DNA of 38,924 nt from Candidatus Gastranaerophilales bacterium. Its GTDB lineage: Bacteria > Cyanobacteriota > Vampirovibrionia > Gastranaerophilales > Gastranaerophilaceae. The DNA lies in assembly GCA_944322705.1 (NCBI GenBank), contig CALUPR010000004.1, positions 1 to 38,924 of the forward strand. Reading direction: 5' to 3'. The notes below the pieces were generated by a model, which was not told where the DNA came from, did not search any database, and was given only the letters and a program-made list of their open reading frames with translations. The translations under genes were made by a program, and so were the position numbers. Below, in pieces: positions 1 through 38,924 of the stretch (within the stretch, counting starts at the first letter, position 1; each line of letters begins with the position of its first letter).

Positions 1-34
1 GGGGGGCAATTGTCAGCTTCTTAATTCTTTCCAT
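1..34 (-). CDS. 5' end of a prepilin-like gene, cut by the window start
   Basis: Reading leftward from an ATG at 34-32, the first codons give MERIKKLTIAP and then run into a G tract (C on the coding strand) at 1-6, where the window ends. The 5' UTR and first codons nearly match those of the complete prepilin-like gene at 4702-5688, including the AGGAG ribosome site, so this is very likely another member of that family. The body of the protein is not in the window, so the identity is inferred from the matching start module only. The true length of the G tract cannot be seen. Confidence 0.55.
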   Translation of the reverse strand, partial: MERIKKLTIAP

Positions 35-100
35 AATAAAAACTCCTCTTAATTTCCTTCAATACATTTATTATTTATGATTTTTTAGATTTTGTCAATA
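35..100 (-). promoter_or_regulatory. Promoter and 5' UTR shared with the prepilin-like gene at 5688
   Basis: On the minus strand a TTGACA box (98-93) is followed about 15 bases later by TAAATA, then a short leader with AGGAG ahead of the ATG at 34. The same arrangement, almost base for base, lies at 5689-5753. The two genes therefore carry a duplicated start module. Confidence 0.5.
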
Positions 101-152
101 TTTAAATAGCGGGCTTTATATCGCAGTTTACGCTAAAAAGACTAAAATCGTC

Positions 153-173
153 ATCCTGAATTTGTTTCAGGAT
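153..173. repeat. 21-nt palindromic repeat unit (8-bp stem, 5-base loop)
   Basis: ATCCTGAA, a 5-base loop, then TTCAGGAT. It belongs to a family also seen at 188-208, 2663-2683 and 15820-15840, with a degenerate copy inside coding DNA near 5545-5570. Confidence 0.7.
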
Positions 174-187
174 CTTATAACGATGAG

Positions 188-208
188 ATTCCGAAACAAG
201 TTCGGAAT
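188..208. repeat. 21-nt palindromic repeat unit, opposite orientation
   Basis: ATTCCGAA, loop ACAAG, then TTCGGAAT. It is flanked by GAG and GAC as in the related copies. It matches the 2663-2683 copy in reverse orientation. Confidence 0.7.
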
Positions 209-263
209 GACATTATGGCTGTTTTTCAGAATATCCGGTGTAAACTGCAATATAAAACCCTAA

Positions 264-304
264 ATAACAAGAGATGCCTTAAATTTTAAGGCATCTCTTG
301 TTAT
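264..304 (-). terminator. Perfect 20-bp inverted repeat, probable terminator after the uracil-DNA glycosylase gene
   Basis: 264-283 pairs perfectly with 285-304 around a single unpaired base. It lies 11 bases beyond the stop codon of the glycosylase gene on the minus strand. Only a short T run follows in that direction, so termination strength is uncertain. Confidence 0.65.
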
Positions 305-315
305 AAATTTGCAAT

Positions 316-975
316 CTAAACTAAAGCAAGTTCTTTAGATTCCATAAATTCAACGTTATTGTCATCATTAAAGTGATCAACATCTGCAAGAACTGTATCT
401 TTAATGTTCTTCAAATCAGTTTGCATTAATCTTCTGGGAGAGCCTTCTTCCATTGATCTGTTTCTTAAAAGGTATGACGGGTGGAAAATTGTTATTGCTT
501 TATAATCTTTGCCGTCAACATTTATTGTCATCCATTGACCTCTTACTTTAGAAATTGTCTGTTTTTTGTCAAGTTGAACAAATGTTTTTAATGCAGTAGC
601 ACCGCATAAAACAATTGCTCTCGGATTGATGATATCAATTTGTGCATTTAAAAACTTACGGCAAGCAGATTGTTCGTCTTCTGTTGGTACTCTGTTTTCA
701 GGCGGTCTGCATTTTACAGTATTAATAATATAAATATCTTCGTTTCTTGAAATTCCTGCTTCTGCGAGAAATTCATTTAAAAGTTGTCCGGCACGTCCTA
801 CAAAAGGTGTTCCTGTTTCATCCTCCATTTCTCCCGGAGCTTCACCAATAAATACAACTTTTGCAGTTGACGGATTTCCGTCAGAAAAAACTATATTTTT
901 ACGGGTTTTTGCAAGTGCACACGCCATACATTTGTTACACTTTGATTTTACTATCTCCAGACAATCTTTCTTCAT
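316..975 (-). CDS. Family 4 uracil-DNA glycosylase
   Basis: Removes uracil from DNA as the first step of base excision repair. The 219-residue product has the hallmarks of the iron-sulfur family 4 enzymes: GEAPG at residues 44-48, FVGRAGQLL at 58-66, KCRPPENR at 88-95 and HPSYLL at 165-170. Candidate cluster cysteines are C13, C16, C89 and C105. The start at 975 is backed by an AGGAG-type site 8-10 bases upstream. That start lies inside the end of the symporter gene (41-base overlap), so the two are probably translated from one message. A strong inverted repeat follows the stop. Family assignment is secure; the in vivo substrate range is not visible. Confidence 0.93.
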   Translation of the reverse strand: MKKDCLEIVKSKCNKCMACALAKTRKNIVFSDGNPSTAKVVFIGEAPGEMEDETGTPFVGRAGQLLNEFLAEAGISRNEDIYIINTVKCRPPENRVPTEDEQSACRKFLNAQIDIINPRAIVLCGATALKTFVQLDKKQTISKVRGQWMTINVDGKDYKAITIFHPSYLLRNRSMEEGSPRRLMQTDLKNIKDTVLADVDHFNDDNNVEFMESKELALV

Positions 976-2443
976 TTTCGTATCTCTCCTCTTTAAATAA
1001 TCCTACATTGTATTTTTTACAATATCTTTTTAATTCTTTCATGATGACATCAGACAACATGAATACTGCTATTAAGTTTGGCACAGCCAAGAATAAAGTA
1101 AATGCATCAGATAGATTAATTATACTTTTAAAGTTCATGGCAGAACCTATAACAATGAATATACAATATATAACCTGAAAAGCTCTTGTTGTCAATTTTG
1201 TATCACCAAATAAATAATTCCACGCTTTAATTCCGTAGTATGAGCCGCAAAGCATTGTGGAAAGTACAAAACAGCTTGCCATAATTGTTAATAAAATCGG
1301 GAAGAAAGGACAAACTGTACCAAAAGCTTTTGAGGTTAATTCTATCCCTGCAATCCCTGTTGTATTAAGATATTCTCCTGAAACTACTATGACAAAAGCC
1401 GTAGCGGAACCAACAATTACTGTATCAACAAAAGGCTGAAGCATGGCAATAAATGCTTGCGCTACAGCATTATTAGTCTTAACTGCGGAGAACGCAATGG
1501 GTGCTGTGCCAAGTCCTGCTTCATTTGCAAACATTGCACGCCTGAATCCCCACAGCATACACATTATCCATCCGCCGGCTAATGCTTTTGGATGAAACGC
1601 TTCTTTTAAAATTACACTGAATGTATGAGGGACATGTCCGATGTTATAAATACAAACGGCAAATGCTGTGAGAACATATAGAGTGCACATAACAGGCGTA
1701 ACTTTTGATGTAAATTTACCTATCGCTTTTATACCGCCGATTATTGTAAAATAAGTTATAACTGCAACTATTAAACCTAAAAGCCAACTTTGCTGGGCAA
1801 AAAAACTTGTTTCGCCTCCTGTAACTTCGGTAATTTGTGTTGTCATTGCATTTATCTGGAATAAATTCCAGCCGCCAATCATTGCAAATACACAGCAAAC
1901 AGCATAAATTTTAGATAGTTGCGGCGCAAATTTCCCTATATATTTATTGTTTTTTAATGCCCCTTCAATATAATACATCGGACCGCCGGCAATAGTTCCG
2001 TCTGGATTAACTTTTCTGAATTTTAGTCCGAGTAAAACCTCTGCAAACTTTAAAGCCATAGAGAAAAAACCTGCCATAATCATCCAGAATATAACACCGG
2101 GACCTCCGATAGATACGGCTGCGGCGGAACCTGCAACATTGCCTATCCCTGCTGATGCTGAAATTGTTGCAGTAAGTGCCTGAAAAGATGAAACTTCTCC
2201 TCGTTTCTTTTTATGGCGTATTTCTTTATGTTCGTAATTTTTTGTTATGAGTTTAATTGCGTGTTTGAAACCCCATATTCCGATAAACCTTGTGCGGATT
2301 GTAAAGTAGAAAGCTGCAATCATTAAAAGTGCAACAAGAAATTCAATTCTTACACCGTGAATGGTGACTGAACTGAAAATAATCCCTGAAATTTTATCGG
2401 CTACGGGTGATAAAAATGTATCTATGGCTGTGTCTAAATTCAT
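935..2443 (-). CDS. Alanine/glycine:cation symporter (AGCS family)
   Basis: An inner-membrane carrier that imports alanine or glycine with sodium or protons. The product is about 502 residues with roughly ten hydrophobic segments. It carries typical AGCS stretches such as TATISASAGIGNVAGSAAAV near the N-terminal third and GFRRAMFANEAGLGTAPIAF past the middle. An upstream in-frame ATG at 2488 would add 15 residues, but a TATAAT box sits 7 bases before the ATG at 2443, so the shorter form is preferred and may be leaderless. The uracil-DNA glycosylase start overlaps the 3' end. Amino-acid specificity cannot be told from sequence alone. Confidence 0.9.
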   Translation of the reverse strand: MNLDTAIDTFLSPVADKISGIIFSSVTIHGVRIEFLVALLMIAAFYFTIRTRFIGIWGFKHAIKLITKNYEHKEIRHKKKRGEVSSFQALTATISASAGIGNVAGSAAAVSIGGPGVIFWMIMAGFFSMALKFAEVLLGLKFRKVNPDGTIAGGPMYYIEGALKNNKYIGKFAPQLSKIYAVCCVFAMIGGWNLFQINAMTTQITEVTGGETSFFAQQSWLLGLIVAVITYFTIIGGIKAIGKFTSKVTPVMCTLYVLTAFAVCIYNIGHVPHTFSVILKEAFHPKALAGGWIMCMLWGFRRAMFANEAGLGTAPIAFSAVKTNNAVAQAFIAMLQPFVDTVIVGSATAFVIVVSGEYLNTTGIAGIELTSKAFGTVCPFFPILLTIMASCFVLSTMLCGSYYGIKAWNYLFGDTKLTTRAFQVIYCIFIVIGSAMNFKSIINLSDAFTLFLAVPNLIAVFMLSDVIMKELKRYCKKYNVGLFKEERYENEERLSGDSKIKV

Positions 2444-2554
2444 CACTTTAATTATACAACAAAAAATTTTTAATATATAACATAACAAAAGTTATCGGCA
2501 ACTAAAAACAAACTAATCGTACTTTATTTGCCTCCGGCGGGTCTTCCAGACAGG

Positions 2555-2578
2555 GGCACTTTTGGCGGCAAAAGTGCC
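2555..2578. repeat. Hairpin repeat, 10-bp stem
   Basis: 2555-2564 pairs with 2569-2578 around a GCGG loop. A longer hairpin with a similar core (CTTTTTG ... CAAAAAG) lies at 15698-15742. Confidence 0.65.
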
Positions 2579-2662
2579 TCAAAACCGGCGACACACATTC
2601 ACTCGCTAATAATTTGCAAGGCTCAGCATACAGGCGTGTAAACTCGCTATATAAAATTCGTC

Positions 2663-2683
2663 ATTCCGAACTTGTTTCGGAAT
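2663..2683. repeat. 21-nt palindromic repeat unit
   Basis: ATTCCGAA, loop CTTGT, TTCGGAAT. Same family as 153-173, 188-208 and 15820-15840. Confidence 0.7.
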
Positions 2684-2845
2684 CTCATTTACCGCTCAAA
2701 CAATACACGTCTTTGACATTTGCTTCGCCTGCAATTATTGCTCGTTCCGTTATCGTCGCATTATTTATTTTACGTGTGCGAATGCACACCGTAATGACTT
2801 ATCGTCTTAACGCCCTATTGACTTATTGTCTTTCAATAACTTTTG

Positions 2846-3628
2846 TTATGATACTTTTGAAAGAGGAGTGTTATTAACGTAATTTACAAGCGCTCTGAAA
2901 ATAAACGGATGGAGCTTGCCTTCTTTTACATCTTGATAAATAATAGTAAGTGCTTGTTTAGGGGATAATGCTTCTTTATATACTCTTGATTCTGTCAGGG
3001 CAGAGTATTTATCAGAAACGGATAAAATTTGAAGATTCAAATCGGCATTAAAATCATTGCTAACCCACGGGTAACCTGTTTTTTGCGCATTCTGATGGTG
3101 GTTGCGAACTAAATTCAATGTCACAGAGTCAATATCTGTTGTTTTAAGAAGTTCGTACCCGAGTTCGGAATGAGTGTGCATAATTTCTGTTTCTAAATCA
3201 TTGAGTTTCCCTGATTTATTAAGTATATTTTTAGGAATTAAAATTTTGCCTATATCATGCAGGTAGGCAGCATCGTCAATAGCTTTTAAATTTACTTTGT
3301 TTTTAAGTGAAAACGGCAGATTTTCTGCAATTCCTTTTGCGATATTTTGTGTATCAAAAGCGTGTGTATTTAAAAGTTCTTTAAGTTCTGTCAAATTTAG
3401 CTGCATTTGCGGGTTAAAATTTTTGACTATTTTTTGAATTTTCGGGTTTGCATTTATCATTCGCTTAATTGCAGGTTCAGTTGTATAACGTTCTATTGAT
3501 TGCCTTTCGAACGTATCATTATCAAGAGTTTGTCCAAAACCTGTATTGTATTTGTTCTGGTTTCGGTTTACATAAATATTTGCACTAATACCACCTGTAA
3601 TTAATGGCTTTGGTATTTCCAGTCCCAT
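2846..3628 (-). CDS. HD-GYP-type phosphohydrolase domain protein
   Basis: A 260-residue protein with a C-terminal HD-GYP-like domain. Visible motifs are HDIGK at 124-128, NHH at 176-178, GYP at 185-187, and SDKYSALTESRVY at 204-216, which matches the family's D-x-x-x-A-L-T-x-x-R-x-Y signature. Such domains usually hydrolyse cyclic di-GMP. The usual HHE...DGxGYP stretch is altered here to NHHQNAQKTGYP, so activity may be changed. The first ~60 residues are low in recognisable features and there is no signal peptide. It is divergent from the ketopantoate reductase gene. A GGDEF cyclase at 34635 could be the opposing enzyme, but this is inference. Confidence 0.82.
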   Translation of the reverse strand: MGLEIPKPLITGGISANIYVNRNQNKYNTGFGQTLDNDTFERQSIERYTTEPAIKRMINANPKIQKIVKNFNPQMQLNLTELKELLNTHAFDTQNIAKGIAENLPFSLKNKVNLKAIDDAAYLHDIGKILIPKNILNKSGKLNDLETEIMHTHSELGYELLKTTDIDSVTLNLVRNHHQNAQKTGYPWVSNDFNADLNLQILSVSDKYSALTESRVYKEALSPKQALTIIYQDVKEGKLHPFIFRALVNYVNNTPLSKVS

Positions 3629-3771
3629 TGAAATTCCACACTACAATTTTCTACACTACTATATATTTATAAAGTATTTTTGATTGTGTAAAATTGCATA
3701 AAAAGCAGCACATGTGTACAATTTTTTACAAAAGTTATTTTATAATTTCCTTGACGTGTTAGAATTCTTAT

Positions 3772-4719
3772 ATGAATAAAATAAAAAATGTTTTAATATG
3801 CGGGATTGGGGCAATAGGCAGCATATATGCCGATAAAATTCAAAGATATGACGGCAGTTCTTTAAGAATACTTATTGATAAAACAAGATTGCAAAGATAT
3901 ATTGACAATCCAACTGTTTTTAACGGCAGAGAGTTAAAATTTAATTATGTTTTGCCTGATGAGAAAAATTTTAAAGCTGATTTAATTATAATCGCGACAA
4001 AATTTGACGGGTTAAAAGAGGCAATAAATAATATTGAAAATTTTATAAAAGATGACACGATTATTCTGTCGCTTTTAAACGGAGTGACAAGTGAATGGAT
4101 GATTGCTGAAAAGTACGGAAGAGAAAAAGTGCTTTATTCTTATTTTATCGGTCACAGTGCAGTAAGAGAAGGCAGATCAATTATACATGATGATGTAAAT
4201 ACAATTGTTTACGGTTCAGAAAATGCAGCTGATTTTAAAAATGTTGAACGTGTAAGGGAATATTTTGAAAGAGCTGGAATTAACTATTCAATTCCCGAAG
4301 ACATTATTCATTCTTTGTGGTTGAAATTCATGTTGAATGTTTCAGCCAATCAGACAACCGCAATTTTAGGGTTAACATTCGGCGAACTTCTGGAAAATCC
4401 TAAAGCAATGCAATTTGTCAGAAATATTTTAAAAGAGGTTGTGCAAATTGCAAAAGCTGAAGGTGTAAAAAATACAGATGTAATGATAGATGAAACTGTT
4501 GCAAACCTGAATAAAATGTGTCCTGAAGGTAAAACCTCAATGCTTCAGGATGTTGAAGCCGGCAGAAAAACAGAAGTTGATATGTTTGCAGGTACAGTGA
4601 TAGAGCTCGGGCTGAAACACGGTATTAATACCCCTTATAATAAAGTATTAAAAGAGCTTATTGATATAATTTATGAAAAGGGTCAGATAGAAAATTCCAA
4701 ATTACTTGTAACATTCTAA
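3772..4719 (+). CDS. Ketopantoate reductase family protein (PanE/ApbA-like)
   Basis: Probably an NADPH-dependent 2-dehydropantoate 2-reductase, acting in pantothenate and coenzyme A synthesis. The 315-residue protein starts with a Rossmann motif (CGIGAIGS, residues 10-17). It has the family's central and C-terminal features: NGVTSEW near 104-110, a K-F-x-x-N-V-S segment, and the helical domain with MLQDVEAGRKTEVD (about residues 262-275). The catalytic Lys-Asn-Ser-Glu pattern appears present. No other pantothenate gene is in the window, so a related reductase of different specificity is possible. Its last 18 bases overlap the convergent prepilin-like gene. Confidence 0.87.
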   Translation: MNKIKNVLICGIGAIGSIYADKIQRYDGSSLRILIDKTRLQRYIDNPTVFNGRELKFNYVLPDEKNFKADLIIIATKFDGLKEAINNIENFIKDDTIILSLLNGVTSEWMIAEKYGREKVLYSYFIGHSAVREGRSIIHDDVNTIVYGSENAADFKNVERVREYFERAGINYSIPEDIIHSLWLKFMLNVSANQTTAILGLTFGELLENPKAMQFVRNILKEVVQIAKAEGVKNTDVMIDETVANLNKMCPEGKTSMLQDVEAGRKTEVDMFAGTVIELGLKHGINTPYNKVLKELIDIIYEKGQIENSKLLVTF

Positions 4720-5688
4720 CAGCATTTTTTTTGATGTTTTGCCGCCTTTTTCTATCGTATTTCGTCCGCAACCAATATTCGGGTCAACTTTCAGATTATT
4801 CCCGTCTGATGAGCTTATGCCAAATTGGAATAAATCATAACCCCATTTATTTGGACCTTTTTTACCGTTAATATCAATGGCAAATAACGGATAACTGCCT
4901 TTTAAACACCACATTAGAGTTGTTCCGTCGGCTAACACCCAGGCAAGATTGGAATCCAATCCTGAACTTGTCGCAAAACATTGGCATCCATTGGAGGCAT
5001 TCGCAATTTCATCATCTGTTGCATCAGGATTTTTATCTATATATATTTCCTCAGCACTTTTATACTGAGGGACACAGCCACCTGAAATTGCATTTCCGTT
5101 GCATTCTTTCACAACAGAAAGAATCTTTTTCAGCTCGTCTTTTACCATTCTGCATGTTCTGTCACCCTGACCTGTAGATCCTGTGTAATTAGGGTAATAA
5201 CACTCAGGAGTGTAGCCCAAATTGTTTTCTAAAGTCTTATATGCATTTTGAATAGTGTTATAGCTTTTTAAGAATTGTTTTTGAAGTACTTTTTCCTGAT
5301 AGTTTGCTACAATTGATGGAATCGTCAAAGCAGCAACAACACCGATGATGCCAAGGGTGATTAAGACCTCAGCAAGAGTGAATGCAGCTCGACGGGTATT
5401 GTTGGAATGGGCTACGTGCGTAGCACCCTCAGCCAAGGTAAATGCTGCTTTGTGTTTTAGTGAAGAGTGAAGAGTGAAGGGTGAAGCGAGTTTTTTTACT
5501 TCCCTCCCTCGGGGGAGGGATTGAGGGAGAGGGTTATTAGCCATGAGATGCACAAGTTCAGGATGACGTCGTAATTTGTCAGACAGAACTACGTGCGTAG
5601 CACGCTTGTAATAACAATTTTTCAAATGTGACGTGTCAAGCGGCACGCTTGGGGGGGGGGCAATTGTCAGCTTCTTATCTCTTTCCAT
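4702..5688 (-). CDS. Prepilin-like protein with a 102-residue repeat-derived leader, frame open through a C10 tract
   Basis: The 328-residue product carries a type IV pilin-like N-terminal helix (FTLAEVLITLGIIGVVAALT from residue 103) and a C-terminal DINGKKGPN motif shared with the gene at 17500. Such proteins are cleaved by prepilin peptidase and built into pili or secretion pseudopili. The leader is unusually long. It contains a run of ten C at 5651-5660 (coding strand), two copies of an ATHV-coding palindrome, a heptamer repeat and an earlier truncated copy of AAFTLAE (residues 81-87). C9 or C11 would bring stops soon after the tract, so this copy reads as ON. The start at 5688 is chosen for its AGGAG site and its match with the copy at 34. 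Confidence 0.85.
   Translation of the reverse strand: MERDKKLTIAPPPSVPLDTSHLKNCYYKRATHVVLSDKLRRHPELVHLMANNPLPQSLPRGREVKKLASPFTLHSSLKHKAAFTLAEGATHVAHSNNTRRAAFTLAEVLITLGIIGVVAALTIPSIVANYQEKVLQKQFLKSYNTIQNAYKTLENNLGYTPECYYPNYTGSTGQGDRTCRMVKDELKKILSVVKECNGNAISGGCVPQYKSAEEIYIDKNPDATDDEIANASNGCQCFATSSGLDSNLAWVLADGTTLMWCLKGSYPLFAIDINGKKGPNKWGYDLFQFGISSSDGNNLKVDPNIGCGRNTIEKGGKTSKKMLLECYK
5411..5424. repeat. GCTAC/GTAGC palindrome in coding DNA, copy 1
   Basis: GCTACGTGCGTAGC. The 15 bases at 5412-5426 recur exactly at 5589-5603, and a variant lies at 17628-17641. All copies are read in the same frame, giving AT(H/Q)V. Confidence 0.7.
5459..5486. repeat. Four tandem heptamers in coding DNA
   Basis: Three exact copies of AGTGAAG and one GGTGAAG in a row. 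A gain or loss of one unit would shift the frame of the prepilin-like gene, as 7 is not a multiple of 3. Confidence 0.75.
5501..5520. repeat. CCCTCC/GGAGGG hairpin in coding DNA
   Basis: TCCCTCC at 5501-5507 pairs with GGAGGGA at 5514-5520. It resembles the CCCTCTC...GAGAGGG hairpins at 15915-15937 and 17608-17627. Confidence 0.55.
5545..5570. repeat. Degenerate copy of the 21-nt palindromic repeat inside coding DNA
   Basis: GAGATGCACAAGTTCAGGAT (5545-5564) followed by GAC follows the intergenic copy at 186-211 with part of the left arm missing. On the coding strand it gives RRHPELVHL within the prepilin leader. Confidence 0.55.
5589..5603. repeat. GCTAC/GTAGC palindrome in coding DNA, copy 2
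   Basis: Exact 15-base repeat of 5412-5426, in the leader of the prepilin-like gene and in the same reading frame. Confidence 0.7.
5651..5660 (-). repeat. Homopolymer tract of ten C (coding strand), open frame
   Basis: Ten G on the plus strand, codons 10-13 of the prepilin-like gene. The frame is open at length 10. Lengths 9 and 11 both run into stops within about a dozen codons. A candidate slipped-strand switch. Confidence 0.85.
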
Positions 5689-5753
5689 AATAAAAACTCC
5701 TCTTAATTTCCTTTGATACATTTATTATTTACGATTTTTTTATGATTTGTCAA
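5689..5753 (-). promoter_or_regulatory. Promoter and ribosome site of the prepilin-like gene
   Basis: TTGACA at 5753-5748 directly follows the stop codon of the upstream small gene. A TAAATA box follows after 16 bases. An AGGAG site lies about 8 bases before the ATG at 5688. The module duplicates 35-100. Confidence 0.6.
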
Positions 5754-5999
5754 TCAATAATTTTTTTGTAACATTTGATTATTATACTCTATTGTTTGAC
5801 GGCGCATATTTTCTATTTCATTGACAGTTTTGTCAACATGTTCCTGTACACTTTGCTGATTAACTGATGAATTATTTATTTTTAGGGATGATGTGCCTCT
5901 AAATGCATTCATGCTTATTAAAAATATGAATGAAATTATAACAAGTCCTATTAATAAATCTATTGCACCGAAAGCTTTTAATTTAATATTTTTTTTCAT
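5754..5999 (-). CDS. Small single-pass membrane protein, pseudopilin-like N-terminus
   Basis: An 81-residue protein with a short basic N-terminus, then a hydrophobic helix (GAIDLLIGLVIISFIFLISM, residues 11-30) and a polar, Asn/Gln-rich C-terminal part. The layout resembles a minor pseudopilin (a Gly before the helix, an acidic residue near its start), but the canonical G-F-T-L-x-E motif is missing and the body is very short. It starts one base after the stop of the gene upstream, so it is co-translated with it and with the Rne/Rng ribonuclease. I do not recognise a family. Confidence 0.65.
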   Translation of the reverse strand: MKKNIKLKAFGAIDLLIGLVIISFIFLISMNAFRGTSSLKINNSSVNQQSVQEHVDKTVNEIENMRRQTIEYNNQMLQKNY

Positions 6000-6000
6000 T

Positions 6001-6291
6001 TTAGGTCAATTTATTCTTGTGTATAAAAATTTGAATAGCCTCTTCTGTTGATTTCGGTGTTTTTAAAATTTCGACTTCGTGTACATTTAAATTATTGTTA
6101 ACACCTAAAAGCCTTTTATATATTGATAAACCAAGAAAAATAACTAATGCCGAAAGTACAACACCGCCCATAGCAAGTCCGAATTTTTCTATCGGAAAAT
6201 TTAAAACAGCACGGCGGGCTTGTTCACACAAACCCGCATTAGCTGTTAATAATATAAAAGTAAGTAATGTATGAAAAAATTTATTCTTCAA
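6001..6291 (-). CDS. Small secreted or membrane protein, unknown function
   Basis: A 96-residue protein with a signal-peptide-like N-terminus (residues 1-22, ending around AGLC), one further membrane helix (about 39-59) and a short cytosolic-type tail. The start is a TTG at 6291 with a GAGG ribosome site. No ATG alternative exists before the second helix. It overlaps the end of the Rne/Rng gene by 11 bases and is followed after one base by another small membrane protein. No family was recognised. The gene pair may form a membrane unit linked to the RNase, which is a guess from position. Confidence 0.65.
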   Translation of the reverse strand: MKNKFFHTLLTFILLTANAGLCEQARRAVLNFPIEKFGLAMGGVVLSALVIFLGLSIYKRLLGVNNNLNVHEVEILKTPKSTEEAIQIFIHKNKLT

Positions 6292-8023
6292 CTTTTTCCT
6301 CTTTAGTTTTTTTAGTTCTGGTTTTTCTTGTTTTGGAAGTCCCGCGGTTTGGTCTGCGAGATCTTTTCGGTTTTTCTTCTTTTATTTCTTCTGTCGGAGT
6401 TTCATTCTGTTGAACTTCAGTTTTGACTTCTTCAACTTCCATAACCGGCTTAATTTCTTCATTCGGTTTCAAAACTGTTTCTGCAGTTTCTATTGTCGGT
6501 TCAACAACTTCCGGTTCCTGTTTCTTTTCAAATTTATTTTTTCTTCCGCCTCGTTTTCTTTTGTTTTCTCGTTTTTCAGTTTCCTGAATTGCAACTGTTG
6601 ACGGATTTTCCGTTTCTATTTCAACAGGTGTTTGAACTTCTTCAACAGCAGGCGTTTCTACAACCTGTTGATTTTGATTTTTGTCTTTTTTATTGTTCTT
6701 TTTAAAGTTGTTTACAGGTAGTTTCATTTTCGCTGCTTTAGCTCTGTATTCACCTTCTGCTGTCGGCGCAGCGAAGTTAAATTCATTCATAAAATAACCG
6801 GTTCCCTGACAGTGCGGACATTTTTTTGTAAATATTTCTGATAAAGACTGTCCCTGTCTGTGTCTTGTAAGTTCTACAAGCCCTAAATCAGATAATTGTC
6901 CGACCTGTGGTTTCGCTTTATCAGGTTCAAGAGCAATTTCCAGTTCTTCCATAATTGCAAGCTTATCAGCGCGTGAGAGCATATCAATAAAGTCTATGAT
7001 AATCATTCCGCCGATATTTCTTAAACGGAGTTGTCTTGCAATTTCATGAACCGCTTCAATATTTGTTTTCAAAATAGTTTCATCCTGAGTGGATGAGCTT
7101 GTAAACTTGCCGCTGTTAACATCAATTACAGTCAGAGCTTCCGTTGTCTGTATAAACAGATAACCGCCTGATGGCATATTAACTTTTACATTCAGAGCAG
7201 CTTTTATTTCTTTATGCACATCTGTAGCGATAAGCAAAGGTTCTGTTCCTTTGTATAAAGTTACCTGAATATTTTTGTTCATATGCCAGTTTTGCAGAAT
7301 ATTTTGAACTCTCTGGAGAGCAAAAGCCGTATCTACAACAATTTCTTTAACATCTTCGGTGCAGGCTTCTCTAATTGTTCTGTATAATAAGTCCTGATCT
7401 CTGTATAAAAGGTTTGGCGGAGTTACTGTTTCTGCAGAAGTAATGATGTTGTTCCATTTTTCAAGCAGAATTTCTAAATCCTCCTGAATATCTGCTTCAG
7501 TTTGTCCTTCTGCTTCAGTTCTTATGATTACGCCTACTCCGACAGGCTTTATTAAACTTACAATAGCCTTTAATCTTGCTCTTTCTTTTGAATTCTCGAT
7601 TTTTTTACTGATGTTAATTCCGGGTTCATTCGGCATCAATACAAGAAATCTTCCGGGCAGGCTTATTTCAGTTGTAACTCTGGGACCTTTATGTCCTGTA
7701 GGTTCTTTTACAACCTGAACAATAAGTTTTTGTTTAGGGGAAAGTTTGTCTTTCAAAGAACCTTTGCCCATGACATCCTGTGCGTGTAAAAATCCCATTT
7801 TATCAGTGCCTACATTTACAAATGCGGCATCAATACTCGGTAAAATGTTGTCTACGGTTGAAAGATATACATCGCCTAAAATTACGTCACCTCTTGAAAT
7901 AAAAAAGTCGGTTACTTTCCCGTTTTCCATAACTGCAGCAATATTATCGCGTTCAGCAATGATAATTTTTTTGTCAGAATGTGCATTTTGCTGCAAATTT
8001 TTGTTGTGTTTGTCGTTTGCCAT
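6281..8023 (-). CDS. Rne/Rng family ribonuclease (RNase E/G)
   Basis: An endoribonuclease for mRNA decay and rRNA/tRNA maturation. The 580-residue protein has an S1-like RNA-binding region (about 35-125) and the catalytic DNase I-like part with DVNSG at 301-305 and IIIDFIDM at 341-348, where the metal-binding aspartates lie. A zinc-link CPHC at 412-415 follows. The last ~150 residues are a Lys/Glu-rich low-complexity tail, suited to binding RNA or partners. It is shorter than E. coli RNase E and nearer to RNase G plus tail. A ribosome site AAAGGA precedes the ATG. It lies 14 bases after the fused radical SAM gene, a neighbour also seen in other bacteria. Confidence 0.93.
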   Translation of the reverse strand: MANDKHNKNLQQNAHSDKKIIIAERDNIAAVMENGKVTDFFISRGDVILGDVYLSTVDNILPSIDAAFVNVGTDKMGFLHAQDVMGKGSLKDKLSPKQKLIVQVVKEPTGHKGPRVTTEISLPGRFLVLMPNEPGINISKKIENSKERARLKAIVSLIKPVGVGVIIRTEAEGQTEADIQEDLEILLEKWNNIITSAETVTPPNLLYRDQDLLYRTIREACTEDVKEIVVDTAFALQRVQNILQNWHMNKNIQVTLYKGTEPLLIATDVHKEIKAALNVKVNMPSGGYLFIQTTEALTVIDVNSGKFTSSSTQDETILKTNIEAVHEIARQLRLRNIGGMIIIDFIDMLSRADKLAIMEELEIALEPDKAKPQVGQLSDLGLVELTRHRQGQSLSEIFTKKCPHCQGTGYFMNEFNFAAPTAEGEYRAKAAKMKLPVNNFKKNNKKDKNQNQQVVETPAVEEVQTPVEIETENPSTVAIQETEKRENKRKRGGRKNKFEKKQEPEVVEPTIETAETVLKPNEEIKPVMEVEEVKTEVQQNETPTEEIKEEKPKRSRRPNRGTSKTRKTRTKKTKEEKVEE

Positions 8024-8037
8024 AAAAAATCCTTTAC

Positions 8038-10659
8038 TTATAATTCTTTTAATTCCGCATCAAAAAACCGTGTTCTTGTAATATTAAAAGTAACATCGGG
8101 TGCAATTAAATTCATTAAAACATCTGCTCTTAATGCAGGAATTCCTGCCGTTACAGTACCGTCTTTGTTATTAACTGCACATTGACCGGTTTTGAGTACT
8201 ATAAACATGCTCTCATCTTCAAATCTGTATGATTTAATGGATGGTTTGATGTCTGTTTTTTTTATTAAACCTTTTTTGTTTTTCTTCTCGATAAAAATTT
8301 CCGCAGAAGACAAAACTTTGTCTGTATTATAGCGTAAAGTTTCAAAATCGTAAAGTGATTTATTAAAAATATCAATTTTATATTCTGCCCACTGCGCTGT
8401 AATATCAATTGCCGGAGCATTTTTTTCTATTTTAACAATACTTATAATTTCTGATTGTTCTGGCAGAACTTTTTCCAACTTTAGTTTGAGTTCATCAGGT
8501 GTCAGGTTATTAAACAGTTCAATATCCACAAGCTCGGATTTACTTTCTGCAAATAAGGGCAGTGCAATACCCATTGAAACTTTCATCATTGGATTATAAC
8601 CAAGTGAATAAACGACATCTAAATCCGTTCTTGCAAGTGCTTTTAAAAAAGTATTCTGCCAGTCAAGATGTGACAGATATTTTAAAATTCCCGTTTTGGT
8701 GAGTTTAATTCTGTATTTGAAAATTTCTCTGTCATACCCTTGACAGGTTTTTGGATCTTTAATCTCTATTTTAATATTTTGGGCTTTTGCGCTAGCTTTA
8801 AAAGGTTTGGCAAGGATTTTGCGTGTATTTAAATTTTTACAGACGCCACAGTTGACACAGCCTTTTTCGCATGTTGGCTTTGTATTTGAATCATTATATT
8901 CTTTGATTAACCATTCCTTATCAACGCCTATGTTTATAAAATCCCAAGGAAGATTTTCTTCTGTAGAATACTGTTTTTGAGCAAGTTGTGCAAGATTAAT
9001 TCCTAATTCTTCTGCCGTTTCATGCCAGATATCTTTGTTAAAATATTCTCCCCACGCATCTAAATAACATCCTTTTTTATAAAGAGCCTCTACATACCTG
9101 CACAAATCTCTGTCACCTCTTGTCAAAACAGCTTCTATTTGAGAAGTGGTGTCTTCATGGTAGTTAATTTTTAAACCTTTGATATGTGATGTTTTTTCTT
9201 TCAGATAATGTATGTGTTCTCTGACTTTCTCTAAATCCATTTGCGCGTACCACTGGAAAGGTGTAAAAGGTTTTGGAACAAATATTGAAAGCGTGCAGGT
9301 TATATCAAGCCCGTGGTTAAGCCCTTTTTCTCGTTTTATCTGTTTGCAGCGGTATTTTATATTACTTAAAAGCTGTGCCATTTCATCCATATCTTCAAGG
9401 GTTTCTGTGGGCAGACCGCATATAAAATAAAACTTTAATTTTGACCATCCGTTTTCGTATAGAGTCAGAACAGCATTTAAAATTTGTTCTTCTGTTATAT
9501 TTTTCTTTATAACATTTCTCAAACGCTGGCTGCCTGCTTCCGGAGCAAGTGTCATTGTGGATTTTCTGACACTTTGTACAAGATTTGCAAGCTCAAGATT
9601 AAATCCGTCAATTCTCTGGCTTGGAAGTGAAACTGATATCTTTTTGTCATTAAAATCAACTGCAAGTTCTTTAATTACTTCGTTGATATTTTTGTAATCG
9701 TTAGACGAAAGCGACAAAAGAGAATATTCATCATAGCCTGTATTTTTCACAAGTTCTTTTGTAATTTTTATAATATCTTCAGCTTCTCTTTCCCTGATTG
9801 GAAGTGTAACATGACCCGGCTGGCAGAAGCGGCACATTCTTCCGCAGCCTCTGCGAATTTCTACAACAGCCCTGTCTTGAACGGATGTTGAAAAAGGGAT
9901 GGGATAAGATTTTAAAGCGGTGTCATATTTTAATTGTGCAATACGTTTAGTTACTGTTCCGCCTGTTAGTGCCGACCAACGACCGCAGGCAGAGGGCAGG
10001 ATGTCAGGAGGACAGGAGGACAGGCTTTTTTGATTTGAAATTAGCTTGCCTTCAGGCTTTCTTGCCCTCTGAACTTTCTCATCATAGCCGCACAATGCTT
10101 TTATTCTTTCTTTTCTTGGCAGCCCTTTTGTTTTTTTTAAAATTTCACATACTTCAATAATACTGTCTTCGCCGTCGCCTATCATAAAGACGTCTATAAA
10201 ATCTGCAAGAGGAAGCGGGTTAAATGCACAGGGACCGCCTGCAATTATAATAGGGTCGTTATCGCTTCTCATATCGTTACGGTATGGAATACCTGACATT
10301 TCAAGCATTTTTAAAACGGTCGGATATGCAAGTTCATATTGCAGAGAAAATCCCACGGCATCAAAATCTTTTATCGGACGCTTACTTTCCAAACCGTATA
10401 GAATTGAAGGCTGAAAATCAGGCTCGGGTGCATATACTCTGTCACACATACAACCTTGCTGTCTGTTTATTAAATCATATAGAATTCTGACACCAAGATT
10501 GCTTATCCCTATTTCGTATTTATCGGGAAATGCAAAAGCAAAACGCATTTCAGCGTCATCAAAATTTTTGTTATAAGACAAAAATTCCCCGCCGACATAC
10601 TGATACGGTTTACTGCATTTATTTAAGGATTCGTGATATTTCCTGAAAAAACAATCCAT
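8038..10659 (-). CDS. Fused radical SAM protein (B12-binding-like N-terminus, DUF2344-like C-terminus)
   Basis: An 873-residue fusion of the two families usually listed as TIGR03960 (radical SAM) and TIGR03936 (DUF2344). The function is unknown, though members often sit beside Rne/Rng, as here. The [4Fe-4S] cysteines are C272, C276 and C279 in RRGCGRMCRFCQPG. The C-terminal part from about 650 carries KYRIKLTKTGILKYLSHLDW and SLGYNPMMKVSMG, typical of the second family. Residues of about 197-233, just before the radical SAM core, look like a translated repeat insertion where homologues carry other residues. The ATG directly abuts the TAA of the gene upstream, so translation is coupled. Confidence 0.9.
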   Translation of the reverse strand: MDCFFRKYHESLNKCSKPYQYVGGEFLSYNKNFDDAEMRFAFAFPDKYEIGISNLGVRILYDLINRQQGCMCDRVYAPEPDFQPSILYGLESKRPIKDFDAVGFSLQYELAYPTVLKMLEMSGIPYRNDMRSDNDPIIIAGGPCAFNPLPLADFIDVFMIGDGEDSIIEVCEILKKTKGLPRKERIKALCGYDEKVQRARKPEGKLISNQKSLSSCPPDILPSACGRWSALTGGTVTKRIAQLKYDTALKSYPIPFSTSVQDRAVVEIRRGCGRMCRFCQPGHVTLPIREREAEDIIKITKELVKNTGYDEYSLLSLSSNDYKNINEVIKELAVDFNDKKISVSLPSQRIDGFNLELANLVQSVRKSTMTLAPEAGSQRLRNVIKKNITEEQILNAVLTLYENGWSKLKFYFICGLPTETLEDMDEMAQLLSNIKYRCKQIKREKGLNHGLDITCTLSIFVPKPFTPFQWYAQMDLEKVREHIHYLKEKTSHIKGLKINYHEDTTSQIEAVLTRGDRDLCRYVEALYKKGCYLDAWGEYFNKDIWHETAEELGINLAQLAQKQYSTEENLPWDFINIGVDKEWLIKEYNDSNTKPTCEKGCVNCGVCKNLNTRKILAKPFKASAKAQNIKIEIKDPKTCQGYDREIFKYRIKLTKTGILKYLSHLDWQNTFLKALARTDLDVVYSLGYNPMMKVSMGIALPLFAESKSELVDIELFNNLTPDELKLKLEKVLPEQSEIISIVKIEKNAPAIDITAQWAEYKIDIFNKSLYDFETLRYNTDKVLSSAEIFIEKKNKKGLIKKTDIKPSIKSYRFEDESMFIVLKTGQCAVNNKDGTVTAGIPALRADVLMNLIAPDVTFNITRTRFFDAELKEL
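9961..10071 (-). repeat. Repeat-like GC-richer insertion in the radical SAM gene
   Basis: The coding strand holds stacked CCTG(T/C)CCTCCTG words that resemble 15976-15998 in an intergenic island. It is in frame and encodes a Pro/Cys/Ser-rich stretch (residues ~197-233) unlike the rest of the protein. The boundaries are estimates. Confidence 0.5.
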
Positions 10660-11004
10660 TTAAGCTAAATCCCCGGGGAAATATTTATCAATTTCTATGA
10701 TTGTGCCATCAAGTGTATTTTCTTCAAAAGACTTCATAAATCTGAAAAGTTCTGAATTTGGAACATTGTAGTTATAAAGGACGGTATCACCTTTATATTC
10801 ACGCATAACACGAACAATGTAATGACATTTTTCGGCATATTTTTTAAGATGTTCAGGATTAAATTTGTTTCCGTTATGGTCTTTATCAATCCTGACATAG
10901 TTGAAACCTGCATAATATTTTACTTTCTCTTTAATTTCAGTAGAAAACTCACTATTATGCTTTGAAAAAATATCAATGACTTTCTTGTTTATTTCATCAC
11001 TCAT
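10660..11004 (-). CDS. Small hypothetical protein upstream of the radical SAM gene
   Basis: A 114-residue soluble, charged protein with no signal peptide. The family is not recognised. It is predicted alpha/beta from its alternating pattern, with one cysteine and no obvious catalytic motif. Its stop codon touches the start of the radical SAM gene, which implies co-expression. The upstream region has TAGACA (11039-11034), a 17-base spacer and TTTAAT (11016-11011), then exactly six bases to the ATG, so the transcript of this five-gene chain may be leaderless. A role in the same process as the radical SAM protein or RNase E/G is inference from position. Confidence 0.7.
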   Translation of the reverse strand: MSDEINKKVIDIFSKHNSEFSTEIKEKVKYYAGFNYVRIDKDHNGNKFNPEHLKKYAEKCHYIVRVMREYKGDTVLYNYNVPNSELFRFMKSFEENTLDGTIIEIDKYFPGDLA

Positions 11005-11039
11005 ATTTTTATTAAACTATATTTTAAAAGTCATGTCTA
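11005..11039 (-). promoter_or_regulatory. Predicted leaderless promoter of the radical SAM/Rne operon
   Basis: TAGACA, 17 bases, TTTAAT, six bases, ATG. Transcription would be expected to start at or next to the A of the start codon. No Shine-Dalgarno sequence fits in the gap. Confidence 0.55.
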
Positions 11040-11106
11040 AATATTAAGAAAAGTATACCTATTAGGGTAGTATTTTTTTTTGCTTGTTTTATTTATACTA
11101 ATATAA

Positions 11107-11859
11107 ATGAAAGAACAATATTACATATTAATTTTTTTAATAATAGCTGTTAGTTTTTTATGCGGATATTTTTGTATAAAACCTCATCTTAAAAGTTCTT
11201 CTAAAGCTCAAAAAATTGTGGATAATGAATTTGACAGCAGCTTAAATTATATATCAGATTACAGCGTCGGGGGGGGGGCAGCTGATAGCGAATTAAAGAT
11301 TTTGGTAATCGGCAATTCTATTTCAAGCGGTGTTATTGTTGATAATATAAAAGATGATTATGTAAATGTTCTAATACGTAAAATATCAAAAAAACTGAAT
11401 AATCGTTTAGTAACTGCTAAAGTTTATAATCTTGCTAATTTTGAAAGACATTATAAAAATTATGATTATGATGTGTTACGCCCGTTAAAAGAGTATAACC
11501 CGAGTATAATTATATTTCAGCTGGGTGAAAATTATAAGAGTGATGATGATGCTCTTTATCTTGAACGTTTTATTAGACTGGTTAATTATTTTGACGGTGC
11601 GGATTTAAAAATTGTAACATCGCCTTATTGGGGGAAAACTAACAAAAATAAATTGAATGAAAATGCAGCTCTTGCGACAAATTCTTTTTATGTAGATATT
11701 TCAAACTTATTTATGTATGATAAAAAAACAAGAGCAGATTATAACAAAAAATTTGAAAATGAAGCTCTGGGAATGCACCCTGGTGAGTATGGAATGCAAA
11801 GAATTGCAGAAGAAATCTTTATACTGATAAATGCGTGTATACATAAAAACATTATTTAG
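11107..11859 (+). CDS. Membrane-anchored SGNH/GDSL-type hydrolase-like protein with a G10 tract
   Basis: A 250-residue protein with an N-terminal membrane anchor (about 6-25). A domain follows with SGNH-type blocks: VIGNSIS near 92-98, QLGEN near 138-142, and MHPGEYGMQRIAE near 221-233. These correspond to the catalytic Ser, the oxyanion Gly/Asn and the catalytic His. Family members are esterases or carbohydrate O-deacetylases; the substrate is unknown. Between anchor and domain a run of ten G (11269-11278) encodes GGG and keeps the frame open. Nine or eleven G would give a stop within a few codons. TATACT ends seven bases before the ATG. Confidence 0.7.
   Translation: MKEQYYILIFLIIAVSFLCGYFCIKPHLKSSSKAQKIVDNEFDSSLNYISDYSVGGGAADSELKILVIGNSISSGVIVDNIKDDYVNVLIRKISKKLNNRLVTAKVYNLANFERHYKNYDYDVLRPLKEYNPSIIIFQLGENYKSDDDALYLERFIRLVNYFDGADLKIVTSPYWGKTNKNKLNENAALATNSFYVDISNLFMYDKKTRADYNKKFENEALGMHPGEYGMQRIAEEIFILINACIHKNII
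11269..11278 (+). repeat. Homopolymer tract of ten G, open frame
   Basis: Lies in codons 55-58 of the SGNH-like gene. G9 and G11 both lead to stops shortly after. It has the same length as the tracts at 5651 and 17530. Confidence 0.85.
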
Positions 11860-12166
11860 ACTTTTTAGCGTAATCGGTATATTCTTTAATAAAATCAATG
11901 ATTTCCAGAGCAAGTTCTTTTCTTACGTCAACAGGAGCATTTTTAAGATATTCCATAGCATGAGAAACTTTAATATTTTTATCGTACCATCTGCGCATAA
12001 TATAGTTATACTGATCATCAAGCGACATTTCAATATTGAAATCAATATCTTTTAGTCTGTCAATAATAAAGTCAGCACAACGAACCTGAATGTATTCTTC
12101 AGCCTTTTCCAATTTTGCAACAGCTCTGCTGACAACAGGGTCAATATCATACCAGCGTTTTTTCAT
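11852..12166 (-). CDS. RWYD-repeat small protein, copy A
   Basis: A ~104-residue soluble helical protein. It contains two internal repeats that start RWYDIDPVVSRAV (near the N-terminus) and RWYDKNIKVSHAM (near residue 56). The downstream-strand neighbour at 12206-12511 has the same two-repeat build, so these are tandem paralogues. The family is not recognised. A strong promoter (TTGACA, 17 bases, TATTAT) ends six bases before the ATG at 12166. The longer frame to 12181 would start inside the -10 box and is rejected. Its last 8 bases overlap the end of the SGNH-like gene, tail to tail. Confidence 0.72.
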   Translation of the reverse strand: MKKRWYDIDPVVSRAVAKLEKAEEYIQVRCADFIIDRLKDIDFNIEMSLDDQYNYIMRRWYDKNIKVSHAMEYLKNAPVDVRKELALEIIDFIKEYTDYAKKSK

Positions 12167-12201
12167 ACATTCATAATACAAATTTTTTCAAAATATGTCA
12201 A
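12167..12201 (-). promoter_or_regulatory. Predicted leaderless promoter of RWYD copy A
   Basis: TTGACA at 12201-12196, a 17-base spacer, TATTAT at 12178-12173, six bases, then ATG at 12166. This is the best promoter match in the window and leaves no room for a 5' UTR. Confidence 0.7.
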
Positions 12202-12205
12202 TATG

Positions 12206-12511
12206 TCAGGCAACAGCTTCTTTTTCATTCTTGTAAGCAAGAACAGATAGTGATACTTCCTTTTGAATATCCTTTGAGGTTTCTTTCAAATAGGAAAATG
12301 CTCTTGAAATGATTTCATTGCTGTCATACCATCTTGTATGTCTATTTTCAAGATTCGTTTTTGCGGCATTTTGTATGTATGCCATATCAATATCTTTTTC
12401 TTTTATTCGGCTAATAATAAAGTTCGCATACTCTAATTGAGCATCCGGCGCAGCACACTCAATTATACTAATAGCCATACAAACATCAGGTTCAATGTCG
12501 TACCAGCGCAT
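12206..12511 (-). CDS. RWYD-repeat small protein, copy B
   Basis: A ~101-residue paralogue of the 11852-12166 product. It begins MRWYDIEPDVCMAI and has a second RWYDSNEIISRAF repeat near residue 58. The spacing of Trp, Tyr, Asp and the following Ala/Leu positions is shared across all four repeats of the two genes. The start at 12511 is preferred because it has an AAGGGA ribosome site and aligns with its paralogue; the frame continues upstream to 12553. No family recognised, and no signal peptide or membrane segment is present. Possible roles are a small adaptor or regulatory protein, but the sequence does not decide. Confidence 0.7.
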   Translation of the reverse strand: MRWYDIEPDVCMAISIIECAAPDAQLEYANFIISRIKEKDIDMAYIQNAAKTNLENRHTRWYDSNEIISRAFSYLKETSKDIQKEVSLSVLAYKNEKEAVA

Positions 12512-12598
12512 TTCAGTTCCCTTTCTTTCTATGTACAAAATTAATATACCCATATTTTTAGAAAATAAAACATTGATTCAAAAAATTTTTTACATTTT

Positions 12599-12633
12599 TT
12601 GAATTTGTTCTGTAACTGGTGTATAATTGTGTT
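12599..12633 (+). promoter_or_regulatory. Predicted leaderless promoter of the glycine-zipper protein gene
   Basis: TTGAAT at 12599-12604, 17 bases, TATAAT at 12622-12627, then six bases to the ATG at 12634. Confidence 0.65.
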
Positions 12634-13788
12634 ATGAAAAAAATTATCGCTTCAATAATTTTAACAGCTTTTATTTTCTCTAACGCAACAGCTTATGCGG
12701 AAGTTTTGGAAGGTCATGCTGAAAAGACTGATACATATGAGCAGCAGCTTCAAAAAGAACTTTTTACGGGTGAGGTTGAACATTTAGAAAGAAAAGATAT
12801 TATAAATATGACTGTGTCACAGGTGCTTGATAGTAATATCAACATTGAAGGCGATGAATTTTTTGCGGAAGTAACAGATGAGGTTAAAGGCGACAAAGGT
12901 GTTATTATTCCGAAAGGCACTATAGCTCATGGTATTATTACGCAGACAGAAGACCCTAAAAGATTGGGACGACAGGGGTGGATAGCTTTGGATTTTGACT
13001 ATCTTGTTACTCCGGATGGGCGTGAAATTCCAATAGAGGGGAAAATGTCAACAAAATTACATCCGGTTGCAGAAGCTTCAAAGATTGTTGCTCAAGATGT
13101 AGGTTATACCCTTGCAGGCGGTGCTGTCGGCGGTTTTTTGGCACTTAACTGGCTTGGACTTGAAGCTGCAATTGCATCACAAGGTTATACCCTTGCAGGC
13201 GGTGCTGCTGTAGGGGGTGCAATAGGGCTTGGAGTCGCTTTACTTAGAAAGGGAAATGATGTTTTAATAGCTCCCGGAGATCAAATAAGAGTAAAAATTA
13301 ATACTTCTGTACCGCTTCCTGTTTATAAAGAAACAGCTCTTATGCAGCACGAAATGTTTTATCCCGGACTTGATATTCATATAAGCGATATAAGACATGA
13401 AAAAGATCCATTCGGGGAAGTTAATACAATTACTTTGACTGTTATGATTTCAAATATGTCAGACAAAACTTTTTCCGGTCTGGATATGGGGCTGGTAAAT
13501 GATTATAATGCGGTGTTTCGTCCGTCAATTTTCGGCGATACAAAGTTAATGTTTAAGCAGATAAAACCCGGTGACAAGTTTGTTGGCAATGTTTCTTTTT
13601 CTGTTGATAATATTGACAGAAAATTCTGGCTTACCTTCTACGACAGGCGGACAGGTACAGCTTTAACAAAGATTTCTGTTGATAATGCATATAGAAAAGT
13701 TTCAGATAGGACTAAAAAGAAAAATTTAAGATTAAGAAAAAGAAAAACAAATTTTAAGAAAGAGGAAGATTTGTTAAATATCCAGTAA
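12634..13788 (+). CDS. Secreted or envelope protein with a glycine-zipper segment
   Basis: A 384-residue protein with a clear signal peptide (residues 1-22, ATAYA before EV). An N-terminal beta-rich region contains VIIPKGTIAHGIITQ, a pattern seen in pore-associated and secretion-system periplasmic proteins. A hydrophobic glycine-rich stretch (about 155-212) includes GYTLAGGA twice, and a predicted beta-sandwich region precedes a very basic C-terminus. The 25 bases at 13102-13126 recur exactly at 13183-13207. I do not recognise a family. Location in the envelope is inferred. An in-frame GTG at 12619 is rejected because the -10 box lies between it and the ATG. Confidence 0.75.
   Translation: MKKIIASIILTAFIFSNATAYAEVLEGHAEKTDTYEQQLQKELFTGEVEHLERKDIINMTVSQVLDSNINIEGDEFFAEVTDEVKGDKGVIIPKGTIAHGIITQTEDPKRLGRQGWIALDFDYLVTPDGREIPIEGKMSTKLHPVAEASKIVAQDVGYTLAGGAVGGFLALNWLGLEAAIASQGYTLAGGAAVGGAIGLGVALLRKGNDVLIAPGDQIRVKINTSVPLPVYKETALMQHEMFYPGLDIHISDIRHEKDPFGEVNTITLTVMISNMSDKTFSGLDMGLVNDYNAVFRPSIFGDTKLMFKQIKPGDKFVGNVSFSVDNIDRKFWLTFYDRRTGTALTKISVDNAYRKVSDRTKKKNLRLRKRKTNFKKEEDLLNIQ
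13102..13207. repeat. Exact 25-bp direct repeat pair, 81 bp apart
   Basis: 13102-13126 and 13183-13207 are identical and in frame, both coding GYTLAGGA. Recombination between them would delete 27 codons without a frameshift. Confidence 0.85.
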
Positions 13789-13813
13789 TTGTAACGTTTT
13801 TGTTATCAATGAG

Positions 13814-13841
13814 TTGAAATAAAATTTTTCTATGTTACAAT
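13814..13841 (+). promoter_or_regulatory. Promoter of the BlaI-type regulator gene
   Basis: TTGAAA at 13814-13819, 16 bases, then TACAAT at 13836-13841. About 30 bases of leader follow, with a GAGGAA ribosome site. Confidence 0.5.
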
Positions 13842-13879
13842 GTTAGTAATAAGTAAAAGTAAAGAAAGCAGAGGAATAT

Positions 13880-14221
13880 ATGGTGTGCGGTAAACTTGAA
13901 ATAGATATTTTAAACTCGGTCTGGCATTTAACTGAAAATGATGAGGACATGGATATTTCTATTCAAGATATAGTAGATTACTTATCAGCTAACGGCGTCG
14001 AAAGAGCTTATACAACAATAAAGACTGTTATGGACAGATTGACAATGAAGTCAATTCTTGTTCGATACAAAGTTGGTAAAAAATTCTTTTATAAAGCTAC
14101 AATGAGCCGAAAAGAAATGGCTGCAGAAGCTGTTAAAACTGTAGCAGAACAGTATTTCAGCGGAGATTACGTTCAATTGATTAAATTTGTTGAAAATGAA
14201 CTTGACAGCATTCTGGTATAA
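13880..14221 (+). CDS. BlaI/MecI/CopY-family transcriptional regulator
   Basis: A 113-residue winged-helix protein of the BlaI/MecI type. The pattern LEIDILNSVWHL at the start, a DIVDYLSANGVERAYTTIKTVMDRL recognition region (about 32-56), and GKKFFYKATMSRKEM (about 65-79) match the family. Such proteins repress small operons and are often inactivated by a BlaR1-type sensor protease. No sensor protease is beside it. The next gene starts two bases after its stop and is of unknown function, so the target could be its own operon (13880-15650). Confidence 0.85.
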   Translation: MVCGKLEIDILNSVWHLTENDEDMDISIQDIVDYLSANGVERAYTTIKTVMDRLTMKSILVRYKVGKKFFYKATMSRKEMAAEAVKTVAEQYFSGDYVQLIKFVENELDSILV

Positions 14222-14223
14222 AT

Positions 14224-14595
14224 ATGGGTGTTTTTGAAGACAGAGTTCTGGTTGCAGACCTGATAAGACAGGTTTTAATTTCTCGTATGTGTGTAAGAGA
14301 AGCTATTTTGAAGTTCCCGCGTGATACCGAAGATAAGAGTATTCATGCGGCTTACCATGCTCTTGTGCACTACGAGGCTGATGAAGATTTAAGAAATCGT
14401 GATAATTTATACAGAGAAGAACAGAACGATTATCTGGAATTTTTATCAAATCAACTCGAACGGGGAGAAGATTTACCGGAAAATATCATTCAAAATTATG
14501 AAAAATATTATGAGTGTGCTAATATCCCTCATGAGAAAAATACAAAAGGATTTTTGAAAGGTTTTTTTAAGTTTTTAAATATAAAAGATAATTAA
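14224..14595 (+). CDS. Hypothetical protein in the BlaI-type operon
   Basis: A 123-residue helical, acidic protein without signal peptide or membrane segment. Visible features are an N-terminal ADLIRQVLISRMCVREAILKF segment, a HAAYHALVHYEADED stretch that is typical of helical bundles with His/Glu-rich faces, and a basic, Phe-rich C-terminus. No family recognised. It follows the BlaI-type regulator by two bases and precedes the serpin-like gene by 11, so all three are likely one operon. Confidence 0.7.
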   Translation: MGVFEDRVLVADLIRQVLISRMCVREAILKFPRDTEDKSIHAAYHALVHYEADEDLRNRDNLYREEQNDYLEFLSNQLERGEDLPENIIQNYEKYYECANIPHEKNTKGFLKGFFKFLNIKDN

Positions 14596-14606
14596 AAGGA
14601 GAGAAT

Positions 14607-15650
14607 ATGAAAAAACTATTAGCATTATTAACTATACTTGTGTTAGCCGGCGGATGCGCGTTTGCTAAAACATCTGAAACGCTTGATATTTTGCCTTTGT
14701 TTAATTCTAAATCGATACAGCAAAATAGATTGTGGGTCGGAACGTTCCAGCTAGTTTGGAACGATTTGATGGACGGGATTGTTAAAGGTCCAGTAAAATT
14801 TGAGGATTATAAATCTCCTCTGGCAAAAGAATTGAATAAACAGTCATTTAAAGCAGATCAGCTATCGGATGATTCTTATTATAAAACTTTTGGAGCAACT
14901 TCTCCCGAGCTGAAAGCTGAAATTGAAAATGCACTAAAAGAAAAATTTGGTGAAACAAGTGATATTCTGAATTCGTTTGATTGGACACCTGCTAAGGGTA
15001 AATTTTTCATTTACGCAATGTTGAAAAAAGATTTTAAATTCCTGACAGCATTTGATAAATTAAAACCTGCAAGATTCGCGCATTCATTTAAAAAAGTTGA
15101 CTATTTTGGAATAGACGAAAATAGTGACAAGATTCTGGATAAAATGGTTCATGTTATGTTTTATAATTCATCAAAAGATTTTGCGGTTTCCATAACAACG
15201 CAAGGTAAAGATATGCTGTATCTCTACAGAACAGATGATGATAAAAACTTTGAAAGACTGTATGCCGATATGTATATGAAAAAAGCAAAATATCAGGGTT
15301 CAAGAGAATTTTTAGCAAAAGATGAACTTAAAGTCCCTGATATAAACCTTTACAGTGAAAAATCGTTTGATGAATTGTGCAACCATCCTATAAAAGATAC
15401 AGATATAACTATTGACAAAGCATTGGAAACCGTTGAATTCAAAATGAATAACGAAGGAGTAAAATTAAAATCGGAAGCTGCAATTGCGACAACAATGTCA
15501 ATGCCTATTCCTGTTAAGAAAATTAAACCACGCAAATTCTACTTTGATGACACATTTGTTTTATTCCTTCAGGAATCTGATAAAGATATGCCATATTTTG
15601 CATTGAGGGTTAATGATGTTTCATTAGTAAACAAAACAGGTAGGAAATAA
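14607..15650 (+). CDS. Secreted serpin-like protein
   Basis: A 347-residue protein with a signal peptide (residues 1-20; GGC near 15-17 could alternatively be a weak lipobox). The C-terminal ~60 residues follow the serpin plan: NNEGVKLKSEAAIATTMSM as a hinge and reactive loop, then KFYFDDTFVLFLQES and FALRVNDVSLV as the last strands. An inner segment, GKFFIYAMLKKDFKFLTAFD, fits the serpin F-Y-F-K-x-x-W-x-x-x-F region. Serpins inhibit proteases by loop insertion. The match is partial and divergent, and I rate the fold more likely than the inhibitory function. A GGAG ribosome site precedes the ATG. Confidence 0.6.
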   Translation: MKKLLALLTILVLAGGCAFAKTSETLDILPLFNSKSIQQNRLWVGTFQLVWNDLMDGIVKGPVKFEDYKSPLAKELNKQSFKADQLSDDSYYKTFGATSPELKAEIENALKEKFGETSDILNSFDWTPAKGKFFIYAMLKKDFKFLTAFDKLKPARFAHSFKKVDYFGIDENSDKILDKMVHVMFYNSSKDFAVSITTQGKDMLYLYRTDDDKNFERLYADMYMKKAKYQGSREFLAKDELKVPDINLYSEKSFDELCNHPIKDTDITIDKALETVEFKMNNEGVKLKSEAAIATTMSMPIPVKKIKPRKFYFDDTFVLFLQESDKDMPYFALRVNDVSLVNKTGRK

Positions 15651-15697
15651 CATAAGATATGTTATCAAATGGGGATTATGCATCCCCACACCCCGCA

Positions 15698-15742
15698 CTT
15701 AATTTCTTTCTTTTTGAGCGACGCAAAAAGAAAGAAATTAAG
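15698..15742. repeat. Hairpin with a perfect 19-bp stem
   Basis: 15698-15716 pairs with 15724-15742 around a 7-base loop (AGCGACG). No T run follows on the plus strand, so it is listed as a repeat rather than a terminator for the serpin-like gene. Confidence 0.7.
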
Positions 15743-15819
15743 CAAAGAAAGAAAAACGCGCGATTGCTTAATTACTGCTAAACTCAACCTGAAACGAGTG
15801 AACTCGCTAAATTTACGTC

Positions 15820-15840
15820 ATTGCGGACTAGATCCGCAAT
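15820..15840. repeat. 21-nt palindromic repeat unit, variant arms
   Basis: ATTGCGGA, loop CTAGA, TCCGCAAT. The arms differ from those at 2663-2683 but are compensated, while the flanks are shared. Confidence 0.65.
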
Positions 15841-15914
15841 CTCATTACCGCTCAAACAACACTCGTTTTGTTGTTGTTTCGTTAAGTAGTAATTATTATT
15901 ACCCCTCACCCTGC

Positions 15915-15937
15915 CCCTCTCCCACAAGTGGAGAGGG
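15915..15937. repeat. CCCTCTCC/GGAGAGGG hairpin
   Basis: An 8-bp stem, 15915-15922 with 15930-15937. Related hairpins lie in prepilin coding DNA at 5501-5520 and 17608-17627. Confidence 0.6.
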
Positions 15938-16058
15938 AATAATTTTTTTCGTGCACAAAGCGCACCGAAAATAGCCTGCCCTCCTGCCTTCCTATCCTCT
16001 GTTAGCGTATATTCCTTATGTTGCAAATATAATATTATTTTTGTTGTATAATCAATTT

Positions 16059-17429
16059 ATGGCAAAAGTTAAATCAAAATGGGTTTGTACGGAATGCGGC
16101 TATGAAACAGCCGGTTATTTAGGGAAATGTCCTGAATGCGGCGCATGGGGAACTTTGACAGAAGAAGTGCAATTCGCGCTAAAAACTCAACAACAACCTG
16201 CAGCCGAATTTATAAATAAAGAAAAACCAGAACTTTTAAAAGACATTCATATCGGCGAAGAAGTCAGAGTTTCAACAAATATTTCAGAGTTTGACAGAAT
16301 TTTAGGCGGGGGACTGGTGCAGGGTTCTCTTGTTTTAATTGCAGGTGATCCGGGCATAGGTAAATCAACTATACTTTTGCAAACAAGCGGTGAACTTTGT
16401 AAAAGTAACAAAAAAGTCTTATATGTTTCTGCGGAAGAAAGTGCAAGTCAGTTGAAATTGCGTGCAGAAAGGCTGTCAATTAATTCAGACAATCTTTACG
16501 TCTATCCGCAGACATTAATGGAAAATATTAAAAATCAGATTGAACAAATTGTTCCTGATGTTGTTGTTATAGACAGTATTCAGGCAATTTATTCCCAGAA
16601 TGTTGCAAGTTCTGCCGGAAGCGTTTCTCAAATAAGAGAATGTACTAACCTTTTAATGCATATAGCTAAATCAAAAAATATAACGATTGTAGTAATCGGA
16701 CATGTTACTAAAGACGGTAACATCGCAGGACCTAAGGTCTTAGAGCATATGGTTGATACTGTAATTTATTTTGAGGGTGATAAGTATAAATCTTACAGAA
16801 TGCTTCGTGCTATGAAAAACCGTTTTGGAAACACGTCTGAGGTTGGAATTTTCGAAATGAATTCTGACGGGCTTAAATGTGTTACAAATCCAAATGAACT
16901 TTTTTTGAATGAGCGTTCTCAAGTGTCTGTTCCGGGCAGTGCAATTGTTGTAACCAATGAAGGAACACGTCCGCTTTTAGTAGAAATTCAGGCACTGGTT
17001 GGTACAACTCCCTATCCTACACCACGACGTGTTACAAATGGTGTGGATACAAGCAGGGTTTTACAAATTCTTGCGGTTCTTGAAAAACGTGTAGGGTTGA
17101 ATCTTTCAAAACAGGATGTTTATGTAAATGTAATGGGAGGAATTGATGTGTCGGAGCCGTCTGCTGATTTAGGGATTGCTCTTGCTGTCGCAACGTGTGC
17201 ACGCGATGTTGTTGTAGATCCGCAAACGGTTATAATAGGTGAAATTGGTTTATCAGGAGAAATTCATCCTGTTAATAATATTGAAAAACGTTTGAATGAA
17301 GCAGTAATGACCGGATTTAAAAAGGCAATAATTCCTTACGCAAACAGAATTGAAGATAAAAGGATAGAAATTGTACCTGTCAAGCGTCTTATAGATGCTA
17401 TAAGCGCCTGTATTTCCCCTACCAAATAA
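16059..17429 (+). CDS. radA: DNA repair protein RadA (Sms)
   Basis: A RecA-like DNA helicase that promotes branch migration in recombination repair. The 456-residue protein has the N-terminal zinc finger (C10, C13, C24, C27), a Walker A GDPGIGKST at 96-104, the RadA-specific KNRFG motif near residue 252, and a Lon-protease-like C-terminal domain (about 290-450). The ATG at 16059 is preferred over an in-frame upstream start at 16041, because TATAAT (16047-16052) ends six bases before the ATG and the zinc finger then begins at the usual distance. The -35 box is not clear. The repeat island precedes it. Confidence 0.95.
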   Translation: MAKVKSKWVCTECGYETAGYLGKCPECGAWGTLTEEVQFALKTQQQPAAEFINKEKPELLKDIHIGEEVRVSTNISEFDRILGGGLVQGSLVLIAGDPGIGKSTILLQTSGELCKSNKKVLYVSAEESASQLKLRAERLSINSDNLYVYPQTLMENIKNQIEQIVPDVVVIDSIQAIYSQNVASSAGSVSQIRECTNLLMHIAKSKNITIVVIGHVTKDGNIAGPKVLEHMVDTVIYFEGDKYKSYRMLRAMKNRFGNTSEVGIFEMNSDGLKCVTNPNELFLNERSQVSVPGSAIVVTNEGTRPLLVEIQALVGTTPYPTPRRVTNGVDTSRVLQILAVLEKRVGLNLSKQDVYVNVMGGIDVSEPSADLGIALAVATCARDVVVDPQTVIIGEIGLSGEIHPVNNIEKRLNEAVMTGFKKAIIPYANRIEDKRIEIVPVKRLIDAISACISPTK

Positions 17430-17439
17430 TCTCTTTGTG

Positions 17440-17468
17440 TTGCTATTTTTTTCATTAACTGTTATAAT
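17440..17468 (+). promoter_or_regulatory. Promoter of the out-of-frame prepilin-like gene
   Basis: TTGCTA at 17440-17445, 17 bases, TATAAT at 17463-17468. A leader of about 25 bases follows, with GAGAGGA before the ATG at 17500. The start signals of this gene are thus intact. Confidence 0.65.
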
Positions 17469-17499
17469 AAACATGTTGCAGTAAAGAGAGGATCTATTA

Positions 17500-18362
17500 A
17501 TGGAAAGGATTATTAATAAATTTGAATTCGGGGGGGGGGCACTGTAAGCTCCGCCGGAAGCAAAGATGCCAAGAGGCAAAGAAGCGAAGCTAGTATCGTA
17601 AAAATTTCCCCTCTCTCGGGAGAGGGGGCTACGCAAGTAGCCCTGCCGTACAAGCAACGTAGATTTGCGTTTACCTTGGCTGAGGTTCTGATCACTCTCG
17701 GCATAATCGGTGTTGTAGCCGCAATAATTATTCCCTCTATTATTCAAAGTTATGACAAATCGCAAACTATTACAAAATTAAAAAAAGCATATTCTGTTTT
17801 AGGGCAAGTGGTGACAAAGTCTTTTGCTGACAATGGACCTGTTAATTTTGTTGCAGGGGAAACAGTAAATGGAGCAGATGTTGAACAATTTTTTCAAACT
17901 TACTGGCTTCCTTATTTTAATGGTGCAGTTGTATCTCAAGACAGAATTTATCCGTATGGGAATGTAACGCCGTATAAATATGTTGATAATTCTGTTGTTT
18001 CTACAGGAGTTTATACAAGTTTTGGTGAGGGACGCGTATATTTAACAACCCCTGACGGAATAAGTTACCTTATAATTTTTATAGATTGGAAAGATGTAAC
18101 TGATGAAAATGGAAACACTACTTCAATACTCACATACAATTCAATGCAAAAAGTATATGTTGATATAAATGGAACTAAAAGACCTAACAGATTAGGGAAA
18201 GATGTATTTATATTTTTAATAGATTTTAACAGCAATGTAGTTCGCTCATGGAGTTATGATAGTCTTGCTTTTGCCGAAAACAATTGTAAAACAAAAGGAG
18301 AAAGCTGCTCAACTAAGATAATTACAGACGGTTGGCAGATTAAATATGATTACCCTTGGTAG
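17500..18362 (+). CDS. Prepilin-like gene, out of frame at a G10 tract (phase OFF)
   Basis: The ATG at 17500 reads MERIINKFEFGGGAL and stops at 17545-17547. The prepilin domain (FAFTLAEVLITLGIIGVVAA and a C-terminal DINGTKRPN motif) lies in a different frame that has no stop from the G tract to 18362. One added G (or two removed) would join them into a 287-residue protein with a 57-residue leader. The leader would contain the ATQV-coding palindrome also found in the 4702-5688 gene. Promoter and ribosome site are intact. It could be a phase-variable pseudopilin in the OFF state, a decayed gene, or a homopolymer sequencing error. A shorter product from the TTG at 17676 would lack a leader. Confidence 0.75.
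17530..17539 (+). repeat. Homopolymer tract of ten G, frame closed
   Basis: It lies 30 bases after the ATG. G10 leads to a stop at 17545, G9 to a later stop, and G11 opens the full prepilin frame. Confidence 0.85.
17608..17641. repeat. Two adjacent palindromes in the prepilin leader
   Basis: CCCCTCTC/GAGAGGGG at 17608-17627 is followed directly by GCTAC GCAA GTAGC at 17628-17641. Both belong to families seen in the leader of the gene at 5688; the first is also intergenic at 15915. Confidence 0.6.
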
Positions 18363-18363
18363 T

Positions 18364-18702
18364 CTATTTATTGTTTGCAACACCCGGTACATCTTTAATA
18401 ACGAACGGTCTTACAAAAGCGTAAGTTCCATAAAGCGATGCAATAAGTCCGGTCGTCATAAGAGCTGTTTTTGTCTTAATATGTTTGTTAAAAAGACCGC
18501 CAAGTGTTACGAGTGTTGTACCTAGCATAATGCCGAGGTAACCTTTAAAAATTGTTCTCGGAACTAAAATTGTGTCTGTCATATCAGCAGAATTTTTTGC
18601 ACAAGAATGAAATTTTTCAAGGAATGTTTCTTTTTTTTCTTGGTTTACATTTTCAAATACAGGATATTTTGTGTTTGTAATGTTAATTTTACTTACCAGC
18701 AT
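18364..18702 (-). CDS. Small membrane protein, unknown function
   Basis: A 112-residue protein with a polar N-terminal half (about 1-45) and two hydrophobic segments (about 53-70 and 80-98) rich in Gly, Leu and Thr, probably a helical hairpin in the membrane. No family recognised. Convergent with the prepilin-like gene, one base apart. Its promoter (TTGAAA, 17 bases, TATTAT) ends six bases before the ATG, so a leaderless message is predicted. Confidence 0.68.
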   Translation of the reverse strand: MLVSKINITNTKYPVFENVNQEKKETFLEKFHSCAKNSADMTDTILVPRTIFKGYLGIMLGTTLVTLGGLFNKHIKTKTALMTTGLIASLYGTYAFVRPFVIKDVPGVANNK

Positions 18703-18737
18703 AATAAAATAATATCTTGCGGAAAAAATTTTTTCAA
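18703..18737 (-). promoter_or_regulatory. Predicted leaderless promoter of the small membrane protein gene
   Basis: TTGAAA at 18737-18732, 17 bases, TATTAT at 18714-18709, six bases, ATG at 18702. Confidence 0.65.
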
Positions 18738-18781
18738 TGATAAATTAACTATTTCTTAATATTTTAAACGGCTCTGCCTAC

Positions 18782-18810
18782 TTGATTAGTTTTTTTGTTA
18801 ATGATATAAA
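18782..18810 (+). promoter_or_regulatory. Promoter of the glyceraldehyde-3-phosphate dehydrogenase gene
   Basis: TTGATT at 18782-18787, 17 bases, TATAAA at 18805-18810. A leader of about 30 bases with AAAGGAAA precedes the ATG at 18849. Confidence 0.65.
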
Positions 18811-18848
18811 TGCCATGTGAGAGTTTTTATAAAAGAAAGGAAACACTT

Positions 18849-19853
18849 ATGGTAAATGTAGCAATTAACGGTTTTGGTAGAATCGGTCGTAATACTTTAC
18901 GTGCCGCTATCAGAGAAGGTATTTTTGACAAAATTAATTATGTAGCAATTAATGACCCCGGTTTGAAACCTGCTGAAGCAGCTTTGTTATTCAAACACGA
19001 TTCAGTTATGGGTAAATTCGACGGTACTGTTGAAGCTTATGAAGAAGGTATTATCGTAAACGGTAAAAAAATCAAATTCTTCGCAGAAAAAGATCCGGCT
19101 CAATTACCTTGGAAAGATTTAGGCGTAGAAGTTGTTGTTGAATCAACAGGTTTCTTCACTGATGCAGAAAAAGCAAAAGCTCACATTACAGCAGGTGCTA
19201 AAAAAGTTATTATTTCAGCTCCTGCAACAAATGAAGATATTACAATTGTTTTAGGCGTAAACGATAAAGAATACGATCCTGCAAAACACAATGTAATTTC
19301 TATGGCATCTTGCACAACTAACTGCTTGGCTCCTGTTGCTAAAGTTATCGATGAAAAATTCGGTATTGTAAAAGGTTTGATGACAACTGTTCACTCTTAC
19401 ACAGGCGACCAGAGAATCTTAGACGCAGGTCACAAAGATCCTAGAAGAGCTAGAGCAGGTGCTTTGAACATTGTTCCTACAAAAACAGGTGCAGCTAAAG
19501 CTGTTGCTCTTGTATTACCTCAATTGAAAGGTAAATTGGACGGTTTTGCAATGAGAGTTCCTACTCCTGACGTATCATTAGTTGACGTTGTATTTGAACT
19601 TTCTAAAGATGTTACTGTTGAAGAAGTTAATGCCGCATTAAAAGCAGGTGCTGACGGGCACGTTCTTTGCTATACTGAAGAACCGCTTGTATCTTCTGAC
19701 TACATCGGAACATCTCAATCATCAACTGTTGACGCTTTATTAACTCGTGTAATGGGCGGCAATCAGGTTAAAATCATTTCTTGGTACGATAACGAAATGG
19801 GTTATTCTACAAGATTGGCTGAAACTACATTGATGGTTGCTTCAAAATTATAA
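18849..19853 (+). CDS. gapA: Glyceraldehyde-3-phosphate dehydrogenase (type I)
   Basis: Converts glyceraldehyde-3-phosphate, NAD(P)+ and phosphate to 1,3-bisphosphoglycerate in glycolysis, or the reverse. The 334-residue protein has GFGRIG at 8-13, the active-site SCTTN at 154-158 with catalytic C155, and the conserved WYDNEMGYS near the C-terminus (about 312-320). The start at 18849 has a GAAAGGAAA ribosome site; the frame extends upstream to 18810 but that codon overlaps the -10 box. Codon use is noticeably regular, with many GCT, GTT and AAA codons, consistent with high expression. A strong terminator follows. The cofactor preference is not decided here. Confidence 0.96.
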   Translation: MVNVAINGFGRIGRNTLRAAIREGIFDKINYVAINDPGLKPAEAALLFKHDSVMGKFDGTVEAYEEGIIVNGKKIKFFAEKDPAQLPWKDLGVEVVVESTGFFTDAEKAKAHITAGAKKVIISAPATNEDITIVLGVNDKEYDPAKHNVISMASCTTNCLAPVAKVIDEKFGIVKGLMTTVHSYTGDQRILDAGHKDPRRARAGALNIVPTKTGAAKAVALVLPQLKGKLDGFAMRVPTPDVSLVDVVFELSKDVTVEEVNAALKAGADGHVLCYTEEPLVSSDYIGTSQSSTVDALLTRVMGGNQVKIISWYDNEMGYSTRLAETTLMVASKL

Positions 19854-19875
19854 TCTTTTGAAGAATAATTTTTAA

Positions 19876-19910
19876 ACAAAAGAGTCCGCCAGAATGGCGG
19901 ACTCTTTTGT
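19876..19910 (+). terminator. Rho-independent terminator after gapA
   Basis: A 16-bp stem, 19876-19891 with 19895-19910, GC-rich core and the T-rich run built into the right arm. The left arm gives the matching A run, so it could work in both directions. Confidence 0.85.
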
Positions 19911-19972
19911 TGTACAGTCGGCGGATTGCTAAAATATTAACTTATTGAATACTGATATCAGGAGGAAACTTT

Positions 19973-20164
19973 ATGCATATTTTAAAATTAATTACATTTA
20001 TTTTAGTTATTATTGGAGCTTTAAACTGGGGACTTGTCGGTATATTTAATATTGATCTTGTTGCTATGATTTTTGGAGATATGACATTATTGACAAGAAT
20101 AGTTTATTCTCTTGTCGGTATAAGCGCAATAATATATGCTGCTTTAGCTTATAAAGATGTATAG
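19973..20164 (+). CDS. DUF378 family small membrane protein
   Basis: A 63-residue protein made of two membrane helices separated by a short loop. The pattern I-x-x-I-L-x-I-I-G-A-L-N-W-G-L-V-G-I-F at residues 9-27 (here LVIIGALNWGLVGIFNIDLV) is the DUF378 signature. The function of the family is not known. A strong GGAGG ribosome site precedes the ATG. It ends one base from the end of the convergent peptidase gene. Confidence 0.88.
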   Translation: MHILKLITFILVIIGALNWGLVGIFNIDLVAMIFGDMTLLTRIVYSLVGISAIIYAALAYKDV

Positions 20165-20165
20165 A

Positions 20166-22973
20166 TTAAGCTTTAAGTGATTTTAAATAATCCTCGTTTG
20201 CTTTTAGAGTATTTTCGGTTGCAACTATTGAGTAAATCGGTTTGCTTGAAAAAACGTAATTTGCTGTGTTATAAATATCATCAGCGGTAATGCTGTCAAT
20301 CATTTTTAATGCCAGATTATCCCTTGAAAGTCCGTAAGGCGTATTAAGGCTGCATAGCAACCCGTCAGTTTGTGAACCATGTGTGTTATTCATATTTAAA
20401 ATAGAATTTTTTAGATTTAATTTCGCGTTATTCAATTCTTCTTCTGTTACTTTTTCGGTTTTAATTTTGTTGATATGCTTGTTAAATCCGTCAATTGATT
20501 TTTGAACATTGTCATAGCTTACTTCGTTTGTATCTTTATTTTCGGTGGTAGTCCCGATTTTTAGATAGAAAAGTCCTATGTTATCTGTAATTTTAAAGTT
20601 AGAACGGACATGATATGCCAGTTTTTGCTGTTCGCGCAGGTCATTAAACAGTCTGGAAGATGCGTTGCCGCCGAGTATTGTATTTAAAAGTTCAAGACAG
20701 ATATCATCTTTCAGATTATTTCCTCTTCTGAATTTAAAAGCTTCAATGATTTCTGCCTGATTTTTATTGTCTATGTCCGTTAATACTTGTGTTTGGGTAT
20801 TTGGAATGTATTTGTCAAGAAGTTCTTCCGGGTTATATACATTGAATTTTTTATAAGCGGCTATGTTCTTGAACAGATTATCATTTAGTTCAGGCTTTTT
20901 GCTAAAAGGTGCAGTAACTGCGATTGAGGCTTTTGAATTTGTCATAATAGAGTTATACAATCTTTTTACATCATCAAGAGTTAAGCTGTCCAATTCTTTT
21001 AAAAGCTCTGATTTTGATTTACCTTGAGGAAGATTTTTATAAATTTCCGTATCAAGTTTATCAAATGCTGACTTTTCAGAAATAGAGATATTATCAATAA
21101 TTCGAGATTTTACTTCGTTAAAAGTTTCTTGTGTAAATCTCGGGTTATCCAACAATTCCTTTATGGATTTAAGTGCTTTGCCCATATCTTCTGACGCGAA
21201 TTTAGAATAAACTGTTACTGATTTGTTATTACTTTCAAAATTTGCATTTATGCCTGATTTTTGAAGATCTTTATAGAATTCTTCCTGATTTTTATTTAAA
21301 GTCCCCTCATTTAAAAGTTCATCCAATACAAGAACTGCTGCTAATTTATCTGTATTGTATCCTTCTGTTGAAAATTGCATTTTGACATAGCAGTTGTCGG
21401 TTCTGCAGTTGTTGGTTACAATTTTGAAGTTATTATTTGGCATATTGTATTCTTTTACGTTGCTTAAATCAATTGCTTCTTTTCTTCCGGTAAAAGATAT
21501 ACTTTTTGCGTCATTGTAGTTTTTATTTATGCTTTCTGCATTGGCAGATGACGGGTGAACAACTGTTACAGAAGCTTTATTTATATCAAGATATTTTTTT
21601 GCTGCATTAACAATATCGTCAGCTGTCATTGACTTAATAATTTCCTGATAATTATTCAGATAGGCTTCATTGTTTTCTAAAAGGGCTGTTCCGATAGCAT
21701 TATTTGTTCTGAAAGAATGTTCAAAAATGGCAGAGAAATTATTAAGCATTCTCTTTTTTATAATCTGCATTTCATCATCTGTAGGCGGATTATTGGTTAT
21801 ATTGGCAATCTCATTGAATATTAATTTTAACACTTTTTCAGAGTTTTCGTCAGATGATTCTGCGATAAACATCAAAGCTCTACCGTCTTTAGGATTTGTA
21901 ATAATTTTTTCTTCTTCGGTGTAAAGAGAAGCATTATATAATTTTAGTTTTTTATCAATCCGCGAGGTTGATCCGCCGGACAGTAGCTCCATTGCAGCTT
22001 CGTTAAAAATCATGTCTTTAATATTTAGCGGAGTTGAACCGTTAAAACCTACAGCAATATGTGCTGCTGTTGCTTTGTCTGATATAAAATCCTCTCTTAC
22101 TGTTTTCTGAACAGGAGTAAGTTTTTCAAAATTTCTTTGTCCTGATGGTTGTTTTTTAGATGTAAAGTATTTGGAAATCAATTTTATTGTTTCTTCAGGT
22201 TTTACATCTCCGGTTATAACGGTAACCATATTTGCCGGATAATAGTTGTTATTGTAATAATTTACAACATCTTCACGGGTTAAATTTGTTATATTATCTG
22301 TTGTGCCGCCAATCATGTCTGTTGATGCGGTTTTAATTCCGTATAAATTTTTCAGCATTTTATTAACAGCCAGATTTTCAGGGTCTGATGTTATCATATT
22401 TATTTCGGAATTTACTATTTCCTTTTCTTTTTCAAGTTTGTCTGCGGCGAACAATGGAGTTTCCAGCATTGACGCATGAATTTTTATTTTATTTTCCAGA
22501 TCCCCGTCATTTAAAAGGTTAGAACTTATATAATAATTGGTTTCTGCAAAGCCCGTTGAAGCATTTGTAGATGCTCCCATTTTATCGACCTGTTTGAAAA
22601 AATCGCCCTGTTCCAAGCCTTGGGAACCGTTAAAAAGATTATGTTCAATGTAATGGCTTATACCGCGTAATTTGTCAGGTTCATTCATTGAACCTGTATT
22701 AACGTATGTTCTTAAAACGGTTTCACCCTCCTGTGGAACAACAATTACTCTTTGACCGTTTGCAAGTTTGTAGCAGTAGGCTTTTGTGTCATAAGGGAAA
22801 TTCATCTCGCCTGTTTTTGTGTATGCAATAGGAGTTTTTACCGCAAAATCAGGCTGTATATTTGATAACTGTTCAATTTGCGGATTTGTTTGAACTGTTT
22901 CGTTTCCCTTGAAAACCTGCTTATTGCTGTATTGATAATTATTTACACTATTAATAGAATTTATTCTAACCAC
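20166..22973 (-). CDS. M16 family zinc metallopeptidase (two-repeat form)
   Basis: A 935-residue protein with two M16 halves. The first half has the inverted zinc motif HYIEH at 107-111 and a downstream glutamate in EKEKEIVNSEI. The second half, from about 500, has the fold's features but no HxxEH, as is usual for the non-catalytic half. M16 enzymes cut peptides inside a closed chamber. There is no signal peptide; the first ~45 residues are Asn/Gln-rich with FKGN at 21-24. The start is a GTG at 22973 without a clear ribosome site, so the exact start is uncertain. Confidence 0.9.
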   Translation of the reverse strand: MVRINSINSVNNYQYSNKQVFKGNETVQTNPQIEQLSNIQPDFAVKTPIAYTKTGEMNFPYDTKAYCYKLANGQRVIVVPQEGETVLRTYVNTGSMNEPDKLRGISHYIEHNLFNGSQGLEQGDFFKQVDKMGASTNASTGFAETNYYISSNLLNDGDLENKIKIHASMLETPLFAADKLEKEKEIVNSEINMITSDPENLAVNKMLKNLYGIKTASTDMIGGTTDNITNLTREDVVNYYNNNYYPANMVTVITGDVKPEETIKLISKYFTSKKQPSGQRNFEKLTPVQKTVREDFISDKATAAHIAVGFNGSTPLNIKDMIFNEAAMELLSGGSTSRIDKKLKLYNASLYTEEEKIITNPKDGRALMFIAESSDENSEKVLKLIFNEIANITNNPPTDDEMQIIKKRMLNNFSAIFEHSFRTNNAIGTALLENNEAYLNNYQEIIKSMTADDIVNAAKKYLDINKASVTVVHPSSANAESINKNYNDAKSISFTGRKEAIDLSNVKEYNMPNNNFKIVTNNCRTDNCYVKMQFSTEGYNTDKLAAVLVLDELLNEGTLNKNQEEFYKDLQKSGINANFESNNKSVTVYSKFASEDMGKALKSIKELLDNPRFTQETFNEVKSRIIDNISISEKSAFDKLDTEIYKNLPQGKSKSELLKELDSLTLDDVKRLYNSIMTNSKASIAVTAPFSKKPELNDNLFKNIAAYKKFNVYNPEELLDKYIPNTQTQVLTDIDNKNQAEIIEAFKFRRGNNLKDDICLELLNTILGGNASSRLFNDLREQQKLAYHVRSNFKITDNIGLFYLKIGTTTENKDTNEVSYDNVQKSIDGFNKHINKIKTEKVTEEELNNAKLNLKNSILNMNNTHGSQTDGLLCSLNTPYGLSRDNLALKMIDSITADDIYNTANYVFSSKPIYSIVATENTLKANEDYLKSLKA

Positions 22974-23014
22974 ATTAATATAAAAACATGAAAAAATAAA
23001 AAATTGCCTTTTTA

Positions 23015-24292
23015 TTATCTGAAAATAGTCTGTTCTCTGTCAGGTCCTACGCTTACGATTGAAATAGGAACTTCAAGAAGTTCTTCAAGCCGTTTTAGAT
23101 ATTTTTTGCAATTTTCGGGTAATTTGTCATATTCTCTTATACCTGAAATATCTTGCCCCCAGCCTTTGTGAGTTTCGTACACCGGTTCCAGATATTTATG
23201 TATAAACACATTTGTTGGATAATTTGTGTAAATTTTTCCGTCACGTGTATCTTTGTATGCTGTACAGAGTTTAATTTCATCAAATGTGTCAAATACATCA
23301 ATTTTTGTCAAAGCAATAGATGTTAATCCGCCGACTAAAACAGCGTATTTCATAGTAACCGCATCAAACCAGCCGCAGCGTCTGGGTCTGCCAGTCGTAA
23401 CACCGTATTCATGTCCGATTTCACGAATATTATTTCCTATTTCGTCTTTCAATTCGGTAACAAAAGGTCCTTCGCCGACACGGGTTACATAAGCTTTTGC
23501 AACACCGATTACTTCATCAATCATAGTAGGACCGTAGCCGGAACCTGTTGCAGCCCCTCCGCCTATCGGATTTGATGAGGTTACGAATGGATATGTACCG
23601 TAATCTATATCAAGCATTACACCCTGTGCGCCTTCAAAAAGAATTGCTTTTTTCTCGCGTTTTGCATCTTCAAGTTCTTTTTGCCAGTCAAAACATACAT
23701 AAGGTTTGAAAATTTGGGCATATTTTTCACAAAGCGCGAGAATACAGTCTTTTGTATAAGGCTCAAGTCCGTAGACTTTTTCAAGAGTTTTGTTTTTTAA
23801 AGGCAGTATAATGTCCAGTTTTTCGTTTAATGCTTCAGGAGAATACAAATCCTGAACTTTAAGTCCTATTCTGGCCATTTTATCAGTGTATGTGGGGCCA
23901 ATTCCTTTTTTAGTTGTTCCGATTTTTCCTTTGCCTGCCGTACTTTCAGAATACCCGTCAACTTCTGTATGATAAGGCATTGTAATAGATGCAAGCGGAT
24001 TGATTTTAAGATTTGAAACATCAATTCCTTCTTTAATAAGTCCCTGAATTTCCTGTTCAAAATATTCAGGCAGAATCACAGTCCCTGCACCGATAAAGCA
24101 TTTTTTCCCTTTATAAAGAATGCCGGATGGAATCAAGTGGAATTTAAAAGTTTTGTTATGTGCAACTACAGTGTGTCCTGCGTTGCATCCGCCCTGATAT
24201 CTTATTATTAAGTCAGCATCCTGTGCAAGTAAATCAGTAATCTTTGCTTTCCCTTCGTCGCCCCACTGCGCGCCTACTACAACCTTATTCAT
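23015..24292 (-). CDS. purA: Adenylosuccinate synthetase
   Basis: Joins IMP and aspartate with GTP to give adenylosuccinate, the first committed step to AMP. The 425-residue length and motifs fit: QWGDEGKAK at 9-17 (GTP loop), GGCNAGHT near 35-42, GIGPTY near 131-136, and RRCGWFDA near the C-terminal third. The usual GDEGKGK reads GDEGKAK here, one Gly to Ala change in the phosphate-binding loop. An AAGGGAT ribosome site precedes the ATG. It follows etfA by about 60 bases in the same direction. Confidence 0.95.
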   Translation of the reverse strand: MNKVVVGAQWGDEGKAKITDLLAQDADLIIRYQGGCNAGHTVVAHNKTFKFHLIPSGILYKGKKCFIGAGTVILPEYFEQEIQGLIKEGIDVSNLKINPLASITMPYHTEVDGYSESTAGKGKIGTTKKGIGPTYTDKMARIGLKVQDLYSPEALNEKLDIILPLKNKTLEKVYGLEPYTKDCILALCEKYAQIFKPYVCFDWQKELEDAKREKKAILFEGAQGVMLDIDYGTYPFVTSSNPIGGGAATGSGYGPTMIDEVIGVAKAYVTRVGEGPFVTELKDEIGNNIREIGHEYGVTTGRPRRCGWFDAVTMKYAVLVGGLTSIALTKIDVFDTFDEIKLCTAYKDTRDGKIYTNYPTNVFIHKYLEPVYETHKGWGQDISGIREYDKLPENCKKYLKRLEELLEVPISIVSVGPDREQTIFR

Positions 24293-24352
24293 ATCCCTTA
24301 TCCTTTCATAAAGCTCTTTACTAATTTATTTTAGCACAAAAAGAATTTATTG

Positions 24353-25345
24353 TTATTCGGATTTAAAAACATTTCGAAGTTTTGGTAAAATTTCAAATAC
24401 ATCTCCGATATATCCGCAGTCGCATATATCAAATATCGGGGCTTTTTCATCAGTATTTATTGCAATAATTTTATCGCTGTCCTGCATCCCTACTATGTGT
24501 TGAATAGCTCCTGAAATCCCGCAAGCTATATAAAGTTTTGGGGTAACGGTTTTTCCTGTCTGCCCGATTTGAATATCTGCAGGCGCAAGCCCCATCTCAA
24601 CTGCACCGCGGCTTGCGGCAACACAAGCTCCGATGCTTTCTGCAAAGTTTTTCAGTAATTCAAATCCCGCTTCATTTTTCATCCCTTTGCCGCCGGCAAC
24701 AATAATTTCTGCACTGTCAAGTTCATTTATTGCGGTATTTAGACCTTTTACGAATTCTACAAATTTAACTTTAGTTTCAATATTATCTATATCAGGTTTG
24801 ATATAAATAAATTTTGTGTCTTTGACAATATTTTCGGGAGCCGGCTTAAAAACTTTCGGTCGTACAGTTGCCATCTGCGGCATTGTTTTGCATAAGATTG
24901 TTGCCATAAGCTTTCCGCCAAAGGTAGGGCGTGTTGCAGCAAGCTGTCCTTTTTCATTTATATCAAGCCCTGTACAATCTGCGGTTAAGCCTGTATGGAG
25001 CGACGATGAAATCCGCGGGGCTAAATCACGCCCTTGAGTTGTAGCGCCGATAAGTACAATTTCAGGTTTTATTTCATTTATAACATCAACTGCTATTTTT
25101 GAATACAATTCGGTTGAGTAATTTGCAAGTCTGTCATCTTCTGCAATATATACAAAATCAAATCCCGAATTAATAAAAGCTTCCTTAAATTCTTCCGCCA
25201 ATCCGGTTTTACATATCAAAAGTGCAGATATATCTGCATTATCAAGTTTTTCTGACAGTTGCTGTGCTTTGTAAGCCAGTTCAAAAAGAACGGTATGGAG
25301 ATAATTTCCTTTTGTAACTTCTGCATATAACATTATATTACTCAT
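24353..25345 (-). CDS. etfA: Electron transfer flavoprotein alpha subunit
   Basis: The FAD-binding subunit of the electron transfer flavoprotein. The 330-residue protein has an N-terminal domain and the C-terminal FAD signature: ASRGAVEMG, then IGQTGKTVTPKLYIACGISG, and IAINTDEKAPIFDICDCGYIGD. The final motif carries two cysteines (CDCGYIGD) where ADYGIVGD is common. The start at 25345 has GGAGGG six bases upstream and overlaps the end of etfB by 8 bases. Together with etfB and an NfnA-like gene this suggests a soluble flavin electron-transfer module. Whether it bifurcates electrons is not decided by sequence alone. Confidence 0.93.
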   Translation of the reverse strand: MSNIMLYAEVTKGNYLHTVLFELAYKAQQLSEKLDNADISALLICKTGLAEEFKEAFINSGFDFVYIAEDDRLANYSTELYSKIAVDVINEIKPEIVLIGATTQGRDLAPRISSSLHTGLTADCTGLDINEKGQLAATRPTFGGKLMATILCKTMPQMATVRPKVFKPAPENIVKDTKFIYIKPDIDNIETKVKFVEFVKGLNTAINELDSAEIIVAGGKGMKNEAGFELLKNFAESIGACVAASRGAVEMGLAPADIQIGQTGKTVTPKLYIACGISGAIQHIVGMQDSDKIIAINTDEKAPIFDICDCGYIGDVFEILPKLRNVFKSE

Positions 25346-26123
25346 TGGAAATCCCTCCAAATTCTTTTATTTTTTCTGCAAGCGATGAACAATCCGTACA
25401 AATTTCGCATTCACCTCTGTTGTGTTCTGGACGGAAGGCTTTGCTTACAAATGTCGGTGAACCTTTGATGCCGGTATCTTCAGGAGTTAAGCCGATATCT
25501 TCCATAGAATAAATTGATATTTCCGCATTTTTTGCTTTAATGAAACCGGCAATTTTGGGTCTGGTTGTTTCATACATACCTTTTAAAACACAAATAAGTG
25601 CCGGCAGTTCAACTTTTACTGTTTCAAGTCCTTCTTCAATTTCTCTGACTGCGCAAATACTGCCATTATCACATTCTTTTAATTCCTTTACGAATGTAAT
25701 TTGGGGAATTCCAAGCTGGCTTGCAACACTCGGACCTGTTTGTGCAGTATCTCCGTCTATTGCAAACTGCCCGCAAAGAATTAAATCAAAATCAGACAGC
25801 TTTGTTTTAATTGCGGAAGCTATAGTTTTGCCTGTCGCATATGTATCTGCACCTGCAAATTTTTTATCCGAAATTAATACGCCTTTGTCACATCCTAGAG
25901 CTATTGCCTGACGTAGCATTGTTTCAGCTTGTAAAGGTCCCATTGTCAAAACAGTAATTTCAACATTCGGGACTATTTTTTTTAATTTCAAAGCTTCTTC
26001 AATTGCATAAACATCATAGGGGTTAATAATACTTTCAACCCCTTCACGCTGTATGGTATTATTTTCCGTCCACTTGATGTCGTCTGTGTCCGGAACCTGT
26101 TTTATGCAGACAATTATTTTCAT
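25338..26123 (-). CDS. etfB: Electron transfer flavoprotein beta subunit
   Basis: The AMP- or FAD-binding beta subunit, partner of EtfA. The 261-residue protein begins MKIIVCIKQVPDTDDIKW, typical of the family, and has the nucleotide-binding stretch DLILCGQFAIDGDTAQTGPSVASQLG about 110-135. The C-terminal ~30 residues contain three cysteines in ECEICTDC, not usual for EtfB, and could bind a metal or cluster. An AAGGTTA ribosome site precedes the ATG. It lies 8 bases after the Cys-containing small protein gene. Confidence 0.93.
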   Translation of the reverse strand: MKIIVCIKQVPDTDDIKWTENNTIQREGVESIINPYDVYAIEEALKLKKIVPNVEITVLTMGPLQAETMLRQAIALGCDKGVLISDKKFAGADTYATGKTIASAIKTKLSDFDLILCGQFAIDGDTAQTGPSVASQLGIPQITFVKELKECDNGSICAVREIEEGLETVKVELPALICVLKGMYETTRPKIAGFIKAKNAEISIYSMEDIGLTPEDTGIKGSPTFVSKAFRPEHNRGECEICTDCSSLAEKIKEFGGISNE

Positions 26124-26131
26124 TTATAACC

Positions 26132-26314
26132 TTATCTGTGCATTTTAGAAGCTTTTTGTCTGGCTGTAGTTTCAAGTAAAGCATTATAAGCAAGCATATA
26201 CATTGAGCACTTTCTTACACTCGGAACAAACCATGCACAGCTTTCAAGCGTGCATACTTTATCAATATCTGATCCTGCGCTCATCAGAGGACAATATGGA
26301 ATGTCTTTAGCCAT
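26132..26314 (-). CDS. Small Cys-containing protein between nfnA-like and etfB
   Basis: A 60-residue protein with CPLM at 8-11, then C-x6-C (C22 in KVCTLESC, C26 nearby) and a late C36. The spacing suggests a small zinc or iron-sulfur knot. It has a good AGGAG ribosome site, and spacing of 9 and 8 bases to its neighbours, so it is a real member of the operon. I do not recognise a named family. A role as a small electron-transfer or assembly partner is inference from position. Confidence 0.75.
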   Translation of the reverse strand: MAKDIPYCPLMSAGSDIDKVCTLESCAWFVPSVRKCSMYMLAYNALLETTARQKASKMHR

Positions 26315-26323
26315 AATTTTCTC

Positions 26324-27172
26324 CTATTTGTTGACTGATTGTTTTAACAAGTTGCAATTTTCGTCGCGTTTTCTTTCCTGATCTTTATAAATTTTGGTTC
26401 TATTAATAACTTCATCAAAGTCAATTTTATGTGCGTCAAAGTCAGGACCGTCTACACATGCAAATTTTGTTTCTCCGCCTACAGTCAATCTGCATGCGCC
26501 GCACATTCCGGTACCGTCAACCATAATAGGATTCATGCTTGCTTCAGTATAAATTCCTTTATCGCGGGTTAAATCCGCCACTGCTCTCATCATCGGCATA
26601 GGTCCGACGGCTATTGCATAGTCTATTTGTTCCTGACTAATAAGTCTTTCCAGAACTTGAGTAACAAAACCTTTCTCACCAAGAGTTCCGTCATCGGTTG
26701 TTATGAAAAGTTCCGTACAGGCATCTTTCATTTTATCCTGCCAGAAGATTAAATCTTTTGTTCTTGCCCCCATAATCATGTAAACTTTGTTGCCTGCTTC
26801 TTTAAATGCTTTAGCAATTAAATAGCAGGGAGCTGCGCCGTAACCGCCGGCAAGACAAACTACGGTACCGTATCTTTTTATATGCGTAGGCTGCCCTAAT
26901 GGACCTGCAATATCATGGATTTCATCACCAACATTTAGGGCTGCAAGCTGTTTTGTTGAATATCCGACAGCCATAAAAACAAGTGTCAGCGCTCCTGTTT
27001 CTTTATTAACATCAGCAATAGTTAAAGGAACACGCTCGCTGGTTTCTGTTGCTCTGAATATAATAAATTGTCCTGCCTTGGCGTTTCTGACAACATAAGG
27101 TGCATCAACGGTTATTTCAAACTGGTTAGGACATAACTCTTTTTTTGATAAAATTTTGTATCCCATACTCAT
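26324..27172 (-). CDS. NfnA-like/SudB-like ferredoxin-NADP reductase subunit
   Basis: A 282-residue FAD/NAD(P)-binding reductase of the dihydroorotate dehydrogenase electron-transfer/sulfide dehydrogenase beta type. Features are a flavin-binding N-terminal barrel with VPLTIAD, an NAD(P)-binding CLAGGYGAAPCYLIAKA stretch (about 107-123), and a C-terminal [2Fe-2S] set in GTGMCGACRLTVGGETKFAC plus VDGPDFDAH. In Nfn enzymes this subunit pairs with a GltD-like NfnB. No such gene is adjacent; etfBA follows instead. The start could be the ATG at 27172 or 27166. Confidence 0.87.
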   Translation of the reverse strand: MSMGYKILSKKELCPNQFEITVDAPYVVRNAKAGQFIIFRATETSERVPLTIADVNKETGALTLVFMAVGYSTKQLAALNVGDEIHDIAGPLGQPTHIKRYGTVVCLAGGYGAAPCYLIAKAFKEAGNKVYMIMGARTKDLIFWQDKMKDACTELFITTDDGTLGEKGFVTQVLERLISQEQIDYAIAVGPMPMMRAVADLTRDKGIYTEASMNPIMVDGTGMCGACRLTVGGETKFACVDGPDFDAHKIDFDEVINRTKIYKDQERKRDENCNLLKQSVNK

Positions 27173-27227
27173 CTCTTTCTTATCTATTCAAATTATATAC
27201 TAAAAATTGAAAGAGAACAAGAAATTT

Positions 27228-28271
27228 TTAAGCTTTCTTATATTTGTAATCTGGATTAACTTTTAATTTTTCTTCAATCTGTTCAAATGTAAGCAGCCCT
27301 TGAGTTGCTCCGAACTCGGAAACTACACCTGCAGAGTTTACTGACGCATACATCAATGCTTTGCCTATATCTCTGTTAGTTCTTCCCAATGCTGCGCAGA
27401 AAGTCGATGCAAAAGCATCACCGGCTCCGAGTGTTGAAACAACAGGTCCTTCAAATACTGGGCAGTAGTAAAAATCTTTGCCGTCATAAGCATAAGCACC
27501 CTTACCGCCGTCTGTAATTACGATCACCTGATAGTCCGCAACTTTTAGCTTCTTAAACATCTCTTTTATGTCAGGGTGTATAAGTTCTTCTGAAAATTTT
27601 TCTTCTCTTGTATCAGGACGTACGTGTATTTGTGTCGCAAGCGACGCTTCCTCTTTATTCATGACAACAACGTTAGCGTCTTCAAGGATTTTTTTCAGAT
27701 AATTAAAACCTTTTTTTAAACTTGATGAGCCTGCGTTGAAGCAGACAAAAACATTATTTTCTCTTGCAAAATTTGCAATATCATCAAGTACTTTGGTGCT
27801 GTCGCCGTTAAGAGGTGCTATATATAAAAGTTTTGCGTTTTTTATTGCTTCAAAATTTATATCGGATTTTTTTAATTGTGCGTTTGCTCCTCTGTGTGCA
27901 AGTACTGTTCTATCTCCCTGAAAACTTACAAGAATAATTGAAAATCCTGTACTGAGGCTTTTATCCTGAATTATATTGGACAAATCTACTTTTTTATCTT
28001 TAAAAGATTCTAAAATCCCGTCAGAATAAATATCATCACCTATTTTAAATATTGCACTTGTGTTATATCCGAGATTGGCAAAATTTACAGCTGTATTAAT
28101 TCCGCCGCCGCCAACTTTTGATGTAAACTCCGTGATTTCAACTTTAGCTCCGTACGGGTAGCTCATAAATTCTGATTTTTTGTTTGTAGTTGAAACAGAA
28201 ACAATGTTTGCATCATCGCTTTCTACAAATACATCCATTGTAGCGCTTCCGATAGTTATAACATCGCACAT
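27228..28271 (-). CDS. PfkB-family carbohydrate kinase
   Basis: A 347-residue sugar or nucleoside kinase of the ribokinase fold. The first PfkB signature appears as VGGGGINTAVNFANLGY (about 53-69). The second, with catalytic Asp, is TLGAGDAFASTFCAALG (about 281-297). N-x-E-E-A occurs near residue 208, as in ribokinases. Substrate is unknown: ribose, fructose phosphates or adenosine are possible. A GGAGG ribosome site lies 10 bases before the ATG. A bidirectional terminator separates it from pnp upstream. Confidence 0.87.
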   Translation of the reverse strand: MCDVITIGSATMDVFVESDDANIVSVSTTNKKSEFMSYPYGAKVEITEFTSKVGGGGINTAVNFANLGYNTSAIFKIGDDIYSDGILESFKDKKVDLSNIIQDKSLSTGFSIILVSFQGDRTVLAHRGANAQLKKSDINFEAIKNAKLLYIAPLNGDSTKVLDDIANFARENNVFVCFNAGSSSLKKGFNYLKKILEDANVVVMNKEEASLATQIHVRPDTREEKFSEELIHPDIKEMFKKLKVADYQVIVITDGGKGAYAYDGKDFYYCPVFEGPVVSTLGAGDAFASTFCAALGRTNRDIGKALMYASVNSAGVVSEFGATQGLLTFEQIEEKLKVNPDYKYKKA

Positions 28272-28318
28272 GATATTTATCCTCCAGTTGATTAAAGCTT
28301 AGCATAAAAAACAACATA

Positions 28319-28350
28319 AAAAAAGACCGGTTTTATAACCGGTCTTTTTT
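28319..28350 (-). terminator. Bidirectional-type terminator between pnp and the PfkB kinase gene
   Basis: A 14-bp stem, 28319-28332 with 28337-28350, with A and T runs at its ends. It lies 5 bases after the pnp stop. Confidence 0.85.
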
Positions 28351-28355
28351 AGTTA

Positions 28356-30497
28356 TTAGTTAAATTTTGCTTTTTCTTCGTCAGATACGCCTTTGATTGT
28401 AAGGTTTACTCTGCCTTTATCGTCGATTTTAATTACTTTGACGATAACTTCATCCCCGATGTGAAGATGCGGTTCAATTGTATCAATTCTTTCGTTGCAA
28501 ACTTGAGAAATGTGTACCATACCGTCTTTGCCTGGGGCAAGTTCTACAAATGCACCTATCGGAATAATTCTTACGACTTTACCTTTTACAACCATTCCGG
28601 GTTCAGGCTTGAATGTCAATTCTTTAATCATTCTTTGAGCGATTTCAGCGCCTTCCTGATCGTTAGAAGTAATAGTTACAACACCATTATCCTGAATATC
28701 AATTTCAGCGCCTGATGCATCAATAATTGCTCTGATTTGTTTTCCGCCCGGTCCGATTACTGTTCCGATATCTTCAACAGGAATTGTCATTGTTGTAATG
28801 CTCGGAGCGTAAGGTGACAGATGATCGGCAGGAGCGGAAATTACTTCTCTCATTTTGCCTAAGATATGAAGTCTTCCTTCTTTTGCCTGTGCAAGGGCTT
28901 TACGCAAAGTTTCGTTTGCAATACCTTTAGCTTTCATATCCATTTGAAGAGCAGTAATTCCTGTATCGTTACCTGTAACTTTAAAGTCCATATCGCCTAA
29001 AAAGTCTTCTATACCTTGAATATCTGTTAGTACGACCGGTTCTTTGCCTTCTTCTGTAATCATACCCATTGCAACGCCGCCAATCATGCATTTAACCGGA
29101 ACACCTGCATTCATTAAAGCCATTGATGAACCGCAAGTTGATGCCATTGATGTTGAACCGTTTGATTCAAGAACATCCGAAGTTACGCGGATTGTATATC
29201 CGAATTCTTCCTGTGACGGAAGTGCCGGGATATTTGCTCTTTCAGCCAAATTGCCGTGTCCTACTTCACGTCTGCCCGGTCCTCTTAAAGGTTTAACTTC
29301 ACCTACGGAAAATCCGGGGAATATGTATTTATGCATATAGGTTTTTTCAGTCTGCGGATCAACCCCGTCAAGTTCCTGTTTCATTCCGGGACCTGCAAGA
29401 GTTGCAACAGAAAGAACCTGAGTTTGTCCTCTTGTAAATACGGCAGATCCGTGAGCTCTCGGCAATACACCTACTTCGCACCATATAGGACGGACTTCGG
29501 TCGGCTTTCTTCCATCAGCTCTAACGCCTTCGTCAAGAATCATTGTGCGCATAATATGTTTTTCTGCGTTTTTAAATTCTTCCGCTACAAAATCAATGCC
29601 TGTTTCTTCCATAATTTTTTTGATGTAATCATCTTCAGGTAGTGCATCAATTTTTTCTTTTACAAGATTTTTAGCTTCTTCAAGTTTATTTTGTCTGTAC
29701 TCTCTGTCAAAGTTGTGATAAGCATCAAAAATCATATCATGAGCGGTTTCATCAATAATCTTTTTAATTTCTGATGTGTCATACGGATTTACAAACTCTT
29801 CTTTTTCGACTCCGCATTCTTTCATAAATGCAATTTGAGCTTCACATTGTTTTCTGATTTCTACCTGAGCAAATTCTACAGCATTCATAATATCGTCTTC
29901 TGTTACGAATTTGCATCCTGCTTCAACCATAATTACAGAATCATGAGTACCTGCGACTACGATATCTAAATCCGATTTGTCAGCCTGTTGATGAGTCGGG
30001 TTAGCAATCATATTGCCGTTTTCATCGCGTGATACTCTGACAGCCCCGATAGGTCCTTCAAAAGGAGCCCCTGAAAGCATTAAAGCACATGATGCTCCAA
30101 GCATTGCAAGGGTATCCGGCTGATTAACCTGATCGTAACTGAATAACTGTGCTACGATTTGTATATCGTTTCTGTAACCTTTCGGGAACAGTGGTCTTAT
30201 AGGTCTGTCAATAAGTCTTGATATAAGTATAGCTTTATCTCCGGCTTTGCCTTCAGAACGATTATAACCGCCTGGAATACGACCGATAGATGACATTCTT
30301 TCTTCATAATCAATTAACAACGGGAAAAAGTCTATTCCTACTCTCGGTTCTTTTGAAACAACACAGTGAACAAAAAGCATTGTGTCTCCGCATCGTACTG
30401 TTACAGAACCGTTTGTAGATTGAGCATACTTCCCTGTTTCAACGGTAACGGTTTTACCGCCGATTTCAATTTCAAATTTCTTTGTTTCAGGTACCAT
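28356..30497 (-). CDS. pnp: Polyribonucleotide nucleotidyltransferase
   Basis: A 3'-5' phosphorolytic exoribonuclease and part of the mRNA decay machinery, a natural partner of the RNase E/G in this window. The 713-residue protein has two RNase PH domains, with FFPLLIDYEERM and RSDGRKPTEVRPI-type motifs (here GVRADGRKPTEVRPI). A KH domain (IGPGGKQIRAIIDASGAEID) and a C-terminal S1 domain (GMVVKGKVVRIIPIGAFVEL) follow. The start at 30497 has a GGAAAGGAAAA ribosome site. The frame extends upstream to 30596, but those residues are not family-like. Confidence 0.96.
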   Translation of the reverse strand: MVPETKKFEIEIGGKTVTVETGKYAQSTNGSVTVRCGDTMLFVHCVVSKEPRVGIDFFPLLIDYEERMSSIGRIPGGYNRSEGKAGDKAILISRLIDRPIRPLFPKGYRNDIQIVAQLFSYDQVNQPDTLAMLGASCALMLSGAPFEGPIGAVRVSRDENGNMIANPTHQQADKSDLDIVVAGTHDSVIMVEAGCKFVTEDDIMNAVEFAQVEIRKQCEAQIAFMKECGVEKEEFVNPYDTSEIKKIIDETAHDMIFDAYHNFDREYRQNKLEEAKNLVKEKIDALPEDDYIKKIMEETGIDFVAEEFKNAEKHIMRTMILDEGVRADGRKPTEVRPIWCEVGVLPRAHGSAVFTRGQTQVLSVATLAGPGMKQELDGVDPQTEKTYMHKYIFPGFSVGEVKPLRGPGRREVGHGNLAERANIPALPSQEEFGYTIRVTSDVLESNGSTSMASTCGSSMALMNAGVPVKCMIGGVAMGMITEEGKEPVVLTDIQGIEDFLGDMDFKVTGNDTGITALQMDMKAKGIANETLRKALAQAKEGRLHILGKMREVISAPADHLSPYAPSITTMTIPVEDIGTVIGPGGKQIRAIIDASGAEIDIQDNGVVTITSNDQEGAEIAQRMIKELTFKPEPGMVVKGKVVRIIPIGAFVELAPGKDGMVHISQVCNERIDTIEPHLHIGDEVIVKVIKIDDKGRVNLTIKGVSDEEKAKFN

Positions 30498-30638
30498 AAT
30501 TTTCCTTTCCTGTCTGCAGCGAACTTTCTGCAAACTTTGCACTTTTCTGGTGCACTTTGTTATACACTTCTTATGTTCGTTATTATTATACCTCAAACAA
30601 GAAAAAATGGGATTTCTATAAATTAATGTTACATGTAA

Positions 30639-30659
30639 AAAAGCCCTTTAGGGGCTTTT
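30639..30659 (-). terminator. Terminator hairpin after the small protein gene at 30724
   Basis: AAAAGCCC at 30639-30646 pairs with GGGCTTTT at 30652-30659. It lies about 65 bases past the stop of the 30724-31020 gene on the minus strand. Confidence 0.7.
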
Positions 30660-30723
30660 CTATCATAATATATAGACAAAGAAGAATTAGTTTTTCACTA
30701 CGTTAATCCTTTTTGACGGCTGA

Positions 30724-31020
30724 TTAGAAATGCATATCAAAAGACGATGGCATTCCGTTTACTTTTTCATCTTCAAGTCTCATTGCAGAACCTATTGTAA
30801 AACTTTCTGCAAATAGTTTGTTTATTTTATAATTAATATCCCCTGTAAAGACTTCTTCGTTTTCCTCCAAAAATTTGAAAAGCGGTTCTGCCGGAGATTT
30901 TACAATATGCCCTAATGTATCCCCTGCTTGTTTTAAAGTCCGTTCTCCGATTTCCGGAACTTTCACGTTCATACCGAACGGCTTATATGGTCTGTTAAAT
31001 GATGCTCCTGTATCTGCCAT
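30724..31020 (-). CDS. Small hypothetical protein
   Basis: A 98-residue soluble protein, Phe- and Glu-rich, with no cysteine, signal peptide or membrane segment. The first 20 residues (ending near FGMNV) look flexible and the middle is probably helical. No family recognised. An AAGGAA ribosome site precedes the ATG, and a hairpin terminator follows the stop. It lies 96 bases after the HNH-like gene in the same direction, so it could be part of that operon or separate. Confidence 0.65.
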   Translation of the reverse strand: MADTGASFNRPYKPFGMNVKVPEIGERTLKQAGDTLGHIVKSPAEPLFKFLEENEEVFTGDINYKINKLFAESFTIGSAMRLEDEKVNGMPSSFDMHF

Positions 31021-31116
31021 ATTTTTATTCCTTATTAACTACAAATAGTTAATCGGCAGTTTTTTATAAAAAATTTAATAATTTACGGCATATTTTTACA
31101 ATTGTTAATATAGTAT

Positions 31117-32502
31117 TTATTTTTTGTATGCTGCTAATTTGCCGGTATCTATATTTCTTCCGCTTTCTTTATAGAATGTTTCAACCATTGATATAGCTGT
31201 TTTTAACGGAATATTTCCTTTATATACCTCTTCAAAAATTTCTTTAAAATATCTGTTTTGATTTTTTATATCAAAGTTTTTAATAAATTCTGCTAAACTG
31301 CCGTTTGAACGGTTATTATTATCTGAAGCACAGGCAAGAGCGTAGTTTTCAAGCTCATTCGGGCCGCCTAAAGATTTTGGCTGTATATGTTCTATTGTTA
31401 CAATTGACGGTCTTAGTACGTTATATCCTATGGCATCAGATGCCGAAAGCTCATGCTTTGTAATAAATGCATTTACGCTGGTTCTTGATGTAGGCAACTT
31501 TGAGGCTATTAGGTTTATGTTTTCTCTGAGTGTCTGATCCGGCATACCGTCTAAAGTTTCATTTAAATCGTATTTAAAAGCCTTATTACTGAATTTTATT
31601 TTAACGGGTTTTTGTTCCAGAGTTTTTATAGCAATATCACACTGGTATAATATATCTTTTCTGTTAAGAATTTCTCCATACTGTTTGATTTTATTTATTA
31701 TAATCAACTGTAAATCTTTTTTAGTTAACTTTTTTCTGTTTACATCTCTTGTTTCTGTTAAGTTAAGAATTTTATCAACAAATTTGAGAGTAAGCGGTTC
31801 TTTTTCTTTTTTAAATATCGGATGAGAGAGCGGTTCTGTAAGCTGTGCAATCTTTTTTGCCATATAATCATCTTTTATTGTATCACCGATACGTGATATT
31901 TTATATTTAAATTCTTTCCCGCTGAATTCTGACGGAATATATTCTTTTTCTTCTAATCTGAATCGTGAAACTTTCAAAAGTTCTTTGAATTTTGTTTTAT
32001 ATCCGTATGGCATTTTATTGGCTAAAGTAGACAGTTCTTTAAATATAGGTTTTTGTTCTTCTAAAAGTTCTTTGTTTGCTTTAGGATACATTATTCTTAT
32101 AGCTTCAGAAAGTCTTATATCAGGTTTATCAAAAGCCATAATTGTAATTTTTTTTAGAAATTCTTTTTCGGTAGGATGCAGATAGTCTAGATAGTTAAAC
32201 ATTTCTTGAGCGAAATTTTTAATCGGACCTGAAAATATACCGCTGCTTTTTAACCGGTTTACTATTTTGTCGCTCATTAAAGGTCTGCCGCAGTATATGC
32301 AGTGCATTTTCCTCTGATATGCAAGATTTCTGAATGCCGGTGCGCTGTTAATAGCTGTAAACGAAGGTTGGCTTTTTATGAAAATATCGCCTGTGTTGGC
32401 AAAATTGTTTACAGGATACCTGTAAACAGAATAATCATACTGATTATTCTTATGAACTCCTGCTGGTTTAATATAATTACTCAGTATAGATGCAATCCTC
32501 AT
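31117..32502 (-). CDS. HNH-nuclease-like protein, paralogue A
   Basis: A ~461-residue protein with a CxxC zinc-type site (MHCIYCGRPL, C68 and C71). A long helical region includes YLHPTEKEFLKK. An HNH-like motif near the C-terminus reads TIEHIQPKSLGGPNELENYA and continues to CASDNNNRSN. The E-H, Asn and final Asn/Arg positions fit a beta-beta-alpha metal nuclease. It shares the CxxCGR site, LPxS segment and HNH region with the gene upstream, so the two are paralogues. The first ~55 residues are unlike the paralogue. The start is uncertain (32502 or 32517). Target unknown. Confidence 0.75.
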   Translation of the reverse strand: MRIASILSNYIKPAGVHKNNQYDYSVYRYPVNNFANTGDIFIKSQPSFTAINSAPAFRNLAYQRKMHCIYCGRPLMSDKIVNRLKSSGIFSGPIKNFAQEMFNYLDYLHPTEKEFLKKITIMAFDKPDIRLSEAIRIMYPKANKELLEEQKPIFKELSTLANKMPYGYKTKFKELLKVSRFRLEEKEYIPSEFSGKEFKYKISRIGDTIKDDYMAKKIAQLTEPLSHPIFKKEKEPLTLKFVDKILNLTETRDVNRKKLTKKDLQLIIINKIKQYGEILNRKDILYQCDIAIKTLEQKPVKIKFSNKAFKYDLNETLDGMPDQTLRENINLIASKLPTSRTSVNAFITKHELSASDAIGYNVLRPSIVTIEHIQPKSLGGPNELENYALACASDNNNRSNGSLAEFIKNFDIKNQNRYFKEIFEEVYKGNIPLKTAISMVETFYKESGRNIDTGKLAAYKK

Positions 32503-32552
32503 AAGGTAAAAATACACCTGATTAAAATTTTTTGCTAATTTATTAAAAAATA

Positions 32553-33515
32553 TTAAATTATATACAATTGTGAAATATTTAAATCAATAGTTCTTTCAGA
32601 AAGCCAGTATAGAACTTCCCGCAAGTTTTCTATGTACTCTTTATTGCATATGCCTTTTTTACTTAAGGCTATTAATTTGTCCGCTTGAATTTGAGCATTT
32701 TGTGGCATATATGGATTTTCTTCTATCTGAATCGGTATCGGATAATGGTGGCGGGAGTTATTGCAGTATGAACATTCAAGAGCAAAGTTAAGAGAGTTAT
32801 TTAAACCCTGCATGCATTTTGGGGTTAAATGCTCAAAAGTTCCGACTGCCGGATGTATCAGATTAAGCGCAATAACCTCAGATTTTTTCCTTGCGTTTTT
32901 TACAACGAACGCGCAGACTTCATCACTTGATCGCGGTAATCTGCGTGCTATTTTTATTATCTCTTCTTTTACTGATTTATTTTCAAGATTGCGGATAATA
33001 TTTTTTAATTTATATATAAATATTCTTCTGGAAAACGGTTTATGCGGCTCAGGATCAAAAATTATGTCATTTGTTTTAATCATAAGTTTCCTGAGCTGCC
33101 TTGCCATTTTTTTAGGGAGTATACGCCTGTAAAAACTAACCTTATTAAATATGGAACTCTGAATTTTGACAAGTGCCAGTTCGTGTACATCTTTTTTTAT
33201 GTTTAACAGTTCTTTAAAATTTTTGTCAGGGTATTTTACAGCCATTGTTTTGAACATATTAAACACCTGTCTTTCAACAGGATGCATAATATCTTCAAAT
33301 GGTTCAAGAATTTTTATTGCATCAGATGCTTTGCCGCCGAGTTCTTTCTTTTCCATCAAACTCATATAAATGTCCGGATGAAGCATTTCTCTGCCGCAGC
33401 ACAGGCATGGAATATGGTAGTTAAAAAGATTTTTTAACTCCTTTCTTGTGAGCGGGATTTGGGGTAATTCTCCCGTAATTTCTGCTTTTTTAGTTTTTTT
33501 TGATTTCTTCTCCAT
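32553..33515 (-). CDS. HNH-nuclease-like protein, paralogue B
   Basis: A 320-residue protein with a Lys-rich start and CLCCGRE at 37-43 (C37, C40). A middle helical region has IMHPVERQVFNM, and a C-terminal motif reads TFEHLTPKCMQGLNNSLNFA, then ECSYCNNSRHH. Compared with paralogue A it keeps the E-H pair and the Asn, and has a second CxxC in place of the NN region, closer to classic zinc-ribbon HNH proteins. About 100 residues shorter than A. It follows tsaB by 52 bases in the same direction. No clear ribosome site. Function is unknown; DNA or RNA cleavage is the family expectation. Confidence 0.75.
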   Translation of the reverse strand: MEKKSKKTKKAEITGELPQIPLTRKELKNLFNYHIPCLCCGREMLHPDIYMSLMEKKELGGKASDAIKILEPFEDIMHPVERQVFNMFKTMAVKYPDKNFKELLNIKKDVHELALVKIQSSIFNKVSFYRRILPKKMARQLRKLMIKTNDIIFDPEPHKPFSRRIFIYKLKNIIRNLENKSVKEEIIKIARRLPRSSDEVCAFVVKNARKKSEVIALNLIHPAVGTFEHLTPKCMQGLNNSLNFALECSYCNNSRHHYPIPIQIEENPYMPQNAQIQADKLIALSKKGICNKEYIENLREVLYWLSERTIDLNISQLYII

Positions 33516-33567
33516 ACGATACCATCGGGATTTTTGTTCAATTATATTATTCCCGATTTCACGTATT

Positions 33568-34173
33568 TTATACCCCGGGAGGCGGTTGAATATATAAAGG
33601 CTTTAATTTCCTCCAGTTGCCTTCGGCATTTTTTTGTTCTGCAAGTCTCGCCAGAATTTCACCCAGCGGATAGGAATTTCCCTGATATGAAATCCCGCCC
33701 AGAACCGGCTTTAATTTATTGTCGGTAATTACGGTATAATCACCTTTTGATATTATATTTTTTACTTCATCAACTGGAACTGCACCTTTAATTTCTCCGT
33801 TATAATAAAGATAGGCGCAATTTTTTCTTGCATCAAGCGCAACAAGCGGGTTGTTATCCGAAATTTTTGAAAGAATTTCTAAAGACGAAACCCCGACTGC
33901 TTTGCAGTTGAGTTGTTGAGCCATAACACGCGCTACCGTAACACAAGCTCTTATTCCTGTAAAACTTCCCGGACCTATATTAACACCGATTAAATCAATA
34001 TCTTGCGGCTTAATATTATTTTCGCTCATAATCTCCTGTAAAGTTGAGATCAAAAAAGCAGAATGATATTTATTGTCTTTATTTTCAACAATGCGTGAGG
34101 AAATTATTTCCCCGTCTTTTTTTAAAACTGCATACATTTTATCAAGACAGGTATCAAAAGCAAGTGTAATCAT
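33568..34173 (-). CDS. tsaB: tRNA t6A threonylcarbamoyltransferase subunit TsaB
   Basis: Part of the TsaBDE complex that adds threonylcarbamoyl to A37 of ANN-reading tRNAs. The 201-residue protein starts MITLAFDTCLDKMYAVL and has the signature NIGPGSFTGIRACVTVAR (about 71-88), which defines the actin-like N-terminal half. It lacks the metal-binding site of TsaD, as expected. Its ATG overlaps the end of tsaE by four bases, so the two are translationally coupled. tsaD is not in the window. Confidence 0.93.
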   Translation of the reverse strand: MITLAFDTCLDKMYAVLKKDGEIISSRIVENKDNKYHSAFLISTLQEIMSENNIKPQDIDLIGVNIGPGSFTGIRACVTVARVMAQQLNCKAVGVSSLEILSKISDNNPLVALDARKNCAYLYYNGEIKGAVPVDEVKNIISKGDYTVITDNKLKPVLGGISYQGNSYPLGEILARLAEQKNAEGNWRKLKPLYIQPPPGV

Positions 34174-34631
34174 TTTTCTAATCCTTCTATTATTTCATCT
34201 TTTCCGCATGAAATGAATTCATAAATCCTTGAATCATCCTCAGTGTATGTAACATTGATTTTTATATGATTAAATGGTGCTTCATTTTGATTAAATTCAG
34301 CCCATTCAACAAATGTAACCTGTTTGCCCTCTGAATATTCGCGAAGCTCGTCGTAAATTGTTTTAATCCCTTCATTTTCCAGTCTGTAAAGATCAAAGTG
34401 GTAAATCGGAATTGAACCTGTATGGTATTCATTTAAAATTACAAAACTGGGGCTTGTAACTTTTTCTTTTACTTCAAGCGCATCAGCAACCAGCTTTACA
34501 AAGGCTGTTTTTCCGGCTCCTATTTCTCCGTAAAGATTAATAAAACATCCGTCTTTAATAAGTGCGGCAAATTTTTGAGCCAGTTTTTTTGTATCTTCAA
34601 GGGTTTTACAAACTTTTTTATAACTTTTCAT
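34170..34631 (-). CDS. tsaE: tRNA t6A biosynthesis ATPase TsaE
   Basis: The ATPase that resets the TsaB-TsaD complex in t6A synthesis. The 153-residue protein has a Walker A motif GEIGAGKT at 35-42, a switch segment VTSPSFVILNEYH (about 77-89), and HFDLYRLE and VEWAE motifs typical of the family. It overlaps tsaB by four bases and starts three bases after the GGDEF gene. Confidence 0.94.
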   Translation of the reverse strand: MKSYKKVCKTLEDTKKLAQKFAALIKDGCFINLYGEIGAGKTAFVKLVADALEVKEKVTSPSFVILNEYHTGSIPIYHFDLYRLENEGIKTIYDELREYSEGKQVTFVEWAEFNQNEAPFNHIKINVTYTEDDSRIYEFISCGKDEIIEGLEK

Positions 34632-34634
34632 TTT

Positions 34635-35936
34635 CTATTCCTTTGTAATTACTTTATTACGTCCGCTTTTTTTTGCTTCATATAGAGCTTTGTCGGTAAT
34701 TTTAATAAGTTCTTCTTCACTCTCATCAATTTTGTATTGATGAACTCCAAGACTTATTGTAACACTGATATTTTTAAATTTTGTATCAGGATTAATTTTT
34801 GAAATATCAATTTTAGTTTTCTCAACGGTTTTTCTAAGTCTTTCCGCAACCATTGAGGCTTCATCAAGTTTTGTAAACGGCAGAAGAATAACGAACTCTT
34901 CTCCTCCGTATCTGCCTGCAATATCGTAATCCCTCAACTGTAATTTTATACTGCGTGATACAGTCTTTAAAACAAGATCTCCGACCGCATGTCCGTATGT
35001 ATCGTTGACATTTTTGAAAAAGTCAATATCAATCATTATTGCACAGAGATTCCTTTTTTGCCTTTTTGCAGCTGAAACTTCTTGTTTTATACGTTCTTCC
35101 AGCTGTCTTCTATTATAAAAACCGGTTAAAGCGTCAAGTGTTGCATGTTTTAAAATCTCTGCATAGACATTTGCACGATTTATTGTTGTGGCTGCCTGTT
35201 TTGAAAGCTGTTCCAGATATTCAATTTCTTTTTCACTGAGAACGCTGTCTGTTCCTTTAGTCACAATACAGCCTAATAATTTGTTTTCGCTTATCAGCGG
35301 GAAAAGTCCGATTTTTTTATCGGGAGTTAGTATGTATTCCGAGTTGTTTTGTAAACATTTGATAAGTTCAAATATTTTTTCATCTTTGCAAGCGGATGGC
35401 CATACAAGTTTATTGTCTATAAATATATATACCAGATGATCCGATACAAATTTATCAATCATCTCTCCGATAATTGGTATAATATAATTTGTTTCATACT
35501 GAGTTTCTATAATTTTTGCGATATTCTTCATTGAATCGTGAAAATCAATGTTTTTCTGCATCCTTTCACTAAGAATTATATTTTGGATTTTCAGTGAGAT
35601 GCAAAATATTGAAAGTTCAAGAAATTCAAGCAAACGACTGTGAAGCTTTTCCGAAAATTCAAGCATCCCGATAATCTGACCGTTGTTAAAAAGAGCATAA
35701 TAAGAATGGTTGTTTACAATTATATATTTTTTCTCTCCGAGTTTTTTAAAAACATTGTTCAGTTCTTTTGATTTTATAAACATCCAGCTTTTTGAAAAAT
35801 CTCTTAAAGAGTCTGTTGTCGGGTCATAAATATATATGGCATTGAGCGGAAAAACTTCCTCAAGCACATTTACGATGCTTTGAATATTTGAAGCTCCGTC
35901 AAGGAATTTGAATATTTGTCTGAGATTGTCAATCAT
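34635..35936 (-). CDS. Diguanylate cyclase with a GAF-like sensor (GGDEF)
   Basis: Makes cyclic di-GMP from two GTP. The 433-residue protein has a degenerate sensor region at the N-terminus (1-110), a GAF-like domain (about 130-260), and a GGDEF domain (about 265-430) with the active motif GGEEF at 344-348. The product-inhibition site RxxD (R335 to D338) lies five residues before it and looks intact, so the enzyme should be active and feedback controlled. No membrane segment. It starts one base after the YebC stop and ends three bases before tsaE, so it is embedded in a translation-related operon. Confidence 0.93.
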   Translation of the reverse strand: MIDNLRQIFKFLDGASNIQSIVNVLEEVFPLNAIYIYDPTTDSLRDFSKSWMFIKSKELNNVFKKLGEKKYIIVNNHSYYALFNNGQIIGMLEFSEKLHSRLLEFLELSIFCISLKIQNIILSERMQKNIDFHDSMKNIAKIIETQYETNYIIPIIGEMIDKFVSDHLVYIFIDNKLVWPSACKDEKIFELIKCLQNNSEYILTPDKKIGLFPLISENKLLGCIVTKGTDSVLSEKEIEYLEQLSKQAATTINRANVYAEILKHATLDALTGFYNRRQLEERIKQEVSAAKRQKRNLCAIMIDIDFFKNVNDTYGHAVGDLVLKTVSRSIKLQLRDYDIAGRYGGEEFVILLPFTKLDEASMVAERLRKTVEKTKIDISKINPDTKFKNISVTISLGVHQYKIDESEEELIKITDKALYEAKKSGRNKVITKE

Positions 35937-35937
35937 A

Positions 35938-36687
35938 TTAATTTTCTAATTTTTGTAAGATATCATCGGGTATGTCGCAATTTGCATAAACATTTTGAAC
36001 GTCGTCGTGTTCTTCCAGTTTGTCTAATAATTTTAAAATCTGGTCTGCAGTTTTTTCATCTGTTATTTCAACTGTGTTTTGCGGAATCCTTACTAGTTCT
36101 GCAGATTGAGCTTTGAACCCTTCTTTTTCTAATCCTTCTACAACGGACTGGAAACTTTCAGGAGTCGTTATAACTTTGTAAGTTTCATCTTCTTCGGTAA
36201 CATCAAGGGCATCAAGATTAATTGCGGCTTCAAAAAGTTTATCAAAATCTACACTTTCATCAAATGTTATTGCTCCGCGCTGGTCAAACATCCATCCGAC
36301 ACAGCCTGTCGCACCTAAACTCCCGTTGTATTTTGTGAAAAAACTTCTTATATCGCCTGCGGTTCTGTTTCGGTTATCGGTCATGGCTTCCACAACCACT
36401 GCAACGCCACCTGCAGCGTAGCCTTCATATATAAGTTCTTCATAATTTTCGGAAGCTCCTGCTCCTGCTCCTTTTTCTATAGCACGTTTAATATTGTCAT
36501 TAGGCAAGCCTGCTGCTTTTGCTTTTTCAATAGCCGTTCTTAATCTGAAGTTCCCTGCAGGATCAGGACCGCCTAATCTTGCCGATACGATTAATTCTCT
36601 TGAATATTTTTGGAATACAACCGCACGCTGTGAATCTACTTTTGCTTTTTTATGTTTAATGGTTGACCATTTTGAGTGTCCTGACAT
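35938..36687 (-). CDS. YebC/PmpR family protein
   Basis: A 249-residue cytosolic protein of the YebC/TACO1 family, linked to transcription control and, in recent work on the family, to relief of ribosome stalling. It begins MSGHSKWSTIKHKKAKVDSQR and contains the conserved GPDPAGNFRLRTAIEKAKAAGLPNDNIKRAI stretch in parts (near residues 40-70) and GYAAGGVAVVVEAMTDNRNRT. Length is typical. An AGAAGG ribosome site precedes the ATG. It is the first gene of the minus-strand operon that runs through the GGDEF, tsaE and tsaB genes. Confidence 0.94.
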   Translation of the reverse strand: MSGHSKWSTIKHKKAKVDSQRAVVFQKYSRELIVSARLGGPDPAGNFRLRTAIEKAKAAGLPNDNIKRAIEKGAGAGASENYEELIYEGYAAGGVAVVVEAMTDNRNRTAGDIRSFFTKYNGSLGATGCVGWMFDQRGAITFDESVDFDKLFEAAINLDALDVTEEDETYKVITTPESFQSVVEGLEKEGFKAQSAELVRIPQNTVEITDEKTADQILKLLDKLEEHDDVQNVYANCDIPDDILQKLEN

Positions 36688-36765
36688 ATGTTTATACCTT
36701 CTTTCTGTTGATTTAATTTAAGTTTATCATAAAAAAATATAAGTAACTATTTAATTAATGTGTAC

Positions 36766-36793
36766 TTTACATTCTGCTTTGACAAATTATAAT
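36766..36793 (+). promoter_or_regulatory. Promoter of glyS
   Basis: TTTACA at 36766-36771, 16 bases, then TATAAT at 36788-36793. A TTGACA also occurs at 36779 but has no well-spaced -10. A leader of about 30 bases with AAAGGACAG precedes the ATG at 36830. Confidence 0.5.
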
Positions 36794-36829
36794 TGTAGTA
36801 AGGCAAAATAATATAAAAAAGGACAGAGA

Positions 36830-38875
36830 ATGAGTAAATATTTATTGGAAGTAGGATGTGAAGAATTACCTTATAAGTTTATCCCGTCTGCTATTCAGCA
36901 ATTGAAAAACGGTTTTGAAAACTTTTTAAACTCAAATAAAATCGAATTCGAAGATGTTAAAGTTTATGCGACTCCGCGACGTCTTGCGGTTATTGTTTCC
37001 GGTTTGGATAAAGAAAGTAAAGATGAAGTAAGAATTGTTAAAGGTCCTGTAAAAAAGGTTGCTTATGACGAACAAGGGAATTTGACAAAAGCAGGGGAAG
37101 GTTTTTGCCGCAAAAACGGTTTAAATCCTGAAGATTTATATATAGAAGATGACTATATTCATGCAAAAGTTATTATTAAAGGAAAATCAATTATTGAACT
37201 TTTGCAGGATAATGTGCCATCAATTATTTTAAAACTTCAAGGGTCTCATTTTATGAGATGGTCTGATAATGATGAAAAATTTTCACGTCCGATAAGATGG
37301 ATTGTTTCTATTCTTGACAGAGATGAAGTTAAAATAAAAATTATTGATAAGGAATCCTCTAATCTTACGCGCGGTCACAGGTTTGCACAACAAAATGTTT
37401 ATATAAATAATCCTGATGATTATGTTGAGATTATGCGCAACTGCTGTGTAATTGTGGATCAGGATGAACGTAAACAAAGAATTATAGATAAGGCGCGTGA
37501 AGAAGCTGATAAACTTGGTGCAACTCCTTATTATACGGATGATTTGCTTGAAGAGGTTACTTTTATTACCGAATATCCTGTTCCGGCAGTATGTGAGTTC
37601 TCTGAAGAATATTTGAAATTGCCTGAAGAACTTGTTGTTACTGTAATGGCTGTTCATCAAAGATATTTTGCGCTTTATAAAGACGGTAAACTTATTAACA
37701 AATTTATTACAATGACAAATTATATCGGTGATGAATTTGAAAATATAAAAGCAGGCAATCTTCGCGTTATTAAAGCACGTCTTGATGATGCAGTATTCTT
37801 CTTTAATGAGGATACGGCAAAACCTTTGGCAGATTATGTGGAAGAATTAAAAGGTATGACCTTCCAAAAAGGTATGGGAACAATGTATGACAAGGCTCAA
37901 AGACTTGTCATGCTTTCAAAACTTATGGCAGGCAATGACCCGATGATTGAACGTACTGCTTTATTAGCAAAAGCTGACCTTGCAACAAAACTTGTTTTTG
38001 AATTTACCGAACTTCAAGGTTTTATAGGTGCTGATTATGCAAGAGTTTCAGGTGAACCTGAATGTGTTTGCGAGGGTATAAAAGAACATTATTTCCCGCT
38101 TAATGCAGATGGAGAAATTGCAAAAACTAAGGAAGGGCAAATTGTCGGTATAGCTGATAAAATAGATAATATTTGTGCAGTATTTGCAGAAGGCAAAAAA
38201 CCGACCGGTTCATCAGACCCTTTAGGTGTACGCCGTGCTGCTCTTGGTATTATCCGAACAATTCTTACAAATAATTTGAAAATTGATTTGACAAAGTTAA
38301 TCAATGAAACTTTATTATTGTTGCCGGTATCAGGCGAAGGTGAGAGCGTTTTGGATAAAGTGAAAAATTTTGCAGGTTCTTGTACAGACAGGTTATCAGG
38401 CAAAGTAACAGACGATATCTATGAATTTTTTATCCAAAGATTGATAATTTTCTTGTCTGACAAATATCCTAAAAATGTCTTGGAAGCTTGTGCCTCAAAC
38501 GTTAATCCGCTCGTAGATTTAACGGATTATGTAAAACGTGTTGAAGTTGTTTCAAAACTTAATTCACCTGCAATGCTGGAAAGCGCAAACAGAGTTTTGA
38601 GAATATTGAAAGAAGATTCTAAAAAGCAAGTTAACAAAAATCTGTTTAGAGAGCCGGCTGAAGCAATGCTTCTGGAGCAAATTAATACTTTGACCGATGA
38701 TATGGATTATGAAGCTTATTTAAAACAGCTTGAAGAAATTAATCCGTCGGTTGAAAAATTCTTTAATGATGTTCTTGTCATGGACAAAGATGAAAATGTT
38801 AAAGAAAACAGACTTGCTCTTCTGACAATGTTGAAATTAAAATATTTCAGGCTTGCGGATTTTAGCAAATTATAA
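36830..38875 (+). CDS. glyS: Glycyl-tRNA synthetase beta subunit
   Basis: The beta subunit of the bacterial alpha2beta2 glycyl-tRNA synthetase, which recognises and holds tRNA-Gly. The 681-residue length is typical. Motifs include LLEVGCEELPYKFIP at the N-terminus, ATPRRLAV near residue 46, GSHFMRWSDNDEKFSRPIRWI (in parts, near 137-157), VMAVHQRYFAL near 274-284, and the anticodon-binding-type C-terminal domain. The alpha subunit gene glyQ, often adjacent, is not in the window; the upstream neighbour is the divergent YebC gene. Confidence 0.95.
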   Translation: MSKYLLEVGCEELPYKFIPSAIQQLKNGFENFLNSNKIEFEDVKVYATPRRLAVIVSGLDKESKDEVRIVKGPVKKVAYDEQGNLTKAGEGFCRKNGLNPEDLYIEDDYIHAKVIIKGKSIIELLQDNVPSIILKLQGSHFMRWSDNDEKFSRPIRWIVSILDRDEVKIKIIDKESSNLTRGHRFAQQNVYINNPDDYVEIMRNCCVIVDQDERKQRIIDKAREEADKLGATPYYTDDLLEEVTFITEYPVPAVCEFSEEYLKLPEELVVTVMAVHQRYFALYKDGKLINKFITMTNYIGDEFENIKAGNLRVIKARLDDAVFFFNEDTAKPLADYVEELKGMTFQKGMGTMYDKAQRLVMLSKLMAGNDPMIERTALLAKADLATKLVFEFTELQGFIGADYARVSGEPECVCEGIKEHYFPLNADGEIAKTKEGQIVGIADKIDNICAVFAEGKKPTGSSDPLGVRRAALGIIRTILTNNLKIDLTKLINETLLLLPVSGEGESVLDKVKNFAGSCTDRLSGKVTDDIYEFFIQRLIIFLSDKYPKNVLEACASNVNPLVDLTDYVKRVEVVSKLNSPAMLESANRVLRILKEDSKKQVNKNLFREPAEAMLLEQINTLTDDMDYEAYLKQLEEINPSVEKFFNDVLVMDKDENVKENRLALLTMLKLKYFRLADFSKL

Positions 38876-38924
38876 AGAATTGTAAACAATCTTTGTAAAA
38901 AAGTAAATTATTTTTTTCAGGATA

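Follow-up and report, generated by a model that had tools for sequence, protein, structure and literature searches.

Putative slipped-strand switching of a family of type IV prepilin-like genes in Gastranaerophilales

In Neisseria, the pilin varies by gene conversion, the donors being silent pilS copies that lack a promoter and a start. Among systems of repeat-tract switching, 29 poly-G/C contingency loci are known from Campylobacter jejuni NCTC11168 (PMC4965091), and 115 candidate phase-variable genes from Neisseria meningitidis (PMC5084427). A search of the literature on Gastranaerophilales, Melainabacteria or Vampirovibrionia in connection with phase variation, homopolymers or pili found nothing on such a system.

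Here we analysed a window of 38,924 nt (the whole stretch of DNA under study), which is contig 4 of a Candidatus Gastranaerophilales MAG of 1.58 Mb in 123 contigs. A first-pass annotation of the window took in a single G-tract gene; the genome holds about 31 such genes, together with an OFF default, a conserved nearby stop and a junction at the tract. This set resembles the C. jejuni loci in its AT-rich genome, in G/C runs that lie mostly in reading frames, in one-base OFF/ON changes, in the large number of loci and in the involvement of surface structures. However, whereas the C. jejuni loci comprise many kinds of genes, those of Gastranaerophilales belong to one protein family, with a fixed place for the tract after the start, an OFF default with its conserved stop, and a shared flank element. 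N. meningitidis likewise has many slipped-strand loci, its strong candidates being most often G/C runs, but these are of diverse functions and repeat types. With Neisseria pilE/pilS the set shares a pilin repertoire and recombination among copies, yet it does not fit a scheme in which donors lack promoter and start, since the OFF tract copies have a Shine-Dalgarno (SD) sequence and an ATG. Our results suggest a phase-variation system of a known kind that is new in its lineage, scale and design, and apparently undescribed.

A prepilin-like gene with a G10 tract

The gene starts at an ATG (17500-17502, forward strand) preceded by a Shine-Dalgarno-like AGAGGA (17487-17492), and 30 nt separate the ATG from the beginning of a run of exactly ten G (17530-17539), beyond which an in-frame TAA (17545-17547) ends translation, all as the first-pass annotation had described. 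It had also called the promoter intact; a near-consensus, TG-extended sigma-70-like site (TTGCTA-17 nt-TATAAT, 17440-17468, forward strand) is indeed present by consensus scan, but similar sites occur at chance rate and on its own it says little. From the tract to a TAG at 18360-18362 the prepilin frame has no interruption, and it reaches the ATG only if the tract has 11 bases. Translation from the ATG gives 287 residues with eleven Gs, 15 with ten and 30 with nine, bearing out the claim that one extra G would join start and domain, and a change of one unit toggles between full-length and truncated products (287 and 15 aa), as is expected of an SSR locus.

The start module (17500-17529; the ATG and MERIINKFEF) is 89% identical over 45 nt to that of an OFF gene on another contig (C32:141), whose downstream part is different. 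To the right of the tract lie a conserved flank, CACTGTAAGCTCC (17540-17552), which includes the OFF-frame stop, and a leader in the prepilin frame (17538-17669) with a palindromic repeat at 17608-17627. No ATG, GTG or TTG was found in this frame between the tract and FTLAEVLIT, so that no substitute start would preserve the cleavage site. The 287-residue product contains FTLAEVLITLGIIGVVAA, directly preceded by RRFA in the prepilin N-terminal motif (PF07963; 17658-17729), and the predicted mature pilin-like protein with its stop codon occupies 17670-18362. Pfam N_methyl matches above its cut-off, NCBIfam prepilin models match too, and the protein has the cleavage/methylation motif, E5 and hydrophobic helix by which a type IV prepilin is recognized. 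Two platform genes of T2SSF type and a gene for a prepilin peptidase (Peptidase_A24) are also present in the genome, completing the likeness to type IV prepilins and pseudopilins (ComG/GspG-like). Unlike these, the protein has a C-terminal domain to which no described family could be assigned, and leaders in the set extend 1-174 residues past the tract. Structure prediction gave a helix at residues 3-55 followed by strands (mean pLDDT 44, 4 sequences only). The closest orthologue reaches 45% at best, with none close, and a contig search gave one relative only, at 31%. The neighbours are housekeeping genes, RadA upstream and GAPDH downstream.

We consider it likely that this locus is one of a genome-wide set of slipped-strand phase-variable type IV prepilin-like genes. 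The first-pass view of an OFF-state contingency locus is thus the best-supported reading, although reversible switching within a clone, or among reads, has not been shown.

Tract genes in the window, the genome and the family

G/C runs in the window have lengths of 1-6 and then, with none between, three of 10, where a first-order expectation is 0.002 runs of at least ten per window. One of the other two is a C10 tract (5651-5660 of the forward strand) in another prepilin gene of this family (4702-5688, reverse strand), which is now in frame (ON). A third tract prepilin gene is represented by its start only (1-34, reverse strand), as the contig end falls inside its tract; positions 1-86 are 94% identical to 5655-5740. 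The last G10 (11269-11278, forward strand) lies inside a different gene (11107-11859) about 54 codons past the start, and is in frame now; a length of 9 or 11 would cut the product to about 60 aa. Its motifs GNSIS and HPGEYG make it SGNH-hydrolase-like only by eye, and a Pfam search gave no match. Elsewhere in the genome, a C10 on the sense strand is in frame in a glycosyltransferase-like gene (L024, G000:C43), and L014 (G000:C18) holds an open frame of 306 aa whose kind is unknown, with G10/G9 tracts across these two loci. A few non-pilin tract genes thus exist.

Genome-wide, about 34 G/C runs of at least ten were counted, against 0.09 expected (G9 scan; first-order expectation), which agrees with the tract length far in excess of chance, within or ahead of a reading frame, that is expected of an SSR locus. 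About 31 of the runs sit 25-69 nt past the ATG, supported by an SD, of a prepilin-like gene; of these genes 6 are in frame (ON) and 17 one base short (OFF), while 8 are interrupted close to the tract by the end of a contig. N_methyl has 39 matches in the genome, and those genes that have no tract mostly carry short ordinary leaders such as MKNNKKAFTLAEVL. Because repeated tract flanks break the assembly, the tract gene count is a minimum. Contigs with an end in a tract, or no more than about 100 nt from one, are C4 (at position 1), C6, C45, C46, C66, C80, C91, C104 and C119.

Two C10 genes, L010 (G000:C5:31999) and L003 (window 5651-5660), are in frame through a base change or 2-nt difference adjoining the tract relative to their paralogues in the OFF state, as though fixed closer to ON. 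At window positions 5323-5650 and in the leaders of other tract loci, degenerate copies of the prepilin motif (AFTLAEGATHVALSDNQRRYAFTLAEVLIT) occur along with REP-like palindromes (CTACGTGCGTAGC, CTCTCGGGAGAG), as if the leaders had been assembled from genomic repeats inserted without loss of frame.

Of 58 genomes in this family, 44 have an SD-ATG-G9 layout, at up to about 150 raw matches in a single genome, but only 5 of 39 genomes outside it do, at one or two matches each and near the reversed-pattern control; the C9 form is similarly distributed. Raw match counts are inflated by long runs, and true gene numbers are lower; one genome (G026), sampled only in part, has at least 44 distinct tract genes. 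A loss of mismatch repair was ruled out as the cause of slippage, MutS_I being found in 91 of 97 genomes. In three genomes (G041, L264-L268; G045, L280-L282; G047, L270-L272) a tract follows a conserved start, its frame not being clearly joined to the downstream prepilin; this may be another arrangement, and the genus counts below leave out the genera concerned, in which the link between tract and prepilin frame is unclear.

Tract length, reading frame and the OFF state

Among 161 pooled distinct genes of the genus, tracts of 9, 10, 11 and 12 bases occur in 12, 132, 16 and 1 genes. Only 19 of the 161 (12%) are in frame, against one third for random states (p 5e-10, which is overstated, as paralogues are not independent). 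The other 88% are out of frame, 131 of these 142 OFF genes being one base short and 11 one base long. For 145 genes the ON length is 11 (or 8), and lengths 9, 10 and 11 are represented by 7, 126 and 12 of them; for 15 genes it is 10 (or 13), with lengths 9, 10, 11 and 12 in 4, 6, 4 and 1; a single gene would be ON at 9 or 12. Length is thus centred on 10 in every frame, and the surrounding sequence makes 10 the OFF and 11 the ON length, the latter in 90% of genes, while 10 is the commonest length. The distance from ATG to tract falls in all three phases, and the arrangement therefore does not go back to one inherited frame. In 79 of 85 G-type genes of length 10, an OFF-frame stop lies 4-11 nt past the tract, with a spacing that tracks the phase, and the median distance to a stop in the neighbouring frame is three times longer. 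Given this conserved nearby stop and a length centred on 10, OFF is a maintained state, the built-in default.

An ON fraction so far below one third, with the OFF genes overwhelmingly one short, needs an added selection argument beyond the naive contingency model. In C. jejuni, G-tracts show an insertion bias at G8-9 and a deletion bias at G10-11 (PMC4085013). By analogy, it is plausible, though an inference, that tracts rest near 10 through gain at G8-9 and loss from G10-11, in which case a gene with an ON length of 11 would be mostly OFF, with a quickly reverting ON minority.

Length also differs between closely related copies. Near-identical paralogues in genome G040 have G12 (L195, ON) and G13 (L212, OFF), with tract lengths of 9-13 in that genome; in G035 they have G9 (L277, OFF) and G10 (L278, ON), and further copies have G11, such that the same start is found at 9, 10 and 11; copies in G034 have G10 and G11. 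The direction of the OFF shift is unlike between genera, the others being mostly one base too long or mixed, and G035 and G040 show -1, 0 and +1. Among the paralogues and related species compared here, lengths thus differ, as they should at an SSR locus. As genes of the ON-at-11 class occur at 9, 10 and 11, and near-identical paralogues have unlike lengths, the sequences indicate that tract length varies at the DNA level.

These observations bear on programmed slippage, the leading alternative account of why genes across the genus fall one base short, by which the tract would be fixed in DNA and RNA polymerase would add a base (or ribosomes shift by -1), giving a steady full-length fraction for each OFF gene. 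A shortfall of exactly one base in 131 of 142 OFF genes, in all three phases of the ATG-tract distance and with both G and C, is what it would produce, and a homopolymer with an unslipped-frame stop directly past it is a layout typical of recoding sites. However, programmed slippage supposes a fixed tract and a constant direction, whereas lengths of 9 and 11 occur within one ON class, length differs between paralogues, and other genera show no fixed direction. The element is also found in both orientations, the unslipped product is merely a peptide of 12-28 residues, and transcriptional slippage is reported to prefer A/T over G/C runs (PMC5084427). A first sample, with an artefact dropped, had an OFF ratio of 98:1 one base short, which spoke for programmed slippage; two apparent -1 genes (L007 and the second match of L155) were dropped as start-choice artefacts. 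The wider sample (131:11), with alleles of length 9 and 11, lowered the standing of this explanation, which we hold to be improbable though not excluded for single genes.

Flank modules and the remaining alternatives

To the right of the G run stands CANNTTTAAGCTCC or similar. Of 74 G-type genes, 61 have GCT[TC] no more than 26 nt away (12 expected), and 29 of 39 C-type genes have it when the opposite strand is read (4 expected). The flank element is thus inverted relative to the gene in C-type genes, and G and C runs have a common modal length of 10. Since the element can face either way with respect to transcription, it is unlikely to be conserved for an effect on RNA or protein, and this inference points to a DNA-level rather than an RNA-level feature, although common descent of the C-type copies weakens it. 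In the home genome, a left flank of about 27 bp (TGTGACGTGTCAAGCGGC..GCTTGC) is start-side coding sequence in some genes and lies on the leader side, on the opposite strand, in others.

Gene pairs with unrelated left and identical right flanks occur, as does the reverse, the switch point being the tract; the gene on C46 is 100% identical over 45 nt right of the tract to those on C66, C28 and C103, while the left flanks are unrelated. Two kinds of start, A (C4:17530, C32, C40) and B (C26, C46, C91, C92), are each found beside both kinds of right module, X (CACTGTAAGC) and Y (CACTCCTC). Such a four-gamete pattern cannot arise without recombination, or repeated origin, close to the tract. As read from these flanks, the tract is the junction at which start and leader modules have been reassorted. 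More speculatively, and as a minority view of our own, tract and flank motif would form a dedicated DNA element that a trans-acting factor recognises; this element would set the tract length (OFF at 10, ON at 11) and serve as the joint for exchange, in either orientation, of start and pilin modules, a combined frame switch and cassette-shuffling site in tens of pilin genes or more per genome.

The same four combinations, and the identical right flanks beside unrelated left ones, would suit tract genes that are mainly a store of out-of-frame pilins, recombined into a few ON genes by crossover at the tract flanks. Yet each OFF copy still has an SD and an ATG of its own and needs a change of one base to be ON, and the reassortment may be ancient, which leaves such silent cassettes very unlikely as the main explanation.

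All lengths are assembly consensus, without reads or isolates, homopolymers are error-prone, PCR slippage is able to distort tract lengths (PMC4965091), and a single added base restores the frame; the true tracts might then all be G11 and the genes simply ON. However, an OFF-frame stop kept 4-11 nt past the tract in all three phases would be pointless if 10 were an error, and 9, 10, 11, 12 and 13 are all called, on contigs of different assemblies. That relatives would all have G11, one of the outcomes the first-pass annotation named as refuting it, is contradicted by lengths of 9 to 14, and we give an artefact of assembly or sequencing hardly any credence. Least credible are pseudogenes with frozen tracts, for which the 88% out of frame would speak but not the full-length open frames, nor dN/dS between orthologues that are OFF in two species (0.08 for L159/L161, 0.14 for L153/L154, 0.22 for L094/L103), which also contradicts the other such outcome, a fixed G10 with decayed codons; on these three pairs, OFF genes remain under purifying selection.

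For a set of slipped-strand phase-variable prepilin-like genes, we chart the following model. Each gene combines its own SD and ATG, a G/C homopolymer of about 10, a presumably cleavable leader and a pilin. Replication slippage would alter the tract by one base and switch the frame, its occurrence, rate and reversibility being inferred; at length 10 translation would end a few codons past the tract (OFF), and at 11 the full prepilin would be made (ON). Prepilin peptidase is then inferred to remove the leader, including the Gly or Pro residues encoded by the tract, such that the mature pilin would carry no trace of the switch. Given about 30 or more such genes in a genome, a cell would display a small and changing subset of pilins; their assembly into pili is likewise inferred, as is a purpose in adhesion or in evasion of phage or immunity.

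Common in the gut and almost uncultured, the Gastranaerophilales are relatives of cyanobacteria, and their own surface biology is little known. If the model is true, tens of switchable pilins per genome across the family would make this one of the larger single-family contingency systems, within-host surface diversity would be readable from metagenomes, and the family would offer a natural test bed for the evolution of OFF defaults at homopolymers.
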